64,000 bases of DNA from the NCBI RefSeq assembly GCF_039645585.1, contig NZ_CP147915.1:1-64000 (forward strand), read 5' to 3'. The position numbers and the translations under genes are program-made. Under the pieces are notes generated by a model. The model did no database searches and had not been told where the DNA came from. It saw nothing but the letters and a program-made list of their open reading frames with translations. Position 1 is the stretch's first letter. The number at the start of each line of letters is the position of its first letter. Of this stretch, positions 1 to 64,000 are shown piece after piece. The stretch is from Sulfurimonas sp. HSL-1656. Its GTDB lineage: Bacteria > Campylobacterota > Campylobacteria > Campylobacterales > Sulfurimonadaceae.

Positions 1-23
1 GCATTCTGCTTCAAATTGTCTGC

Positions 24-46
24 TATAATTCACATCATTATTCACA
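24..46 (+). promoter_or_regulatory. dnaA promoter overlapping two DnaA-box-like sites (oriC1-like)
   Basis: A TATAAT preceded by TGC (an extended -10) lies at 24-29. It overlaps TAATTCACA at 26-34, and a second box, TTATTCACA, lies at 38-46. TTATTCACA resembles the DnaA boxes known for Campylobacterota. The overlap of box and -10 suggests that DnaA represses its own gene and that this is the upstream half of a bipartite origin. The region continues left of the window, so the number of boxes is unknown. Confidence 0.6.
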
Positions 47-76
47 TTGTGGAAATTATAGCGAACGGGAGCTGCG

Positions 77-1411
77 ATGACGATCGGCGATACGATTCTG
101 GAGATGCTTAAAGAAGAGATCAGCGAAGTTGAATACAACCGCTACGTCAAACAGATGAGCTTCCTTTCCAAGGCATCGCGCAGCGACCTTGCCGTGTTCG
201 AAGTGCCCAACCCCCTCATTGCCAACTGGATCAAGAACCGCTATACAAACAAGATCGCCCACCTGTTCGAGCTCAAAACCGGCACCTCCAGGGAGGTCAT
301 CATAAGGGTGAAAAAACCCAAAGGGGCCACCGGCAAAAGCGGCGGCTCGGTTACATCGGCTCCGGTCGAAGCACCGAAACACTCCATGCTCAACCCCGCC
401 TACACCTTTGAGAACTTCGTCGCCGGCAGCTCGAACCAGTTCGCCTATGCCGCGGCCAAGAGCGTCAGTGACCGTCCGGGGCAGGTCTACAACCCCCTCT
501 TTATCTACGGCGGGGTGGGTCTGGGTAAAACCCACCTCATGCAGGCGATCGGCAACGTGGGGCTGCTGCAGGGCAAAACCGTCGTCTACACCTCCGTCGA
601 GCAGTTCGTCAACGACTTTACGCGCCATCTGCGCAACCAGACCATGGACCGCTTCAAGGAGAAATACCGCCAGTGCGATCTGCTCCTGATCGACGACGTC
701 CAGTTCCTCAGCAACAAGATCCAGACCCAGGAGGAGTTTTTTCACACCTTCGAAACCCTGCGCAGCGAAGGCAAACAGATCGTCCTCACCGCCGACAAAC
801 CCCCCAAGCGCATCGCGGGCCTCGAAGCGCGGCTGCAGAGCCGGTTCGAATGGGGCCTCGTCGCCGATATCCAGCCCCCGGAACTGGAAACGAAGATCGC
901 CATCATCCGGAAAAAGTGCGACATCAACCGTGTTATCCTCGGAGACGACGTCGTCAACTATATCGCCACCGTCATCGACAACAACACCCGCGAGATCGAG
1001 GGGATCCTCTCCAAGCTGCACGCCTACTCCCAGCTGATGCACCAGGAGATCACCCTGGACTTCGCCAAAAACGCCCTGCGCGAACAGCTCCAGGAGAAGA
1101 GCGACAATATCTCCATCGACGGCATCATGAAAACCATCGCCAAAGAGCTCAACGTCAAACCCAGCGAGATCCGCTCCAAAAGCCGCAGCCGCAACATCGT
1201 CGCCGCCCGCCGCGTCGCCATCTACCTCGCCCGGGAACTGACCCCCATGTCCATGCCGCAGATCGCCCAGTATTTCGGGATGAAAGACCACAGCACCGTC
1301 AGCCATACGATGAAAAAGATCCACCAGCTTCTCGAAGAGGATGAGAACTTCAAGGTCAAGATCAACGAGCTGCATAACAAAATCACCGCCATGCCGCCGG
1401 AGAGTGTCTAA
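77..1411 (+). CDS. dnaA: Chromosomal replication initiator protein DnaA
   Basis: ATP-dependent initiator that binds DnaA boxes and melts the origin. At 444 aa it has the usual family length. Domain I is about residues 1-80, a short linker follows, then an AAA+ domain with Walker A GGVGLGKTH near residue 145 and Walker B LLLIDDVQF near 202. A C-terminal DNA-binding domain carries the DnaA signature DHSTVSHTMKKI near 404. The start is the first ATG after a GGGAGC ribosome-binding site. DnaA-box-like sites lie on both sides of the gene, as in the bipartite origins of Helicobacter and relatives. It is followed by dnaN and gyrB, the classical origin order. Identification is secure. Confidence 0.98.
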   Translation: MTIGDTILEMLKEEISEVEYNRYVKQMSFLSKASRSDLAVFEVPNPLIANWIKNRYTNKIAHLFELKTGTSREVIIRVKKPKGATGKSGGSVTSAPVEAPKHSMLNPAYTFENFVAGSSNQFAYAAAKSVSDRPGQVYNPLFIYGGVGLGKTHLMQAIGNVGLLQGKTVVYTSVEQFVNDFTRHLRNQTMDRFKEKYRQCDLLLIDDVQFLSNKIQTQEEFFHTFETLRSEGKQIVLTADKPPKRIAGLEARLQSRFEWGLVADIQPPELETKIAIIRKKCDINRVILGDDVVNYIATVIDNNTREIEGILSKLHAYSQLMHQEITLDFAKNALREQLQEKSDNISIDGIMKTIAKELNVKPSEIRSKSRSRNIVAARRVAIYLARELTPMSMPQIAQYFGMKDHSTVSHTMKKIHQLLEEDENFKVKINELHNKITAMPPESV

Positions 1412-1454
1412 AAAAGCGGCCAGAACCTATATTTTCTTTGCAAATAAAAAAAGA

Positions 1455-1460
1455 TATAAT
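1455..1460 (+). promoter_or_regulatory. Putative dnaN promoter -10 element
   Basis: TATAAT preceded by an A-rich stretch, about 145 bases before dnaN and inside the dnaA-dnaN gap. Transcription from here would run through the DnaA boxes and the AT-rich unwinding candidate. No good -35 is visible, which is common in this phylum. Confidence 0.4.
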
Positions 1461-1476
1461 GTGCCAAGTGAACAAA

Positions 1477-1594
1477 TGTGAAGAAGCTCTCCGGCTTTAT
1501 TCACATGGGAAGAGCCCCAAAAGTAGGGACGTTTTCTGCTTTTTCACAAAAAAACGGCAGACTACTATCATCTACTAAAAATTTAAATATATAA
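1477..1594 (+). other. Putative oriC2: DnaA boxes, DnaA-trio-like repeats and AT-rich unwinding region
   Basis: The dnaA-dnaN gap holds TGTGAAGAA at 1477-1485 (reverse-strand box with mismatches), a full TTATTCACA at 1497-1505 and TTTTTCACA at 1540-1548 (one mismatch). Next come a short GC-containing spacer and a run of ACT/ATC triplets at about 1561-1576. The AT-only tract AAAAATTTAAATATATAA at about 1577-1594 ends just before the dnaN ribosome-binding site. Box, spacer, trinucleotide repeats, then AT-rich DNA is the arrangement of the basal unwinding system described for Bacillus subtilis, and it fits the downstream oriC half known in Helicobacter pylori. Function is inferred from layout only. 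Confidence 0.7.
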
Positions 1595-1605
1595 CAGGAG
1601 TTTCG

Positions 1606-2676
1606 ATGCAGTTCGAGATCGCCAAATCCGTTTTGGAAAATATCCTGATCCACACCCAGCCGTTTCTGGAGAAAAAAGATCTCTCCCAGATCACCTCCCA
1701 CCTCTACTTCGAAGCGACTGCATCGAATACCCTGACCGTCAAAGCGACCGACTATGAGATCGGTCTTGTCATCGAAGCCGAAAACATTCATGTCTCCGAA
1801 CCCGGTATGGCCACCGCCAACGGAAAGAAACTCCTTGATATCGTCCGTATTCTCAGCGACGGCAACGTCAACCTTACGACCAAAGACGGTATGCTCGATA
1901 TCACCCAGGGCCACTCTGACTTCCAGCTTCCCATGTATAACGCCCAGGAGTTCCCTGCTTTTGCAAGCATCGAGAACAAACCCGGGGTCGAGATCGATTC
2001 TGGTCTGCTGATCAACTCCCTGAAAAAGATCACTCCGGCCGCAGACACTAACAACCCGAAATTCGAGCTCAACGGTGCCCTGATCGATATCAAAGCCGAT
2101 CAGATCAACTTCGTCGCTACCGATACCCGCCGCCTGGCCATCATCAGCCTCTCCCAGAACAACGGCAGCGAACTCTCATTGATCATTCCCAAAAAAGCGA
2201 TCATAGAGATCCAGAAGCTCTTTACCAGCAATATCGACATCTTCTACGATGCCACCCATCTGCTGATCAAATCCGACCAGTACACCTTCTTTACGAAACT
2301 GATCAACGGAAAGTTCCCCGACTACAACCGTATCATCCCCGCATCGACACGCTACAACCTCACCCTCCCCAAAAGCGACATCGTCAACGCCATCAAACAG
2401 ATCACGACGATCTCCAATGACATGAAACTGACCCTGGAAAGCGGCCGTATCCTTTTTGAAAGTCTCAGCGACGAGAACAACAAGGCCTCGACGGAGATCA
2501 ATGTCGATACGGGGATCGATTCGACGTTCGTCTTTGCTGTCAACAGCCGTTATATACTCGACTTCCTCGGGCAAATCGATCAGACCCAGTTCACGATCGG
2601 CCTGAACGAACCCAACATGCCTTTCATGCTGCAAGAAGAACAGTTCAAAACGATCGTCATGCCGATCGTCATCTGA
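1606..2676 (+). CDS. dnaN: DNA polymerase III beta subunit (sliding clamp)
   Basis: Ring-forming processivity clamp of DNA polymerase III. It has 356 aa, close to the usual 360-375, in three similar domains of about 120 residues. The N-terminus MQFEIAKSVLENIL and the C-terminus ending in MPIVI match the family pattern, where the hydrophobic C-terminal strand lines the partner-binding pocket. The ATG follows an AGGAG ribosome-binding site at 1596-1600. The gene sits directly downstream of the candidate origin. Position and sequence make the call secure. Confidence 0.96.
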   Translation: MQFEIAKSVLENILIHTQPFLEKKDLSQITSHLYFEATASNTLTVKATDYEIGLVIEAENIHVSEPGMATANGKKLLDIVRILSDGNVNLTTKDGMLDITQGHSDFQLPMYNAQEFPAFASIENKPGVEIDSGLLINSLKKITPAADTNNPKFELNGALIDIKADQINFVATDTRRLAIISLSQNNGSELSLIIPKKAIIEIQKLFTSNIDIFYDATHLLIKSDQYTFFTKLINGKFPDYNRIIPASTRYNLTLPKSDIVNAIKQITTISNDMKLTLESGRILFESLSDENNKASTEINVDTGIDSTFVFAVNSRYILDFLGQIDQTQFTIGLNEPNMPFMLQEEQFKTIVMPIVI

Positions 2677-2760
2677 CCCGACCTTCTCTTTTTTTTCCGC
2701 AGGCATTGCCTGCTCCTTTACTTCTCAGCCCATAAAATAAATTTATTAGCCCTTTTTGGA

Positions 2761-2766
2761 TAAAAT
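2761..2766 (+). promoter_or_regulatory. Putative gyrB promoter -10 element
   Basis: TAAAAT within TTTTTGGATAAAATTAAA, 28 bases before the gyrB start. T-rich DNA followed by GGATAAAAT is typical of housekeeping promoters in Campylobacterota. The hairpin-forming GCAGGC-TGCCTGC at about 2700-2714 separates it from dnaN. Confidence 0.45.
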
Positions 2767-2779
2767 TAAACCCATTTAG

Positions 2780-5107
<2,328 letters not shown>

Positions 5108-5110
5108 CCG

Positions 5111-6517
5111 ATGAGTCTGCTCTACCCCGAAGCCAAGGAGCGCGAAAACCGCTTCAAACTAGCCCTGCGGATGGGGCTCCCCGTATTTGCATTGGCGGTG
5201 ATCACCACGGCGTCGGTGATGTTCCGCTATTTCAATACGATTCCGACCACCTTCATCATCGTTGCTTTCAGTCTGCTCGGTATTATGGTCTACTACCTGT
5301 TTTACCTGATCTACCAGGGCTTTAACGAACGGATTACCGACCCCATAACCCACGCCTTCACCCGCGAATACTTCAGTACCATGATGCAGCGCGAACTGAA
5401 GCGAAAAGATTACACTTTATTCCTGCTCAGTGTCGTCAATCTTGGGGATATCAACCAGCGATACGGCTTTGCCAACGGGGACAAGATCCTCTACAACCTG
5501 GCCAACAGAATTGCCGAATACCTGAACGAGCATAAAATGGTCCGAGTACCGATCGCCCACTTCAAAGGGGGGGATTTTATTGTCGCACTGGAGGGGACGC
5601 AGGAGGAGTACGGTTCGATGATGGACTTGCTCTGCGTGAAATTCCAGCACTACAGCCTCGAGGAGATCGAGATCGATATCGTCGGTTCCATGACGGATAC
5701 GAACCATTCGCGTTCCATTGACAAACTGGTCGACTGGCTTTATGAACTGCAGGGCGAAAATGCGAAGATGCTCAAGGCGGACGAGGAGGAGATCGACCCC
5801 GATACGGTGGAGCATCTCGTTCTTGAGGCAGTCAATGCACGCGCCTTCTCCTACGCCTACCAGGCGGTGTACCAAGAGGGCAGGCCGGTACTTTTCGAAC
5901 AGGCCTTCAAGCTGGTCACAGGCGAGGGGAAACTCGTCCACCAGAAGCGATTTATGCCGGTGATCAACCGCCTGGGGCTGTCGCGCCGATTCGACGAGAT
6001 CCAGACTGAGGCGGCACTGGCGGAAGTCCCGACGCTTGTCGGGGAGCAGAAGATCGCCGTCAACGTCTCGCCCTCTTCGCTGCGTAACCCGCTCTTCTTG
6101 GAGCATGTCATGATGCTGCTCTCCAACAATGAGAGACTCCGCTCCCGCCTCGTATTCGTTATCAGCGAGAGCAACTTCTACCACCAGACGCAGCAGTTCA
6201 ATACCCGCCTGCAGGCCTTTCGGCGTGCGGGTGTGGACATAGCGCTCGATCGCCTGGGCGGCCTGCATGCTTCCATGCGATATCTGCAGGACCTCGACGT
6301 GGATATGATCCGGTATGAGAGTTCGCTCGGCAAAGGGGCGAGCGAACCGAAAGTGCGGGCATTGCTCGAGGGGCTGCAGCAGACGGTCAAAACCCTGGGA
6401 TACCGCAGCTGGATCCGGATGATCGAAGATGAAAAGTCCTACGACGCTGCCAAGGCGGTCGGGATCGATTTGATCCAGGGGAACTACCTCAGTCCCATAG
6501 ACACTATCAAGGAGTAA
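5111..6517 (+). CDS. Membrane-anchored degenerate GGDEF/EAL-type protein
   Basis: Likely a signalling or c-di-GMP receptor protein rather than an enzyme. It has 468 aa. Two hydrophobic segments lie at about residues 17-37 and 45-68. A GGDEF-like region (about 85-210) keeps the fold but has GGDFI instead of GGDEF near residue 153. An EAL-like region follows (about 240-465) in which the catalytic EAL position reads FEQ and other metal-binding acids are not obvious, although VNVSPSSLRNP and DIALDRLGG are recognisable. Such double degeneracy is known in LapD-type receptors, but the periplasmic domain of LapD is missing here. It begins 4 bases after gyrB and ends 4 bases before queF, so it is probably in the same transcript. 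Ligand and output are unknown. Confidence 0.75.
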   Translation: MSLLYPEAKERENRFKLALRMGLPVFALAVITTASVMFRYFNTIPTTFIIVAFSLLGIMVYYLFYLIYQGFNERITDPITHAFTREYFSTMMQRELKRKDYTLFLLSVVNLGDINQRYGFANGDKILYNLANRIAEYLNEHKMVRVPIAHFKGGDFIVALEGTQEEYGSMMDLLCVKFQHYSLEEIEIDIVGSMTDTNHSRSIDKLVDWLYELQGENAKMLKADEEEIDPDTVEHLVLEAVNARAFSYAYQAVYQEGRPVLFEQAFKLVTGEGKLVHQKRFMPVINRLGLSRRFDEIQTEAALAEVPTLVGEQKIAVNVSPSSLRNPLFLEHVMMLLSNNERLRSRLVFVISESNFYHQTQQFNTRLQAFRRAGVDIALDRLGGLHASMRYLQDLDVDMIRYESSLGKGASEPKVRALLEGLQQTVKTLGYRSWIRMIEDEKSYDAAKAVGIDLIQGNYLSPIDTIKE

Positions 6518-6520
6518 CGA

Positions 6521-6904
6521 ATGAAATACGGTGAAGAGATTATTGCAAATTTCGATGTGGAAAAAGATCTGGAGATCTGGCCGAACGAACACAAACGCGA
6601 CTATGTGATCAAGATGACCCTGCCGGAGTTCAGCTGTCTCTGCCCGCGCAGCGGCTACCCGGATTATGCGACCATCTACCTGGAATATACGCCGGACGAA
6701 TGGGTCGTCGAACTCAAGGCGATCAAACTCTATATCAACGCGTTCCGCGACCGGCACATCTCCCATGAAAACAGCGCGAACGAGATCTATGAGGTCCTGG
6801 AGCGCAAACTTAAACCGAAGTGGATGAAAATCACGGCTGACTACAATCCCCGCGGGAATGTTCACACGGTGATCGAGATCGACAGCAGCCGGATAACAAA
6901 ATAA
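6521..6904 (+). CDS. queF: NADPH-dependent preQ0 reductase (QueF)
   Basis: Reduces 7-cyano-7-deazaguanine (preQ0) to preQ1 in queuosine tRNA modification. It has 127 aa, the short single-domain (YkvM-like) QueF type. The catalytic cysteine lies in CLCPRSGYPDYA (second Cys), and the NADPH-binding QueF motif reads ELKAIKLYINAF. The conserved HENSANEI and NPRGNVHTVIEID segments are present. It starts 4 bases after the preceding stop with TCAAGGAG as ribosome-binding site. No other queuosine genes are in the window. Confidence 0.95.
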   Translation: MKYGEEIIANFDVEKDLEIWPNEHKRDYVIKMTLPEFSCLCPRSGYPDYATIYLEYTPDEWVVELKAIKLYINAFRDRHISHENSANEIYEVLERKLKPKWMKITADYNPRGNVHTVIEIDSSRITK

Positions 6905-6956
6905 ATCATATAAATAATATTAATATTATGATGCCATAATATTTAACGATTCTGTG

Positions 6957-6962
6957 GTAAAA
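6957..6962 (+). promoter_or_regulatory. Putative -10 element for the downstream small gene
   Basis: TAAAAT preceded by TGTGG, inside a short AT-rich gap after queF and 37 bases before the next start. It matches the promoter style seen before gyrB. Confidence 0.4.
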
Positions 6963-6999
6963 TCCGACCCAGTATTCCATGAGGAACCAAGGGAGAAAA

Positions 7000-7341
7000 A
7001 TGCAAGAGTCACTGGCGGATTACTTTCAGACGCAGATGGAGCGTCAACTGGCCAAACGCAGCAGTGAAGGCACGGAAGCGATTATGATGGATATGCGGGA
7101 CGACGGCATCGATTTTTATGCGGTTCTCAAGCAGGATCAACCGCTCTGTTACTTCTGCCGGGGCATCCGGTACTTCAAATCCCCCGAGGGGTCCTTTACG
7201 ATGCAGGCTGCGGACGGTACGGGGCTTCCCATCGATGAGAATGAATACCGCAGCCGTCTCGATTATGCGCTCTCGTGCATCGGTGCCAGTTCCGAAACCG
7301 GCATCGGTGTGCTCGTGAAGAAACATATCAAGCCCCTCTGA
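7000..7341 (+). CDS. Conserved hypothetical protein (113 aa)
   Basis: No family was recognised. The product is soluble and acidic in part, with no signal peptide or membrane segment. A single CYFC motif (PLCYFCRGIRYFKS) sits near residue 45 and could bind metal or form a disulfide. An upstream ATG at 6979 is in frame. The start at 7000 was chosen because GGGAG at 6991-6995 lies at the right distance. The stop overlaps the sixA start as TGATG, so the two genes are probably translationally coupled. Confidence 0.7.
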   Translation: MQESLADYFQTQMERQLAKRSSEGTEAIMMDMRDDGIDFYAVLKQDQPLCYFCRGIRYFKSPEGSFTMQAADGTGLPIDENEYRSRLDYALSCIGASSETGIGVLVKKHIKPL

Positions 7342-7826
7342 TGCGCACCCTGACACTGATGCGGCATGCGAAGTCCTCCTGGGAGGACCCTGCCCTCGGT
7401 GATCATGAACGCCCCCTTAATCCCCGCGGCAGGAAAGCGGCCAAAACCATGGCGCAGCGTCTTTATGCCGAACACTATACCCCTGATCTCGTTCTGGTCT
7501 CATCCGCCCTGCGTACGCAGCAGACGGCCGCGGCCCTGCAGAAAGCCTATGACGGCGGGCTGGTCCTGCAAACCGAACCGTTACTGTACGAGGCAGGTTC
7601 CGGGACATATGCCGACGTGATCCGCCGCGTTGATGATGACGTACAGTCGCTGATGATCATCGGGCACAACCCGACGATGGAGTGGATGGCTGAAGCGATG
7701 GGGGGCAGGGCCTACCATATGCCGACCGCATCCTACATACGGTTCCGTGTCCCCTGCAGCTGGTCAGAGTTTCGTTTTGAGCGTTTTGAAACGCTGGCGT
7801 ACGACTATCCCAAATCCGACAAATAA
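7341..7826 (+). CDS. sixA: Phosphohistidine phosphatase SixA-like
   Basis: Histidine phosphatase superfamily member; SixA removes phosphate from phosphohistidine proteins such as ArcB HPt domains and NPr. It has 161 aa. The catalytic RHG-type motif is LMRHAKSSW at residues 7-15, and the second catalytic histidine is in IIGHNPTMEW near residue 112. An open frame extends upstream to 7275, but the family N-terminus MRTLTLMRHAK begins at 7341 and couples to the preceding stop. The 3 prime end overlaps the convergent CCA-adding enzyme gene by 22 bases. The target protein is unknown. Confidence 0.85.
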   Translation: MRTLTLMRHAKSSWEDPALGDHERPLNPRGRKAAKTMAQRLYAEHYTPDLVLVSSALRTQQTAAALQKAYDGGLVLQTEPLLYEAGSGTYADVIRRVDDDVQSLMIIGHNPTMEWMAEAMGGRAYHMPTASYIRFRVPCSWSEFRFERFETLAYDYPKSDK

Positions 7827-9091
7827 TTTTCCAGCCACATCTTTGCACCTGCTTCATCGTTGAATGCTTCTTCGAGCTGGGCGTCATAGGCCGCATCCAG
7901 GATCGTCTTGAAACGGGGGGAGGGTTCCAGTCCGGCGGCAATGAGTGCCTCCCCGCCGAGCAGCGGGACCCTTGGGCCTGTCAGTACGTCCAGTCTTTCC
8001 GCTTTTTGCAGCAGCCATGTCACGGCATCGCTTGTTTCGGCGGCGGGGTGGCGGCCGCGGTAGCAGGCTTCGGCGACGGCGGCGACGGCATCGATTCGGA
8101 CCCGTTTCGCCAGGTGCATCACGTCGGCATCCGACGCGGCTTCGGCGTAGAGCCGTTCCGGTTCGCCGTGATACCGGACATACTCAAGCGTGTCCAAAAC
8201 AAGCCGTTTGTCGTCGGTGAGTGTTGTGAGGAACGCGTTAGGGTCTTGAACGCCGATGCAGAGCGGTGCGAGCATCAGGGCGAGCGGATCCGTGTCGACG
8301 CGGTAGCGCACTTCTGCCATCGTATCCAGGGCGCGCAGTACGACTTTCCACAGATCGGTCGCCTGCAGTGTTGCAAGTTCCGGGAAAAAGGGTGTGATGT
8401 GCAGCCGGGTCATCGTCTCGAACCCAACCGAGGGGGCCTCCGATTTGAGCAGCAGCTTTTTAAACTCTTCGAAGATGCGCTCTTTGGGGAGTTCGGCCAG
8501 CGCCCCCGCGTTCATCATCTTTTGCGACAGTTGCAGGAGCTGCGCATCCGGGACGAGATGAAAACGGGCGCTGAACTGCACCGCACGCAGCAGCCGAAGC
8601 GGGTCTTCGACGAAGGTACTTTCATTGACGCAGCGCAGGGTTCTGTTTTCCAGGTCCGTCTCTCCGCGGTAGGGGTCGAGCAGTTGACGGGCGATGGGGT
8701 CGTAGCCGATGGCATTGACGGTAAAATCGCGCCGTTTGGCTGCCGTTTTAAAATCAAACGTTTCAAACGTCTTAACGGCGAACCCCGTGTGGCCCGGCCC
8801 GGTTTTCGTCTCGGTGCGGGGAAGGGAGAGGTCGAGGTCGTAGCCCCCCAGGTTCAGCTTCAGGACGCCGAAGGATTTGCCGACACTGTTGACGCTGCCG
8901 AAGGGTGCGAGCAGCGGGGTCAGGGCCTCCAGGGAGCCGGCGCCGAAACACTCGATGTCGATGTCCTTGCCGGGGAGTCCCAGCAGCGCGTCGCGCACAT
9001 AACCGCCGACGAGCACGGGACGGACTCCCCCTGCGGAGAGGGCGTCGATAAGCGGGGCGAGGGCGTCGGGGAGTGCGGGCATCGGCTTCAT
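7805..9091 (-). CDS. cca: CCA tRNA nucleotidyltransferase / poly(A) polymerase family
   Basis: Adds or repairs the 3 prime CCA end of tRNAs. It has 428 aa, a class II nucleotidyltransferase. The flexible motif GGYVRDALLG is near residue 29 and the catalytic DIDIECFG carboxylates near 43. RRDFTVNAIGYD is near 119, followed by the ERhhxExxxhh-like helix KERIFEEFKKLLL near 200. The C-terminal part is a less conserved helical body. Whether the enzyme adds CCA alone or, as in split systems, only part of it cannot be decided from sequence. The stop lies inside the convergent sixA gene. Confidence 0.88.
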   Translation of the reverse strand: MKPMPALPDALAPLIDALSAGGVRPVLVGGYVRDALLGLPGKDIDIECFGAGSLEALTPLLAPFGSVNSVGKSFGVLKLNLGGYDLDLSLPRTETKTGPGHTGFAVKTFETFDFKTAAKRRDFTVNAIGYDPIARQLLDPYRGETDLENRTLRCVNESTFVEDPLRLLRAVQFSARFHLVPDAQLLQLSQKMMNAGALAELPKERIFEEFKKLLLKSEAPSVGFETMTRLHITPFFPELATLQATDLWKVVLRALDTMAEVRYRVDTDPLALMLAPLCIGVQDPNAFLTTLTDDKRLVLDTLEYVRYHGEPERLYAEAASDADVMHLAKRVRIDAVAAVAEACYRGRHPAAETSDAVTWLLQKAERLDVLTGPRVPLLGGEALIAAGLEPSPRFKTILDAAYDAQLEEAFNDEAGAKMWLENYLSDLG

Positions 9092-9117
9092 ACCGTTATT
9101 GTATCAAAGGCTTTTGC

Positions 9118-9123
9118 TATAAT
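9118..9123 (+). promoter_or_regulatory. Putative yebC promoter -10 element
   Basis: TATAAT preceded by TTTTGC (extended -10 type), 42 bases before the chosen yebC start and in the divergent gap with the cca gene. Confidence 0.5.
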
Positions 9124-9164
9124 TGCGGAAACCAAAGGGGAGACCCCCTAGTAAAGAGGATACG

Positions 9165-9875
9165 ATGGGAAGAGCGTTCGAGTACCGCCGCGCGGCGAAA
9201 GAGAAGCGCTGGGGCACTATGTCCCGGATTTTTCCGAAACTGGCCAAGACGATTACGATGGCGGCCAAAGCGGGGGGAGCTGACCCCGATATGAACCCGC
9301 AGCTGCGTCTGGCGATCCAGACTGCCAAAGCGCAGAACATGCCCAAGGACAACATTGAGGCGGCGATCAAGCGTGCGAGCGGGAAGGATGCCGCCGACAT
9401 CGCCGAGGTCAACTTCGAAGGGAAGGGGCCGCACGGCGCCCTGATCTTCGTCGAGTGTGCGACGGACAACAACAACCGTACCGTCGCCAACGTCCGCAGC
9501 TACTTCAACAAAAGCGGCGGCGAACTGCTCAAAACCGGTTCGCTCGAGTTTATGTTCGACCGCAAAGCGGTCTTCGAATTCGACGCGCCCGAAGGGACGG
9601 ACCTCGAAGAGCTTGAGCTCGAGCTGATCGATGCCGGTCTTGACGAACTGGATGAGAATGAGGGTACGGTCTACGTCTACGGCGACTACACCAGTTTCGG
9701 TTCACTCCAGGAGGCCCTGGAGGGGATGGGTATCGAGGTGAAGAAGGCCTCCCTGCAGCGGGTTCCGAACAATCCGCAAAGCTTCACCGAGGAGCAGATG
9801 GAAGAGGTCGAAAAGCTCATCGACAAGCTCGAAGAGGACGATGACGTCCAGGCCGTCTACACGAACATCGAATAA
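9165..9875 (+). CDS. YebC/PmpR/TACO1 family protein
   Basis: Family members act as translation factors relieving ribosome stalling or as transcriptional regulators; which applies here is unknown. It has 236 aa, the usual size. The N-terminus [20 protein letters not shown] is diagnostic, as are the following basic region with DPDMNPQLR and the [13 protein letters not shown] segment. The C-terminal half is highly acidic. An open frame reaches back to 9123, but the family start MGRAFEYR and an AGAGGA ribosome-binding site at 9155-9160 fix the start at 9165. It is transcribed from the TATAAT at 9118, divergent from cca. Confidence 0.92.
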
Positions 9876-10047
9876 CTTCCGGCGGGGCAACTGCCTCCCT
9901 GCTGTCCACCCACTGCCTTATTTGTAATCATTCTGCCACACTGCCGCGATACGATTTTGGTTATCATAGCTGTTTGAATGCCATTTCCGGTCTGTGAACC
10001 GGGAACGTGTTTTGGCGCAATGTCCGGAAGGACTCGGAAGGATTGCG

Positions 10048-11538
10048 ATGAAGAAACATACCAAAATTCTGGCGACCGTCGGCCCGGCCTGCGAGGACGT
10101 CGACACCCTGGAGCGGATGATCCGCGCGGGCGTGAACGTCTTCCGTCTCAATTTCAGCCACGGAACCCACGACTACCACGAAGCAAACCTCAAGCGCATC
10201 TACGAAGCGGCGGGCCGCTGCGGCCTCATCGTCGGCGTCCTGCAGGATATCAGCGGGCCGAAAGTACGCATCGGCGAGATCGACGGCACCGTGGAACTCT
10301 CCCCCGGCGATGTCATCGAGTTTGTGACCGAAGAGACCGTCGGCAGCTTTGTCGAACCGGGTCGCCTGCGCCTCAGCCTCAACCATCCGGAACTGCTCTC
10401 CAAAGTCCAGGCAGGGGAGGCGATCTATTTCGCCGACGGCTCTCTGCGCACCACGGTCGTCGAAGCGGGCGAGAGCGTCGTCTGCGAAGTGCAGAACAGC
10501 GGGAAGCTCAGCTCCCGAAAGGGTGTTAATTTCCCGAACACCTCTTTGGGACTCGCGGTCCTGACGGAGAAGGACCGCGAGGATATCGCCTGGGGGGTAA
10601 AGAACGGCGTCGATTTCATGGCGATCTCGTTCGTGCAGACGGCGAAGGATATGGAAGACGTGCGCGCCGAAGTGGAACGCCATGGCGGAACCCCCCAGCT
10701 TATCGCGAAGATCGAGAAGTTTGATGCCGTCGAAAACATCGATGCCATCCTCGAAGCCAGCGACGGGCTGATGGTGGCGCGGGGCGATCTGGGCATCGAA
10801 GTGCCTTTCTACAAAGTGCCGACGCTGCAGAAGATGCTTATCCGCAAAGCCAACGAAAAGAGCAAACCCGTCATCACCGCGACGCAGATGCTCCTCTCCA
10901 TGACCCAGGCCGAACGGGCGACGCGGGCGGAGATCAGCGATGTCGCCAACGCCGTACTCGACGGTACCGACTGCGTGATGCTCTCTGAGGAGAGCGCCGT
11001 GGGGGCCTACCCGGTTAAAGCGGTCGAAACGATGACGCAGACGATCCGCGAAACGGAAAAGATCTACCCGTATCATAAGTTCGCGCAGTTCATCTGTTTC
11101 GACGAGATGGACGTCATCGACGAATCGGCGGTGCTGCTGTCGCAGAAGATCGATGCCGAGGCCATTATTGCGCTGACGGCCTCGGGCCAGTCGGCAAAAA
11201 AACTGGCACGATACCGCCCCGAAAACCCCATACTTGCCGTGATGCACAGTGACCGCGTAGCACGGATGCTGACCCTGGTCTGGGGGGTCGTTCCGGCGTT
11301 CCTGACGCGCACGACGAGTGTGGACAAGATGCTGATTGAAGTGATCCAGAGCGGCTTGGCGCGTCAGGTGTTGAGCCGTCACGCCATGTACATTGTCACC
11401 GCGGGAGACCCCGTCGGTGTCCCCGGCACGACGAACGCCATCCGTATCCTGCGTGAGAGCGAGATGGAGTATTTCGCTTCGGCGGCGCTCAAAAAGCGCT
11501 CCAAAAAGATGCCCGAGGGTGCCGCAACCCTCTTTTGA
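10048..11538 (+). CDS. pyk: Pyruvate kinase
   Basis: Converts phosphoenolpyruvate and ADP to pyruvate and ATP. It has 496 aa. The N-terminus KKHTKILATVGPA and NFSHG near residue 37 are conserved, and the active-site region VARGDLGIEVPFYKVP is intact near residue 246. A C-terminal allosteric domain is present. The start at 10048 was chosen over an in-frame ATG 54 bases upstream because GGAAGGA lies just before it and family members begin here. It is the first gene of a plus-strand run with zwf, pgl, edd and eda, spaced 15 bases from zwf. Its presence in this operon points to catabolic (glycolytic-direction) flux. Confidence 0.96.
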   Translation: MKKHTKILATVGPACEDVDTLERMIRAGVNVFRLNFSHGTHDYHEANLKRIYEAAGRCGLIVGVLQDISGPKVRIGEIDGTVELSPGDVIEFVTEETVGSFVEPGRLRLSLNHPELLSKVQAGEAIYFADGSLRTTVVEAGESVVCEVQNSGKLSSRKGVNFPNTSLGLAVLTEKDREDIAWGVKNGVDFMAISFVQTAKDMEDVRAEVERHGGTPQLIAKIEKFDAVENIDAILEASDGLMVARGDLGIEVPFYKVPTLQKMLIRKANEKSKPVITATQMLLSMTQAERATRAEISDVANAVLDGTDCVMLSEESAVGAYPVKAVETMTQTIRETEKIYPYHKFAQFICFDEMDVIDESAVLLSQKIDAEAIIALTASGQSAKKLARYRPENPILAVMHSDRVARMLTLVWGVVPAFLTRTTSVDKMLIEVIQSGLARQVLSRHAMYIVTAGDPVGVPGTTNAIRILRESEMEYFASAALKKRSKKMPEGAATLF

Positions 11539-11553
11539 CAAAGGACGACCATT

Positions 11554-13020
11554 ATGAGTGAAACCGCCAACGTTTGCGATATTGTTATTTTCGGAGGGCA
11601 CGGGGACCTTTCCCTTCGGAAGCTGATCCCGGCCCTTTACCATCTCTGCAGCGACGGTTACGTCGCACCGACGAGCCGCATCATCGCCACGAGCCGCCAT
11701 GACGTACCGCGCGAAGAACACCTCGCCCTGGTCAAGGAGAAGCTGCAGTTTTTCCTCAAGGATGGCTGCTTTGAAGAGGCTAAATGGGAGACCTTCGCGC
11801 AGCAGCTCGAAGTGGTCACCGTCGACCTGGGCGTGGAGGAGAGCTACGGCGCGCTGGCGGCGATGCTCGGCGAATACCCGGACCGGGACCGCGTCAACTA
11901 CCTTTCGACCGCCCCGACCTTTTTCGGACCCATCTGCAAGTCGCTCAACCACTGGCGGCTGATCACACCGAAAAGCCGCGTGGTCCTGGAGAAGCCGATC
12001 GGCCGCGACCTGGCATCGTCACGGGAGATCAACAATGAGGTCGCCCGCTACTTCGAAGAGCAGGCGATCTTCCGTATCGACCACTACCTGGGCAAAGATA
12101 CGGTGCAGAACATTCTCGCGCTGCGTTTTTCGAACATGCTCTTCATGCCGCTGTGGAACGGCCAGGATATCGACCACGTCCAGATCACGGCGGCCGAGAG
12201 CGTCGGTCTGGAGGGGCGGCACAGCTATTACGAGGATTACGGTGCTTTCCGGGACATGATCCAGAACCACCTCATGCAGCTGCTCTGCCTCGTGGCGATG
12301 GAACCGCCCTGTTCGCTCGAAGCCGACAGCATCCGTGACGAAAAGGTGAAAGTGCTGCGGTCGCTGCGCCCCTTCGGTTCGGACGATGTCCGGGACAAAA
12401 CGGTCCGGGGCCGCTATACGGCGGGGGTGATCAACTCCGAAAAAGTCCCCGGGTACCTCGAAGAGGGGGTTTCGCCCGATTCGACGACCGAGACCTTCGC
12501 GGCGGTGAGGGTTGAAGTGGACAACTGGCGCTGGCAGGGGGTGCCTTTCTACCTGCGGACCGGCAAACGGATGAGCAAGCGCTATACGGAGATCGTCGTC
12601 CAGTTCAAGGAGGTGCCGTACCAGATCTTCGCCAACAAGGGGCGCTGCATCTCCCCGAACCGGCTGGTCATCATGCTCCAGCCCGAGGAGAGCATCAAGC
12701 TCAAGATCATGACGAAGATCCCGGGTCTCTCCGAGCAGATGCACCTGCGGGAGATGGCGCTCGATCTGAACATCCCCGAAAACGCCCCCCGTACTCCCGA
12801 GGCGTACGAGCGCCTGCTGCTCGACGTCATCCGGAACAACGCCACGCTCTTTATGCGGCGTGATGAGGTTGAAGCCGCGTGGAAATGGGCGGACCCGATC
12901 CTCGAAGAGTGGGAAGGGGGCACGGTCGGTCTTAAGAACTACGCCGCCGGCACCGACGGCCCGACCGCGGCCATCGCGATGATCGAGCGAGACGGCAGGA
13001 GCTGGTATGAAGAGCACTGA
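11554..13020 (+). CDS. zwf: Glucose-6-phosphate 1-dehydrogenase
   Basis: Oxidises glucose 6-phosphate to 6-phosphoglucono-delta-lactone, reducing NADP+ or NAD+. It has 488 aa, full length. The N-terminal nucleotide-binding motif reads GGHGDLSLRKL near residue 11 (GASGDLxxRKL in most relatives). The active-site signature reads RIDHYLGKDTVQNIL near residue 171, with Asp where most enzymes have Glu in HYLGKE. The AAGGACGACC ribosome-binding site precedes the ATG. The 3 prime end overlaps pgl by 14 bases, so the two are translationally coupled. The cofactor preference cannot be read from the sequence. Confidence 0.95.
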   Translation: MSETANVCDIVIFGGHGDLSLRKLIPALYHLCSDGYVAPTSRIIATSRHDVPREEHLALVKEKLQFFLKDGCFEEAKWETFAQQLEVVTVDLGVEESYGALAAMLGEYPDRDRVNYLSTAPTFFGPICKSLNHWRLITPKSRVVLEKPIGRDLASSREINNEVARYFEEQAIFRIDHYLGKDTVQNILALRFSNMLFMPLWNGQDIDHVQITAAESVGLEGRHSYYEDYGAFRDMIQNHLMQLLCLVAMEPPCSLEADSIRDEKVKVLRSLRPFGSDDVRDKTVRGRYTAGVINSEKVPGYLEEGVSPDSTTETFAAVRVEVDNWRWQGVPFYLRTGKRMSKRYTEIVVQFKEVPYQIFANKGRCISPNRLVIMLQPEESIKLKIMTKIPGLSEQMHLREMALDLNIPENAPRTPEAYERLLLDVIRNNATLFMRRDEVEAAWKWADPILEEWEGGTVGLKNYAAGTDGPTAAIAMIERDGRSWYEEH

Positions 13021-13702
13021 GAACGTTTTTCACATCTACGATTCGCTCCCGACCCTGCACAAGATGCTGGCCTACAAGGTGGCACGGGACCTCGAAGCGG
13101 CCATTGCGGCGAAGGGGAGCGCGTCGCTGATGCTCTCGGGCGGCAATACGCCGCGCCCTTTCCTCGTCCAGCTCGCCGCCGAGAATATCGACTGGAGCCG
13201 GGTGACCGTGGGGCTCGTGGATGAACGCTGGGTCGACCCGGAGTCGGGGGCGAGCAACGAGAACCTTGTCCGCAGCGAGCTGCTGGCCAACGGGGCCGGT
13301 GCGGCGACTTTCGTCGGCATGTACCATTCCGGCGAGACGACGGCGGAGGCGGTATCCGAGGTCGAAGCCGATTACAGGGCCCTTTTCCCCTTCGACGTCG
13401 TGGTGTTGGGGATGGGGGGTGACGGCCATACCGCATCGCTCTTTCCCGGGCGGCCCGAACTGCAGACGCTGCTGAACGATACTGTACTCTGCGGGGCCGC
13501 CGAGGCGCCGGTGGATCCGAAAGAGCGGATGTCGCTTTCGCTGTATGCGATCGCCTCGGCAGCGCACTGCTACCTGCACATCGAGGGCGGGGCGAAACTG
13601 GCCGTCTACGAAGCCGCCCTCGACAGCGACGAAGTCGATACAATGCCGGTGAGGGCTATACTGAACCATCCTGACATCGCCCTGGAAGTCTTTTACGCAT
13701 AG
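13007..13702 (+). CDS. pgl: 6-phosphogluconolactonase (DevB type)
   Basis: Hydrolyses 6-phosphogluconolactone to 6-phosphogluconate. It has 231 aa, the size of the DevB/SOL family. LMLSGGNTPRPF lies near residue 41 and GLVDERWV near 68. SNENLVR and the conserved GMGGDGHTASLFPG (near 142) follow. The start lies inside the zwf 3 prime end. The gene links zwf to edd in the same operon and is followed by edd after only six bases. Confidence 0.93.
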   Translation: MKSTENVFHIYDSLPTLHKMLAYKVARDLEAAIAAKGSASLMLSGGNTPRPFLVQLAAENIDWSRVTVGLVDERWVDPESGASNENLVRSELLANGAGAATFVGMYHSGETTAEAVSEVEADYRALFPFDVVVLGMGGDGHTASLFPGRPELQTLLNDTVLCGAAEAPVDPKERMSLSLYAIASAAHCYLHIEGGAKLAVYEAALDSDEVDTMPVRAILNHPDIALEVFYA

Positions 13703-13708
13703 GAGGAG

Positions 13709-15544
13709 ATGATGCATCCTGTTATCCTTGAAGTGACCGAGCGGATCCGAACACGATCCCTGCCGACCCGCGAACGCTACCTGCAGCGGATCGAGGCGGC
13801 GCACCACGCACACCGCGCCAACCGCGAAGTGCTGGGGTGCAGCAACCTCGCCCACGCCATGGCGGCGGAGTCCGACGATGAAAAGAGCAAACTGGCGGGA
13901 ACGGCGACACCCCATATCGGGATCGTCACCGCCTACAACGACATGCTCTCCGCGCACCAGCCCTATGCCACCTATCCCCCGCTGATCAAGCGGGCTCTCA
14001 TGGACGTCGGTGCGACAGCACAGGTCGCCGGCGGGGTCCCGGCGATGTGCGACGGGGTGACCCAGTCGCAGCCCGGGATGGAGCTCTCGCTTTTCAGCCG
14101 TGACACCATCGCGATGGCGACGGGCATTGCCCTGTCGCACAACGTCTTCGACGGGGCGCTCTACCTCGGTGTCTGCGACAAGATCGTGCCGGGGCTGCTC
14201 ATCGGGGCGCTGACCTTCGGACACCTGCCCGCCGTTTTCGTCCCCGCAGGGCCGATGCCCTCGGGGATCAGCAACGCCGAAAAGGCGCTGGTACGCCAGG
14301 AGTACGCCCAGGGCAAGGTCGGCAAGGACGCCCTGCTGCGGACCGAGGCCGCTTCATACCACAGCAGCGGGACCTGCACCTTCTACGGCACGGCCAACTC
14401 GAACCAGATGCTGATGGAGATCATGGGGCTGCACATTCCCGGCAGCGCCTTCGTCAATACGAACACGCCGCTGCGCGACGCGCTGACGTCGGCGGCGGCG
14501 CAGCGGGCGGCGGCACTGACCCAGCTGGGAGACGACTACCTGCCCGTCGGGCGGATGATCGACGAGTGCAGTTTCGTCAATGCTATTATCGGCCTGATGG
14601 CGACGGGGGGGTCGACGAACCATACTCTCCACCTCATCGCCATGGCCAAGGCGGCAGGGATCGTGCTGACCTGGGACGATTTCGACGCCCTTTCCGCCGT
14701 GACCCCTCTGCTTTGCAAGATGTACCCCAACGGCCAGGCGGACGTCAACCACTTCCGCGACGCGGGGGGCATGGGCCTGGTCATCCGCGAACTCCTCGAC
14801 GCGGGGCTGCTGCACGAGGGGGTCCAGACCGTGATGGGGCCGGGACTGCGCCGCTACACGGAGTCCCCGCTGCTCGACGCGGGGAAACTGGCCTTTGTGT
14901 CCGCGCCGGAGGTATCGCGCAACCCCGACGTCGTTTCGACCGTGGAGGAGCCTTTCTCCCACGAAGGGGGGCTGGCGCTGCTGGAGGGGAACCTCGGCCG
15001 CAGCGTCATCAAGATCTCGGCGCTCAAGCCGGAACTGATGCATATCGAGGGGGAAGCGCGGGTCTTCGACTCCCAGGAGGCGCTGCAGAGCGCGTTCAGG
15101 GCGGGGGAGCTCGAACGCGACTTCATCGCCGTCGTCCGTTTCCAGGGGCCCGGAGCCAACGGCATGCCGGAGCTGCACGGCCTGATGCCGCCGCTGGGCG
15201 TGCTGCAGGACAAGGGGTACAAGGTCGCCATCGTCACCGACGGCCGGATGTCGGGAGCATCGGGCAAGGTGCCCTCAGCCATCCACATGACGCCAGAAGC
15301 GGCCCACGGCGGCCTGCTGGCCAAGGTGCGCGACGGGGACCGCATGGTGCTCGACGTGCATGAAAAAAAGCTGGAGCTCCTGGTAGACGCGGCGGAGCTG
15401 GCCAAGCGTGAGCCCGCCGCGCCGTCGCTCCTGCACAACCGGCACGGCATGGGGCGGGAGCTCTTTGCCCTGATGCGCCAGAACGTCGGCAGCGCCGAAG
15501 AGGGTGCGACGATCTTTGATGCGGTCGGAGAGGAGCGGGCATGA
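13709..15544 (+). CDS. edd: 6-phosphogluconate dehydratase (Entner-Doudoroff)
   Basis: Dehydrates 6-phosphogluconate to 2-keto-3-deoxy-6-phosphogluconate. At 611 aa it is a standard IlvD/Edd family length with a [4Fe-4S] cluster. Likely cluster cysteines lie in [16 protein letters not shown] (near residue 115), in [10 protein letters not shown] (near 154) and in [15 protein letters not shown] (near 221). The C-terminal [17 protein letters not shown] motif is intact. TAGGAGGAG at 13700 both ends pgl and provides the ribosome-binding site; the ATG at 13712 is an equally possible start. The ATGA overlap with eda shows coupling. The Edd-type length and operon partners exclude dihydroxyacid dehydratase. 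Confidence 0.95.
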
Positions 15545-16167
15545 CAACTCTGGAACTTTTCAAGATCTCGCCGGTCGTTCCGGTCGTCGTACTTGAGCGT
15601 GTGGCGGATGCCGTGCCGCTGGCCGAAGCGCTGCTCGAAGGGGGCGTGGGCATTATGGAAGTCACCCTGCGCAGCGACGCGGCGCTTGAATGCATCGAAG
15701 CGATCTCCAAAGTGGTACCGGAGATGAACGTCGGGGCGGGCACCGTCATCAACGCCGGCGACCTGCTGCGGGTCCGCGATGCGGGGGGGCGGTTTTCGTT
15801 CAGTCCCGGCATCAGCCCGGAGCTGCTGTCGGCGAGTGCGCAGGAGGGGATCACCTTCATCCCCGGCGTTGCGACGGCCAGCGAGCTGATGGCGGCCATC
15901 AATGCCGGTATCAGCGGGTGCAAGCTCTTCCCCGCCACCGCCGTGGGCGGCGTCGAGCTGCTCAGGGGGTTCGCGGGGCCTTTCCCGGAAATGCGTTTCT
16001 GCCCCACCGGCGGTGTCAGTCTGGCGAATATGAACGACTTCCTCTCCCTCCCCAACGTCTCCTGCGTCGGCGGCAGCTGGATCGTTCCCAAAACGGCAGT
16101 AGGCGCAGGTGAGTTCGAAAAGATCACGGCGCTTTGCAAAGAGGCGCTCGGCAGTGTACGGAGCTGA
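15541..16167 (+). CDS. eda: 2-keto-3-deoxy-6-phosphogluconate aldolase
   Basis: Class I aldolase splitting KDPG into pyruvate and glyceraldehyde 3-phosphate. It has 208 aa. The substrate-binding [14 protein letters not shown] is near residue 39 and [10 protein letters not shown] near 65. The Schiff-base lysine is in [12 protein letters not shown] near 127, followed by FCPTGGVS near 152. The start overlaps the edd stop (ATGA). The operon ends here, with a rho-independent terminator 28 bases downstream. Confidence 0.95.
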
Positions 16168-16194
16168 CGTTTCGTCTCCATCGTGAAAGATGCG

Positions 16195-16217
16195 GCGCTT
16201 TACCAAGCGCTGTTTTT
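16195..16217 (+). terminator. Rho-independent terminator of the Entner-Doudoroff operon
   Basis: The stem GCGCTT (16195-16200) pairs with AAGCGC (16205-16210) around the loop TACC, followed by TGTTTTT. It sits directly after eda and marks the end of the operon. Confidence 0.8.
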
Positions 16218-16510
16218 CCCAGACTTTTCACTGACGAGAGCAGGCAAATTAAATTATTACTAATACCTATACTTTCTTCTTTCTTTTTTTATTAAATTTT
16301 TGAATATATCGGCCTTAAGGTGCATCTTGCCTGCCGCCCCGGTGTATCTAACAGTAACAATATTGAAATTGTGAACGAGAGTGATGAAATTTAGCGCAGT
16401 TTTAATACGTAGCGAAAATGAATTTTTGTAATAATTATGTGACGAGCCTGAGACGCTGTTGAGTCGGCAGCGCAGTAGACTTACGCATTTTATCATTAAG
16501 GAATTATCAG
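16218..16510. other. AT-rich non-coding gap with no recognised gene
   Basis: The stretch from the terminator to the next start is clearly more AT-rich than its surroundings at 16240-16450. An open frame of 78 codons on the minus strand has no ribosome-binding site and an unlikely composition, so I do not call it. A small inverted repeat, CGCTG...CAGCG, lies at about 16453-16471 in the likely leader of the downstream gene. The base composition and lack of coding signs leave room for a small RNA or an old insertion, but nothing specific is visible. Confidence 0.4.
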
Positions 16511-16777
16511 ATGTTCATCACGTCAAAAGAGGTTGAAAACGTCATTGGAAAAGAGCTGGCGGACCGCCTGTGCGAATGGCTGCGCACGAGTTCGCCGATC
16601 AGTTGCATTATCGAACAGGGTTCTGAAAATACGATACGTTTCAACATAGACGAGGCAATGGATTTTTCCAAGATCAAGATGCACAGCGATGCACTCAAAC
16701 GCGAGTTTTTCCCGCATATCGCCAAGCTCAAACAGTACAAGGTAAGCACGCCGCTCAGAGCTGACCTCTCCGCGTAA
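16511..16777 (+). CDS. Small hypothetical protein (88 aa)
   Basis: No family was recognised. It has 88 aa and is soluble, with an amphipathic N-terminal part (VIGKELADRLCEWLR) and no signal peptide. The ATG follows AAGGAATTATCAG, a usable ribosome-binding site. It stands alone between a long AT-rich leader and the MOSC gene. Codon use resembles that of nearby genes, so it is probably real. Confidence 0.6.
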   Translation: MFITSKEVENVIGKELADRLCEWLRTSSPISCIIEQGSENTIRFNIDEAMDFSKIKMHSDALKREFFPHIAKLKQYKVSTPLRADLSA

Positions 16778-16830
16778 TATCCCCGCGTTCTCCTCTCCCC
16801 GCCCGGCCCTTCTAGGGTATGATTTCAGTG

Positions 16831-17310
16831 ATGAATGAAATACAGGGCAGGGTCACATCCCTTCTTATCGGTCCCGAAGCAAAGCAGCCGCTTACACGTG
16901 TTCCCTCCGTGACTGCCGTTGCCGGCAGGGGATTTGTCGGCGACCGCTACTATTTCGGCTGCGGCAGTTTCAATGCGCCCCAGTTCGACCCGGGTGTGCG
17001 GGAAGTGACGCTGATCGCCGCCGAAGCGATCGCCGAGTGCAACGAGAGGCTCGCTACGGCCTTTTCGCCTCCCGACTTCCGGCGCAACATCGTCACGGAG
17101 GGGGTTGACCTGGCCCTGCTCAAGCAAAAGCGCTTCCGTATCGGGGAAGTGACGCTGCGGTGGGTGCGGAGCGCGCCGCCCTGCCGCTACCTTTCACGGC
17201 TGACAGGCGAGGATATGATGATTGGACTCAAGGGGATAGGCGGTATCCGCGCCGTGATCGAAACGGGCGGGACGATCAGTGAAGGGGATGCTCTTTATGT
17301 CCTACCGTGA
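16831..17310 (+). CDS. MOSC domain protein
   Basis: MOSC domains occur in molybdenum-cofactor sulfurases and in YiiM-like enzymes that handle N-hydroxylated compounds; the substrate here is unknown. It has 159 aa. The family pattern is seen in GRGFVGDRYYFG near residue 34, REVTLIAAEAI near 56 and FRRNIVTEGVDL near 89. The conserved cysteine is in APPCRYL near 118. An in-frame ATG at 16819 exists, but AGGG is only one base before it; that site is better placed for 16831. The stop overlaps the next small gene. Confidence 0.82.
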   Translation: MNEIQGRVTSLLIGPEAKQPLTRVPSVTAVAGRGFVGDRYYFGCGSFNAPQFDPGVREVTLIAAEAIAECNERLATAFSPPDFRRNIVTEGVDLALLKQKRFRIGEVTLRWVRSAPPCRYLSRLTGEDMMIGLKGIGGIRAVIETGGTISEGDALYVLP

Positions 17311-17548
17311 AAAACTGCGCGCCTTTCCGGACGGGGCGCAAGAGGTGCTTTACGAAGGGAAGCGCTGGCTCATGCGCAAGGAGACGCACCTGGAAGGCAG
17401 ACTCATCAAGCTCTACGCCGAAGAGCTCGGAGGCAATGACTTCGTGAGCCTGAACTACTATGAGACTGCTTCCGCCCCCCTGCTCAAACCCTGCGAGATG
17501 CCCGCGGAGAAGGTGATCGCTTTTATCGAGAAGGCCACGCTGCCGTAA
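17297..17548 (+). CDS. Small hypothetical protein (83 aa)
   Basis: No family was recognised. It has 83 aa, starts MSYREKLRAFPDG, is basic in the middle, and contains no membrane segment. The start at 17297 was chosen because GAAGGGG at 17281-17287 is a good ribosome-binding site; upstream GTG and ATG codons in frame lack one. It overlaps the end of the MOSC gene by 14 bases, so it is likely co-expressed with it. Function is unknown; the coupling suggests a role with the MOSC protein. Confidence 0.65.
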   Translation: MSYREKLRAFPDGAQEVLYEGKRWLMRKETHLEGRLIKLYAEELGGNDFVSLNYYETASAPLLKPCEMPAEKVIAFIEKATLP

Positions 17549-17556
17549 GTGTGGAG

Positions 17557-17580
17557 CGCCGCCGGCACTCAATGGCGGCG
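17557..17580. terminator. Inverted repeat between convergent genes
   Basis: The seven-base arms CGCCGCC (17557-17563) and GGCGGCG (17574-17580) lie in the 36-base gap between two convergent genes. There is no T-run on either side, so termination by this hairpin is only a suggestion. Confidence 0.35.
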
Positions 17581-17584
17581 GGGA

Positions 17585-18781
17585 TCAGAAGGTGTACGTT
17601 ACCTGCATGCTGACGCTGGTCTGGCTGTGTTTCGATCCGATCTCGTAGGGACCGGAGAGATTGGCGGAGGTGAACCGCTCTTCCGTTTCCGGCGCATAGG
17701 CGAAGGCGAGGTCGCACGCGAGCGTTTCATTGAGGTTATAGGTCCCCCCGAGGGTGAAGTGCTGTTCCACGGTGGCCGGGAAACCGAGCAGGTTGAACAT
17801 GTTCAGTGCCGCGCCGCCGTTGCTCATCCAGTCAAGCTCTCTGATCGGGCTTTTCGCGTAGTTGTATCCCGCTCTGAGCTGCCCCAGGTCAGACGTGAAC
17901 TGGTAGCCGACCATAAAGACGTCCTGATCTTTCCAGCCGAAATCCTTGTACCCTGTGGCGTCGCTCCAGGCAATACGTTTATAGTCGAACGCGGCGGTAT
18001 GGCCGCCCAGAGTGTAGGAGAGTCCCGCGCCGTATTCGGCCGGCTGCTCCAGCTCGGAAGAGATGCCGGTAACGCCCGCGGACGCAAAGGGGGCCGTTGC
18101 ATTCGTCAGCTGGTCTTTGTAATCCATCGTGATAGCTGATTTGTAGACGAAGCCCACCTTCGCACCCGTAATGCCGGCTTCGCCCAGGTCGTACGACGCC
18201 CCCAGGGTGTACCCCAGCGCGATATCCTGCGCAATGCCCGAGCCCACCGTGGTCCCGTTGTTATAGTTGATATCCAGTGCCCCGTACTGCACAATCGCCG
18301 TCGCGCCGATGCTGAAGCCGTGGGTAGTATATGCTACCGGGACGCCGAACTGCATCAGCTGCAGGTTCGTCACCATCTGCATCGTGGTCCCCGAGGTATC
18401 TTCGCGGTAATCCGTTCCCATACCCCCGGTACCCCACATCCCGACGCCGAGGTAGAGGTTGTCATTGATCTTGGCCGCGATCGATACTTCCGGAATGACG
18501 TTCAGGTCGGCATCGCTCTGGCGGTAACCTGTACCCCCGTCGTATTTGACATCCGGCATGAACACCGTGCCGCCGAAGGAGATCTCCGTGGCCGGGACTT
18601 CGGTGATCATCGCGGGGTTGGCCAGCGCCGATTCCGCCCCGTGGCTCATGCCGATACCGATGCCGCCCATGCCGCGTGCTTTTGCACCGAGCCCGATGAG
18701 GTGGTCGCCGTTGGTCGCGTATGCTGAGGTTGCCCCAAGGGCCGCTACGGCTGCCAGTGCCAAACGTGCTGATGTTTTCAT
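17585..18781 (-). CDS. OmpP1/FadL/TodX family outer-membrane channel
   Basis: FadL-type beta-barrels import hydrophobic molecules such as long-chain fatty acids or aromatics. It has 398 aa. A signal peptide (residues 1-22, ending SAYA) is followed by TNGDHLIGLGAKARGMGGI, the N-terminal hatch signature of the family. SHGAESALANPA is near residue 46, and the protein ends in VTYTF, a typical outer-membrane barrel terminus. It is monocistronic with an AT-rich upstream region. The substrate cannot be inferred; no fatty-acid genes lie nearby. Confidence 0.9.
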   Translation of the reverse strand: MKTSARLALAAVAALGATSAYATNGDHLIGLGAKARGMGGIGIGMSHGAESALANPAMITEVPATEISFGGTVFMPDVKYDGGTGYRQSDADLNVIPEVSIAAKINDNLYLGVGMWGTGGMGTDYREDTSGTTMQMVTNLQLMQFGVPVAYTTHGFSIGATAIVQYGALDINYNNGTTVGSGIAQDIALGYTLGASYDLGEAGITGAKVGFVYKSAITMDYKDQLTNATAPFASAGVTGISSELEQPAEYGAGLSYTLGGHTAAFDYKRIAWSDATGYKDFGWKDQDVFMVGYQFTSDLGQLRAGYNYAKSPIRELDWMSNGGAALNMFNLLGFPATVEQHFTLGGTYNLNETLACDLAFAYAPETEERFTSANLSGPYEIGSKHSQTSVSMQVTYTF

Positions 18782-19028
18782 ATGTTCTCCTGAATATAGT
18801 TAATAAAAATTCAAAAAAAGAGCGCGTCTACCCGTCACAATTTTTTATTGCATAATAGTTTAATGCCCATGTAAAATGAATAGGTATTTCTGTCAATTAT
18901 TTGCCTATTACTATAAATAAGGGTTTTTTTGATAGAAAAAACAGTTAATTGAAAATTGATTTAAAAAATAAATATTTAATATATATCAAGGTTGGTCACA
19001 GTTAGGTTTCAATGTTGTGGGAGTCGCC
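18782..19028. other. AT-rich intergenic region upstream of the FadL-type gene
   Basis: Almost purely AT-rich DNA at about 18815-19010, between the FadL-type start and the amine oxidase-like gene. It probably carries the FadL promoter on the minus strand. I see no open frame with coding features and no clear repeat. Confidence 0.5.
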
Positions 19029-19067
19029 CGGAGCGCTCATGCTCCGAAAACGGCATGGAATTGCCGT
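19029..19067 (-). terminator. Terminator-like hairpins after the amine oxidase-like gene
   Basis: Read on the minus strand, ACGGCA and TGCCGT (plus-strand arms 19050-19055 and 19062-19067) form a stem followed by four T (19047-19050). A second stem, CGGAGC/GCTCCG, lies at 19029-19046. They sit 22 bases after the stop of the minus-strand flavoprotein gene. Confidence 0.6.
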
Positions 19068-19088
19068 CAGATCGGTGAGGTGCGAAGG

Positions 19089-20105
19089 CTAGGCTTCTAT
19101 CAGCGTTTTGGCCAGTCGCATCGCCGCAATGACGGCGCCTTCGAGGTAGCCCCCCTCCTGCGATTCGGTTTCGGTCCCGCAGAAATGCAGGCACGCCGAT
19201 ACTGCCGTTTCCATCCCGTAACGGGGATGGGCATCGAGGGGTTCGCGGTCGGCGGGGACGGAGGTGTAGGGGTCGCTGCGCCAGTTGTGGTAGCGGAAAA
19301 CCTCGTAATCGCGTGCCTCCGGTCCGAAGAGGCGGGTGAGCTGATCGATGACGCGCTCAGCCTGTGCATCATCGGCGGAACGGGTATGGTAGAAACCGAA
19401 GAGCGCCCCCTTGTTCCGGGTTGAAGCGTCATGTACTTCGGAGAGGGGACCGCGGTGGCTGGTGGCAAACCCGCTCAGTCCCCGTTCCCGCCAGAAGGGT
19501 TCGGCATAGGTGACGATGCACTTGGACGAAAAGCCCATCCAGGTCGGGATGGCGAGCATCTTTTCACGCACCGGTGCCGCCAGCGGCGGTTCGAAGGCGA
19601 TGGTGTCGGCGCAGAGCCGGGGCGGCAGCGTGACGATGCAGTGTGCGGCGCGCAGTGTCTCCCCGTCGGTGTGGACGGCGATGCCTCCGCCGTCCGAGAC
19701 GATCGTGCGTACCGGGGTCTCCAGCCGGATGTCGACATCGTCCAGGCGTTCGGCCAGGGAGGATGTCAGCATCCCGGCACCCCCTTCGATCCTGTATGAG
19801 GGGGCGTTTTGCCCGGTGCGGAAGTACTGCACGCCTTCGGGAGCGTCATAGGCAAAGGCGCCCTGGTCATAGTGGCGGAAGAGGGTGAGGCCCAGGGCAT
19901 CGATGAGGTGCCGGATGTGGGGCTGGTGGGGCCAGACCCAGGTCGGTCCGAGGTCGAAACGCTCCCCCGCCTCCTCGACGGTAAGGATCCTGCCGCCGAT
20001 GCGCGGCCGCGCTTCGAGCAGCGTGATGCGGTAGTGCCCCTGCAGCAGATGGGCCAGCAGCAGACCGTTCAGGCCTGCGCCTACAATGATGAGTTCCGGT
20101 TTCAT
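19089..20105 (-). CDS. FAD-dependent amine oxidase-like protein
   Basis: Flavin monoamine oxidase/desaturase superfamily. It has 338 aa, shorter than typical 430-500 aa amine oxidases. The N-terminal Rossmann motif IIVGAGLNGLLLAHLL is followed by LLEARPRIGGRI. A substrate-domain stretch LGPTWVWPHQPHI is near residue 52, and the C-terminal FAD contact region is GTETESQEGGYLEGAV near 310. No signal peptide is seen, so it is probably cytoplasmic. The gene stands alone, and its substrate is unknown. The shorter length affects the middle of the protein; both FAD-binding ends are intact. Confidence 0.82.
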   Translation of the reverse strand: MKPELIIVGAGLNGLLLAHLLQGHYRITLLEARPRIGGRILTVEEAGERFDLGPTWVWPHQPHIRHLIDALGLTLFRHYDQGAFAYDAPEGVQYFRTGQNAPSYRIEGGAGMLTSSLAERLDDVDIRLETPVRTIVSDGGGIAVHTDGETLRAAHCIVTLPPRLCADTIAFEPPLAAPVREKMLAIPTWMGFSSKCIVTYAEPFWRERGLSGFATSHRGPLSEVHDASTRNKGALFGFYHTRSADDAQAERVIDQLTRLFGPEARDYEVFRYHNWRSDPYTSVPADREPLDAHPRYGMETAVSACLHFCGTETESQEGGYLEGAVIAAMRLAKTLIEA

Positions 20106-20235
20106 GGCCGACAGTATAGTCCTTCCCGGTTGACCCGATACTTTGGCGTATTTTTTCTTTAAATAATTTATGTTTTAATGATCTTTACCGGATGTTTGCA
20201 CAAAACGTTCCGCGTCGGTGTCAAAGGAAAATAGC

Positions 20236-21246
20236 ATGACAAAAAGCAAGGTGTCTGTGACGTTCGCACTGCCGCTGCTCGCCCTGCTGGGCGGTTGCGG
20301 CGGCAGCGGCGGTGCTTCGGGGGTGTCGGCACTGGTGGAGGGGATTGCGGTCTCCGTCGTCGAAAAAAGCAGTGGGACCCTGGATGCCGCGGCGTATTTC
20401 GAGGGTGCGGATTCGTACCGTTTCATTGATACGGACGGCGAGGTGCAGACCGTTGTGACGGACGGAGGGGCGGCCTTTGTCTCCCCCGAGCTCAATATGA
20501 CCGTCGACGGCTCAAATATCCACTACACGGCGGGGAATGTGGAGACGACGACGCACGTTGCATGCGCGCTCGCCGGCGTCAGTGGCAGTAAAACGCTGGA
20601 GCTCAATGCCTCATTCGAGATCACGGACACCGCGGACGATGCCGCGACGGCGCTGCAGGCTGTTGACGTGCCGGCCAGTGCGGGGGTGCTGGAACCGGGG
20701 GTCACTGTGACGGCGACGGCGATGGACCCTGACGGGATGCACCTGGTCGCGGTGGCGATATTGAGAGACGCCACGGCACTTGAAACGCTTTATGTTTACC
20801 CCGACACCAACCTGAGCCGCATCGACGTCAACGAAACCTTTGCAAACCCGGGGGAGGGAAACTACACCGTGACCTTTACCGCGTTGGGCACCGATGGCGG
20901 CGAGGGGTACCGCTCCATCGCCACCGCGGCGCGCGCGATCAATGTCAGCCTGCTCAACGACCTGGCGGGGATCCTTGAAGATATCAACAGCACTCTCAGC
21001 GCGCTCGGCGGTACGCTCACCGCCGGGGATATCGCCGCCCTGCTTGAAGATGTCAACCAGACCCTGCACGAGGGCAGCGTCAACATCGACGAGGCGGCCG
21101 TCACGGTTTTGCTTAATGACATCAACGGCACATTAACCGCCGCCCTCGGATCGCTCGGCGATACGGATCTTACCACCCTGATCGGCGATATCGGCGATAC
21201 GCTCACGGATATCGGCGGCGGACTGCTGGGCGGGCTCGGCCTGTAG
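20236..21246 (+). CDS. Putative lipoprotein, unknown function
   Basis: No domain family was recognised. It has 336 aa. The N-terminus has a lipoprotein signal peptide with lipobox LLGGC near residues 17-21, followed by a Gly/Ser-rich linker. The middle (about 90-240) looks like beta-rich immunoglobulin-like domains. The C-terminal 100 residues hold imperfect repeats around LEDINSTLSALGGTL, LEDVNQTLHEGS, LNDINGTLTAAL and IGDIGDTLTDIGG, which suggests a helical or coiled repeat. The start at 20236 follows AAAGGA; an upstream in-frame ATG lacks one. A terminator follows. It is probably anchored in the envelope; the ligand is unknown. Confidence 0.7.
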   Translation: MTKSKVSVTFALPLLALLGGCGGSGGASGVSALVEGIAVSVVEKSSGTLDAAAYFEGADSYRFIDTDGEVQTVVTDGGAAFVSPELNMTVDGSNIHYTAGNVETTTHVACALAGVSGSKTLELNASFEITDTADDAATALQAVDVPASAGVLEPGVTVTATAMDPDGMHLVAVAILRDATALETLYVYPDTNLSRIDVNETFANPGEGNYTVTFTALGTDGGEGYRSIATAARAINVSLLNDLAGILEDINSTLSALGGTLTAGDIAALLEDVNQTLHEGSVNIDEAAVTVLLNDINGTLTAALGSLGDTDLTTLIGDIGDTLTDIGGGLLGGLGL

Positions 21247-21285
21247 TGGCTGCCCTCCGTTTTTCCTGCCCATCACAACCGAAAC

Positions 21286-21310
21286 GTGCCTGCCAAGCGG
21301 CACCTTTTTT
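21286..21310 (+). terminator. Rho-independent terminator
   Basis: GTGCC (21286-21290) pairs with GGCAC (21299-21303), followed by CTTTTTT. It closes the lipoprotein transcript. Confidence 0.7.
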
Positions 21311-21463
21311 GCCTCTCCGAAGCGGTTAACTATTTCAAACGGTGACACATCAACCTTACGGATTCGCGATTCGGGAAAAGGGTTTGGTGCCTTTAAGTCG
21401 CCTCTTCCTATACTTGTGGCATCGAAAAAGAGGGTCATACAGTCCCCAAACAACAAGGAAACG

Positions 21464-21805
21464 ATGATGCAGATGGTCGATATGAGTTCCCCGGAGTTCC
21501 TCGCGGAGCTCGAAAAAACGAAAAAATTCACCGACAAAGTCAACGCCCAGTTCGGATGGGTCTACAACCCCAATCATGATGTCAACGAGGGGGTCCTGAT
21601 GGGGCTTGCCCGTCACAAGATGCTCTACGGAAAGCGCTTCTGCCCCTGTTTCATGGTCCTCGAGGATGAGAACGGCAAGCACAAAAGTGCCGATGACCGC
21701 ATCTGTCCCTGCAAACCCGCCATCGATCACGAAGTCCCCGAAGAGGGCAAGTGCCACTGCGGGATCTTCTGTACCCCCGAATACGCTTCTACCCACGATA
21801 TGTAA
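21464..21805 (+). CDS. Ferredoxin-thioredoxin reductase catalytic-subunit-like protein
   Basis: FTR beta subunits pass electrons from ferredoxin to a disulfide through a [4Fe-4S] cluster beside a redox cysteine pair. It has 113 aa. The three family motifs are present: CPC near residue 63, CPC 18 residues later and CHC after another 13, with one further Cys downstream. The spacing differs slightly from the plant/cyanobacterial enzyme (16 and 8). No variable alpha subunit is nearby. The start at 21464 follows AAGGAAACG; a longer frame starting with GTG upstream has no ribosome-binding site. The partner is probably a thioredoxin-like protein elsewhere in the genome. Confidence 0.85.
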   Translation: MMQMVDMSSPEFLAELEKTKKFTDKVNAQFGWVYNPNHDVNEGVLMGLARHKMLYGKRFCPCFMVLEDENGKHKSADDRICPCKPAIDHEVPEEGKCHCGIFCTPEYASTHDM

Positions 21806-21892
21806 GCCGTCGTCCGCCCTGCGCGGATGACACTGCTGCCGCTTTTTTCACGTTGCCGCCGCGATTTGGCTATGATGTGAAAAAGTTTTGAC

Positions 21893-23686
21893 ATGCCCGA
21901 TCACGCTACCGATAAATATTCCGTTCTCAAAGACCGCTTCGGCCATAACGGCTTCCGTCCGCTGCAGGAGGAGGCCGTCGACACCATCCTTGCCGGCCGC
22001 GACCTGCTGATGATCCTGCCCACCGGCGGCGGGAAATCACTCTCCTACCAGTTGCCCGCCCTGCTGATGGAAGGCATGACCGTCGTCATCTCCCCGCTGC
22101 TCGCCCTCATGCACGACCAGGTCCAGAGTCTCAAAGCCCAGGGGATGCGCGCGGAGATGCTCTCCTCGATGCAGACGGCGGAGGAGAGCGGCGAGATCGT
22201 ACGGCGGCTTTATGCCGGGGAGATCGACTTCCTCTACCTCTCCCCCGAACGCCTCAACACCGAGGGGATGCGCACGATCCTCTCAAACATCAGGCTCAAC
22301 TACTTCGTCATCGACGAAGCGCACTGTATCAGCGAGTGGGGGCATGAATTCCGGGCCGACTACCGTGCCCTCTCGCAGCTGCGGGATTTCTTTCCCGGGA
22401 TCGCCATCGCCGCCTTTACCGCGACGGCGACGGCGCATGTGCGCGAGGACATCCTGCGCCTGCTGCGTCTGAACGATCCCAACGTCCTGCAGGGGCAGAT
22501 CTACCGCGATAACCTCCAGATCACCGTCCGCCACCGGATCAAGGACGGGTATGACCAGCTCCGCGATTTCCTCGACGACCACAAAACGGAGAGCGGGATC
22601 GTCTACGCCTTCTCCCGCAAAAGCGTCGAGGCCGTCGCGCATTTCCTGCAACAGAAAGGGTATGCGGCTGCGGCCTACCATGCCGGAATGCCGACGGAAC
22701 AGCGCAATGCCGTTTTTGATGACTTCGTCCACGACCGGGTCCGGATTATCGTCGCGACGATCGCCTTCGGGATGGGAATAGACAAGAGCAACATCCGCTA
22801 CGTTTTTCACATGAGCCTCCCCAAGACGGTGGAGAACTACTACCAGGAGATCGGCCGGGCCGGGCGTGACGGCGACCACGCCGACGTCGTCATGCTCTTC
22901 GGGGCCCAGGACCTGATCCAGCAGAAGCGGTTCGTCGAGATGAACGAGGATGAAACCTACAAGGCGCACCTGATGCAGAAGCTCGGCGCCGTACACCGCT
23001 ACGCTTCGGCCGAGACCTGCCGCCACCAGCAGCTGGCCGAATATTTCGGCGACCGCATCGCGCCCTGCGGGACGCACTGCGACAACTGCCTGGAGCCCGA
23101 GTACGACAAACGCGACATCACGACCGAGGCGCAGATGCTGCTCTCCTGTGTCTACCGTACCGGGCAGCGGTTCGGCAAAAGCTACCTCATTGACGTGCTG
23201 CGCGGCTCGCGGGAGCAGAAGCTTCTTGCCAACGGCCATGACGAACTCTCGGTCTACGGGGTGGGCGAAGCCCTGAACAAGAAGCAGTGGCTCGTCGTCA
23301 TCGACCGGATGCTGGAGATCGGGGCGGTGGACCTGAACGAACACCACGGCCTCTTTCTGACCCAGGCGGGGCTGGCCGTGCTCAAAGGCGAGGAAAAGGT
23401 CCTTATCCGCGCCGACCGCCTCAATGTCCGGGCCAAGACTGTCCAAAAAGCCGCGCCGGAGCATTTCGACTACGATACGGAGCTTTTCGAGGCACTGCGG
23501 GCACTGCGGTTCGAGATCGCCCAGGAGCACGGGGTGCCGCCCTACGTCGTTTTCGGGGACAAAACCCTCAAGGAGATGGCGGCATCACGGCCGCAGACGA
23601 AAGCGCAGATGCTCGAAGTCGGCGGTGTCGGCGAGGTGAAATTCGAGCGCTACGGGGCGCAGTTTTTGCTGCTGCTCCAGAGCTGA
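21893..23686 (+). CDS. recQ: ATP-dependent DNA helicase RecQ
   Basis: A 3 prime to 5 prime helicase used in recombination repair. It has 597 aa, full length. Motif 0 FRPLQEEAV and Walker A LPTGGGKSLSYQLPA lie near residue 40. Walker B is VIDEAHCISEWGHEFR near 140 and motif VI is QEIGRAGRDG near 322. A zinc-binding region has the cysteines of ETCRHQQ and CGTHCDNC (about 373-399). A winged helix and a C-terminal HRDC domain (from about 520) follow. The ribosome-binding site before the ATG is weak, but no better start is visible. It stands alone between terminator-poor gaps. Confidence 0.95.
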   Translation: MPDHATDKYSVLKDRFGHNGFRPLQEEAVDTILAGRDLLMILPTGGGKSLSYQLPALLMEGMTVVISPLLALMHDQVQSLKAQGMRAEMLSSMQTAEESGEIVRRLYAGEIDFLYLSPERLNTEGMRTILSNIRLNYFVIDEAHCISEWGHEFRADYRALSQLRDFFPGIAIAAFTATATAHVREDILRLLRLNDPNVLQGQIYRDNLQITVRHRIKDGYDQLRDFLDDHKTESGIVYAFSRKSVEAVAHFLQQKGYAAAAYHAGMPTEQRNAVFDDFVHDRVRIIVATIAFGMGIDKSNIRYVFHMSLPKTVENYYQEIGRAGRDGDHADVVMLFGAQDLIQQKRFVEMNEDETYKAHLMQKLGAVHRYASAETCRHQQLAEYFGDRIAPCGTHCDNCLEPEYDKRDITTEAQMLLSCVYRTGQRFGKSYLIDVLRGSREQKLLANGHDELSVYGVGEALNKKQWLVVIDRMLEIGAVDLNEHHGLFLTQAGLAVLKGEEKVLIRADRLNVRAKTVQKAAPEHFDYDTELFEALRALRFEIAQEHGVPPYVVFGDKTLKEMAASRPQTKAQMLEVGGVGEVKFERYGAQFLLLLQS

Positions 23687-23779
23687 TTTTGCTTTTTTTA
23701 CGAATTTCTGCTACTTTAGAGGTGCTTTGCCATACCGATATGGCCGATAAAATGAAGAACGTTATTTAGAAAGAGGACC

Positions 23780-24541
23780 ATGAAACGAATAGTACTCAAG
23801 GTCGGAACTGCCGTGCTGACCGAAAACAACAACATCGCAAAGGAGCGGATGCTCAACCTCGTCTCGCTCATTGCCGAGTTGAAGAAAAAATATGATGTCG
23901 TTCTGGTCAGTTCCGGTGCCGTTGCGGCGGGCTACTCCGCCCTCAAGCTCGACAAGCGCAAGCAGATCGGCAAAAAAGCGCTGGCGGCGGCGGGGCAGCC
24001 CATTTTGATGACCAGTTACAAAAAGAAATTCGATATCTACAATATCGATACGGCACAGATCCTTCTGACCGAGGACGATTTCGACTCCCGCAAACGCACC
24101 AAGATGTTCCAGGAGATCATCGACGCGCACCTGGAAAACGACATTCTGCCTATCGTCAACGAGAACGACATCACTTCCACGCCTGACCAGCTTTTCGGCG
24201 ACAACGACCAGCTCTCCGCCAATGTCGCCTTTGCGATCGGGGCGGAAGAGCTGGTGATTCTCAGCGATATCGAGGGGTATTACGACATGAACCCCAAAGA
24301 GCATGCGGATGCACAGCTGCGCAAAAAGGTGACGGTCCTGACCCCCGGCGAGCTGATGGATGAAGCGACCCCCAGCAGCTTCTTCGCGACCGGCGGCATC
24401 GTGACCAAACTGAAAGCCGCCGATTTCGTGATGCGGCGCGGGATCGACATGTTCCTGTGCAACGGTTTCGACCTGACCGCGGCCCGCAACTATCTGCTGG
24501 ACGGTAAACAGACGTCGGGGACCCTCTTTACGACGGAGTGA
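23780..24541 (+). CDS. proB: Glutamate 5-kinase (short form, no PUA domain)
   Basis: First step of proline synthesis: ATP-dependent phosphorylation of glutamate to gamma-glutamyl phosphate. It has 253 aa, only the amino-acid kinase domain; the C-terminal PUA domain of the roughly 367 aa E. coli enzyme is missing. Short forms without PUA are known in this phylum. VLKVGTAVLTE at the N-terminus, LVSSGAVAAGYSAL near residue 42, PIVNENDITSTPDQLFGDND near 131 and FATGGIVTKLKAA near 205 are intact. AAAGAGGACC precedes the ATG. Its end overlaps the convergent DUF429 gene by 14 bases. In related genomes this gene often sits beside obgE, which is not seen here. Confidence 0.93.
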   Translation: MKRIVLKVGTAVLTENNNIAKERMLNLVSLIAELKKKYDVVLVSSGAVAAGYSALKLDKRKQIGKKALAAAGQPILMTSYKKKFDIYNIDTAQILLTEDDFDSRKRTKMFQEIIDAHLENDILPIVNENDITSTPDQLFGDNDQLSANVAFAIGAEELVILSDIEGYYDMNPKEHADAQLRKKVTVLTPGELMDEATPSSFFATGGIVTKLKAADFVMRRGIDMFLCNGFDLTAARNYLLDGKQTSGTLFTTE

Positions 24542-25229
24542 CCCCCGGTGGCGGCGTCAGCAGCACACCGATTTCCGCATCCCCGAACTTCAGACATCTT
24601 TTCTCTGTAGCGTAATAGAGTGTGTAGGCGCAGACGAGGCTGTCGAGAAAATCCTCTTCGGCCTTGAGCGCTTTGCCCCTGAGCGTCCCCAGCGGTGTTT
24701 TAAGGCCGTTTGGGACTGTTAGGACTTCAAACAGGGCCGTTTGCAGCTTCGCCATCGCCCCCAGACGTGCTTCTTTCGGCACCGAGGCTTTGTAGCGCAG
24801 GACCTTGCTGTCGTTGAACAGCGCAAGAATGGTGGCATGGGGATAGACCTCGAAGAGCGTGCCTTCTTCAAAACCGATCCCTTCCGCTTTGAGCCCTTCG
24901 TAGAGGGCAAACCCCGCATAACGTCTAAAACGTTTTTCAAACAGCTGCGTGTTGACGGCGTGCACCCCGAGGCCGTAGCGGGCAAAGGTTTTGAGGAATT
25001 GCCGCTCGTTGGGGCGGTGCCCCGTGGCGTTGGGGATGATCATCGGGGCGTCGACGCCGACGCGGCAGCCCGGGTAGGCGCGGACGATGTCGAGGATCGC
25101 TTCGACGGTATCGGCATAGCAATAAGCGACCAGGCGGGCATCCGCATCGATGACGGCAACGCCGCTGGGGTTGCCCTCCGCCCAGGCGAGATCGATGCCG
25201 ATGTAGAACGGTGCAGGGGTCAGCGGCAT
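24528..25229 (-). CDS. DUF429 family protein
   Basis: The family is uncharacterised, with a predicted ribonuclease-H-like fold. It has 233 aa. Family features are FYIGIDLAWAEGNPSGVAV at the N-terminus, RVGVDAPMIIPNATG near residue 56, FEVYPHATILAL near 127 and EEDFLDSLVCAYTLYYAT near 192. These acidic positions could form a metal-dependent nuclease site, which is inference. The open frame extends upstream to 25736 inside the preceding gene. The ATG at 25229, overlapping the stop of that gene by 10 bases, is the natural start. It is likely translated in series with the glycosylase-like gene. Confidence 0.82.
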   Translation of the reverse strand: MPLTPAPFYIGIDLAWAEGNPSGVAVIDADARLVAYCYADTVEAILDIVRAYPGCRVGVDAPMIIPNATGHRPNERQFLKTFARYGLGVHAVNTQLFEKRFRRYAGFALYEGLKAEGIGFEEGTLFEVYPHATILALFNDSKVLRYKASVPKEARLGAMAKLQTALFEVLTVPNGLKTPLGTLRGKALKAEEDFLDSLVCAYTLYYATEKRCLKFGDAEIGVLLTPPPGVTPS

Positions 25230-25867
25230 GCCAGCACCGCTTCCATGCCCGTCGTAAAAGCGGGCTTGCCTCCGCGGGCGGGGTGTCGGACCTTGACATG
25301 GGGGATCTCCAGCTGCGTCAGCGCCGCTTCCGCGCTGTTGCCGACGGCAACGACGGTGGTGACGGAGGGGAAAAGATCCAGCAGACGCCGCAGGAAGGAC
25401 ACCGCGCTGTCGATCTCCCTGCCTGTCGGTTTGCGGTTGGAATCCGGGTTTCCCGTGACGTGCGGGTGGAAACAGAAGGCGTTCCAGCAGAGCGCGGCGG
25501 TATGGTGGCGCTGCAGCACCTCCCAGACGATCCCCGCACTCTGTTCGCGGGTGAAGGGAGGTTTGGCAGTGCGGTAGCCGTGGCGCGCCGTAAAGAGGGC
25601 ACCCTCCAGCACCCCCTCCGCGACGAGCGCTTCGGAGCTGAAGGGGATGCCCGTCAGGCGGCAGCCGTTGTAGCCGGGGGCTTCGCCGACGAGCAGCACT
25701 TCGGGCTGCAGGGCACGCATCTGCTGCAGGTAGCACTGCAGGTTGTGGCGCTGGGTGTTGGTGCGCTTGGCGGCGTAAAAGTTGGTGACGTCCGCACCGA
25801 CGGCGGCGTCCTGGAGATGTTTGCCGAAGCGTTTTATGTCAGCGTCGATCTTCACGGCTGCGGACAT
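25220..25867 (-). CDS. Uracil-DNA glycosylase superfamily protein
   Basis: Members excise uracil or related damaged bases, though several subfamilies have no proven activity. It has 215 aa. LLVGEAPGYNGCRLTGIPF near residue 58 matches motif 1 of the family 4/5 and MUG-like group. CWNAFCFHPH near 124 and VRHPARGG near 194 take the place of the second motif (usually H-P-S). The four cluster cysteines of family 4 enzymes are not evident, so it is probably not a typical Fe-S UDG. It overlaps mnmH by 29 bases upstream and DUF429 by 10 downstream. Confidence 0.75.
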   Translation of the reverse strand: MSAAVKIDADIKRFGKHLQDAAVGADVTNFYAAKRTNTQRHNLQCYLQQMRALQPEVLLVGEAPGYNGCRLTGIPFSSEALVAEGVLEGALFTARHGYRTAKPPFTREQSAGIVWEVLQRHHTAALCWNAFCFHPHVTGNPDSNRKPTGREIDSAVSFLRRLLDLFPSVTTVVAVGNSAEAALTQLEIPHVKVRHPARGGKPAFTTGMEAVLACR

Positions 25868-26990
25868 AGTCGATCACTTCATCGGCATTGCCGCGGAAGA
25901 GGACGGGCACGGGGCTTTTGGCGATCTGGTAGTCATACATGGGGTCGTAGTAGTCGCGCAGCAGCATCCTGATCCACGGTTTGTGCTGTTCGGTCTCCCC
26001 GCTGCTCAACTGCTCGGCAAAGGCACCGGCGAAGAGCTGTTTGATCTGCCGGAAGCGCTCGTCGCCGAGCCGCCGTTTGATGCGGTCGATGCCCGAGTTA
26101 GCGTCATCGAACCAGTGGCGCTCCGGCTGTTCGGCGAACATCTGGCGGTACTCCTCCAGGGCGTGGGTGACATACTCGTCGAAGGTGATCTCCACCCGTT
26201 CGTCCAGCGTGGCCGTCAGGATGATAAGCCCCCCTTCGAGGAAGTTGTCATAGACCGGCTTGGGGATGTAGACCCGTCCGACGTTGTGGCTTTCGTGTTC
26301 GATGACGAGGTGGCGGTGGTGCGCGGCCTCGTGGCGGATCAGGGCATAGGCGAGGCGGTCCTCGAAGTTGATCTGGGAGGGCTGGGGGGTGATGTGCCGC
26401 CCGAAGGAGGAGCCGCGGTGGTTCGCGATGCCTTCAAGGTCGACGGCGTTCTCCAGCCGGTGGATCAGCAGGGTCTTGCCCGTCCCGGTCCGGCCGCTGA
26501 TGATGAGGGTGTCGGCCTCGCCGCTGATACGTTCGCTCTCGGTCATCAGGAAATGGCGGAACGCCTTGTAGCCCCCCTTGAGGCGGGGCAGGGTGACGCC
26601 GGCCTCTTCCAGCCACGCCTGGGCGATCTGGGAGCGCTGGCCGCCCCGGAAGCAGTAGAGCCAGGCGTCGGGGTGCGCATTGACAAAGTCGGCCCAGGCT
26701 TCGACCCGCTCCTGCTTGTGCGGGCCGACAAGCTGTTTGCCAAGGGACACGGCCGCCGCGTTGCCGGCTTCTTTGTAGCGGATGCCGATAAGGTGGCGCT
26801 CCTCGTCGGTCATCAGCGGCAGGTTGACGGCACCGGGGAAGGCCCCCTTTTCAAATTCGACCTGCGCGCGCACGTCGATGAGCGGGCGGTTCTCCAGCAC
26901 GATGCTGCGGAAGGCGTCGGTGAGGGGAAGGTTCTTGCGCTTTATCGCCTCGATCTCGTCGACTGTACCGATATTAATTTCCTGAGACAT
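25839..26990 (-). CDS. mnmH: tRNA 2-selenouridine synthase (SelU/MnmH)
   Basis: Converts 2-thiouridine at the wobble base of tRNA-Lys/Glu/Gln to 2-selenouridine using selenophosphate, via a geranylated intermediate. It has 383 aa. The N-terminal rhodanese domain (about 1-140) has its active cysteine in YCFRGGQRS near residue 97. The C-terminal P-loop domain has ISGRTGTGKTLLI near 163. It lies downstream of selD, which supplies the selenophosphate, separated by a 123-base gap containing a large inverted repeat. The pairing with selD gives strong functional support. Confidence 0.94.
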   Translation of the reverse strand: MSQEINIGTVDEIEAIKRKNLPLTDAFRSIVLENRPLIDVRAQVEFEKGAFPGAVNLPLMTDEERHLIGIRYKEAGNAAAVSLGKQLVGPHKQERVEAWADFVNAHPDAWLYCFRGGQRSQIAQAWLEEAGVTLPRLKGGYKAFRHFLMTESERISGEADTLIISGRTGTGKTLLIHRLENAVDLEGIANHRGSSFGRHITPQPSQINFEDRLAYALIRHEAAHHRHLVIEHESHNVGRVYIPKPVYDNFLEGGLIILTATLDERVEITFDEYVTHALEEYRQMFAEQPERHWFDDANSGIDRIKRRLGDERFRQIKQLFAGAFAEQLSSGETEQHKPWIRMLLRDYYDPMYDYQIAKSPVPVLFRGNADEVIDYVRSREDRR

Positions 26991-27016
26991 TAAATTATCT
27001 TTTTGTGGGAAATGGT

Positions 27017-27100
27017 AAAAGCACCAAAGGTGTGCGGGCCTGCTGCCGAAGCAAACATAGCGTTAGCGTAGGCAGAGGGGCTTTGCTCCTTTGGCGTTTT
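27017..27100 (-). repeat. Structured inverted repeat between selD and mnmH
   Basis: The nine-base arms at 27022-27030 and 27088-27096 (one G-U pair if transcribed) enclose 57 bases, with AAAA outside one arm and TTTT outside the other. An inner five-base stem, CTGCC/GGCAG, lies at 27043-27047 and 27071-27075. GCAAA (27051-27055) can pair with TTTGC (27082-27086) as an alternative. On the minus strand it follows the selD stop by about 14 bases. It may be a terminator or attenuator of selD, an RNA element for mnmH, or a small dispersed repeat. Confidence 0.55.
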
Positions 27101-27113
27101 AAATAAGATGATA

Positions 27114-28145
27114 TCAGACGACATCTATCAGGTGCGTTCCGCGTTCAACGGTCTCGCCGATGCTTTTGAGGGAGAGCCCTTCCGCTTCGGCAAGGGCCAG
27201 GAAATCGGCGACGGCTTCCTGGCGCACGGCACAGAGCAGCCCGCCGGAGGTCTGGGCGTCGCAGAGGATATCCTGCTGCTCGGGGGTCATCGGGCCGATC
27301 TTGTGGCCGTAGCTCTGGAAGTTGCGGCGGGTGCCGCCCGGGACGCACTCCATGGCGAGATACTCCTTGACTTTCGGCAGCAGCGGCACGTCGTCAAACC
27401 GGACGACGGCGCCGATTCCGCTGCCCTCAACCATTTCGGCCAGGTGGCCCAGCAGTCCGAATCCGGTGACATCGGTGACGGCGGTGACGCCCTCCATGTG
27501 GGCGATAGCGGCGCCGATGGCGTTGAGCGTCGTCATCGCTTCGACGGCCGGGTCGATGTCGCCTGGTGCGATCTTGCCCTGTTTCTGCGCCGTCGTGAGG
27601 ATCCCGATGCCGATCGGCTTGGTCAGGAAGAGCTCGCAGCCCGCTTCGGCAGCGTTGTTGCGCTTGAGGTGCTCGTTATCGACGATGCCGGTGACGGCCA
27701 GGCCGAAGATGGGTTCGGGGGAGTCGATGCTGTGGCCTCCCGCCAGCGGGATGCCCGCCGCTTCGCAGACAGAACGCCCTCCTTCGATCACCTCGCGGGC
27801 AACCTCGTCGGGCAGTTTGGCGATGGGCCAGCCGAAGATGGAGATGGCCATCAGCGGTTTGCCGCCCATGGCGTAGATGTCGCTGATGGCGTTGGTCGCG
27901 GCGATGCGCCCGAAGGTGAAGGGGTCGTCGACGATCGGCATGAAGAAGTCCGTCGTGGAGAGGACCGAGGTGCCGTTGCCGAGGTCAAAAGCCGCCGCGT
28001 CGTCGTTGCTGGCGTTGCCGACGAGCAGGGCGGGGTAGCTGATGTTTTCGCGCGCACTTTGGAGGATGTTGTCGAGCTGCTTGGGGGAGATCTTGCAGCC
28101 GCAGCCGGCGCCGTGGCTGTATTGGGTCAGTCGGATGTCGTTCAT
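27114..28145 (-). CDS. selD: Selenide, water dikinase (selenophosphate synthetase)
   Basis: Makes selenophosphate from selenide and ATP, the selenium donor for selenocysteine and selenouridine. It has 343 aa. The catalytic cysteine and its conserved neighbour are in [13 protein letters not shown] near residue 9; it is Cys, not selenocysteine. An AIR-synthase-like ATP-binding fold follows, including [16 protein letters not shown] near 43 and [16 protein letters not shown] near 220. The open frame continues to 28247, but the family start [12 protein letters not shown] is at 28145. It is divergent from a HAD-like gene. mnmH downstream is the evident user; selA and selB are not in the window. Confidence 0.95.
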
Positions 28146-28239
28146 GCGCAAGCCTTTCCGCTTTTTCCGAATGATAGTCCCCTTTCGATAAGAATGCACT
28201 TTAGAGGTGTCGTGGTATGATGCTGCCAAAGGAGCCGCT

Positions 28240-28719
28240 ATGCCCAAAGAAGTTCAGATCGACATCCCCCATTACGCGACGCTCGCCCTGCGCCACGTCG
28301 TCCTCGATTACAACGGGACCCTTGCCCTGGACGGCACGCTGACGGAGGCCGCGGCAGCCCTGCTGGGGCCGCTTTGCGAACGCTTCACCGTCCATGTCAT
28401 CACCTCCGACACCTTCGGCACGGTCGCCGAAGCGGTCGCGCCCTACGACGTCACGGTCAAGGTGCTGCACAGCAGCGACCATACGGGAGAAAAGGCCGCT
28501 TACATCTGGGAACTCGGCGCTTCGCACTGCGCGGCGGTCGGCAACGGCGGCAACGATGCGCAGATGCTCAAAGCCGCCGCGCTGGGCATCGCCCTTGTCG
28601 GGGACGAGGGGTGCGCGACGGAGACCCTGATGGCGGGTGATGTCGTCTGCAGGCATATCGAAGATGCCCTGGGGCTGCTGCTCAACGAGAAGCGGCTGAT
28701 CGCCACCCTGCGCCGCTGA
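28240..28719 (+). CDS. HAD-like protein of the soluble P-type ATPase type
   Basis: Haloacid dehalogenase superfamily, close to small proteins that resemble the phosphorylation domain of P-type ATPases (COG4087-like). It has 159 aa, without cap domain or membrane part. Motif I is [13 protein letters not shown] near residue 22 with Asn in place of the second Asp of true phosphatases. Motif II is in VITSDTFG near 55, and motif III is [15 protein letters not shown] near 98. The start was moved to 28240 because AAAGGA at 28228-28233 precedes it. It diverges from selD. Substrate is unknown; the missing second Asp argues for ATPase-like or regulatory use over ordinary phosphatase activity. Confidence 0.78.
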
Positions 28720-28723
28720 CGCG

Positions 28724-30547
28724 CTACAAACCGTCTTTGGGCAGCTGTTTGACGTAGAGGTCGAGCTGCGGGAAGGGGATCTGGATGCCGTGTTTGTTCA
28801 GGGCGTTGTAAATGAGGATGAGGAAGTCCGAACGCAGCGCGCTGGGGCGGTTCTTGTTCGCCCACTCGACCCAGACGATCAGCTCGAAATCGACGCTGCT
28901 GCTGTTCATATTGACCATCCACACCTCGGGCTGTTTCTCGGGATCGTGCCGGATGTAGGTCAGGCTGCTCTCTTTCAGTTCTTCAAGCACCGCCTTTTTT
29001 ACCGCATCGACTTCCGTACCGTAGGCGACGCCGAAGGGGATGTGAATACGCCGGGTTGCATCCTCGAGGGTCCAGTTGATGACGTTGTTCTGGATGAACG
29101 AGGAGTTGGGGACGACGATGTCGATGTTGTCGAAGGTCTTGACCGTCGTAGAGCGGATACGCATGTCGGTGACGCGCCCGCGCAGGACGTCGCTGATCTC
29201 GATGGTGTCCCCGATGCGGATGGTGCGCTCGAACATCAGGATGATCCCCGCGATAAAGTTGGAGACCACCGTCTGCAGTCCGAAACCGACCCCGATGGAG
29301 AGGGCCCCGGCGATGAGGGAGATGGAGGTCATATCGATGCCGAGGCTGCCCATGGCGATGATGACGGCGATAAAGACGATGAGGTAGTAGCCGATGTTCG
29401 ACGCCAGGCGCATCGACATCTGGCTCATGTCCGGCCAGCGCCGTGCCAGCCGTACGATCCAGCGCTTGTAGAAGGCGCCCAGGAAGAAGCCCGCGATCAG
29501 GATCGTCAGCGCCTTGAGGAGGCTGAGGATGCTGATGGGGCGTTCGTTAAAGATGAAGAGCGGGGCGGTCAGGGTGTCGCCGGCGCGCTGCAGCAGCACT
29601 TTCGTTTCGTGCAGGGTGTCGCCGACCACGAGGGCCGTGACCCCGAAGTGTGCCTTGGCGAGCGCGCGAAGCTGGGCATTCTGGGCGCGGAAACGGCTGC
29701 GGACCTCTCCTGAGAGCCGTGTGGCATCCGCATCCATCGTATCGAGCAGGGCAAAAAACGTGTCGTTCTTCGCCTCGATAAGCATGCAGAGCGCCAGTTT
29801 GGCAGCCGATTCCAGTTTGGTCTGCAGCGCCTTGCTGTAATCCCCGCCGGCCTTCTCCAGGGCGGCCGTCAGGCGTTCGCTGCGCGCAGCCTCCTCCAGT
29901 TCGGCCCCCTCCAGCGCGATTTCGGCGGCAAGCTTGCGCTGCAGGCTCTTGTCGATGGCGCCATCGGCCGTTTGCATCTCCGTCTGCAGGTCGGCATCGG
30001 TGCAGCGGATCTCCTTGAGCCGCTTCGAGAGGGTGCCCGATACGGCTTTGCCGTAGCGTTCGAGGCGGTCGCGTCTGGTTTCGAGATTCTGCTGTTGGAC
30101 TTTATAGTAGGCGAATTGAAGCTGGTAGGCGCGCAGCCGGAACTTCTCCTCGGTCGTGATCTGCTCGATCGTCTGCTTCAAAAAGGTGAGTTTTGACTGG
30201 ATGTCACGCAGTTTACGCTCTGCACTCTCCTTTTTGACGGAGGCGAGCGCCGCTGCGGCGAGGGCTTCATACCCCTGTGCCAGCGTCGGGCCGGTTTTTG
30301 ACAGGAGGGCGTCCGGGTCCTCTTCGGGGGCGGGTGTCTGGGCGGCGGCGCGGCGCAGCCGCTCCAGTTCGGCCCGCTCGGCGTCGGCCTGGGCCTGCGT
30401 CAGCGTCCCTGCGCTCTGCGCCGAATCGATCTGCAGGCGCAGCGCCTTGTAGAGGGCGGGTTTGTCGCTGCTCTCGTAGAGGGTGGCGTTGACGTCGGCG
30501 GCCTGAAGGGCACCGATCAGCAGGAAAAAGAGGAGAAGGGTTCGCAT
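28724..30547 (-). CDS. MscS family mechanosensitive channel (607 aa)
   Basis: Osmotic safety valve of the inner membrane with a large periplasmic domain. The signal peptide is residues 1-16. A long charged helical/coiled-coil periplasmic region (about 20-330) contains runs of Glu, Ala and Gln. A membrane block follows from about 340 to 450. The MscS pore-lining helix lies in LIAGALSIGVGFGLQTVVSN near 413, followed by the beta domain (GDTIEISDVLRGRVTDM) and the cytoplasmic alpha/beta domain. It resembles the larger KefA/MscK class in layout but is shorter. It is last in a minus-strand run after the CorA-like gene, 13 bases away. Confidence 0.88.
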   Translation of the reverse strand: MRTLLLFFLLIGALQAADVNATLYESSDKPALYKALRLQIDSAQSAGTLTQAQADAERAELERLRRAAAQTPAPEEDPDALLSKTGPTLAQGYEALAAAALASVKKESAERKLRDIQSKLTFLKQTIEQITTEEKFRLRAYQLQFAYYKVQQQNLETRRDRLERYGKAVSGTLSKRLKEIRCTDADLQTEMQTADGAIDKSLQRKLAAEIALEGAELEEAARSERLTAALEKAGGDYSKALQTKLESAAKLALCMLIEAKNDTFFALLDTMDADATRLSGEVRSRFRAQNAQLRALAKAHFGVTALVVGDTLHETKVLLQRAGDTLTAPLFIFNERPISILSLLKALTILIAGFFLGAFYKRWIVRLARRWPDMSQMSMRLASNIGYYLIVFIAVIIAMGSLGIDMTSISLIAGALSIGVGFGLQTVVSNFIAGIILMFERTIRIGDTIEISDVLRGRVTDMRIRSTTVKTFDNIDIVVPNSSFIQNNVINWTLEDATRRIHIPFGVAYGTEVDAVKKAVLEELKESSLTYIRHDPEKQPEVWMVNMNSSSVDFELIVWVEWANKNRPSALRSDFLILIYNALNKHGIQIPFPQLDLYVKQLPKDGL

Positions 30548-30560
30548 CGTCAGGCTCCTG

Positions 30561-31361
30561 TCAGTGGTGTGGTGTGACCCGCCGCCGATGCCACAGCAGC
30601 AGTCCGATCGACGTCAGAAGGAAGAGGCTGGCCATCAACAGCACGGCGTACCCCGTTCCCGCAGGGGCGTCCGCAAAGGGAAGCCCGCCCGTGTTCATTC
30701 CGAAGAAGCCGACGACGAGGTTCAGCGGCAGGAAGATCGCCGAGATAACGGTCAGCAGGTAGATGAGACGGTTCATCTTCTCGTTGGTACGGGCATTGTG
30801 GAAGTTGTAGATGTAGTCGAGCTTGGAGAGCTGGTGCACGGCCGAACGCAGCAGGCGGTCGGTGTGCTCGTGCAGGTCGGCGTAGTGGTCCACGGGGAAG
30901 TGCTCCAGCGGTTCGTAATGCTCCGTCACCTCGGCCAGGACGGTGGTGGTGCGCGCCAGGACCCGTTCGACGCGGAGAATGTCCCGCTTCAGCCCCAGCC
31001 ACTGCGTCATGAAATCGGACTCCGCCCTGTCGGCATAGAGCCGTTCTTCCATGTCCGCGACACGCTCCAGATAGCCGTTAAACCCTTTGAGCAGGCGGTC
31101 GATGATCTGGTCGATAATGCGGTGGGGGCCTTCAAAACGGCTCTCCAGGGCTTCGAAATCGTTGTGTTCCCTGTCGAACCGGTAGCTGCCTGCTTCCGTC
31201 AGGATAAAGCCGGTCGAGAGGATCTGGACGCCCTCCCCGAGCACCGGCAGTCGTACGATCAGCATGTCATAGTCCGGATTGATGTCGAACAGGGAGGGGT
31301 GCTGATCGTTGCGGAGGTCTTCGAGGTGCAGCGGGTTGATGGTGACGTTGATACCGTCCAT
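30561..31361 (-). CDS. CorA-like divalent cation transporter
   Basis: CorA superfamily pentameric channels import Mg2+ or export Zn2+ (ZntB). It has 266 aa, shorter than the roughly 316 aa CorA. It carries the defining GMN tripeptide in VGFFGMNTGGLP near residue 225, between two C-terminal membrane helices (about 203-222 and 236-255). The N-terminal part is cytoplasmic and rich in acidic residues. An open frame extends to 31400, but CAGGAG lies seven bases before the ATG at 31361. The direction of transport is not predictable. It is in series with an IMPase-family gene and an MscS channel. Confidence 0.85.
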   Translation of the reverse strand: MDGINVTINPLHLEDLRNDQHPSLFDINPDYDMLIVRLPVLGEGVQILSTGFILTEAGSYRFDREHNDFEALESRFEGPHRIIDQIIDRLLKGFNGYLERVADMEERLYADRAESDFMTQWLGLKRDILRVERVLARTTTVLAEVTEHYEPLEHFPVDHYADLHEHTDRLLRSAVHQLSKLDYIYNFHNARTNEKMNRLIYLLTVISAIFLPLNLVVGFFGMNTGGLPFADAPAGTGYAVLLMASLFLLTSIGLLLWHRRRVTPHH

Positions 31362-31406
31362 GGCCGGCTCCTGGGTTGGCATACCGTCATTGTAGCGCAA
31401 AGGCGG

Positions 31407-32195
31407 CTACGTTGCGGGCGCTTCCCCCAGCTTCCCGACCAGTTCGGCGTGGATCGTGCCGTTCGAGGCGACGATAATGCGCTGATCGAGTGTGTAGGGA
31501 GTACCGTCGCAGCCGCTGACCGCTCCGCCGGCTTCGAGGACGATCAGGATCCCCGCCGCGACGTCCCACGGCTTGAGGTTGATCTCGTAAAAGCCCGCGA
31601 ACGTGCCTCTGGCCGTGTAGCAGAGGTCGATGGCCGCCGAACCGAGACGGCGGATATCGCGCGTGCAGGGCAGCAGCCGTTCCATCGTCTGCATGACCCA
31701 GTGGTAATCGAGCCCTTTTTCGATCTTGGTGTAGGGGAATCCTGTGGCAATCAGGGATGCAGTCAGCGTGTCGGCGTCGCCGACACGGATCGGTTCACCG
31801 TTGAGCGTGGCACCTTTGCCCTTTTCGGCATAGAAGAGCTCCTCGAGGACGGGGTTGTAGACGCAGCCGGCCACGGGCTGTTGATCCTCCCAGATCCCGA
31901 TGGAGATGGCGCAGAAGGGGATGCCGTGCACAAAATTGGTCGTGCCGTCGATGGGGTCGATGTAGATCGCTTTTTCGGGGAAGGTATGGTCGTCACTGCT
32001 CTCCTCGCCGACGAGGGTGTGGTCGGGGAAGGCCTCGGCAAGCTTGGCTTTGAGCAGCTCCTCGACGGCGACGTCGTACTGGGTGACGAGGTCGATGTCG
32101 CTCTTGTAGCTGACCTCTTTGGGGGCGTGATACCCCTCAAGAAAGAGGCTCCCCGCTTCCTGGGCGATGGCTTTCAGGCGGTCGTAGCGCGGCAT
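31407..32195 (-). CDS. Inositol monophosphatase family protein
   Basis: Mg2+-dependent phosphatase of the IMPase/FBPase/CysQ group. It has 262 aa. The metal-binding motifs are present: GEESSDD near residue 63, DPIDGTTNFVHG near 79 and KPWDVAAGILIV near 204. Its start codon directly follows the pgm stop with no gap, so it is co-expressed with phosphoglucomutase. Candidate substrates are inositol phosphate, histidinol phosphate or fructose 1,6-bisphosphate; the motif set does not separate them. The sugar-phosphate context makes a sugar or inositol phosphate plausible. Confidence 0.88.
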   Translation of the reverse strand: MPRYDRLKAIAQEAGSLFLEGYHAPKEVSYKSDIDLVTQYDVAVEELLKAKLAEAFPDHTLVGEESSDDHTFPEKAIYIDPIDGTTNFVHGIPFCAISIGIWEDQQPVAGCVYNPVLEELFYAEKGKGATLNGEPIRVGDADTLTASLIATGFPYTKIEKGLDYHWVMQTMERLLPCTRDIRRLGSAAIDLCYTARGTFAGFYEINLKPWDVAAGILIVLEAGGAVSGCDGTPYTLDQRIIVASNGTIHAELVGKLGEAPAT

Positions 32196-33881
32196 CTATC
32201 TGGCGAAGAAGTCCGAGAGGATTGCCTGCGCCTCCTCCTGGATCCTCTGGAGGTGGGTTTCGGAGATGAAGCTCTCGGCGTAGATCTTGTAGATATCCTC
32301 CGTGCCCGACGGGCGCATGGCGGCCCAGCCGTTCTCGGTGACGAGTTTCAGCCCGCCCAGGGCGGCACCGTTGCCGGGGGCGTTGCTGAAGCGCTGTACG
32401 ATCGGCTCGCCTGCGAGGGTCTCGGCGGTGATGTCCTCGGGTGTGATCGCTTTGAGTTTCGCTTTCTGTTCCGGGTCCGCGACGGCGTCGATGCGGGCGT
32501 AGTAGGATTTTCCGAACTCCGCCTCGAAGCCCTCGTAGACGGCCCCCGGGTCTTTACCCGTGACGGCGCGGATCTCGGCGGCAAGGAGGTTCATGATGAT
32601 GCCGTCCTTGTCGGTGCTCCACGGGGTCGAATCCATCCTCAGGAAGCTTGCCCCCGCGCTCTCTTCCCCGCCGAAGGCGAGGTCGCCGCCGTAAAGGCCG
32701 TCGACGAACCACTTGAAGCCGACGGGGACTTCATAGAGTTTCGCGCCGAGGCTCTTTGCAATGCGGTCGATCATCGAGCTGGAAACGGCCGTTTTGCCGA
32801 TGCCCATGTCGGTGTCCTTCCACGCTTTGCCTTCGAGGAAGGGGATGAACTTCAGCACCCCTTTTTTGCGGCGGTGTGTAAAGAGGTACCAGATGGCCAC
32901 GCTGAGGTAGTGGTTGGGGTTCATGAGCCCGCTGTGGGGCGTGACGATACCGTGGCGGTCGGCGTCGGCGTCGTTGCCGAAGGCGATGTCGTACTTGTCG
33001 CGCAGTTTGATCATGGAGGCCATGGCGTAGGGCGACGAACAGTCCATGCGGATTTTGCCGTCGTGGTCGAGGGTCATGAATGCAAAGCTCGGATCGACCT
33101 TCTCGTTGACGATCAGGAGGTTCAGGTCGAGCAGCTTGTTGATCTTGCGGTAGACCGGCAGGGCCGTTCCGCCCATCGGGTCAACGCCGATGCGCAGTTT
33201 CGCCGTCTTGATGGCGTCGATGTTGACGATCTGCGGCAGGGCCTGGACGTAGGGGGTGATGAAGTCGTAGGTCTCGACGTACTCGCTGGCCATCGCCGTC
33301 TCCAGGCTGAGGGCATGTACCGCTTCGAGACGGTGTTCGAGGATCTCGTTGGCCCGTTTCTCGATCACGGCGGTGACGTCGGTGTCCGCGGGACCGCCGT
33401 TGGGCGTGTTGTACTTGAAGCCGCCGTCGGTGGGCGGGTTGTGAGACGGGGTGATGACGATACCGTCGGCCTTATCCGCGTGGGTCTTGTTGTATTCGAG
33501 GATGGCGAAGGAGAGCACCGGGGTCGGGGTGAAGACATCCTCCGCTTCGGCGATGCGTACCTGCACCTCGTTAGCGGCGCAGACGCGGATGGCGGTCATC
33601 TGGGCCGGGTCGGAGAGGGCGTGGGTGTCGCGGCCGATAAAGAGCGGCCCGGTGATGCCCGCGCTTTTTCGGTATTCGCAGACGGCCTGGGTGATGGCGA
33701 GGATGTGTTCTTCGTTGAAACTGGACTTGAGGGAGCTTCCACGGTGGCCGGAGGTCCCGAAAGCGACCCGCTGCGTCGCGTCGGACGGGTTGGGTTTGAG
33801 CTCATAGTATCGGGCGATCAGATCGGTCAGGTCGATCAACTGGGCATCGGTGGCCTGGGTGCCGGCATCGGGATGGGCCAT
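32196..33881 (-). CDS. pgm: Phosphoglucomutase (alpha-D-glucose specific)
   Basis: Interconverts glucose 1-phosphate and glucose 6-phosphate. It has 561 aa. The N-terminal [12 protein letters not shown] is near residue 40. The phosphoserine loop [13 protein letters not shown] near 147 contains the active-site serine. The metal-binding DADADRHG is near 306, the sugar-binding [10 protein letters not shown] near 401 and the phosphate-binding [12 protein letters not shown] near 520. A GAGGAGA ribosome-binding site fixes the start at 33881 over an in-frame ATG six codons upstream. It could feed glycogen-derived glucose into the zwf-edd-eda route, though no glycogen genes are in the window. Confidence 0.95.
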
Positions 33882-33909
33882 AGGGTTCTCCTCATTCATG
33901 AATGCCTAT

Positions 33910-33915
33910 ATTATA
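33910..33915 (-). promoter_or_regulatory. Putative pgm promoter -10 element
   Basis: On the minus strand TATAAT lies 29 bases before the pgm start, in the short gap after the upstream MscS gene. It would allow the pgm group to be expressed independently of the channel gene. Confidence 0.45.
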
Positions 33916-33937
33916 GTCCCTTTTTTGTTGTCGGGGG

Positions 33938-35824
33938 TTATTTTTCCGGTTGATTTTTAAACATCGGCTCCACCGTATCGCGGATGTTATCTTTGTCAAA
34001 GTAGAGCGACTGCGACGGGAAGGCGAATGCGAGGCCGTTCGCGTCGAGGATCTCCCAGATCTTGAAGATGATGTCCTGTTTGATCCGCAGCCACTCCTCC
34101 CAGTCGACGGTGTTGGTGAAGGTGTAGATGAGGATATCCATCGACGAGGCGGAGAGCTGGTCGAGGTAGACCATGAGGCTCGTTTTGATGCCGAACTTGT
34201 CCTCAACGGAGATGAGGCGTTTTTCGCGCTTTTTGAGGCGGTTGTACATCTCGGTGTCATATTCGCCCGGCACGACGGTGTCGGGGTGCTCCAGCAGCAT
34301 CTGGCGGATTTCGTCGATGGCCCTGGACAGTGCTTCCCTGTCCGAACCGTAGGTGACGCCGACATGCATCTTGATGCGGCGGCCGACCTTGCGGCGGTTG
34401 TAGTTCTTGAGCGGGACGTTGGCGAGCTTTTCGTTCGGCACGGTGATGAGGGCGTTGTCGAAGGTACGGATATCGGTGCTGATGAAGCCGATCTCGACGA
34501 CGGTCCCTTCAACGTCCCCCGCGGCGATCCAGTCACCCTGGGAGAAGGCGTTGTCCGAGAGGATCTTGAGCAGGCCGAAGAAGTTGCTCAGCGTATCCTT
34601 GGCCGCCAGGGCGACCGCCAGGCCCCCGATACCCAGCGAGGCGACGAGACCGGTGATGTTGACGCCGATATGCACCAGGAAGAAGAGCAGGGCGGTGATG
34701 ATGATGACGATCTTGATGATCGAGAGGATAAGGTTGACCAGTTCGCTGCGCATCTGCCGGTTCTTGAGCGCGGTGCGCTGATGCAGGAAGTGGTAGAAGA
34801 GGTTGTCGACCAGGCGGATGACGATGTAGCTGAACGTCGCCAGGTAGACAAAGAAGAAGAGGGTGCTCTCCTCTTCGGAGCTGCTCGGGTGTTTGAGGAT
34901 CTCCAGACCGACCTGCAGGCCGTAGGCGAGGATCATGATAAAGAGCGGCCGCCGGATGCTCGCGATGTTGTTGAGCATCATCTCGTCGGTGAGGTCCTGC
35001 TTGCGGGTGATGAGGTGCTGCATCAGCCGGTAGACGCGGTAGTAGAGCAGTGCGGCAACCATCCAGGCGATCAGCAGGCTGGCGGCGAAGAGCGTGAGGC
35101 GGCCGACATCGGTGTTGACATAGCGCAGGCCCGTATTGATCTCGGCGGCAACGGCGTTGTCATTGAGGAGCGTGAGCAGGCTGTCGAGCCTGATACGCTG
35201 CAACAGCGAGCGGTACTGGAGACTCTGGGGGTGGAGCTGGAGGTAGTCCAGCAGCTCCTTGTAGAAAAGGTAGTGTGCCTGCAGTGCGGCGCCGTTTCGG
35301 CGCAGGGCGTCGGCGACCTCCCCCGCTTCCGTTACTTCGGCGGCGGTGCGGACGTCACCCTCAATGCCGGTCGCTTGGAGCTGGTCGATTTCGTCCTGGA
35401 CCCGTTTGGAGAGCGCTTCCGTATCGAGGGTGGTCCACTCCGCCGCGAGGGAGGCGAAAAAGACAAAGATGCGCTGCTGCAGCTTCAGCGTCGCGACGGC
35501 GAGGCGGTCGCGGGTTTCGGCCAGGCTGTTTCCCTGGTCGCGGTTGGCGCGGATTTTCGCCGAGAGCCGGTAGAGCCGGGCGTCCGCTTCGGAGGGGTGG
35601 AAAAAGGGGTTAACGGGGTTTTCAACGCTGTAGGGGGCCGCTTTCAGGGCCGAGACCAGGCCTGCGAAGGCGTCGAGTTTTGCATCGACACCGGCGGCTT
35701 CGGAATCATTCGCGTCGCTGTTCGGCGCGTAAAGCTCGGCTTCGACGGCAACAACCTGCTGCCAGAACGGTTCGGCCGCGGCGAGCTGCAGACCGAGCAG
35801 CATCAGAACCAAAAAATATTTCAT
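33938..35824 (-). CDS. MscS family mechanosensitive channel (628 aa)
   Basis: Second MscS-type channel, different in sequence from the one at 28.7 kb. The signal peptide is about residues 1-17. A helical periplasmic part (to about 235) is followed by several membrane segments: FAASLLIAWMVAALLYYRVY, a block near 285-345 and IKIVIIITALLFFLVHIGV. The pore helix region LVASLGIGGLAVALAAKDTL is near 393. The beta domain (GDWIAAGDVEGTVVEIGFIS) and a C-terminal alpha/beta domain follow. It resembles the YnaI/YbdG-like multi-helix MscS proteins. Its end lies 57 bases before pgm. Confidence 0.88.
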   Translation of the reverse strand: MKYFLVLMLLGLQLAAAEPFWQQVVAVEAELYAPNSDANDSEAAGVDAKLDAFAGLVSALKAAPYSVENPVNPFFHPSEADARLYRLSAKIRANRDQGNSLAETRDRLAVATLKLQQRIFVFFASLAAEWTTLDTEALSKRVQDEIDQLQATGIEGDVRTAAEVTEAGEVADALRRNGAALQAHYLFYKELLDYLQLHPQSLQYRSLLQRIRLDSLLTLLNDNAVAAEINTGLRYVNTDVGRLTLFAASLLIAWMVAALLYYRVYRLMQHLITRKQDLTDEMMLNNIASIRRPLFIMILAYGLQVGLEILKHPSSSEEESTLFFFVYLATFSYIVIRLVDNLFYHFLHQRTALKNRQMRSELVNLILSIIKIVIIITALLFFLVHIGVNITGLVASLGIGGLAVALAAKDTLSNFFGLLKILSDNAFSQGDWIAAGDVEGTVVEIGFISTDIRTFDNALITVPNEKLANVPLKNYNRRKVGRRIKMHVGVTYGSDREALSRAIDEIRQMLLEHPDTVVPGEYDTEMYNRLKKREKRLISVEDKFGIKTSLMVYLDQLSASSMDILIYTFTNTVDWEEWLRIKQDIIFKIWEILDANGLAFAFPSQSLYFDKDNIRDTVEPMFKNQPEK

Positions 35825-35884
35825 ACGTATCCCCCTTTTTGGTGACGACAGTATAGCGTCCGGGGGGTAAAGCGGCGGCAGGGC

Positions 35885-36094
35885 CTAGTCGAGCCCCAGC
35901 TCCTTGAGCAGCGGGTCGAACTTGGAGGAGAGGCCGACAAGCGCGTCATAGAGCAGGCCGAACCCTTTGTCTTCGGCGATCCACTCTTCGACGAGTTTGA
36001 CGCCGTCGCTCTTTTCGGCATCGCTGAGTTCCGGGGAGGCGGTAATATTGTCGCGGATCACTTCAAGGTGTTCGCGGTTTTTATGACTGGACAT
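35885..36094 (-). CDS. Small hypothetical protein (69 aa)
   Basis: No family was recognised with certainty. It has 69 aa, is acidic and predicted helical, and has no signal peptide or membrane helix. The pattern SSHKNREHLEVIRDNI followed by LVEEWIAEDKG suggests a small helical bundle. AGGAGA lies just before the ATG at 36094; a longer frame from 36121 has no such site. It stands alone upstream of the MscS gene. Confidence 0.65.
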   Translation of the reverse strand: MSSHKNREHLEVIRDNITASPELSDAEKSDGVKLVEEWIAEDKGFGLLYDALVGLSSKFDPLLKELGLD

Positions 36095-36207
36095 GATCGT
36101 CTCCTGTGAGGGTGGTTTCACTAATCATAGCGAGAATCGCGTTAAAAATCTTCCGTCGTACGGCTGGGGGTGTTTTTGGACGAAACAACGTCCATAGTTT
36201 AAAAAAA

Positions 36208-36232
36208 TGAAATGATATTCATTAGAATCATT
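36208..36232 (+). promoter_or_regulatory. Fur-box-like palindrome upstream of a TonB receptor gene
   Basis: AATGATATTCATT (36211-36223) is a perfect inverted repeat of AATGA around TAT, followed by a further half-site AATCATT ending at 36232. Overlapping NATGATAAT-like units are the usual form of Fur operators. It lies about 115 bases before a TonB-dependent receptor, so iron repression is plausible. Confidence 0.55.
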
Positions 36233-36347
36233 TATTTTTGTTCAAAAGAATTATTCCCCTGCAACGCCGCACTGCAGGGAGTTCCTCCACTTAACACTTA
36301 GGTAACACTATTTTCATAATATTACATATCGTATTTAAGGAGTGTGT

Positions 36348-38444
36348 ATGAAAAAAGGGATTTTGCTAAGCATCCCGGCGGCACTCACGATGCTGATGGG
36401 GGCGGAAGAGTACTCCCTGGATGCCGTGAGCGTGACCGCAACAAAATTTGAACGTGAGACCAAAGAGGTACCGCAGAGCGTCTCGGTCGTCGACAACGAG
36501 GAGATCGAAGACCGCAACGTGCTCAACGTCAAAGATGCCATCGAAACGATCCCGGGGGTGATCACGATGAGCAAGAACAACGGCTACGACAGCCGGCTCA
36601 TCATCCGCGGCGCAGGGCTCAAAGCGCGTTACGGCATCCGGGAGATCATGGTCATGCGCGACGGGGTCCCGATGACGGACCCTGACAGCTTTACGCGGAT
36701 GGACTTCATCGACGTGGACGACATGGAGAGCGTCGAGGTCTTCAAAGGGCCGGGTTCCATCGCGGCAGCCAATGCCAGCGGGGGCGTCGTCTTTATCAAA
36801 TCCAAATCCGTTTTCGACACCGACAACAACCGTGTCAAGATCGGGTACGGCACCTTTGACACCCTCAATGCCAACATCAAAGGCTCCTTCGCGATCGATG
36901 AGAGCAACTATGTCGGCGTCAGCGTCTCCCGCCGCCAGTCCAACAACAGCTGGCGGGAGTGGAACGAATTCGATACGACCCAGGCAAGCCTGAAATACGG
37001 TCACCTTTTCGAGGATGATGCATCGCTGCAGATGGAGTTCGCCTATACCGAAGCGAACCTGCAGCTGCCCCAGTCGCTCAGCGCCGACGAGTTCGCCGCC
37101 TATAAAGAGACGGGAGAGACGACGAATACCAACGGTGCGTGGCAGCAGAGCGGCCGTTACTCCGACACCTACTTCTTCAACGTGCAGTACGAGAAGAGCT
37201 TCGGTGACCTGACTTTCAAACCGCAGGCCTACTTCACGAAGTGGGGCCACTACCACCCGGTCACGGGGATGATCAACGACGCGCCGGACAACTACGTCGT
37301 CGGGACGGACCTCGCCTTTGACGCGAAACACACGCTCTTTGACCGCGACGCCTCCCTGGTCTTCGGCCTGACGGCGCGCAGCGATATCCGCGATAACAGC
37401 AAGAAGTACACCTACCGCGACTATATCGACGTTCCGGGACCGAGCACGCGCATTATTAAGGTGACCTCGGATGAGAAGGGGGACCTGGCCGGGGTCGAGG
37501 ACGGTACGAGTACGCTCTACGGTTTCTACGTCCAGGAGTCGTTCTCGCCTGCGGAAAAACTGCTCGTCGACGTGGGGCTGCGCTATGACCACCTCTCGTT
37601 TGACATCGACGGCACGGAGTACCTGGCCTACGACTATGCCGACGGCAACTATACGACAGGCGAGGGCGATTACAGCGTCGCCGAGTCCTACGACCTCTTC
37701 TCGCCGAAAATCGGTGCGACCTACGCACTGACGGAGACGTTGAACCTCTACGGCCTCGTGGCTTCGGCAAACCAGGCCCCGACGGACAGCGAAGTGCGTG
37801 CCAACCTCTCCTACGGCAGCTCGCCGTCGCTCAAATCCTCTACTTCGATCAACTACGAGGTCGGCCTCAAACAGCGCAGCCGCGACTGGAGCATGGACCT
37901 CTCGCTCTATTACAACGACGTGCGTGACGAGATCGTCGCGGTCAAAGGGGCGGATAATACGACCTACTACACCAATGCCGGGAAGACGAAGCGTCTGGGG
38001 GCGGAGCTGAGCCTCAACTACCTTGTCACCGAAACGACCGATCTCGGTGCGACCGGTTCCTGGTACGATTACAGCTACGACGACTACGTCGACAGCGGGG
38101 TGGACTATTCGGGCAACAAGCAGCGCTACATCCCGGACTACCAGTACTCGCTCTTTGCCGCTTACCATGACGGCAGCCTCTCCGCGCGCATCGAGGGGAT
38201 CAGCTACGGTCCGTTCTACATGGACGACCTCAATACGGAGAAGTATGACGGTTTCACGCTGGTGACGAACCTGAGCCTGGCCTACACGACCGGACATCAC
38301 CGCTACCAGTTCAACGTCAACAACCTCTTCGATCAGCGCTACGCGACGGAAGTGGACAAAACGACCGGCTACGGTGCGCCGAAGTACTACTATACGCCGG
38401 GCATGCCGCAGTTTGCGATGCTGACTTACACCTATTCGTTCTAA
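36348..38444 (+). CDS. TonB-dependent outer-membrane receptor (698 aa)
   Basis: Energy-dependent importer for iron chelates or another large ligand. The signal peptide is residues 1-19, ending LMGA. The plug domain (about 25-155) contains LDAVSVTATKFE as a TonB-box region, VLNVKDAIETIPGV and IIRGAGLKARYGIREIMVMR. The 22-strand-type barrel follows and ends in YTYSF. AAGGAG at 36337-36342 fixes the start at 36348. A Fur-box-like palindrome lies upstream and a polytopic Fe-S protein gene follows 12 bases after the stop. The pair may couple uptake to reduction of the metal. The ligand is not known. Confidence 0.9.
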   Translation: MKKGILLSIPAALTMLMGAEEYSLDAVSVTATKFERETKEVPQSVSVVDNEEIEDRNVLNVKDAIETIPGVITMSKNNGYDSRLIIRGAGLKARYGIREIMVMRDGVPMTDPDSFTRMDFIDVDDMESVEVFKGPGSIAAANASGGVVFIKSKSVFDTDNNRVKIGYGTFDTLNANIKGSFAIDESNYVGVSVSRRQSNNSWREWNEFDTTQASLKYGHLFEDDASLQMEFAYTEANLQLPQSLSADEFAAYKETGETTNTNGAWQQSGRYSDTYFFNVQYEKSFGDLTFKPQAYFTKWGHYHPVTGMINDAPDNYVVGTDLAFDAKHTLFDRDASLVFGLTARSDIRDNSKKYTYRDYIDVPGPSTRIIKVTSDEKGDLAGVEDGTSTLYGFYVQESFSPAEKLLVDVGLRYDHLSFDIDGTEYLAYDYADGNYTTGEGDYSVAESYDLFSPKIGATYALTETLNLYGLVASANQAPTDSEVRANLSYGSSPSLKSSTSINYEVGLKQRSRDWSMDLSLYYNDVRDEIVAVKGADNTTYYTNAGKTKRLGAELSLNYLVTETTDLGATGSWYDYSYDDYVDSGVDYSGNKQRYIPDYQYSLFAAYHDGSLSARIEGISYGPFYMDDLNTEKYDGFTLVTNLSLAYTTGHHRYQFNVNNLFDQRYATEVDKTTGYGAPKYYYTPGMPQFAMLTYTYSF

Positions 38445-38456
38445 AAGGAGGAACAG

Positions 38457-39827
38457 ATGGTCGATCAAATTACGCGGAGCAGGAACGACCTGCTGGGCTG
38501 GCCGCTGGTCGCGGCACTGTTTAAAAACAAACGTGTCCTTTTCATCGTACGGACGGTCGCGGCACTGCTTTTCATCTCCGCGATCTGGTTCGGCCTGCGC
38601 TATCCGGCACTGGCGGAGAACCCCTATACGTCTGCCGTTTTCTGGTCGCTCTTCTGGCCCTTTTTCATGATCGTCAGCATCGTGCTGGTCGGTCCGGGCT
38701 TCTGCGGGGTCTGCCCCCACGGCGTGCTCGGCCGCTTCCTCTCGAAGTTCGGCACGAAAAAAGAGGTACCCGAGTGGATGAAGCACCGCGGTATCGGTCT
38801 GGGGATCCTGATCGCAGCCTACTGGGTACCGGCCTACCTTTTCCCGGGCCTGCTCAAGACTCCCTGGGTCGCCGCACTGCTTTTTGCCGGGCTGACGCTG
38901 CTGGCGCTCGCCGTCTTCTCCCGCTACAAGAATATGGCCTACTGCACCTACCTCTGCCCGATCGGCAGCGTCACCAAAAGCTACGGCAAACTGGGGATGG
39001 TGCGCTTGCAGACCTACCGCGACGCCTGCGATTCGTGTACGACGTTTGACTGTGCGAAGGCCTGCGAGACGGGGCTGCAGCCCTACCTCTTCGATAAGAA
39101 GAACTCCATGCGCGACTGTACGCTCTGCATGGACTGCGCCCAATCCTGCGAGGCGGTGTCGCTGCAGCTGGTGAAACCCTCCAAGGGGATGTTCGGCGAG
39201 GTCAACGACCGCCACAATATCCACACCTATGTTTATATCCTGCTGCTGGCGATCATTACGATCACGATGCATTTCCACCACGGTCTGGGGCACTCGCCGG
39301 TGAAGACACAGACGCCGTGGTATGCGGCGGGGCAGTGGCTTGCATCGTTCCTGCCTGCCGGCGTGGACTGGGTCGGGTTCGCGGCGCTCAGTATGGCGCT
39401 GGCCGCCACCGGCGTGCTCGTCTTCGGCGGTTTTGCCGTTGCCGCTGCGCTGGTGAAGAAGCCCTTTAAGAGCTTCCTGCACCGCAACAGCTACGCCCTG
39501 GCCCCGATGATGATCATAGGCTCACTTTCGCACGTGGGGTCGTTCTTCTTCATCCACTACGCCTCCGATCTCGCCAACGCCTGGTTCTGGCTGATCGGCA
39601 GTGCGGAAACGATGCGGCCGCTGGCCTCCATGCGCGACGGCTGGGTCCACCTCTTTTCGCTCTTCGGCTACGTCGGGGCCATCTGGAGCGCCGTCATTCT
39701 CTACAGCCGCCTGGGCATGTACGAGGTCTCTGCGGCCAAACGCCTGGCGGCTTTTGTGGTGTCGGGGGCGATGATCTGGTTCTATATCGGGTTGCTGCTG
39801 CTGTCGATGGCCGTCCGGTCACACTGA
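38457..39827 (+). CDS. Polytopic 4Fe-4S membrane protein (NapH/NosR/CcoG-like)
   Basis: Membrane electron-transfer protein of the polyferredoxin type. It has 456 aa. Membrane helices lie near residues 24-44, 55-85, 105-150, 250-275, 297-330, 345-375 and 395-450. Two CxxxCP-type motifs follow membrane segments: GFCGVCPHG near 82 and YCTYLCPIG near 163. Two cysteine clusters, CDSCTTFDCAKAC near 191 and CTLCMDCAQSC near 222, suit two [4Fe-4S] clusters. AAGGAGG precedes the ATG. It is co-transcribed with the TonB receptor, which suggests reduction of an imported metal chelate. It is not a standard NapH, since no nap genes are near. Confidence 0.82.
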   Translation: MVDQITRSRNDLLGWPLVAALFKNKRVLFIVRTVAALLFISAIWFGLRYPALAENPYTSAVFWSLFWPFFMIVSIVLVGPGFCGVCPHGVLGRFLSKFGTKKEVPEWMKHRGIGLGILIAAYWVPAYLFPGLLKTPWVAALLFAGLTLLALAVFSRYKNMAYCTYLCPIGSVTKSYGKLGMVRLQTYRDACDSCTTFDCAKACETGLQPYLFDKKNSMRDCTLCMDCAQSCEAVSLQLVKPSKGMFGEVNDRHNIHTYVYILLLAIITITMHFHHGLGHSPVKTQTPWYAAGQWLASFLPAGVDWVGFAALSMALAATGVLVFGGFAVAAALVKKPFKSFLHRNSYALAPMMIIGSLSHVGSFFFIHYASDLANAWFWLIGSAETMRPLASMRDGWVHLFSLFGYVGAIWSAVILYSRLGMYEVSAAKRLAAFVVSGAMIWFYIGLLLLSMAVRSH

Positions 39828-39864
39828 CCCGGCCCACGTTATGATCCGCCGTAGTGCGGAAACC

Positions 39865-40557
39865 CTATGAGCGCATCTCGTCCGCGTTCAGCTCCTCTTT
39901 GAGGGCGGAGACGAAGACCTTGTAGGTATTCCGGTCGAAGAGGTAGGGCTTGGCGGTAAAGAGGGTCTCGAAGAGGATCTTCCACAGCGTTGAGAAGTTG
40001 TCGTCGGTGCGGGCGGCACAGAGGCTCTGCTGCATTTGACGCTCCAATTTGGCGAGCCCCCTGGCGTGTTCGGCGTAGGCTTTGAGGATATCGGGGGCGA
40101 CCCCGACGCTCTCGAACGCGGCGGCCAGGTTGACGATGGCCGCGTCTTTATGGGTAAAGTCCGCCTCTCCCGTCGGCAGGAGGATCCCCGTCTCTATCAG
40201 CCGCGCGACGACGCCGGCGTCCAGCCCGAACGCCTCCGCAAATTCCGATTGCGTATAGTGCTCCGCCTCGGCGGGGACGCGGCTGAGGGTATTCATCAGC
40301 GGTTCGATCATCGAAAGCGAGCTTGAAAGCGAACGGTTCGGGTTCCCCAGTGCCGCTTTGATCTGCTCGATACTGCTCCCCACCTCCTCTTTCATATACC
40401 GGATGTAGCGCAGCCGTTCCACATGTTCGTCGTTGTAGCGGTGGACGTTGGGTTTGAGCTTCCGCGCCTCGGGCAGCAGCCCCTCTTTGATGTAGTAGAG
40501 GATGGTCGATTTTGGCACTCCGGTCTTGGCGACGACTTCCGAGATCTTATACTCCAC
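39865..40557 (-). CDS. MerR-type regulator with two HTH-like domains
   Basis: DNA-binding regulator of 230 aa. The N-terminal MerR HTH is typical: YKISEVVAKTGVPKSTILYY, then HRYNDEHVERLRYIRYMKEE. A second HTH-like region (about 100-145, YTQSEFAEAFGLDAGVVARL) resembles another MerR-like winged helix. The metal-binding cysteines of MerR/CueR are missing; one Cys near residue 179 is the only one, so it is not a classical metal sensor. The start is a GTG at 40557 after AAGGA. It is divergent from the YeeE/YedE pair and very likely controls it. Confidence 0.85.
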   Translation of the reverse strand: MEYKISEVVAKTGVPKSTILYYIKEGLLPEARKLKPNVHRYNDEHVERLRYIRYMKEEVGSSIEQIKAALGNPNRSLSSSLSMIEPLMNTLSRVPAEAEHYTQSEFAEAFGLDAGVVARLIETGILLPTGEADFTHKDAAIVNLAAAFESVGVAPDILKAYAEHARGLAKLERQMQQSLCAARTDDNFSTLWKILFETLFTAKPYLFDRNTYKVFVSALKEELNADEMRS

Positions 40558-40585
40558 CGTGTTCCTTGTTCAAGAAAGTTTAAGC

Positions 40586-40619
40586 ATTATAGCATAGAAT
40601 TCAAAACGTAAAGTATAAC
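40586..40619. promoter_or_regulatory. Divergent promoter region between the MerR-like gene and the YeeE/YedE pair
   Basis: On the minus strand TGCTATAAT (core at 40586-40591) lies 29 bases before the regulator GTG. On the plus strand TATAAC at 40614-40619 lies 30 bases before the transporter ATG. The AT-rich 91-base gap probably holds the operator, but no clear dyad was identified. Confidence 0.45.
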
Positions 40620-40648
40620 TTGACGATTTACAAAATAAGGAGGTCTTC

Positions 40649-41161
40649 ATGCCTCGTAAAATACCATGGTGGGCCGGCGGTATCCTGATGAGCCTGCTCT
40701 TCTTTTTCACCTTTTCCGAATGGGGAGCGGGGCGGCCGATCGGTGCCTCGACGGGCATGGCCTACCTCTCCGAAGTGCTGTTCGGCCTTGATGCCGACAG
40801 CCATGAATATACGGCCCTGATCGAAACGTCGGGCGCTTGGGAGGGGGTGATGCTGATCGGCGTCTTTTTCGGCGGCCTCTTCATGTCGCTCTTCGTAACG
40901 AAGACCTTTCACATCAGCTTTATCCCGACACTCTGGAAAGCGCGTAAGAACAGCTCGGTCCCTTCACGGATGGTCTGGAGCTTCATCGCCGGTTTCCTCC
41001 TCGTTTTCGGGGCGCGGCTCGCCGGCGGCTGCAACGCGGGGCATATCCTCTCGGGGGGAAGCCAAACCGCCGTCAGCGGGATGATCTTTACCGTCGTTGC
41101 CCTGGGTACCGGCATGATCACCGGCCGCTTCTTCTATAAACGCAAAGGGAGCTGTTCATGA
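40649..41161 (+). CDS. YeeE/YedE family membrane protein, first half of a split pair
   Basis: YeeE/YedE (TsuA-like) proteins import thiosulfate or related sulfur compounds. It has 170 aa, half of a full-length transporter. Helices lie near residues 8-25, 65-85, 105-130 and 140-160. The conserved core with the pore cysteine is GARLAGGCNAGHILSGGSQ near residue 122. AAGGAGG precedes the ATG. The stop overlaps the start of the second half by ATGA, so the two halves are made together and probably form one channel. The presence of AhpD-like and DsrE-like genes downstream supports a sulfur role. Confidence 0.87.
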   Translation: MPRKIPWWAGGILMSLLFFFTFSEWGAGRPIGASTGMAYLSEVLFGLDADSHEYTALIETSGAWEGVMLIGVFFGGLFMSLFVTKTFHISFIPTLWKARKNSSVPSRMVWSFIAGFLLVFGARLAGGCNAGHILSGGSQTAVSGMIFTVVALGTGMITGRFFYKRKGSCS

Positions 41162-41757
41162 CGGAAGGTATCGTGCATATGTTCGACGTCGTTGCGGCGC
41201 AGGGGCACGGTTCCGTCTGGACGGTGCTCTTCATCGGCTTCTGTTTCGGGGCGATCATCCTCTACAGCCGGCTCGACAAATTCGAGAAGATGGCGGGTTT
41301 CATGATCTTCGAGGATACCCTGGCGCCGCGCATGGCGATGATGACGGTTGCGCTGTCCGGGGTCGGTTTTTATGCGCTCGTTCAGGGCGGCTTTGCAGAG
41401 TACCAGGTGAAACCGACCCTGCTGGGCGGGCTGCTGGTCGGCGCGGTGCTGTTCGGCATGGGGCTGGTGATCCTCGGCAAATGCCCCTCGGCCTTCTTCG
41501 TCTCCGTTTCCGAAGGGCGCGTCGATGCGCTGGTGGGGGTGATCGGCGGGATGGTCGGCGGCGCGGTATTCACCCTCACCTTCCCCTGGATCAATCAGCT
41601 CATGGGGCCGGACCTGGGAGCGATCCGGCTCAGCGACGTGCTGGGCGGTTATGAACTGACCATTGTGCTGGTGCTGAGCCTGACGCTCTTCGTCGTCGCC
41701 CTGCTGATCCCGACCGTCGACTACCACGACCCGGCCGATGAGAACCCAAAGCGTTAA
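41158..41757 (+). CDS. YeeE/YedE family membrane protein, second half of a split pair
   Basis: Partner of the preceding half transporter. It has 199 aa with about five helices (near 20-37, 58-76, 84-105, 122-142, 165-185). The conserved second cysteine is in LGKCPSAFF near residue 108. The start overlaps the preceding stop. The stop codon is inside the stem of a rho-independent terminator, so the transcript mostly ends here and the AhpD-like gene may need its own promoter or read-through. Confidence 0.87.
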   Translation: MTEGIVHMFDVVAAQGHGSVWTVLFIGFCFGAIILYSRLDKFEKMAGFMIFEDTLAPRMAMMTVALSGVGFYALVQGGFAEYQVKPTLLGGLLVGAVLFGMGLVILGKCPSAFFVSVSEGRVDALVGVIGGMVGGAVFTLTFPWINQLMGPDLGAIRLSDVLGGYELTIVLVLSLTLFVVALLIPTVDYHDPADENPKR

Positions 41758-41776
41758 GTACGACTTAACGCTTTTT
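41748..41776 (+). terminator. Terminator overlapping the stop codon of the second YeeE/YedE half
   Basis: AAAGCGTTAAG (41748-41758) pairs perfectly with CTTAACGCTTT around the loop TACGA, and the T-run 41772-41776 follows. The stop TAA is at 41755-41757, within the left arm. The symmetric A and T tracts could also stop transcription from the other side. Confidence 0.85.
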
Positions 41777-41805
41777 CAATTAGAATTGTCGCAAAGGAGA
41801 AGAAG

Positions 41806-42336
41806 ATGGCATACATAGCACTACCCGAATTCGAGGATATGTCCCCGGCAATCCAGGAGAAGGCGCGCCCCATCCTGGAGAAGACAGGAAACCTCGGCGA
41901 GATTTTCAAACTGCTGGCACTGGACGAAAAGGTCTATTTCGCGACCGATATGATGGTCCAGAAGTTCCTGTTGGAGCCGACGGAGCTCTCCTATGACATC
42001 AAAGAGGCGATCGCCCTGCTGATCTCCAAGGAGAACAGCTGCAAGATGTGCGTCGACGTGCACAAGAACATCGCGAAAATGCTGGGACTGAGCGAGGAGC
42101 GCATCACCCAGATCCTCGAGGGGATCGACAGCATCACCACCGACGAGAAAGAGAAGGCGCTGCTGCGCTTCTGCGTCCGCGCATCGAAGAAAGACAACTA
42201 CAAGATGCAACAGGAGGATATCGATGCCCTCAAGGCAGTGGGCTACAGCGACGTGCAGATCATCGAGGCCGTTGCCATCACCGGGTATTTCAACTACATC
42301 AATACCCTCTCCAACGTCTTCGGTCTGGGGCAGTGA
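41806..42336 (+). CDS. AhpD-like/carboxymuconolactone decarboxylase family protein
   Basis: Family members with a CxxC motif act as alkyl-hydroperoxide-reductase-type disulfide reductants. It has 176 aa, all helical. The redox motif is NSCKMCVDVHKNIAKMLG near residue 77, with the preceding Glu and following His that activate the cysteines in AhpD. No signal peptide is seen. AAAGGAGAAG precedes the ATG. Its stop overlaps the GTG start of the periplasmic DsrE-like gene. It is probably a redox protein; whether it acts on peroxides or on sulfur carriers is open. Confidence 0.85.
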   Translation: MAYIALPEFEDMSPAIQEKARPILEKTGNLGEIFKLLALDEKVYFATDMMVQKFLLEPTELSYDIKEAIALLISKENSCKMCVDVHKNIAKMLGLSEERITQILEGIDSITTDEKEKALLRFCVRASKKDNYKMQQEDIDALKAVGYSDVQIIEAVAITGYFNYINTLSNVFGLGQ

Positions 42337-42779
42337 AACGGTTTCCGGCCCTCATTGCCCTGCTGGGGGTGATGGCATCGGCCCAGGAGTACAAGGCCGT
42401 TTTCGACTGCAGCTCTTCCAACCCGCGCTATATCCTTTCGCGTTTCAACCTTATTGAGAAGACCATGCAGATGATCGAGGCCCAGGGCGATACGGTCCGT
42501 TTCGCCGTGACGATGCACGGCGGCTGCGCCAAGGTGGCCTCGGAGAGCGCCGATTACCTCGTTCCCGAGGAGGAAGTGCTCTATGTCAAGAAGGCGCAGG
42601 AGAGTCTGGAGCGTCTCTCCAAAGCCAAGACGGTGGAGCTGGTTGTCTGCGCCATCGCGCTGGAGGGCAACGGGATCGACCGCGAAGACGTGCTGCCCTA
42701 CCTGCGCATCTCGGAAAACAGTTATCTCGACACCATTGCGTACCAGAACAGGGGCTACGCCCTGATGCCGCTCAAGTAG
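42333..42779 (+). CDS. Exported DsrE-like protein
   Basis: DsrE/DsrF-fold proteins carry or sense sulfane sulfur. It has 148 aa, with a signal peptide at about residues 1-17 (ending MASA), so it is periplasmic. The DsrE-like part begins EYKAVFDCSS, with a cysteine near residue 25. FAVTMHGGCAKVAS near 56 carries a second conserved cysteine. The start is GTG within the stop of the AhpD-like gene (GTGA overlap) with CTGGGG upstream. Longer frames in the same phase run through the preceding gene and are not real. The location next to YeeE/YedE makes a sulfur role likely. Confidence 0.82.
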   Translation: MKRFPALIALLGVMASAQEYKAVFDCSSSNPRYILSRFNLIEKTMQMIEAQGDTVRFAVTMHGGCAKVASESADYLVPEEEVLYVKKAQESLERLSKAKTVELVVCAIALEGNGIDREDVLPYLRISENSYLDTIAYQNRGYALMPLK

Positions 42780-42837
42780 CGGCGGTGTTTATTGAGCGTT
42801 CGCACAATCCGTTTAAGATGTGATGTGTCATTGCGTT

Positions 42838-42892
42838 CCCGTGAGAGAGGACGGGAGCATTCCCCGGCGGCGGTAATTGTCTGCCGCGCCGG
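42838..42892 (+). other. Two hairpins in the leader of the DUF1566 gene
   Basis: CCCGT/ACGGG arms lie at 42838-42842 and 42851-42855. A stronger CCGGCG/CGCCGG stem with flanking GCGG/GCCG follows at 42864-42892, ending 9 bases before AAAAGGAGG. They could terminate the upstream transcript or shape the leader. No T-run follows. Confidence 0.4.
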
Positions 42893-42910
42893 TGATGAAA
42901 AGGAGGGTAA

Positions 42911-43321
42911 ATGATTCGAGTAGTTTCTCTGCTGCTCATGGTTTCCGCACTGGCCTGGGCCGGCTGGAAGCGCAGCGGTGACACGGTCATCGATACGACG
43001 GCCAAACTGCAGTGGCAGGACAATGCCATGGCGGCCAAGAAAGATACGGTCTGGAAAGATGCGCGCAGCTACTGCGCGAACCTGGAGCTTGAGGGCTTCA
43101 GTGACTGGCGCCTGCCGACACGGGCGGAACTTCAGACGCTGCGCAAGGCTGCCGCCGCGAAGAAGGTGGGGCTGAAAAACACGGTCTCCAACGCCTACTG
43201 GACCTCGGAGATCTACCGCAAAATGCCCATCAATGCCTGGGCCGTCTACTGGGGCAACGGCCACATGTTCGATACGGACCGCTGCGACGAAGCGCATGTG
43301 CGCTGCGTCCGCCAGCGCTAG
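42911..43321 (+). CDS. Exported DUF1566 (Lcl C-terminal-like) protein
   Basis: DUF1566 is a lectin-like (FGE/C-type-lectin-like) domain of unknown role in secreted bacterial proteins. It has 136 aa. The signal peptide is residues 1-17. The domain shows DTTAKLQWQDN near residue 27, WKDARSYCANLELEGFSDWR near 48 and LPTRAELQTL near 69. It ends HVRCVRQR with the final conserved Cys. AAAAGGAGG precedes the ATG. It stands alone, convergent with the EF-hand gene. The ligand is unknown. Confidence 0.85.
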   Translation: MIRVVSLLLMVSALAWAGWKRSGDTVIDTTAKLQWQDNAMAAKKDTVWKDARSYCANLELEGFSDWRLPTRAELQTLRKAAAAKKVGLKNTVSNAYWTSEIYRKMPINAWAVYWGNGHMFDTDRCDEAHVRCVRQR

Positions 43322-43327
43322 AGGCCT

Positions 43328-43990
43328 CTAGCGGTTCGGACCGCCCATACCGCCCCCGCTGCATTTACCGCCGCCGCACTTCATCCCTTTACCCATTCCC
43401 TGACCGGCCGGACGCTGCTGCATCCGGTTCATCTGGTGGTTCCGGAATTCGGTAGCATCGATCGTACCGTCCCCGTTGGCGTCGATGTCCCCGAAAGCGG
43501 GTGCATTGGCGGCGTTGCGCATCATCTTGCCGCTTTCGGCCTGCTTCGCCATCCGCGCCTGCTGGGCGTTTTCATACTCGATCTGGGTGATCGCACCGTC
43601 GCCGTTTGCGTCAAAATCGTTGAATGAGGACATCATTCTGCCCTGAACGTTGTTCTGCGCTTTGCCCGTTCCCATACCGGCGCCCTGGCCCATGCCGGCC
43701 GGACGCTGCTGCATCCGGTTCATCTGGTGGTTTCGGAATTCGGTAGCATCGATATTGCCGTCAGCGTTGGCGTCGATGTCGCCGAAAGCGGGTGCATTGG
43801 CGGCGTTGCGCATCATCTTGCCGCTTTCGGCCTGCTTCGTCATCCGTGCTTGCTGGGTGTTTTCGAACTCGGCTTGTGTGATCATGCCGTCGCCGTTCGC
43901 GTCAAAATCGTTGAAAGAGGACATCATCCCCTGTGCGGCGAACAGGGTTCCTCCGAGTAGCAGTGTTGCCGCGAGACTCATACGTTTCAT
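43328..43990 (-). CDS. Exported EF-hand protein with internal duplication
   Basis: Probable periplasmic Ca2+-binding protein of 220 aa. The signal peptide is about residues 1-19. Four EF-hand loops follow: DANGDGMITQAEF (34), DANADGNIDATEF (74), DANGDGAITQIEY (131) and DANGDGTIDATEF (171). All have acidic residues at positions 1, 3, 5 and 12. The protein is a tandem duplication of a two-EF-hand unit of 97 aa, nearly identical at DNA level. The C-terminal tail is rich in Gly, Met and Cys (KCGGGKCSGGGMGG), which may bind another metal. A ribosome-binding site AAGGAG precedes the start. Confidence 0.88.
   Translation of the reverse strand: MKRMSLAATLLLGGTLFAAQGMMSSFNDFDANGDGMITQAEFENTQQARMTKQAESGKMMRNAANAPAFGDIDANADGNIDATEFRNHQMNRMQQRPAGMGQGAGMGTGKAQNNVQGRMMSSFNDFDANGDGAITQIEYENAQQARMAKQAESGKMMRNAANAPAFGDIDANGDGTIDATEFRNHQMNRMQQRPAGQGMGKGMKCGGGKCSGGGMGGPNR
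43406..43634. repeat. Intragenic direct repeat, copy 1 (EF-hand unit)
   Basis: About 229 bases highly similar to 43697-43925, offset 291 bases. It encodes the second pair of EF-hands. Differences are scattered single substitutions, many silent. Confidence 0.85.
43697..43925. repeat. Intragenic direct repeat, copy 2 (EF-hand unit)
   Basis: Partner of 43406-43634. It encodes the first pair of EF-hands. The high identity over 229 bases suggests a recent duplication or gene conversion. Confidence 0.85.
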
Positions 43991-44057
43991 CTTATTCTCC
44001 TTTGGGGTGCGTTACTTCAATAATAATACTGCATTGTGAGTAAACCGTGAGTCCCCG

Positions 44058-44765
44058 TCACAGCGGCACGTCGAAAAGGAGCACCTTCGCCTCGCGTACG
44101 GCGGTGAGATCATGGACATTGTCATCCATGATCTGCAGTTCGTCCCGGGCACCGAGGCGCAGATCCTCGACCGCGACCTCCCCCTCGATGACAAAGAGCA
44201 GCCGGGCGTGACCCGGTGCGACTGTCGGCATTGCCAGGGTGTGGCCCTCCTCGATGTCGCTGACATGGATGGCGGCATCCTGTTTGATGCGGATCGAATT
44301 CTCCCGGCCGTCTCCGCTGACGAGCAGGGTCCAGCGGTTGGGGTGATAAAAGGCGTTGAAATCGCGCTGTTCGTACCGGGGTTTCCCCCCCTCTTCACTG
44401 GGGTATATCCAGATCTGGAAGAGGGCGGTCTTCTCCGTTTCGGAGGCGAACTCGGAGTGGGCGATGCCTGCACCAGCACTCATGTACTGGATCTCCCCGG
44501 CGCGGATGACGCCCGCGTTCCCCGCGGAGTCGCGGTGCTTCAGGGCACCCTTCGTGACGATGGAGACGATCTCCATGTTGCGGTGGGGGTGGGTGCCGAA
44601 TCCCTGCCCGGCTTCGATGACGTCGTCGTTGATCACCCGCAGGGCCCCGAAGCCCATCCGTGCGGGGTTGTAGTACTCTGCAAACGAGAAGCTGAAGCGG
44701 CTGTGCAGCCATCCGTGTTCGGCAACGCCCCTGTCAGAGGCGCGGTGGACAAACATTCTTGACAT
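44058..44765 (-). CDS. Pirin family protein
   Basis: Bicupin protein; bacterial pirins bind iron and some have quercetinase activity. It has 235 aa from the chosen start. The N-terminal cupin shows EHGWLHSRFSFSFAEYY near residue 15, the metal ligands GTHPHRNMEIVS near 54, and HRDSAGNAGVI and AGAGIAHSE further on. The second cupin (from about 150) has lost most metal ligands, as is usual. AAAGGAGA before the ATG at 44765 favours this start. A longer frame from 44846 begins MQRRTFMELLFLSPLML and has its own GGAGG, so a leader-bearing form cannot be excluded. It follows marR in the same transcript. Confidence 0.88.
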   Translation of the reverse strand: MSRMFVHRASDRGVAEHGWLHSRFSFSFAEYYNPARMGFGALRVINDDVIEAGQGFGTHPHRNMEIVSIVTKGALKHRDSAGNAGVIRAGEIQYMSAGAGIAHSEFASETEKTALFQIWIYPSEEGGKPRYEQRDFNAFYHPNRWTLLVSGDGRENSIRIKQDAAIHVSDIEEGHTLAMPTVAPGHARLLFVIEGEVAVEDLRLGARDELQIMDDNVHDLTAVREAKVLLFDVPL

Positions 44766-44890
44766 GATGGTCTCCTTTGAGTCGGTGTCGGCATCAAGCA
44801 TCAGAGGCGACAAAAACAGCAGCTCCATAAACGTGCGGCGTTGCATGGCATCCTCCAATCGCTATGCGTCGGGATGAAAAGGCAAACGGT

Positions 44891-45340
44891 CTACTGTGCC
44901 TTTTCCAGTTTGCGCAGCAGGCGCGACAGGGTGCTGAGCTCCTCGGTCTCCAGCGCAGAACCATACCACGCCGTCAGATTGCGGACATGGTCCGGGAAGA
45001 GAGAGGCGATCAGGCCGCTCCCCGCTTCGGTGATCTCCACCATGCGGATGCGCCGGTCCGTTTTACAGGGGTAGACGCGGATCCACCCCTTGCTTTCAAG
45101 GTTTTTGATGACGACGGTGATGTTGCCCGGCGTACTGAGGACCAGTTCGGTGATCTGGCCGACCCGCAGCGTCCCGAGGTGGTAGAGGGCTTCGAGGATG
45201 GCGAACTGTGCCATCGTGATGCCGTGCTCGGCGATGGTTGCCGTCTCCTTGGCACGGAGTTTGTTGAAGGCGCGCGACAGTTCGATATGCGTCCGCAGTA
45301 CGGCGTCTTCGCGCGGTCCGTACGGTTTCGTGCGTTTCAT
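44891..45340 (-). CDS. MarR family transcriptional regulator
   Basis: Dimeric winged-helix repressor of 149 aa. The winged helix covers about residues 38-105: ITMAQFAILEALYHLGTLRV, then STPGNITVVIKNLESKGWIR as recognition helix, and the wing with CKTDRRIRMVEIT. One Cys near residue 92 in the wing could be a redox switch. AAAAGGAGG precedes the ATG. A perfect 16-base palindrome sits in the spacer of its promoter, so it probably represses itself and pirin. The inducer is unknown; pirin and metal genes nearby hint at redox or metal stress. Confidence 0.9.
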   Translation of the reverse strand: MKRTKPYGPREDAVLRTHIELSRAFNKLRAKETATIAEHGITMAQFAILEALYHLGTLRVGQITELVLSTPGNITVVIKNLESKGWIRVYPCKTDRRIRMVEITEAGSGLIASLFPDHVRNLTAWYGSALETEELSTLSRLLRKLEKAQ

Positions 45341-45370
45341 GGTACCTCCTTTTCATCAGCGGTTAAGAGC

Positions 45371-45399
45371 ATTATATTACTAATTAGTAATAATGTCAA
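45371..45399 (-). promoter_or_regulatory. Consensus sigma-70 promoter with MarR-type palindrome in the spacer
   Basis: Read on the minus strand, TTGACA (plus 45394-45399) and TATAAT (plus 45371-45376) are separated by exactly 17 bases. The perfect palindrome ATTACTAATTAGTAAT (45376-45391) fills the spacer. Binding of a repressor here would block RNA polymerase. It drives marR, whose ATG is 31 bases downstream of the -10. This is the strongest promoter in the window by sequence. Confidence 0.85.
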
Positions 45400-45443
45400 C
45401 GGCAGCCGCTGATCCCCAAAGTATCCCCCTGCGGGGAAAAGGG

Positions 45444-46265
45444 TTATGGCAGGTCTTTGAGGGTTTCGAAGAGTTCGTAGGGGGTGGTGCCGAGCTGGCC
45501 TGCGGCATCGCGCATGGTGCTCTGCGGCGTGGCGTCGACGCCTTCGGCTTCGAGATAGGCAAGCGCCTTTGCAAGGTCGATATGCCCTGCGTCGGCAAGG
45601 GAGGCGATGCTCCGGCGTCCCATGCCGCTGAGCGGTGTTGCGCTCTGCTGCGCCCGGGTCTGCGGGAGCATGGCGTCATAGACCTTCTGCGCGGAGACGC
45701 CGTTCTCAATGGCGATCTGCTCCAAGGTCTGTTGGCCGTTTTTCACATGGAAACCGGCGTCGCGCAGCCGCATCATTGCCGTCGGCGTGTCGATGCCGCC
45801 CTGCGGTGCGAGGGAGGCGACGGTGGCCTCTTCGGCATGGCCGAACGGCGGGGCGCCCACCTGCCGCTCCCAGTAGTCCTTGATCGCCGTATTGAGGTTC
45901 ACGATGCTCTGCATCGGCGGCAGGTGCAGCATGGTGGCACCGACGAAAAAGAGGTTGAGTACCAGCGCGGCGAGAAACTCTTTTTTCAGCGGTGTGAGCC
46001 GGTGCAGATGGTTCTTGAGGTAGCTCACCAGCGGTTTCCAGTTGTAGTAGATGTGCCAGATGCCTGCCGCGAGAAAGAGGAACATCGAGGTGATGTGCAG
46101 GTCGGTGTACTGGGTCTTGGTGAGCCCCAGCAGGGTCCAGTCGGTCCAGAAGGCGATCTTGCCTTTGGGGGTCATGAAGAGCATGATCCCCGTGTAGCTC
46201 ATCACCAGGAACGACAGTCCAAGGGTCAGCGAGACCGTTTTTTTGAGCGAGAACTTTTCTTCCAT
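45444..46265 (-). CDS. DUF4405 membrane protein with a cytochrome b561-like core
   Basis: Probably a heme-binding inner-membrane protein; the function of DUF4405 proteins is unproven. It has 273 aa. Three helices lie near residues 9-30, 56-77 and 92-112. Histidines in YTDLHITSM and GIWHIYYNW are suited to heme ligation. The C-terminal part (about 135-273) is soluble and holds two similar helical units around LRDAGFHVKNGQQTLEQIA and ALAYLEAEGVDATPQST. It follows the heme-binding protein gene by 22 bases, as the last gene of the metal efflux operon. The pairing suggests an electron-transfer function. Confidence 0.78.
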   Translation of the reverse strand: MEEKFSLKKTVSLTLGLSFLVMSYTGIMLFMTPKGKIAFWTDWTLLGLTKTQYTDLHITSMFLFLAAGIWHIYYNWKPLVSYLKNHLHRLTPLKKEFLAALVLNLFFVGATMLHLPPMQSIVNLNTAIKDYWERQVGAPPFGHAEEATVASLAPQGGIDTPTAMMRLRDAGFHVKNGQQTLEQIAIENGVSAQKVYDAMLPQTRAQQSATPLSGMGRRSIASLADAGHIDLAKALAYLEAEGVDATPQSTMRDAAGQLGTTPYELFETLKDLP

Positions 46266-46287
46266 TCTATCCCCTTTCCCGTGTGGA

Positions 46288-46725
46288 TCAGTGTCGGTGT
46301 TTTTCGCTGCCGAACGTCGCCTTCAGACCGGCGATCAGCCGTGTTTTCTCCTCCGGAGAGAGCCGCGCTTCCGGGTGGGTCGGCAGGTAGACGAGCGGCG
46401 GCATCTCGTCCTCTTCGACCTCTTCGGCCGCGTCGTCGCCCTCATTCTTCTTCTGTGCGCCCCAGGCGGAGACGTTGAAATGTTCGCGCCCCTCCTCGAC
46501 GTCGTGGACGACGAGCCAGGAGACCGGGGCAACATGGCTGTACCACGGCCACACCGTTTCGTTGGAGTGGCAGTCGGCACAGGCGCGTTTGAAGAGTACC
46601 TGCGTCTGTGGGCTGTCCCACGTCGGTTCGGCGATGACCGGAGGATTAACGTGGTTGTGGCCGAAGGGGATGACCTGGATGGCCGTGGCAAACGCCAGGG
46701 CACCGATGAGCAGTTCCGTTTTCAT
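46288..46725 (-). CDS. Exported heme-binding domain protein (CXXCH)
   Basis: Periplasmic c-type heme protein of the Haem_bd family. It has 145 aa. A short hydrophobic N-terminus (about 1-17) can serve as signal or anchor. The heme motif is CADCHSNETVWPWYSHVAPVS near residue 48, which also contains the family WPWYS pattern. A strongly acidic stretch (DDAAEEVEEDEM) near residue 100 precedes MPPLVYLPTHPEARL. A TTG one codon upstream is in frame, but AAAAGGAACG suits the ATG at 46725. It follows the RND pump gene by 12 bases, pointing to a redox function tied to the metal efflux operon. Confidence 0.88.
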   Translation of the reverse strand: MKTELLIGALAFATAIQVIPFGHNHVNPPVIAEPTWDSPQTQVLFKRACADCHSNETVWPWYSHVAPVSWLVVHDVEEGREHFNVSAWGAQKKNEGDDAAEEVEEDEMPPLVYLPTHPEARLSPEEKTRLIAGLKATFGSEKHRH

Positions 46726-46737
46726 CAACGTTCCTTT

Positions 46738-49700
46738 TCACACAGTATATTGTAACTCGTTCTTCGCTTCGATCCGCCGGTAGAGGATCGGCAGGATGAT
46801 CAGGGTGAGCAGGGTCGAGCTGATCAGGCCGGTAATGACGACGATGGCGAGGGGTTTCTGGATCTCGGAGCCGGGACCGGTGGCATAGAGCATCGGTACC
46901 AGGCCGAAGGCGGCGATGAGCGCCGTCATCAGGACCGGTCGGAGGCGCCGTTTCGCCCCTTCGATCACGGCATCTTCCAGCGGCATCGTTTTGACCAACT
47001 CGTTGAAGTAGCTGACCATGACGACCCCGTTGAGCACGGCGATCCCCAAGAGGGCGATGAAACCGACCGAGGCGGGGACGGAGAGGTAGTGGCCGCTTGC
47101 CATCAGCCCCGCGATCCCGCCCGTCAGCGCCAGCGGGATCATCGCAAAGACGGCGGCGGCCTGCCGCAGGGAGCGGAAGGTGAAGAAGAGGATCATAAAG
47201 ATCACCGCCAGGGCGATGGGCACGACGATGGAGAGGCGCGCCATGGTACGCTGCTGGTTTTTGAACTCCCCGCCGTACTCCAGCCGGTACCCTGCCGGGA
47301 GGGAGACTTCCTGTTCGATCTGCGCGGCGATCGCCGCCACAAAGGTGGTAAGGTCGGTCCCGCTGACATTGGTCTGGATGGAGACGAAGCGCTGGGCCCC
47401 CTCGTGCTTGATCTCGACGCTCCCCGCCGTGCGCTCGATGTGCGCGATGTTGGAGAAGGCGATGCGCTCGCCCGCCGGGGTCGTGAGGTAGATCGACGAG
47501 AGCGGCAGGTCGTTTTGCGCGTAGTCGCCGCGGATGAGGATGGAGAACTGTTTCATCCCCTCGTAGATCTTGCCCGCCTCGGCACCCATCACGGCGATGG
47601 CGAGGATCTGCGCCGCCTCGTCGAGGTTGAGGCCGTACTTGGTGAGCTGTTTCTTGTCGAAAACGACCTGCTGGTAGCTCACCCCTTCGTTCTGGCGCAT
47701 GTAGACGTCTTCGCTCCCCACGGTCGCCCGCAGAAGGTCGGCGATCTTTGTCCCCAGGGTATTGAGGGTCTCGAGATCGTCGCCGAAGAGTTTGACGACG
47801 ACGTCGCCGCGCGCACCCGTCAGCATCTCGGAGGTGCGCATCTCGATGGGCTGGGTGAAACCGTACTCGATCCCGGTGATCCCTTCAAGCACCGTGCGCA
47901 TCTGCGCCCGGAGCCAGTCGGGGTCAGGCGTGCGCCACTCGGACTTGGGGTGCAGCACCAAGAAGGTATCGGTGTCGTTGAGCCCCATGGGATCAAGCCC
48001 GATCTCGTCCGAGCCGCTGCGGGCGATGATGGACTTGATCTCGGGTACCGCCGCCATGAGCTGCTGCTGGATCTGGGTGCTGAGCATGATCCCCGCCGGG
48101 ATGTTGATGGCGGGGTCGGACTCGACGCCGATAACGATGTTGCCTTCGTCCATCGTCGGCATGAAGGTCTTGCCGACGCTGCCGAACATGTAGACGGAGA
48201 GCGGCACAAGCAGTACCAGCAGGACGTAAATAGGCTTTTCGAACCGGAAGGCGCGCAGGAGCGTCGGGATGTAAAGGTTCTCGAGCTTGCGTACGAGCCA
48301 GGTCGGTTCGTCGTGGGCCTTCTTGATGCTCATCCCGGCAATGACGGGGATGAGGTAGAGGGCGAAGAGAATGGAGGAGGCCAGGGAGAAGACGATGCTC
48401 AGCGCCACCGGGGCGAAGAGTTTGCCCTCCAGCCCCTGCAGCATGAGCAGCGGCGAGAAGATCGTGATGATGATGACGACACCCGAGACGATCGGCAGGC
48501 TTACCTCCTTGGCCGCCAGGTAGATGAGGCGCGTACGCGGTTCGTGCGCGTATTTGGGATGCCCCAGCCAGGCGACGATGTTCTCGACCATGACGACGGC
48601 GGAGTCGACGATCATCCCGATGGCGATGGCGATCCCCCCGAGGCTCATCAGGTTGGCGCTGATGCCGAAGAGGTGCATCAGGATGAAGGCGCTCAGAATC
48701 GCCATCGGCAGGATGAGCGCGACGGTGAGCGCGGAGATGATGTCGCCGAGCATCAGCAGCAGGATGACGATGATGAGCACGACGGCTTCCAACAGCGCCT
48801 TCTGGACCGTGTTGACGGCTTTGCCGACGAGGTCGCTGCGGTCATAGAAGACGTTCAGCTTCGTGCCCTCGGGGAGGTTTTTCTCCAGTTCGGCCAGGCG
48901 CGTTTTGACGGCGGCAACGGTCCGGGAGGCGTCGGCGCCTTTGAGGCCCAGTACCAGCCCCTCGACCGCTTCGCCTTTGCCGTCTTTGGTGACGTAGCCG
49001 TAGCGGGTGACGGCCCCGACGCTGACGTCGGCGACGTCGCCGACATAGACGGTGCTCCCTTCGCGCTGGGCGAGGACGAGTTCGCGGATGCTTTCGATGC
49101 CGGTCTGTTTGCCAAGCACCCGGACGATCATCGCCTCGTCGCCCTGCTCGACCCGCCCGGCGCCGTAGTTGGCGTTGTTGCGTTCGATCACCTCAATGAG
49201 CTGGGAGACGGGAATGCCGTAGGCGGAGAGGCGGGCGAAGTCGGGCTTGACGATGAAGCTTTTGACCAGGCCGCCCAGGGCGTTGACGTCGGCGACGCCG
49301 GGGACGCTGCGCAGGGCCGGACGGATCGTCCAGTCGAGTAGGGTGCGCTTCTCCATCAGGCTGAGGCTTTCCGATTCGATGGTGAACATCAGGATCTCGC
49401 CCAGTGGCGTCGTAATGGGGGCGATCCCCCCGCCGATATTTTCGGGCAGCTCGTTCTTGGCGGCCGTAAAACGCTGGTAGACGCGGTCGCGGGCCCAGTA
49501 GAGGTCGGTGCCCTCTTCAAAGTCGATCGTGATGTCGGCCAGGGCGTACTTGGAGATGGAGCGGACCATCGTCTGGTGGGGGATGCCCTGCATCTCCAGC
49601 TCGACGGGGATGGTGATCTGCTGCTCCACTTCGCTCGGGGTCATGCCCGGGGCCTTGATGATGATCTTCACCTGGGTCGAGGAGACGTCGGGGAAGGCGT

Positions 49701-49809
49701 CGATGACGAGTTTCCCGTAGGAGAGCACCCCGTAGATGGCGACGGCGGCGGCCAGCAGGAGGATGATGATGCGCTGCGAGAGCGCGAAACGCAGCAACGC
49801 GTCCATCAT
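46738..49809 (-). CDS. Heavy-metal efflux RND pump (CzcA/CusA family)
   Basis: Proton-driven inner-membrane pump that exports metal ions through a tripartite system. It has 1023 aa, full length. N-terminal helix RIIILLLAAAVAIYGVLSYG is followed by the porter motif DAFPDVSSTQVKI near residue 37. The transmembrane helix IAIGMIVDSAVVMVENIVAW near 396 contains the conserved GxxxDxAxxxxEN signature. FMPTMDEGNIVIG is near 550, and the second porter half follows. It overlaps the adaptor gene by 4 bases. The ion (Cu/Ag or Co/Zn/Cd) cannot be settled here; comparison of the central binding residues with CusA methionines would help. Confidence 0.93.
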   Translation of the reverse strand: MMDALLRFALSQRIIILLLAAAVAIYGVLSYGKLVIDAFPDVSSTQVKIIIKAPGMTPSEVEQQITIPVELEMQGIPHQTMVRSISKYALADITIDFEEGTDLYWARDRVYQRFTAAKNELPENIGGGIAPITTPLGEILMFTIESESLSLMEKRTLLDWTIRPALRSVPGVADVNALGGLVKSFIVKPDFARLSAYGIPVSQLIEVIERNNANYGAGRVEQGDEAMIVRVLGKQTGIESIRELVLAQREGSTVYVGDVADVSVGAVTRYGYVTKDGKGEAVEGLVLGLKGADASRTVAAVKTRLAELEKNLPEGTKLNVFYDRSDLVGKAVNTVQKALLEAVVLIIVILLLMLGDIISALTVALILPMAILSAFILMHLFGISANLMSLGGIAIAIGMIVDSAVVMVENIVAWLGHPKYAHEPRTRLIYLAAKEVSLPIVSGVVIIITIFSPLLMLQGLEGKLFAPVALSIVFSLASSILFALYLIPVIAGMSIKKAHDEPTWLVRKLENLYIPTLLRAFRFEKPIYVLLVLLVPLSVYMFGSVGKTFMPTMDEGNIVIGVESDPAINIPAGIMLSTQIQQQLMAAVPEIKSIIARSGSDEIGLDPMGLNDTDTFLVLHPKSEWRTPDPDWLRAQMRTVLEGITGIEYGFTQPIEMRTSEMLTGARGDVVVKLFGDDLETLNTLGTKIADLLRATVGSEDVYMRQNEGVSYQQVVFDKKQLTKYGLNLDEAAQILAIAVMGAEAGKIYEGMKQFSILIRGDYAQNDLPLSSIYLTTPAGERIAFSNIAHIERTAGSVEIKHEGAQRFVSIQTNVSGTDLTTFVAAIAAQIEQEVSLPAGYRLEYGGEFKNQQRTMARLSIVVPIALAVIFMILFFTFRSLRQAAAVFAMIPLALTGGIAGLMASGHYLSVPASVGFIALLGIAVLNGVVMVSYFNELVKTMPLEDAVIEGAKRRLRPVLMTALIAAFGLVPMLYATGPGSEIQKPLAIVVITGLISSTLLTLIILPILYRRIEAKNELQYTV

Positions 49810-50852
49810 TCACCCCCGGCGGCAGCGCTGCGCAGGGCCAGGACGGAGGAGGCGGCAACGCGGTCGTCCGCATGCAACGCGCCGGTCACGTAGCAGAACC
49901 CTTCACGTCGCGAGAGGACGGTGACGGGGAGGGGTTCGAAGCCGTCGCTGCGTTTGGCGAAGACCACGCTGTGCCCGTCGAGCTCGGTGACCGAAGCGGC
50001 CGGGACCTTCCACGCCTTCGCGGCGCGCGAAAGCGCGAGGTTCATACTCGCCCCGCCCCGCTCGCCGCATTCGCCGCCCTCGTGGAGGTCGATGGCGCGG
50101 GTCTGCGATACGGGGTCGATCTGCGGCGCCTTGGCGAAGACGGTGAAGCTGCGTGTTCCGGCGCTCAGTTTCTCCCCCAGGGCGAGGGTATCGGCAGTCT
50201 CCCACGGCATATCGATCTCGAAGTGGCACTCGGTCGTATCGACGAGCTGGGCCAGGACGGCACCCTCGGCGACGTAAGCACCCTTTTGCACGTTCATTGA
50301 CGCGATACTGCCCGCGGCCGGGGCGGAAATGGTGAGAACCGGGTCGGGCTTATGCTGCGCGGCAATCCGTTTGAGCTGCGAGGGTGTCAGGCCGTAGGCG
50401 AGCAGGACATCGCGCTGGAACGCAGTGGAGGCGTCGAGTTTCTGGCGGCGGTTGCGGCTCTCGGTGAGCTGCTTGGAGGCGACGACTCCCTTGCTTGCCA
50501 GCGGTTCGAGGCGTTTGACCTCTTTGTCGTAGTACTCCAGCTCCAGCAGGGTCGCAATGTACTCGGACTGCATATCAAGGAGTTTCGGGCTTTTGAGGGT
50601 GAAGAGCGTCTGCCCCCTTTTCACATGGGCAAAGGGCTTGACGGCCACGCGGGTGACGAACCCCTCGGTGTTGGCGCTGACGGTAAAGCGGGACGCGGGG
50701 GGGTAGTTATAGGTACCGAGGTAGTTGCCGAGGGGGAGTTCCGTCTGGGCTTTGGGTGCGCTCAGCGCGACCTGCAGGGTGCCGGGATCGATCCGGTCGG
50801 CTGCGGCGAGCGGCAGCATAAGGGTGATGAGCAGGGGCATAATGTATTTCAT
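49806..50852 (-). CDS. Efflux RND periplasmic adaptor subunit (CzcB/CusB-like)
   Basis: Membrane-fusion protein linking the RND pump to the outer-membrane channel. It has 348 aa. The signal peptide is residues 1-18. The beta-barrel/lipoyl part includes GFVTRVAVKPFAHVKRGQTL near residue 65. A short helical hairpin (about 90-150) follows, then ISAPAAGSIASMNVQKGAYV near 174. There is no His- or Met-rich N-terminal extension, so metal chelation by the adaptor itself is not evident. It overlaps the pump gene by 4 bases and the TolC-like gene by 4 bases. Confidence 0.9.
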   Translation of the reverse strand: MKYIMPLLITLMLPLAAADRIDPGTLQVALSAPKAQTELPLGNYLGTYNYPPASRFTVSANTEGFVTRVAVKPFAHVKRGQTLFTLKSPKLLDMQSEYIATLLELEYYDKEVKRLEPLASKGVVASKQLTESRNRRQKLDASTAFQRDVLLAYGLTPSQLKRIAAQHKPDPVLTISAPAAGSIASMNVQKGAYVAEGAVLAQLVDTTECHFEIDMPWETADTLALGEKLSAGTRSFTVFAKAPQIDPVSQTRAIDLHEGGECGERGGASMNLALSRAAKAWKVPAASVTELDGHSVVFAKRSDGFEPLPVTVLSRREGFCYVTGALHADDRVAASSVLALRSAAAGGE

Positions 50853-52042
50853 TTTTTATCCTTGGTAGCGGGGGTGATGCCGAGGTCGGCAAAGAGGCCG
50901 GCTTCGGCCTTGAGCGCATCGGCGCGGAGCTGGACACCCTGCATCAGCAGGGCGAAGAGCATCTTCTGGCTGTCGATGTATTCGAGGTAGCTCGCCTCGG
51001 AGCCCATAAAGCGCTCCTCGAGCAGTACGGTCGTCTCGTAGGCCTCGGGGATCATCTCGTCGTTCAGCCGTTTCAGGTTCTGCTGCCGGGTCTGCTGGGC
51101 CGCGGTAAACGCGGCGACCCGTGCGTCGAGCTCGCTGCGAATCGCGCGCAGTTCGGCGCCGGCGGCCAGGGCGTCGCGGTGGGCGGCCTCGCGGTCGTTG
51201 GCACGGCGGCTTCCCAGGCCGAGGGGGAGGGAGACGTAGAGGTTGGCGCGCTGGACGTCCATCTCGTCGTCATAGCCTGCCGCGAGCGTGACCTCCTGCA
51301 GCCAGCTGTTGCGATAGGAAGCGAGGGCTTTCGCGCTGCCGTGGCGGTTTTCGAGCAGGTGCAGCAGGGGCGCGTCGGCGAGCAGGGTCTCCGAAGGCAG
51401 GGCAATGGTATCGGGGAGGTCGTGGCACAGCAGGCTTTCGGCCTCCGTCTGCGCCGTGGCTTGCAGCAGACGGAAGGTCTCTTCGTAGCGGCTGTTGAGA
51501 TCGTCGATCTGCAGGGTGAGGGTCTCGACGTTCAGCCGGCTGCGCAGCCAGGCGCTGCGGTCGAACTCGCCTCCTTCCATCCCGGTGCGGATCAGCGCTT
51601 CCATCTGCACACCGCGGGTTTTGGCGTCCTGGAGCAGCCAGAGCTCCTCCTGGAGGGTACAGGCGTCGATATAGTAGGTATAGACGCGGTTTTGCAGGCG
51701 GGCCGTCTGCAGTGCGCTGCTCAGGCCGGTACCGTTGTCCAGCAGGCGCTCGAGCCTGCCGGTCCCGGCGGTGCGGAAGGGCTTTTCAACGCTGACGTGG
51801 TACTCCATGGCACTCTTTGACACGGACTTGGCGTCGGTATAGCCCGCCTGCGCGTTAAGGGAGGGGCCGTCGGTCAGCAGTTCGCTGCGCTGCTGCAGTG
51901 TATACGATTCCGCGGCATACTGCCCGGCGCGGGCCGCGTCGGAGTGCGCGCTCGCATCGAGAAACGTCTGCAGCGAGACTGGGGCCGCCGAGAGCGACGC
52001 GGCGGCACAGAGGGCCAGAATTCGTAAAGGGGTCATTGACAT
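50849..52042 (-). CDS. TolC family outer-membrane efflux protein (CzcC/CusC-like)
   Basis: Outer-membrane channel of the tripartite metal pump. It has 397 aa with a signal peptide (about 1-19). Long helical segments rich in Ala, Leu and Glu follow, with the two-fold repeat of OEP domains (about 60-220 and 240-390). PLGLGSRRANDREAAHRDAL near residue 275 resembles CzcC relatives. It is the first pump gene, 70 bases downstream of a small exported protein gene. It is shorter than TolC (about 470), as CzcC-like proteins commonly are. Confidence 0.9.
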   Translation of the reverse strand: MSMTPLRILALCAAASLSAAPVSLQTFLDASAHSDAARAGQYAAESYTLQQRSELLTDGPSLNAQAGYTDAKSVSKSAMEYHVSVEKPFRTAGTGRLERLLDNGTGLSSALQTARLQNRVYTYYIDACTLQEELWLLQDAKTRGVQMEALIRTGMEGGEFDRSAWLRSRLNVETLTLQIDDLNSRYEETFRLLQATAQTEAESLLCHDLPDTIALPSETLLADAPLLHLLENRHGSAKALASYRNSWLQEVTLAAGYDDEMDVQRANLYVSLPLGLGSRRANDREAAHRDALAAGAELRAIRSELDARVAAFTAAQQTRQQNLKRLNDEMIPEAYETTVLLEERFMGSEASYLEYIDSQKMLFALLMQGVQLRADALKAEAGLFADLGITPATKDKK

Positions 52043-52112
52043 TGCCTTTTATGCGGGTCGGCACAGGTGTGTGCCATCCCATGGGAATTTTTGAATAGGG
52101 ATGAAAAAATGG

Positions 52113-52418
52113 TTAGGCTAAAGGGGGCTTGGTAGGGACGGGTGAAATATGGGAGTGGAGCTGCTGCGGCGCCACGTGGCTGCGGAGGGCAACGGGCCGG
52201 TCGGAAGAGGGCAGGGGCGCGGCCTCCGGGATGCTCATCAGGGAGTGGATGTGTTCATGGATCTTGGTGGGCAGATCGAGTGCGCCGGTGTCGCTTTGCG
52301 CGAGGCAGAGTTCGTACTGGGTGTCGGTATCCACATCCGCCATGACGTAGTCGTGGACCACGAAGAAGGAGAAGGCCGACAGCAGAACCGAGAGCAGGAG
52401 CTGGCGCAGTGTTTTCAT
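52113..52418 (-). CDS. Small exported His-containing protein of the efflux operon
   Basis: No family was recognised. It has 101 aa. The signal peptide is about residues 1-27. The mature part has several histidines in KIHEHIHSLMS (near 53), in RSHVAPQQLHSHISPV (near 80) and in VVHDY, plus one Cys. The pattern suits periplasmic metal binding, as for small accessory proteins in other cus/czc operons, but this is inference. The open frame extends upstream to 52556; the ATG at 52418 begins a proper signal peptide. A TAGAAT at about 52432 could be the -10 of the operon. Confidence 0.7.
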   Translation of the reverse strand: MKTLRQLLLSVLLSAFSFFVVHDYVMADVDTDTQYELCLAQSDTGALDLPTKIHEHIHSLMSIPEAAPLPSSDRPVALRSHVAPQQLHSHISPVPTKPPLA

Positions 52419-52480
52419 TGTGCAGGATTCTAGCCAAACAAGCCTGTCCGAAACTGAAGAATCACGCTTAGGCAAAATCT

Positions 52481-53752
52481 TTAGGCGCCGCCTCCGCCAC
52501 GGGTATCGGGATACTCCTCGGGCGTTTTGCAGAACGTCCCGCCGAGGACGCAGCACCCTTCCGTCACACCGATGAGTTTCAGCGCGCCGTCGAAGGCCCA
52601 GTAGTGGTTGTAGCTGGCCTTGCGGAGGGTAGTAAAGGTCGCGGTAAGGTCGTCGGCCTCCGCCGCCGCTGCGAGGGCGATATTGGCCGTGAGGTCATTG
52701 ACGTCGGTGACTTCGACCATGCAGCCCGCTTCCAGGGCATCCTGGTCGCTTTGCACACCCTTCGCATAGAGTTCGTCGTAGAGCGACTGCACTGCGGGCT
52801 CGGGGAAAATGCCTGCACCGTAGGCCTGGAGCTCCTCAGCGCTGTAGTGCGCCTCCTCCCCGTCGATGTCGGTGACATTGATGTCGTAGGTCTGCAGCAG
52901 GCTTTCGATGGCGGCCTGGTGCTGGCTTTCGGACATCATCGCGATATTATAGAACTCCTTGTGCGGCCAGAGCGCATGCAGTGCGAGGTAGAGCTCCTTG
53001 GCCATTTTCTCCTCGTTCCACATAAATGCCAGTGTCCCCCTGAGGGTGCTGTTGAGCTCGGAGAGCTGCGGCGTGCCGTCACCCTCACCCTCACCGAGCT
53101 GGCGGTTTATCGCATCGGCCTCGTCCTGGGTCATCGTCCGGAGTCCCAGCTCGTTTTTGACAAGGTAGCGCTCGCGTTTGGTGGCGTTGAATTCTGCGGA
53201 GGCATACTCCCCGATCCGCGCGGCGATCTGCGCCTGCAGGCTCTGCATCACCTTCAGCGTCAGGGTGGAGGGGTCGCTGACATTGTGCTCGACACAGTAT
53301 TTGAAGAGCTCGTCGCTGATGGCGGCAATGGCGCTGTCGCCGGAGGGCGTCGCATTGAAGATGCGCGTTTCGCTCAGGTTGAAATCGTTCTGCAGCATCG
53401 TCGCGATCTGGGCCTTGTGCGCCAGGGAGGTGACGAGGGTGAGGGCGAGTCCCTGCGGCGTCTGCAGTGTCAGTTCCGGTGCGGCGAGGTCGCCGGCGTC
53501 GATCAAGCCGTTGCGGTTGATGTCGATGACACCGCCCCGGCTGGTGACGGGGTAGACCGGGTCGTTGGCAAAACGGTAGCGGCCGCCTGAGAGCTTCGTC
53601 GCCTGCTGTCCCGAGGCATCGGTGACGAGCGCGTAGAGCATCGGGCCCCGTTCGGCGGTGACGTCGGTCGCGCTGCTTCCGCCGGTGCTGCCGCAGCCGC
53701 CGAGCCAGAGGGCCGCCGCGCCGGCGACAATGGAGTAAAAGAGGGGTTTCAT
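52481..53752 (-). CDS. Lipoprotein with DUF2202 ferritin-like domain
   Basis: Ferritin-like four-helix domain proteins of DUF2202 are of unknown function. It has 423 aa. The lipobox is LGGC near residue 20. The N-terminal half (about 25-200) has a beta-rich section with EF-like INRNGLIDAGD near residue 77 and no clear family. The C-terminal half from about 240 is DUF2202, with possible metal ligands in MWNEEKMAKELYLALH, in MMSESQHQAAIESLL near 287 and further Glu. It ends with Cys-rich EGCCVLGGTFCKTPEEYP. AAGGATTGTGT precedes the ATG at 53752. It stands between the metal efflux operon and the metallophore-type operon. Confidence 0.8.
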   Translation of the reverse strand: MKPLFYSIVAGAAALWLGGCGSTGGSSATDVTAERGPMLYALVTDASGQQATKLSGGRYRFANDPVYPVTSRGGVIDINRNGLIDAGDLAAPELTLQTPQGLALTLVTSLAHKAQIATMLQNDFNLSETRIFNATPSGDSAIAAISDELFKYCVEHNVSDPSTLTLKVMQSLQAQIAARIGEYASAEFNATKRERYLVKNELGLRTMTQDEADAINRQLGEGEGDGTPQLSELNSTLRGTLAFMWNEEKMAKELYLALHALWPHKEFYNIAMMSESQHQAAIESLLQTYDINVTDIDGEEAHYSAEELQAYGAGIFPEPAVQSLYDELYAKGVQSDQDALEAGCMVEVTDVNDLTANIALAAAAEADDLTATFTTLRKASYNHYWAFDGALKLIGVTEGCCVLGGTFCKTPEEYPDTRGGGGA

Positions 53753-53824
53753 ACACAATCCTTGGAAGCTGAAATCGTCGTGCCAGTGTACGCAAAGAGT
53801 GTTAGGGGTGTGTTAGACGGCGCA

Positions 53825-54622
53825 TCAGCGCGCTGTCTCCCAGGCGACGAAGGCCCAGTTGAAGGGACGGGGGTGCCGGTTGGATTTGGCGACGACCTTG
53901 TCGTAGTAGTGGTACGCCTTTTCCTCCTCGTCGCTGCTGAGGGTGCCGAGGCTCCAGCGCAGGGAGGAGACGAAGGCGTCGGCGCTGCCGCTTTTGATGC
54001 TGCCTTGTTCGGTCTCGATGTAGTCGACGCGCGGCAGCAGCCCTTTTTGGTAAAGGATCAGCGGGATATACCAGAAGTCGGGCTTCGGGGTGATCTGCCG
54101 GCCGATGAACTCGAGGATCTCCAGGTCGACGTAGCTGCCCCCGGCCTTGTAGGTGAGGTAGCAGGCCTTTGCGGCGTGGTGCGTCATCTTCGAGAGGGCC
54201 GTTTCGATGTCGCCGACTTCCAGGCTGCGCGACGCGACGGCGATGTCGGCCTCGGGCAGCGCGCTCCAGTCGTCTTCCCAGCTCAGCCGGTGCGTCTCGA
54301 TGTTGGTGATCCCTTCGCGTTCGGCGTAGAGGCGCAGCTGTTCGAGCATCTGTTCGGCGTAGTCGACGGCGATCACCTTTTTGACCTTTTTGGCCAGGGC
54401 GAGTGCCAGGGTGCCCGGCCCGCAGCCGATGTCGAGCACGACGTCGCCGGGGTCCAGCGCCATCTTGGAGAGGAAGGTATCTACGTAGGGGCTGTTGACC
54501 ATGCGCGGTGCCATGTCCGCGGCCTTGGCGTTCCATTCGTCGGCGCTTTTGCCTTTGAAATCGGTGGCGAGTTTGTGGGCCTTGTACATGGTGGCAAAAT
54601 CGATGGGTTCCAGAAACATCAT
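53825..54622 (-). CDS. Class I SAM-dependent methyltransferase (265 aa)
   Basis: Methyltransferase with motif I VVLDIGCGPGTLALALA near residue 68, motif II region VKKVIAVDYAEQML near 86 and motif IV ADIAVASRSLEV near 128. It has 265 aa and no membrane segment. The start was placed at 54622 after AAGGAGA; a frame running back to 54973 overlaps the preceding gene in another phase and has no support. It is the last gene of the 54-64 kb operon and is adjacent to the orphan substrate-binding protein, whose stop it overlaps by 4 bases. The substrate is unknown; a chelating ligand or metal-binding small molecule is a guess. Confidence 0.82.
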   Translation of the reverse strand: MMFLEPIDFATMYKAHKLATDFKGKSADEWNAKAADMAPRMVNSPYVDTFLSKMALDPGDVVLDIGCGPGTLALALAKKVKKVIAVDYAEQMLEQLRLYAEREGITNIETHRLSWEDDWSALPEADIAVASRSLEVGDIETALSKMTHHAAKACYLTYKAGGSYVDLEILEFIGRQITPKPDFWYIPLILYQKGLLPRVDYIETEQGSIKSGSADAFVSSLRWSLGTLSSDEEEKAYHYYDKVVAKSNRHPRPFNWAFVAWETAR

Positions 54623-55437
54623 TTTTCTCCTTGGTTGGGGGTGAGGGGGTAAAAGACCGGGGTGCCCGGGTGGCCGTCGATACGGAAATCCTGCACGATG
54701 CGCTGCGCCTGCGGCGAGGTCAGAAAGGCCAGGAGGGCCTCGGCACGGGCGTGGCGGGCGGTGCCGATACGCGCTTCGCTGCCGATGGCCGCCAGGTAGG
54801 GGCGCATAAGGGCGGGGTCTTCGAAATAGAAGCCGCGGATCTGCGGGTGGTGCTGTTTTTGCATCAAAAAGGGGATGACGCCGAAAAGCGTGTACCCTTC
54901 CAGTGCCGCCGTCTCCCGTAAGAAACCGCGTTTGGCGGGGGTGAAACGGAGTTGCTCCGGCGGCATGCGCCACCCCTGTTTCGTGCGCAGCGCGTTGAAC
55001 ACTTCGAAGGTGCCGCCGCTTGCATGGATGAGGAAGGGGGCCTCCGAGGCAGCGAGCTTCGCCAGCGCCTCCTGCAGGGTCCCCGCGCCGGTCAGTCCTG
55101 CGGGGTCGCTGCGGTGGCCCAGGAGCATCTGTGCGTTGCGCGTCCAGGGGGCGAGCCGTTCAAAAAGGCCGTCGGCGGCAAGGTCGGTGATGGTGTCGCT
55201 GGCATGCATCGTCACCAGGTCGACCGGGTGCTCCCTGCAGTAGGCGTCGAGTTCCGATTTCGGGCCGCTGACGACGACGTCGACAGGGATGCCGTGTGTG
55301 GCCTCGAAGGCGGCGGCGACCCGCTGCCACATGCCGCTCATCGTCATTCCGCCGATGACGGCGACGCGCAGCGGTGGCACCGGTTCAGCGCCGAGCAGCG
55401 CCGCCGAGAACAGCAGTGTCAGGAAAAGGCGGCGCAT
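54619..55437 (-). CDS. ModA/TupA-like periplasmic substrate-binding protein
   Basis: Periplasmic binding protein of 272 aa, similar in layout to oxyanion binders (tungstate TupA, molybdate ModA). Signal peptide is residues 1-17. The binding-site-like segments are HPVDLVTMHASDTITDLA near residue 71, FLIHASGGTFEVFNALRTK near 136 and TAALEGYTLFGVIPFLMQ near 178, comparable in position to ligand loops of TupA. No permease or ATPase of the TupBC or ModBC type follows, so it is an orphan. It overlaps the receptor gene by one base and the methyltransferase by 4. Ligand identity is uncertain. Confidence 0.75.
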   Translation of the reverse strand: MRRLFLTLLFSAALLGAEPVPPLRVAVIGGMTMSGMWQRVAAAFEATHGIPVDVVVSGPKSELDAYCREHPVDLVTMHASDTITDLAADGLFERLAPWTRNAQMLLGHRSDPAGLTGAGTLQEALAKLAASEAPFLIHASGGTFEVFNALRTKQGWRMPPEQLRFTPAKRGFLRETAALEGYTLFGVIPFLMQKQHHPQIRGFYFEDPALMRPYLAAIGSEARIGTARHARAEALLAFLTSPQAQRIVQDFRIDGHPGTPVFYPLTPNQGEK

Positions 55438-57407
55438 CAGAAGCTGTACGTGAGTCTGCCGTAGAACTCCCGCCCCGGTTCCGGATAGCCGTCGTCGTAA
55501 TAGTTCAGTTTGTCCGCCATGTTTTTGACGCCGACTTCGACCGCGACGGAGGCGATCGGCAGGTAGGTCACCTTCGCGTCGATCGTCTGCACGTCGCCCA
55601 GTTTCTCGTAGCTGCTGTCGGCCAGCTGCCCGTATGCGCCGCTCTGGCCGTGGAGGGTGATGAGGCCGCTCAGATTCGGGGCGAAAAAGACGCGGGTGAA
55701 GAGGTTGTATTCGCGCGTCGGTACGCCGATGGGCTTGTCGGAAGAGGCGCTGCCGATTTTCAGGAAAGTGGCATTCGCCCCCGCTTCGTAAACGTCGGCG
55801 ATGTAGGAGAGGGCGAGCTCCGCCCCCGAACGGTAGAAGGTGCCGATGTTCTGGTTCTGCGTGCGGTCGACGCCGTCAAAGGTGTCGTAGTAGACGGCCT
55901 GGATGTAATCCTCCGTCACCAGGTAGAAGCCGGCCGCCTCCGCGATCCATGCATCGTTGAAGACCCCCTTGTAGGCGAGTTCGCTGTGGCCCGTCATCTC
56001 CGGTTTCAGGTCGCCGTTGGGTACCCCGTAGCCGAGCTTGTAGGAGTAGCGCTCTTTCATCGAGGGGAAATAGGTCTTCTGGGCGACGCTGAGGCGGAGG
56101 GTCTGTTTGGGGGCGAGCTCCGCGATAAGGGCCGCCTCCGGGTTCCAGGCCGATTCGTCTTTCTTGTCGTCGATCGTCGGGTCGCTGATGTAGTCGGAGG
56201 ATTTGACGTCGTAGCCGATGCCCGCGACAAGGGTGAAGCGCTCCGCGAAGCGGTAGCTGTCCTCCAGGCCGAAGGAGAGGGTCGTATCTTCGAACTCCTC
56301 CGTCAGGGTGCTGACGTTGGTCACCTTGTCGATGTCGTACCCCTTGTGGTGATCATGCTTGTAGTTCGAAGAGAGGGTGAACCGGTTGCCCGCCGCATCG
56401 ACGGTGTACTCTGCCCGGAGGCCGTAAGTAGACTCCTTGTAGTTCGATTTCCAGGCGAATTTTTTGTTCATCGTCGTCAGGTTGATGTCGTCGTAGGAGT
56501 AGAGCTTGCTTTCGTACTCCGTGTAGTAGGCCGTCGCTTTGAAGAGCCCGCCGAAGAGGGTGTGCTTCCCGACGGCGTAGAGGCTCTGCATATCCCATTT
56601 CGGCCAGTCCCAGTACTTTTCACGGCCGTAGACGGGGTCGGTGACAGTAGGCTGCTGCTTGGTCGCGTGCTGGTACATGTAGCCCAGCGCGACTTCGCCG
56701 CCGTCCAGGAGGTAGCCGTATTTGGCGCTGACCTGGCGGTCGTCGGAGGCGGAGTTTAGCCGGTCGCCTTCGGGCTGGACCGGGGTCGCGTCGTAGCTTT
56801 CGGGCAGACGGGAGTGATCACGGTGCTTGCCCGTCGCGGAGAGCTGCAGGTAGTAGTGCGGTTCGCGGATGCCGATGTTCCCGCCGTACATGGTACCCGT
56901 CTGGTCGCCGCTGCTGTCGATCGAGCCCTGGGCAAAGACGGTGCCCTCGAAAGGGCGGCTCGGTTTTTTGGAAACGATATTGACGACCCCGCCCATCGTA
57001 TTGGCGCCGAAGGCCGTCGAGGAGAAGCCTTTGTAGACGTCAATGTCAGCGATGTTGGTCGTGAGGTAGCGGGTGTAGTCCATATTGCCGTCGTAGGGGA
57101 CGTAGATGGGCACGCCGTCGTAAAAGACGCCGATGCGGCGCGAATCGAAACCGCGGATGCTGATATCCGTCTCGGCACGGCCGCCCCGGGAGTAGAACGC
57201 CACCCCCGTCATACGGGTAAGGGCTTCGGAAACCGTGGTGTCGCCGTAGATGTCGATCTGTTCGGCATCCACACGGTCGCTAAAGATCTCCGAGAGCAGC
57301 GGGTCGGCGGTGACGGAGACCTGGCCGAGCTCGAAGCTCTCCGCCTGCAGCGAGGCGGAGAGCACGGCAACGGATAAAAGTGAAGAGATGCGTAGAGGTT
57401 TATGCAT
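55437..57407 (-). CDS. TonB-dependent outer-membrane receptor (656 aa)
   Basis: Importer of a large or chelated ligand across the outer membrane. Signal peptide is about residues 1-22. ESFELGQVSVTADP follows as TonB-box region. The plug (about 30-155) has VSEALTRMTGVAFYSRGG and ISIRGFDSRRIGVFYDGVPI. The barrel follows and ends in LTYSF. The start ATG follows AGGAGTAAC. It lies downstream of another receptor gene with a 93-base gap that holds a hairpin. Two different receptors in one operon suggest two ligands or two forms of one ligand. Confidence 0.9.
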   Translation of the reverse strand: MHKPLRISSLLSVAVLSASLQAESFELGQVSVTADPLLSEIFSDRVDAEQIDIYGDTTVSEALTRMTGVAFYSRGGRAETDISIRGFDSRRIGVFYDGVPIYVPYDGNMDYTRYLTTNIADIDVYKGFSSTAFGANTMGGVVNIVSKKPSRPFEGTVFAQGSIDSSGDQTGTMYGGNIGIREPHYYLQLSATGKHRDHSRLPESYDATPVQPEGDRLNSASDDRQVSAKYGYLLDGGEVALGYMYQHATKQQPTVTDPVYGREKYWDWPKWDMQSLYAVGKHTLFGGLFKATAYYTEYESKLYSYDDINLTTMNKKFAWKSNYKESTYGLRAEYTVDAAGNRFTLSSNYKHDHHKGYDIDKVTNVSTLTEEFEDTTLSFGLEDSYRFAERFTLVAGIGYDVKSSDYISDPTIDDKKDESAWNPEAALIAELAPKQTLRLSVAQKTYFPSMKERYSYKLGYGVPNGDLKPEMTGHSELAYKGVFNDAWIAEAAGFYLVTEDYIQAVYYDTFDGVDRTQNQNIGTFYRSGAELALSYIADVYEAGANATFLKIGSASSDKPIGVPTREYNLFTRVFFAPNLSGLITLHGQSGAYGQLADSSYEKLGDVQTIDAKVTYLPIASVAVEVGVKNMADKLNYYDDGYPEPGREFYGRLTYSF

Positions 57408-57457
57408 TGTTACTCCTGAATTGAAATGGATTCGGGTGTCCGCTTGGGACCGCGGTC

Positions 57458-57487
57458 CGCAGAGGCGAAACCTGTTTCTTCTCTGCG
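57458..57487 (-). other. Hairpin between two TonB receptor genes
   Basis: The seven-base arms CGCAGAG (57458-57464) and CTCTGCG (57481-57487) enclose an inner GAAAC/GTTTC pair, and the palindrome GGACCGCGGTCC lies next to it at about 57447-57458. It starts just after the upstream receptor stop. There is no T-run, so it may stabilise mRNA ends or tune expression of the downstream receptor. Confidence 0.45.
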
Positions 57488-57500
57488 CACGGCGGCCGGA

Positions 57501-59441
57501 TCAAAATGCGATCCGGTACGAGGCGCCGATCACTCGTCCGAGGCTCGGGAAGCCGTAGACGGACTCGTAGTCGTCGTTCGTGAGGTTGCGGGCATAGAGC
57601 GTCGCTTTGTGGCGCAACTGCATCGCGCTGAAGTCGTAACCGAGGGAGCAGTCGATGTTCGTATAGCCGCCCGCTTCGCCCGTGCCCGCCTTGTTGACGG
57701 CTTCGAAGTTGTCCACATAATAGACCCCGACCGTGCCTTTGAGCCCGGCGTAGGTGTAGGTGACGATACCGTTGAAGGTCGAATCGGGGATACGGTTGTC
57801 CAGCGTATCGTCGTTGTTGCGGTTGTAGCTGTAGGAGAGCTGGTACGTCAGGGCGTCCAGTACCCCGGCCAGGGTCACTTCTGCACCGTATTCGTGCCAG
57901 TCCTTGCTGCCGTAGAGGTTGACGATGTCCGTCGGGTCGTTGGGGTTGGTCCACTGGGCGGCGACGTAGGGGGCGTCGCGCACATCAAGGAAATAGAGCG
58001 ACAGCCGCGGTTTGAACCAGGGGGCGGGGGCGGCATCGAAGCCTGCTTCGGCCCCGAGCCGGCTGCTGGCGGAGAGGGACACCCCGTCGACGGTCTCGAC
58101 CTCCGGCGCGTTCTGGGTGCTGGCGCGCGCGCGGGTATAGAGCGCGAAGCTCGGCGCGGCCTGCCAGCGCGCACCAATCGCCGCCGCGGCGACCGGCTCC
58201 ATCGCTTCGTCTTCGATCAGGACCTTCTGGCTCCCGACCTGCTCGTACCCCTTGTCGATCCAGGTCTTGTCGACGCGCACGCCGCCGTCCAGGCTGAGAC
58301 GGCCGCGGTGCCATTCGTCCTGGACGAAGGCGCCCGCCGTCCGCTCCTTTTTCTCCCAGCCGGTATAAAAGTACTCGCCGGTCGGGGTGTGCCACCAGAT
58401 CCCCTCCACGCCGGTACGAAGGGTATGCTCGCCGAGGCGGTGGGCATGGTCGAGGCGCAGGTCGCTGAAGTTCTCCTCCTGGACTTCAAGGGTGTAGGCG
58501 TCGGGGTTGCTCCAGGAGCGCTGCTGCAGCTCCATGCGCAGGTCGCTGCGCGCGTAGGAGAGGGAGGTGACGCCCTGTCCCCAGTCATAGGAAGCTTTGG
58601 CGGAGAACTCCCCGATTTTGATCGGGTCGTACTCCCACTTGGCGTCGCTGACGCCCGGGGTGGTGCTGCGCTGCAGCTCCTTGGAGCCGCGGGTTACGAA
58701 CCCCTGCAGGTCCAGGCTCCACGCGTCGTAGAAGAGGCCCCCTTTGGCATAGAGGGTCGTTTTTTCGAACCCGGTCGTCTCATCGGGCTCCCCGTCGCTC
58801 CGGTCGTAGTCGACGAGGAGGTTGAGGTAGCCGTACTCCCCGATGCCTCCGGCCATGGCGGTGACGTGTTCCCGCCCGAAGCTCTCCACCTGCACGGCGG
58901 CCAGCCCTTCAAGCGGCGCACCGGGGTTGCGGGTTTCGATCACGAGGTAGCCGGCATCGTCGCCGCCGAGCAGGCCGCCGGTGCCGTTGGGCAGCGGTCC
59001 GAGGTTGAGCGTGGCGGAGTCGCGGACGACGCGGATGCGTTCGATCGCTTCCACGGGCAGGACGGCGAGGATGCGGCTCGTGACCGCGGCGGGGATGTAG
59101 ACCCCGTCGATAATGATGCCCAGCGCGCGGTTGCCGCGCACTTTGACAAAGGCGGGGGCTTTGCGCCCCTGGCGCTGGATAAAGACGGAGCTGGCGTACT
59201 GCAGGACGTCGTAGATGTCGGAGGGGTTGAGCGCTTCGATGGTGTCACGGGTGATCACCTCCTCGAGGTCCGCCGCGCTGCGGGGCAGCGACGTGGGCCG
59301 GGCGGTTTCAATGCCCTCGGATGCGACGGTAATGGGTGTTTCGTGGACGGTAATGGCGTCGAGCGCCGCTTCGTTTCCGGCATGAAGCGCCGCCGCAGAC
59401 GCGGTGAGGCCGATCAGCAGGTGCAGAGGGTTTTTGGACAT
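57501..59441 (-). CDS. TonB-dependent outer-membrane receptor (646 aa)
   Basis: Second receptor of the operon, not closely similar to the 656 aa one. Signal peptide is about residues 1-21 (SAAALHA). LDAITVHETPITV follows as TonB-box region. The plug (about 35-150) includes NPSDIYDVLQYASSVFIQRQ and VKVRGNRALGIIIDGVYIP, and the barrel ends in SYRIAF. AAAGGAGCATT precedes the ATG. The start overlaps the 3 prime end of the flavin oxidoreductase gene by 28 bases. The ligand is unknown. Confidence 0.88.
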   Translation of the reverse strand: MSKNPLHLLIGLTASAAALHAGNEAALDAITVHETPITVASEGIETARPTSLPRSAADLEEVITRDTIEALNPSDIYDVLQYASSVFIQRQGRKAPAFVKVRGNRALGIIIDGVYIPAAVTSRILAVLPVEAIERIRVVRDSATLNLGPLPNGTGGLLGGDDAGYLVIETRNPGAPLEGLAAVQVESFGREHVTAMAGGIGEYGYLNLLVDYDRSDGEPDETTGFEKTTLYAKGGLFYDAWSLDLQGFVTRGSKELQRSTTPGVSDAKWEYDPIKIGEFSAKASYDWGQGVTSLSYARSDLRMELQQRSWSNPDAYTLEVQEENFSDLRLDHAHRLGEHTLRTGVEGIWWHTPTGEYFYTGWEKKERTAGAFVQDEWHRGRLSLDGGVRVDKTWIDKGYEQVGSQKVLIEDEAMEPVAAAAIGARWQAAPSFALYTRARASTQNAPEVETVDGVSLSASSRLGAEAGFDAAPAPWFKPRLSLYFLDVRDAPYVAAQWTNPNDPTDIVNLYGSKDWHEYGAEVTLAGVLDALTYQLSYSYNRNNDDTLDNRIPDSTFNGIVTYTYAGLKGTVGVYYVDNFEAVNKAGTGEAGGYTNIDCSLGYDFSAMQLRHKATLYARNLTNDDYESVYGFPSLGRVIGASYRIAF

Positions 59442-60460
59442 AATGCTCCTTTGGCAATGTAGGGTCGGATTTCATGGTGGAACCGTTCGAGCATGGCGAC
59501 GTTCGCTTCGACATGCACGGCGGCGGGTTTCAGGGCGATATGGAGGTGGGTCAGTGCGTCTGAGAGGGTGTTGATCTGCTCGATGCACATTTCCGGCGTC
59601 CCCAGGATCGCATTGTCGAAAAACGGTTTCCCGTCGAAAAAGGCGGTGCGCTCCCGCAGCAGCGCCTCGTAGTTTTCGGCGTCGAAACCGGGCTGGGGCT
59701 GTTCGCGCTGGGCGGCGCGCATGCATTTGACGAAGTGGTCGATGGCGGGAAGCGCCGCCCGCTGAGCCTCGGCGGCGCTGTCGGCGACGCCGAAGACACG
59801 CATGACCACCATCTGCGGATCGTGCCCGGCGATACTGCGGTAGAAGTTCTGCGCTTCGACGCAGTCGCGCAGCGACGCTCCCTGGGACATCATCAGCCCG
59901 TACCCGCGGGTCGCGGCGTAGTGGATCGTCTCCTCCGAAGCGAAGGTCGCCACGTAAAAGGGGAGCTGTTGCTGCAGCGGTCGCGGCGTCACCGTGCTGT
60001 TGCGGATCTGAATGTAGTTGCCCTCGAAATCAACGGCCCTGCGGTGCAGGAGGAGGTCGACCGCTTCGACCGTCTCGAACATAATGCTGCGCAGCTCCTC
60101 CTTGCTCCGCAGGAAGTGGCGGGTGTCCGGCGCGAATCCCCCCTTGGCAAAGCCGGCGTCGATGCGGCCGCCGCTGAGGTTGTCGAGCACCGCGATGCTC
60201 TCGGCCAGGCGGACGGGGTGGTGGAACGGGGCGAGGAAGCCGGCGGTACCGAGACGGATGCTGCGCGTGCGCGCGACGGCAGAGGCGAGCATGACCGCGG
60301 GGTCGGGCAGGACGCTGAAGGCGTTGAAGTGGTGCTCGCCGAACCACGCCTCGTCAAAGCCGAGCCGGTCGGCGGTCTCCACCAGGCGCAGCTGGTCGTG
60401 CAGGCTCTGGGCCGTATCGTTGCCGTAGTGTTCGGCGAGGCAGAAGAGTCCTATCTGCAT
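59414..60460 (-). CDS. LLM-class flavin-dependent oxidoreductase
   Basis: Bacterial-luciferase-like monooxygenase family, usually FMN/F420-dependent. It has 348 aa. Family segments are MQIGLFCLAEHYGND at the N-terminus, ETADRLGFDEAWFGEHHFNA near residue 28, IRLGTAGFLAPFHHPVRLAE near 69 and LDNLSGGRIDAGFAKGG near 92. The ATG follows GGGAGTCATC. The frame continues upstream through the methyltransferase gene, but that part is not real. Placement between a methyltransferase and outer-membrane receptors suggests it modifies or breaks down an imported ligand; substrates could be thio- or organosulfur compounds, chelators or aldehydes. Confidence 0.87.
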   Translation of the reverse strand: MQIGLFCLAEHYGNDTAQSLHDQLRLVETADRLGFDEAWFGEHHFNAFSVLPDPAVMLASAVARTRSIRLGTAGFLAPFHHPVRLAESIAVLDNLSGGRIDAGFAKGGFAPDTRHFLRSKEELRSIMFETVEAVDLLLHRRAVDFEGNYIQIRNSTVTPRPLQQQLPFYVATFASEETIHYAATRGYGLMMSQGASLRDCVEAQNFYRSIAGHDPQMVVMRVFGVADSAAEAQRAALPAIDHFVKCMRAAQREQPQPGFDAENYEALLRERTAFFDGKPFFDNAILGTPEMCIEQINTLSDALTHLHIALKPAAVHVEANVAMLERFHHEIRPYIAKGALCPKTLCTC

Positions 60461-60470
60461 GATGACTCCC

Positions 60471-61112
60471 TCATTTGGTGATGTGGGCCCAGAAGCCGCT
60501 CTCGTCGTTGATGATCTCGAAGGAGGCCGGGTGCAGCGCTTCGAGGATCTCCGGCAGCGCGTTGCGCATGCTCCGTGAGCGGTTCTTGAAACGCTCTTCC
60601 CAGTTCGGTTCGCGCTCGAGCATCGTGCTGACGATCTGTTCGCGTAGCGCCGCGTTGCCGAAACCGCCCCCCACGTAGGCGCGGCCGCCCCGGCGCAGTA
60701 CGCGGAGGATCTCGCCGTAGGCCCGTTTCTGGTCGTCCCAGAAGGGGGAGGAGCCGCGGCTGACGACGAGGTCGACGCTCTCGGAGGGGAGCGGGATATC
60801 GTGGATGTCGCCCTGAACAAAGCGGCTGCGCGCCGTGATGGCTTCTTCTTCGGCGTAACCGCGGGCGAGTTCGAGCATCTTTTCGCTCTGGTCGAAGAAG
60901 GTGACGTCGCATCCGCTCTGCTGGGCCATGGCCCGCCCCAGGGCACCCGTGCCGCAGCCGGCATCGAGACAGACGCCGCGGGTCATCTGCGTCTGCTGAA
61001 TGATCTGCGACGCGATGACCGGGTAGATGGGGGCGAACACCTCTCTGACGATGGCGTCGAACCCCAACGGGTCATGGGCGCCTTTGTGCGTTTTTTGCTT
61101 CAGTCTGTTCAT
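60471..61112 (-). CDS. Class I SAM-dependent methyltransferase (213 aa)
   Basis: Methyltransferase of the UbiE/type 11 kind. It has 213 aa. Motif I is CLDAGCGTGALGRAMAQQ near residue 47, then VTFFDQSEKMLELARGYA near 69. SVDLVVSRGSSPFWDD near 109 and EILRVLRRGGRAYVGGG near 130 follow. AAAGGAAAAACCC precedes the ATG at 61112; the frame extends upstream without support. It starts 74 bases downstream of the ABC binding-protein stop and ends 11 bases before the flavin oxidoreductase start. Small methyltransferases next to FecBCD-like transporters recur in this phylum, as far as I recall; the target is not known. Confidence 0.82.
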   Translation of the reverse strand: MNRLKQKTHKGAHDPLGFDAIVREVFAPIYPVIASQIIQQTQMTRGVCLDAGCGTGALGRAMAQQSGCDVTFFDQSEKMLELARGYAEEEAITARSRFVQGDIHDIPLPSESVDLVVSRGSSPFWDDQKRAYGEILRVLRRGGRAYVGGGFGNAALREQIVSTMLEREPNWEERFKNRSRSMRNALPEILEALHPASFEIINDESGFWAHITK

Positions 61113-61185
61113 GGGTTTTTCCTTTGTATCAATATAGATATAACGGTAGTGATGCCGCCGCTTCTTCCGCAGCACCTTTTGCGTG

Positions 61186-62175
61186 TCAGCGGGCAGGGGC
61201 CGCGGTGTCGTAGGCGGGGAAAAAGAGCGCCTCGAAACGCGCTTCTTCCTCCCCTTCAAGCCACTCCGGGTAGAAGTGGTTTATGAGCCACCGGATCCCC
61301 ATCAGCCGCATGAACGACGGCGGACGGGTGATGTAGTTGAAGGGGAGTGACGGCACGGTGAGGACCCTGCCTTCGCGGACGGCGCGCAGCGCCTGCCAGC
61401 GGGGATCTTTCCCGACGGCGTCGGCGAAAACGGGCTCCATCGCGACGATGACGTCCGGGTCGGCGAGCATGACCGTCTCCAGGCTCACTTTTTCCATCCC
61501 GTAGTTGGAACTCATCCGGCACTCCAGGGCGTTCTTCGCCCCGGCGTAGGTGAAGGGTTCGAGGTGGAACGAGCCGTCGCATTCGCTGGAGAGCCCGTCG
61601 GGGCCCTCGGCGAAGTAGTAGCGCACCGGTTTACGCTCGGCCAGTTTCGGCTGCAGTGCATCGATGAGGGCGAGGGTCTGCTCGGTGTAGGCGACCAGGG
61701 CGTCGGCGCGCTGGGTGTTGCCGGTCAGACGCCCCAGCAGTGCGAACTGGGTGAGCAGGTCGCGGATCGACGAATTACGCACGAGAAGGACGGGGATGCC
61801 GAGCGCGTCGAACTTGCCGACGATCTTCTCCACCCCCGGCATCCCGCCCCAGACGAGAATGACGTCGGGGCGCGTCAGGGCCAGCACTTCGAAGTTCGGG
61901 GTCTGCCCCTGCCCGAAAAACCCCCCGGCGACGGGTCGGCCGTCGGCGGCCCCGGCGTAGGGGCGCTGCGCATCGCTCCACGGGAAGTTGAGCGCCGCGA
62001 TGAGCGCGGGGTCGAAGGCGAGCACGCTCATCGTCAGCGGCGGCGACGCCGCGTAGATCCTCGTCACCGTCTCGGGGAGATCGACCGTCCGGCCGTAATC
62101 GTCCGTGAGGCTCCGTGCCTGTAGCGTGCCTGCGAGGAGGCAGAGGGCCAAAAGAAAAAAGATGCCTGTTCTCAT
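61186..62175 (-). CDS. ABC transporter periplasmic binding protein (FecB/BtuF type)
   Basis: Cluster of siderophore, heme, cobalamin or molybdate binders. It has 329 aa. Signal peptide is residues 1-20. LTDDYGRTVDLPETVTRIYA follows, the standard start of this family. LTRPDVILVWGGMPGV near residue 104, ADPDVIVAMEPVF near 230 and VREGRVLTVPSLPFNY near 260 match it. GGAGG lies 8 bases before the ATG at 62175. The ATPase stop overlaps the start (ATGA). No lipobox is seen. Confidence 0.9.
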   Translation of the reverse strand: MRTGIFFLLALCLLAGTLQARSLTDDYGRTVDLPETVTRIYAASPPLTMSVLAFDPALIAALNFPWSDAQRPYAGAADGRPVAGGFFGQGQTPNFEVLALTRPDVILVWGGMPGVEKIVGKFDALGIPVLLVRNSSIRDLLTQFALLGRLTGNTQRADALVAYTEQTLALIDALQPKLAERKPVRYYFAEGPDGLSSECDGSFHLEPFTYAGAKNALECRMSSNYGMEKVSLETVMLADPDVIVAMEPVFADAVGKDPRWQALRAVREGRVLTVPSLPFNYITRPPSFMRLMGIRWLINHFYPEWLEGEEEARFEALFFPAYDTAAPAR

Positions 62176-62960
62176 GCGGAGACCCTCCGGAAGTGCGGCA
62201 GGCACCAGTTCTTGTCGCGGTGCTCCACGATATCGGCCTCGACACCGTAGACCCGGCGCAGCATCTCGGGGGTGATGACGGCGTCGGGCACGCCTTGGTC
62301 GATCATGTGGCCGTCGTGCATGACGGCGACGCGGCTGGAGACAAGCAGGGCGTGGTCGGGGTAGTGTGTCGTTTTGAGGAAGGTCTTCCCCTGCCCCGCC
62401 AGGTGTGCGATCATCTCCAGCAGCCGCATCTGGTTGCCGTAATCAAGCCCGGTGACCGGTTCGTCCATGATAAAGGTGGAGACCTCCTGGGCCAGGGCGC
62501 GCGCCAGCAGCACCATCTGCTTCTGCCCGCCGCTGAGCTGCCCGAAGGGGCGGGAGGCCAGCGTCTTGATGCCGACGGTCCGCAGCGCCTCCATGGCGAC
62601 CTCGCGGTCGCGCGCGCCGGGCTGGGCGAAGAAGCCGAGCTTCGCCGCCCGCCCCATCATGACCATCTCCGCGACCGTGTAGTTGAAGGGGACGCTGTGG
62701 TACTGGGGAATGTAGGCGATATGCTGCGCGATCTCCCGGTGGGAGTAGCGTGCGAGCGGCGCGCCGTCCAGCCGGATGTCGCCGCTGCCGCGCAGCAGGC
62801 CGAGCATCAGGCGGATCAGCGTACTTTTGCCGCAGCCGTTGGGCCCCAGCAGGCTGACGACTTCGCCGGGGTAGAGGGCGAAGTTCATCTTTTTGAGCAC
62901 CTGGTGCGTCGGGTAGGAGAAGGTGAGGTTTTTGACTTCGATGATCGGTTTCAGTTCCAT
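62172..62960 (-). CDS. ABC transporter ATP-binding protein (FecE/BtuD type)
   Basis: ATPase subunit of a type II importer. It has 262 aa. Walker A is LLGPNGCGKSTLIRLMLGLL near residue 39, the Q-loop is IPQYHSVPFNYTVAEMV, the signature LSGGQKQMVLLARALAQEV is near 139, Walker B is TFIMDEPVTGLD near 159, and the switch His follows in TTHYPDHA. The start at 62960 overlaps the permease stop by 10 bases. The frame upstream is a shadow of the permease gene. Confidence 0.93.
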   Translation of the reverse strand: MELKPIIEVKNLTFSYPTHQVLKKMNFALYPGEVVSLLGPNGCGKSTLIRLMLGLLRGSGDIRLDGAPLARYSHREIAQHIAYIPQYHSVPFNYTVAEMVMMGRAAKLGFFAQPGARDREVAMEALRTVGIKTLASRPFGQLSGGQKQMVLLARALAQEVSTFIMDEPVTGLDYGNQMRLLEMIAHLAGQGKTFLKTTHYPDHALLVSSRVAVMHDGHMIDQGVPDAVITPEMLRRVYGVEADIVEHRDKNWCLPHFRRVSA

Positions 62961-63967
62961 GCGGCCCTCGCGTGTTTGAGTACGATGATAAAGACGGGGA
63001 TGCCGATGAGCGAGGTGAGGATCCCGATGGGGATCTCCACGCTCATCGCCAGCCTCGAGACCGAATCGGCCAGGAGCAGAAACGCGGCTCCCGTAATGGC
63101 CGACAGCGGCATCAGCAGGGTGTGGGAAGGCCCGAAGGCCATCCGGACGATGTGGGGGATGATGAGGCCGACCCAGCCGATGATCCCCGCCATAACGACG
63201 GAGAGCGCACTGGCCAGGGTGGCGAGCACGATGGCGATGAAGCGGATGCGCGTCACGTTGATTCCCAGCGCGCGCGCCTCTTCGTCGCCGAGGCTGAGCA
63301 GGTCGAAATAGCGCCCCAGCACGATCAGCCCGCCGATACCCAGCAGCATCGGAACGGCGGCGAGGGCGACCCCGTCCAGGTCCGCCATGCTGAGCGATCC
63401 CATCAGCCAGTAGACGATGGCGGGGAGGGTGCTGTAGGGGTCGGCGACGTATTTGACAACGGAGAGCAGGGCCGTGAAGAGCGAACCGCTGATGACCCCG
63501 CCGAGCACGAGCATGATCGAGGAGCGTCCGGCGCGGACCATGCCGCCGACCATCACGGCAAAACCGACGGCGACGAAACCGAAGATGAAGGCCAGCGCCT
63601 GCACGATCCACCACTGCTCGCTCACGAGCATCCCCAGCGCCGCGCCGAAGGAGGCCCCGGCGAGGACGCCCAGGATCCCCGGAGAGACGAGGGGGTTGAC
63701 GAACATCGCCTGGAAAGCCGCGCCCGAGGTGGCGAGCGCCGCGCCGATGAGCATCGCCAGCAGGATGCGCGGCAGGCGGATCTGCACGATGATGTTCTCC
63801 AGCAGCGCGTACTGCGGCAGGGCCTCGCCGCCGAGGAGCTTGTACTCCAGGAAGCCCGCAAGCGTCCGGGCGTCGACGGGGTACTGGCCCCACATCAGCG
63901 TCAGCGTGGCCACGAGCAGAAGCACCATGAGTGCCGCCGAGAGGGAGAGGGCGTAGCGGCGCTGCAT
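62951..63967 (-). CDS. ABC transporter permease (FecCD/BtuC type)
   Basis: Inner-membrane permease with about ten helices. It has 338 aa. The family pattern is seen in IIVQIRLPRILLAMLIGAAL near residue 59, AFQAMFVNPLVSPGILGVLA near 84 and GIIGWVGLIIPHIVRMAFG near 261. The ATG lies within the stop of the upstream partial gene (ATGA overlap), so it is translationally coupled to an outer-membrane receptor. Confidence 0.93.
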   Translation of the reverse strand: MQRRYALSLSAALMVLLLVATLTLMWGQYPVDARTLAGFLEYKLLGGEALPQYALLENIIVQIRLPRILLAMLIGAALATSGAAFQAMFVNPLVSPGILGVLAGASFGAALGMLVSEQWWIVQALAFIFGFVAVGFAVMVGGMVRAGRSSIMLVLGGVISGSLFTALLSVVKYVADPYSTLPAIVYWLMGSLSMADLDGVALAAVPMLLGIGGLIVLGRYFDLLSLGDEEARALGINVTRIRFIAIVLATLASALSVVMAGIIGWVGLIIPHIVRMAFGPSHTLLMPLSAITGAAFLLLADSVSRLAMSVEIPIGILTSLIGIPVFIIVLKHARAAWN

Positions 63968-64000
63968 CAGAAGTTCACGGTGAGCGAGCCGAACACCTGC
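63967..64000 (-). CDS. Partial outer-membrane protein (C-terminus only)
   Basis: Only the last ten codons are in the window: QVFGSLTVNF followed by TGA at 63967-63969. An aromatic-ending beta strand is typical for outer-membrane barrels. The position just before a FecCD permease suggests a TonB-dependent receptor. The rest lies beyond the right edge. Confidence 0.55.
   Translation of the reverse strand, partial: QVFGSLTVNF

Follow-up and report, generated by a model that had tools for sequence, protein, structure and literature searches.

A putative oriC2 with a register-shifted DnaA-trio array in the dnaA-dnaN gap of a Sulfurimonas chromosome

The gap between dnaA and dnaN in Sulfurimonas sp. 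HSL-1656 very probably holds oriC2, that part of a bipartite origin (ruvC-oriC1-dnaA-oriC2-dnaN) at which the DNA unwinds, with a DnaA-trio array that is split into three motifs, one extra nucleotide and two further motifs. We analyzed the first 64,000 nucleotides of the contig (hereafter, the window) together with the corresponding gaps of its relatives. The bipartite origin, unwinding at oriC2 and the presence of trios in this family were already published in 2016, and the window's origin is expected from that work. The conserved +1 register shift is, provisionally, new: we found no published description of a phase shift or an interrupted trio array in the main texts of the papers searched. 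A conserved +1 shift is not predicted by the current model, which allots three bases to each DnaA protomer and has opening slowed when the register changes by 1 bp. Carried by a majority of the relatives searched, the shift is a testable natural exception to the three-base rule of Bacillus subtilis, and close species that differ by the extra base alone amount to a natural experiment on the rigidity of the DnaA-ssDNA filament.

Gene order, strand asymmetry and DnaA boxes

The closed chromosome is 2,556,179 bp long and its contig join is the start of the window. The order ruvC-dnaA-dnaN-gyrB, which the epsilonproteobacterial bipartite oriC requires, is present: gyrB begins at 2795, after dnaN, and ruvC sits in divergent orientation at the opposite end of the contig. 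The dnaA-dnaN gap occupies 1412-1605, and the ruvC-dnaA gap spans the join and measures 151 bp by alignment with a relative in which both genes are contiguous (G003, whose DnaA is 98% identical to that of the window). Sampled every 64 kb, GC skew has mostly positive values between 20 kb and ~1.28 Mb and mostly negative ones beyond ~1.34 Mb, up to the last sample of the contig. It flips sign where the contig ends meet, near dnaA, and again near 1.3 Mb, and its local cumulative minimum falls 5.6 kb into the window, within ~6 kb of dnaA. Skew minima are imprecise at the scale of a few kb, and the origin is at the dnaA region to within that accuracy. An earlier note, which placed an origin here, had proposed the skew as a check; the sign change near dnaA agrees with it, and the inversion elsewhere that it had considered as a refutation was not borne out. 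The genus belongs to the Sulfurimonadaceae, and the chromosome encodes HobA, the epsilonproteobacterial DnaA-binding orisome factor (G000:C1:1624140-1624676, minus strand; PF12163, 3.1e-66).

DnaA boxes were scanned for by the TTCAC core, the hallmark of this group (PMC5043019). The features on either side of dnaA are as follows.

About -62 (minus), -51 (plus) and -42 (minus): three further oriC1 boxes, beyond the circular join, in the last part of the contig
26-34, plus: oriC1 DnaA box TAATTCACA (TTCAC-core scan)
38-46, plus: oriC1 DnaA box TTATTCACA (TTCAC-core scan, alignment)
77-1411, plus: dnaA (open reading frame; PF00308 match, 3.1e-66)
1455-1460, plus: TATAAT, a -10-like element and candidate dnaN promoter (alignment, 6/6 genus members)
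1467-1475, minus: weak DnaA box TTGTTCACT with a TTCAC core, facing away from the DUE (sequence)
1477-1485, minus: DnaA box TTCTTCACA, facing away from the DUE (sequence; kept in the genus alignment)
1497-1505, plus: DnaA box TTATTCACA, facing the DUE (sequence, scan, alignment)
1540-1548, plus: DnaA box TTTTTCACA, facing the DUE; corresponds in alignments to the upstream box of the tandem pair seen in the family
1548-1556, plus: decayed DUE-proximal box, its core at 1551-1555 reading AAAAC where most relatives have TTCAC
1606-2676, plus: dnaN (open reading frame)

Five boxes in total make up oriC1 in the ruvC-dnaA gap and two outward pairs make up oriC2, and the TTCAC-core clusters flank dnaA on both sides, as expected of a bipartite oriC. 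Among all 300-bp windows in the 884 kb of genome sampled, strict boxes are most numerous in oriC1 (three) and then in the dnaA-dnaN gap (two, a count tied with one other locus). The same enrichment is seen among relatives: 94 oriC1 gaps contain 448 TTCAC cores where 28.5 are expected (~16-fold), 163 oriC2 gaps contain 583 where 49.7 are expected (~12-fold), and each of the 94 relatives whose ruvC-dnaA gap could be read has at least three cores there. The search of positions 1-3000 returned no Rfam match, and no terminator was found in the dnaA-dnaN gap. The TATAAT element lies inside oriC2, upstream of the boxes, and is itself preceded by an A-rich stretch.

The box nearest the array differs from the usual family arrangement. 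In loci with the 16-nt form of the array (see below), the tandem TTCAC cores are spaced by 8 in 64/74 cases and the last core stops 6 nt short of the first motif in 61/74. The TTTTTCACA core lies 14 nt ahead of the first trio, and in the window's genus this distance reads as 6 + 8, with the upstream box kept and the DUE-proximal one decayed. This loss would be tolerable, because in B. subtilis, of the two boxes, just the upstream one was required for strand separation (PMC8287927). With two mismatches to TTATCCACA and a distance of 13 nt to position 1562, TTTTTCACA falls within the published box criterion of the B. subtilis basal unwinding system (BUS; at most two mismatches to TTATCCACA and at most 16 nt from the trios).

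The trio array and its register across relatives

We read trios by the published convention, in which 3'-GAT-5' on the trio strand is 5'-CTA-3' on the top strand. Downstream of the boxes, the gap then reads as follows.

1555-1560, plus: GC-containing spacer CGGCAG (sequence)
1562-1577, plus: DnaA-trio array CTA-CTA-TCA-(T)-CTA-CTA (sequence, alignments)
1562-1564 and 1565-1567: CTA motifs one and two
1568-1570: degenerate third motif TCA
1571: extra base T
1572-1574 and 1575-1577: CTA motifs four and five
1578-1594, plus: AT-only tract, the main part of the DUE (sequence; its position matches P1-nuclease-mapped DUEs, PMC5043019)

The third motif has lost its central base (1569 is C), leaving only two contiguous perfect trios. 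The published BUS search rule asks for three or more NAN motifs in a row, all in one register (NTN as read on the top strand); it fails on CTA CTA TCA and overlooks origins like that of the window, while in G004 and G001, where the third motif is TTA, three such motifs are found. Taken alone, the window array is not significant, its score being matched or beaten by 39/400 dinucleotide shuffles, because its third trio is TCA; for G004 and G001, 0/400 shuffles score as high. Of the five closest genomes, four have the same C at 1569 (G000, G003, G005 and G007). It is on the strength of conservation, rather than of a single-genome score, that we regard the window's array as real. Trios without the central adenine have been anticipated as a cause of missed origins (PMC8287927), and the window, as read here, is such a case.

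These features sharpen the earlier note, whose observation is confirmed in part and whose interpretation is supported in part. The origin, the DUE, the BUS-like layout and the bipartite arrangement that it described are well supported. Its TTATTCACA box, its further near-box (which is TTTTTCACA), its GC-containing spacer and its AT-only tract are all present, as are boxes upstream of dnaA, two in the window and three past the circular join. The ACT/ATC triplets that it placed at about 1561-1576 were a misreading: the invariant T/A columns of the alignments sit in the CTA frame, 1562-1577, and on this ground the ACT/ATC frame was rejected. In the CTA frame, the triplets are conserved in genus and family, so that a lack of conservation, the other refutation which the note had considered, was not borne out either. 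A close match to B. subtilis was too strong a claim for an array with two contiguous perfect trios, a TCA, a 1-nt shift and no hit by the BUS rule. The readable trio tract stands as a conserved array but not as the first of its kind, since trios were reported in this group before (PMC5043019) and tested in Helicobacter pylori (PMC8235120, PMC8287927).

To compare registers, we assembled the dnaA-dnaN gaps of 80 named contigs and of more than 100 further genomes from the family and order. The arrays take two forms, one of 15 nt with five motifs in register and one of 16 nt with three motifs, one base and two motifs; a first classification of 160 distinct gaps gave 78 sixteen-type and 73 fifteen-type arrays, using the T positions themselves and thus circular with regard to register. 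In the sixteen-type class, itself defined by T positions, positions 12, 13 and 15 are T, A and T in 77/78 loci each, and position 11, the centre of the old register, is free (C40 A21 T10 G7). A non-circular test anchored 144 loci on the box and the first three trios only and located the next TAYTR. It lies at offset 2 (+1 register) in 77 loci, at offset 1 (in register) in 37 and at offset 10 in one, and is absent from 29; no TAYTR occurs at any other offset among these anchored loci. Other shifts (-2, -1, +2, +3) or break points were rejected as a general rule, as they concern few loci and no TAYTR is found there. An independent whole-genome pattern scan of 200 family genomes recovered the exact +1 form 113 times and the exact in-register form 56 times, against about ten and about five for the respective reversed-pattern controls. 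Both patterns are matched in four genomes (G312, G352, G362 and G374), where five in-register motifs are followed by one base (G) and then by another two motifs.

On a DnaN tree, the +1 form is dominant in the Sulfurimonadaceae and recurs in family f6 (g71, g76) and once in f18. At least 15 switches between the two forms are counted, five of them forced by well-supported branches, on a FastTree topology whose deep branching is uncertain and whose switch counts do not separate gain from loss.

Three further observations concern individual loci. Sulfuricurvum-like loci (L059-L063, L054) have arrays such as TTATTACTA-A-CTACTA-A-CTATTT, with two successive 1-nt shifts. Three loci of family f11 (L216, L218, L224) have no recognisable trio array past the box, unlike close relatives in the same family. 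One contig titled Crocinitomix (Bacteroidota; L089) contains a Sulfurimonas-type dnaA-dnaN locus that falls within Sulfurimonas on the DnaN tree, and is probably a mislabelled or contaminated MAG.

A possible filament path and its alternatives

By homology with the known systems, DnaA would bind the outward-facing boxes (1467-1548) and loop to those of oriC1. The DUE-facing box at 1540-1548 would feed DnaA protomers over the GC-containing spacer and onto the strand complementary to 1562-1577, where each protomer would capture two bases per trio and the AT tract would open; the region opened by this DnaA is predicted to be 1562-1594. Aligned to PDB 8btg, the DnaA of the window keeps most of the trio-pocket residues of B. 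subtilis (N187 as N179, E183 as E175, E228 as E220, K222 as K214 and the arginine finger R264 as R256), and three are changed (R202 to K194, I190 to T182 and I193 to L185). No DnaA residue clearly tracks +1 versus in-register species.

The extra base would be placed beside the third, uncaptured base of trio 3, so that the filament may bridge a protomer step of 4 nt instead of 3 nt and retain the two distal sites. It is possible, and we advance it only tentatively, that the DnaA filament of the Sulfurimonadaceae is adapted to the split array (3 + 1 nt + 2), with one fixed point, after the third protomer, at which a 4-nt step is allowed. If so, the strict spacing of 3 nt measured for the DnaA-ssDNA filament in B. 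subtilis would not be general, and the third motif may dispense with its central adenine, as in this species. The distal motifs appear to be under constraint, because only offsets 1 and 2 occur with TAYTA kept. Against such a filament stands the slowing of unwinding by a register shift in B. subtilis; the distal pair could be dispensable or have another role, and most of the melting may be done by the AT-only tract.

It is somewhat unlikely that the extra base is neutral, with the work left entirely to the first three trios and indels past trio 3 drifting while AT-richness is kept. The repeated switching on the DnaN tree fits such drift, and H. pylori and B. subtilis function with in-register arrays, but drift predicts offsets such as 0, 3 and 4 and erosion of TAYTA, whereas only offsets 1 and 2 are found and the motif is kept. 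We consider it quite unlikely that the distal motifs (NTACTA) are the -10 element of a dnaN promoter or the site of another protein, the trio array proper being the first two or three motifs. A promoter-like TTCACA-17-TATCAT (1543-1571, 10/12) does overlap the array, and the array end reads CTATAAT or CTAAAAT in several relatives. However, 0.6 matches of this type are expected per shuffled region, the TATAAT farther upstream (1455-1460), conserved in the genus, is a better match, and the distal TAYTA unit occurs at two offsets only, with offset-1 species continuing the same trio register. That the array is chance AT-rich sequence and the true unwinding site lies elsewhere, for instance in oriC1, is hardly credible: the single-genome score and the distance of the skew minimum from dnaA leave room for it, but skew minima are not precise to a few kb, the array is conserved across genus and family, and unwinding is exclusively at oriC2 in Sulfurimonas denitrificans, Wolinella succinogenes and Arcobacter butzleri (PMC5043019).

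Comparison with known origins

Thermotoga maritima, of a different phylum, offers a precedent for a split array. In the portions of its oriC account considered here (PMC10316083), separate DnaA-trio and eTrio modules have different duties, the distal block is the essential one (the eTrio), and there is no description of a conserved 1-nt phase shift.

The B. subtilis BUS (incC) shares with the window a box, a GC spacer, a trio array and an AT tract, and the trio-pocket residues are kept in part, with the three changes given above, but it has six contiguous in-register trios and two boxes, unlike the window (PMC6669920, PMC10721633). There, DnaA captures the first two bases of each trio and the third faces away (PMC10721633), and a 1-bp deletion slows opening while a 3-bp deletion does not (PMC6669920).

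The oriC2 of H. pylori (ts1/ts2) shares tandem DUE-facing boxes, a GC-rich spacer, trios and an AT tract, and mutations in its boxes and trios abolish unwinding or viability (PMC8235120, PMC8287927). Its array, TAG-TAG-CAG-TAA-TAG, keeps a single register, whereas the array of the window shifts by 1 nt after motif 3; also unlike H. pylori, the window has a degenerate third motif and has lost the DUE-proximal box.

A close counterpart is S. denitrificans, a member of the same family with the gene order of the window, TTCAC-core boxes flanking dnaA on either side, outward oriC2 box arrays and a DUE in the dnaA-dnaN gap. A difference is that its DUE measures 40 bp with 20% GC. In vitro, its oriC2 has been shown to unwind and to form a loop with oriC1, and the trio motif has been reported there as well as in A. 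butzleri and W. succinogenes (PMC5043019).
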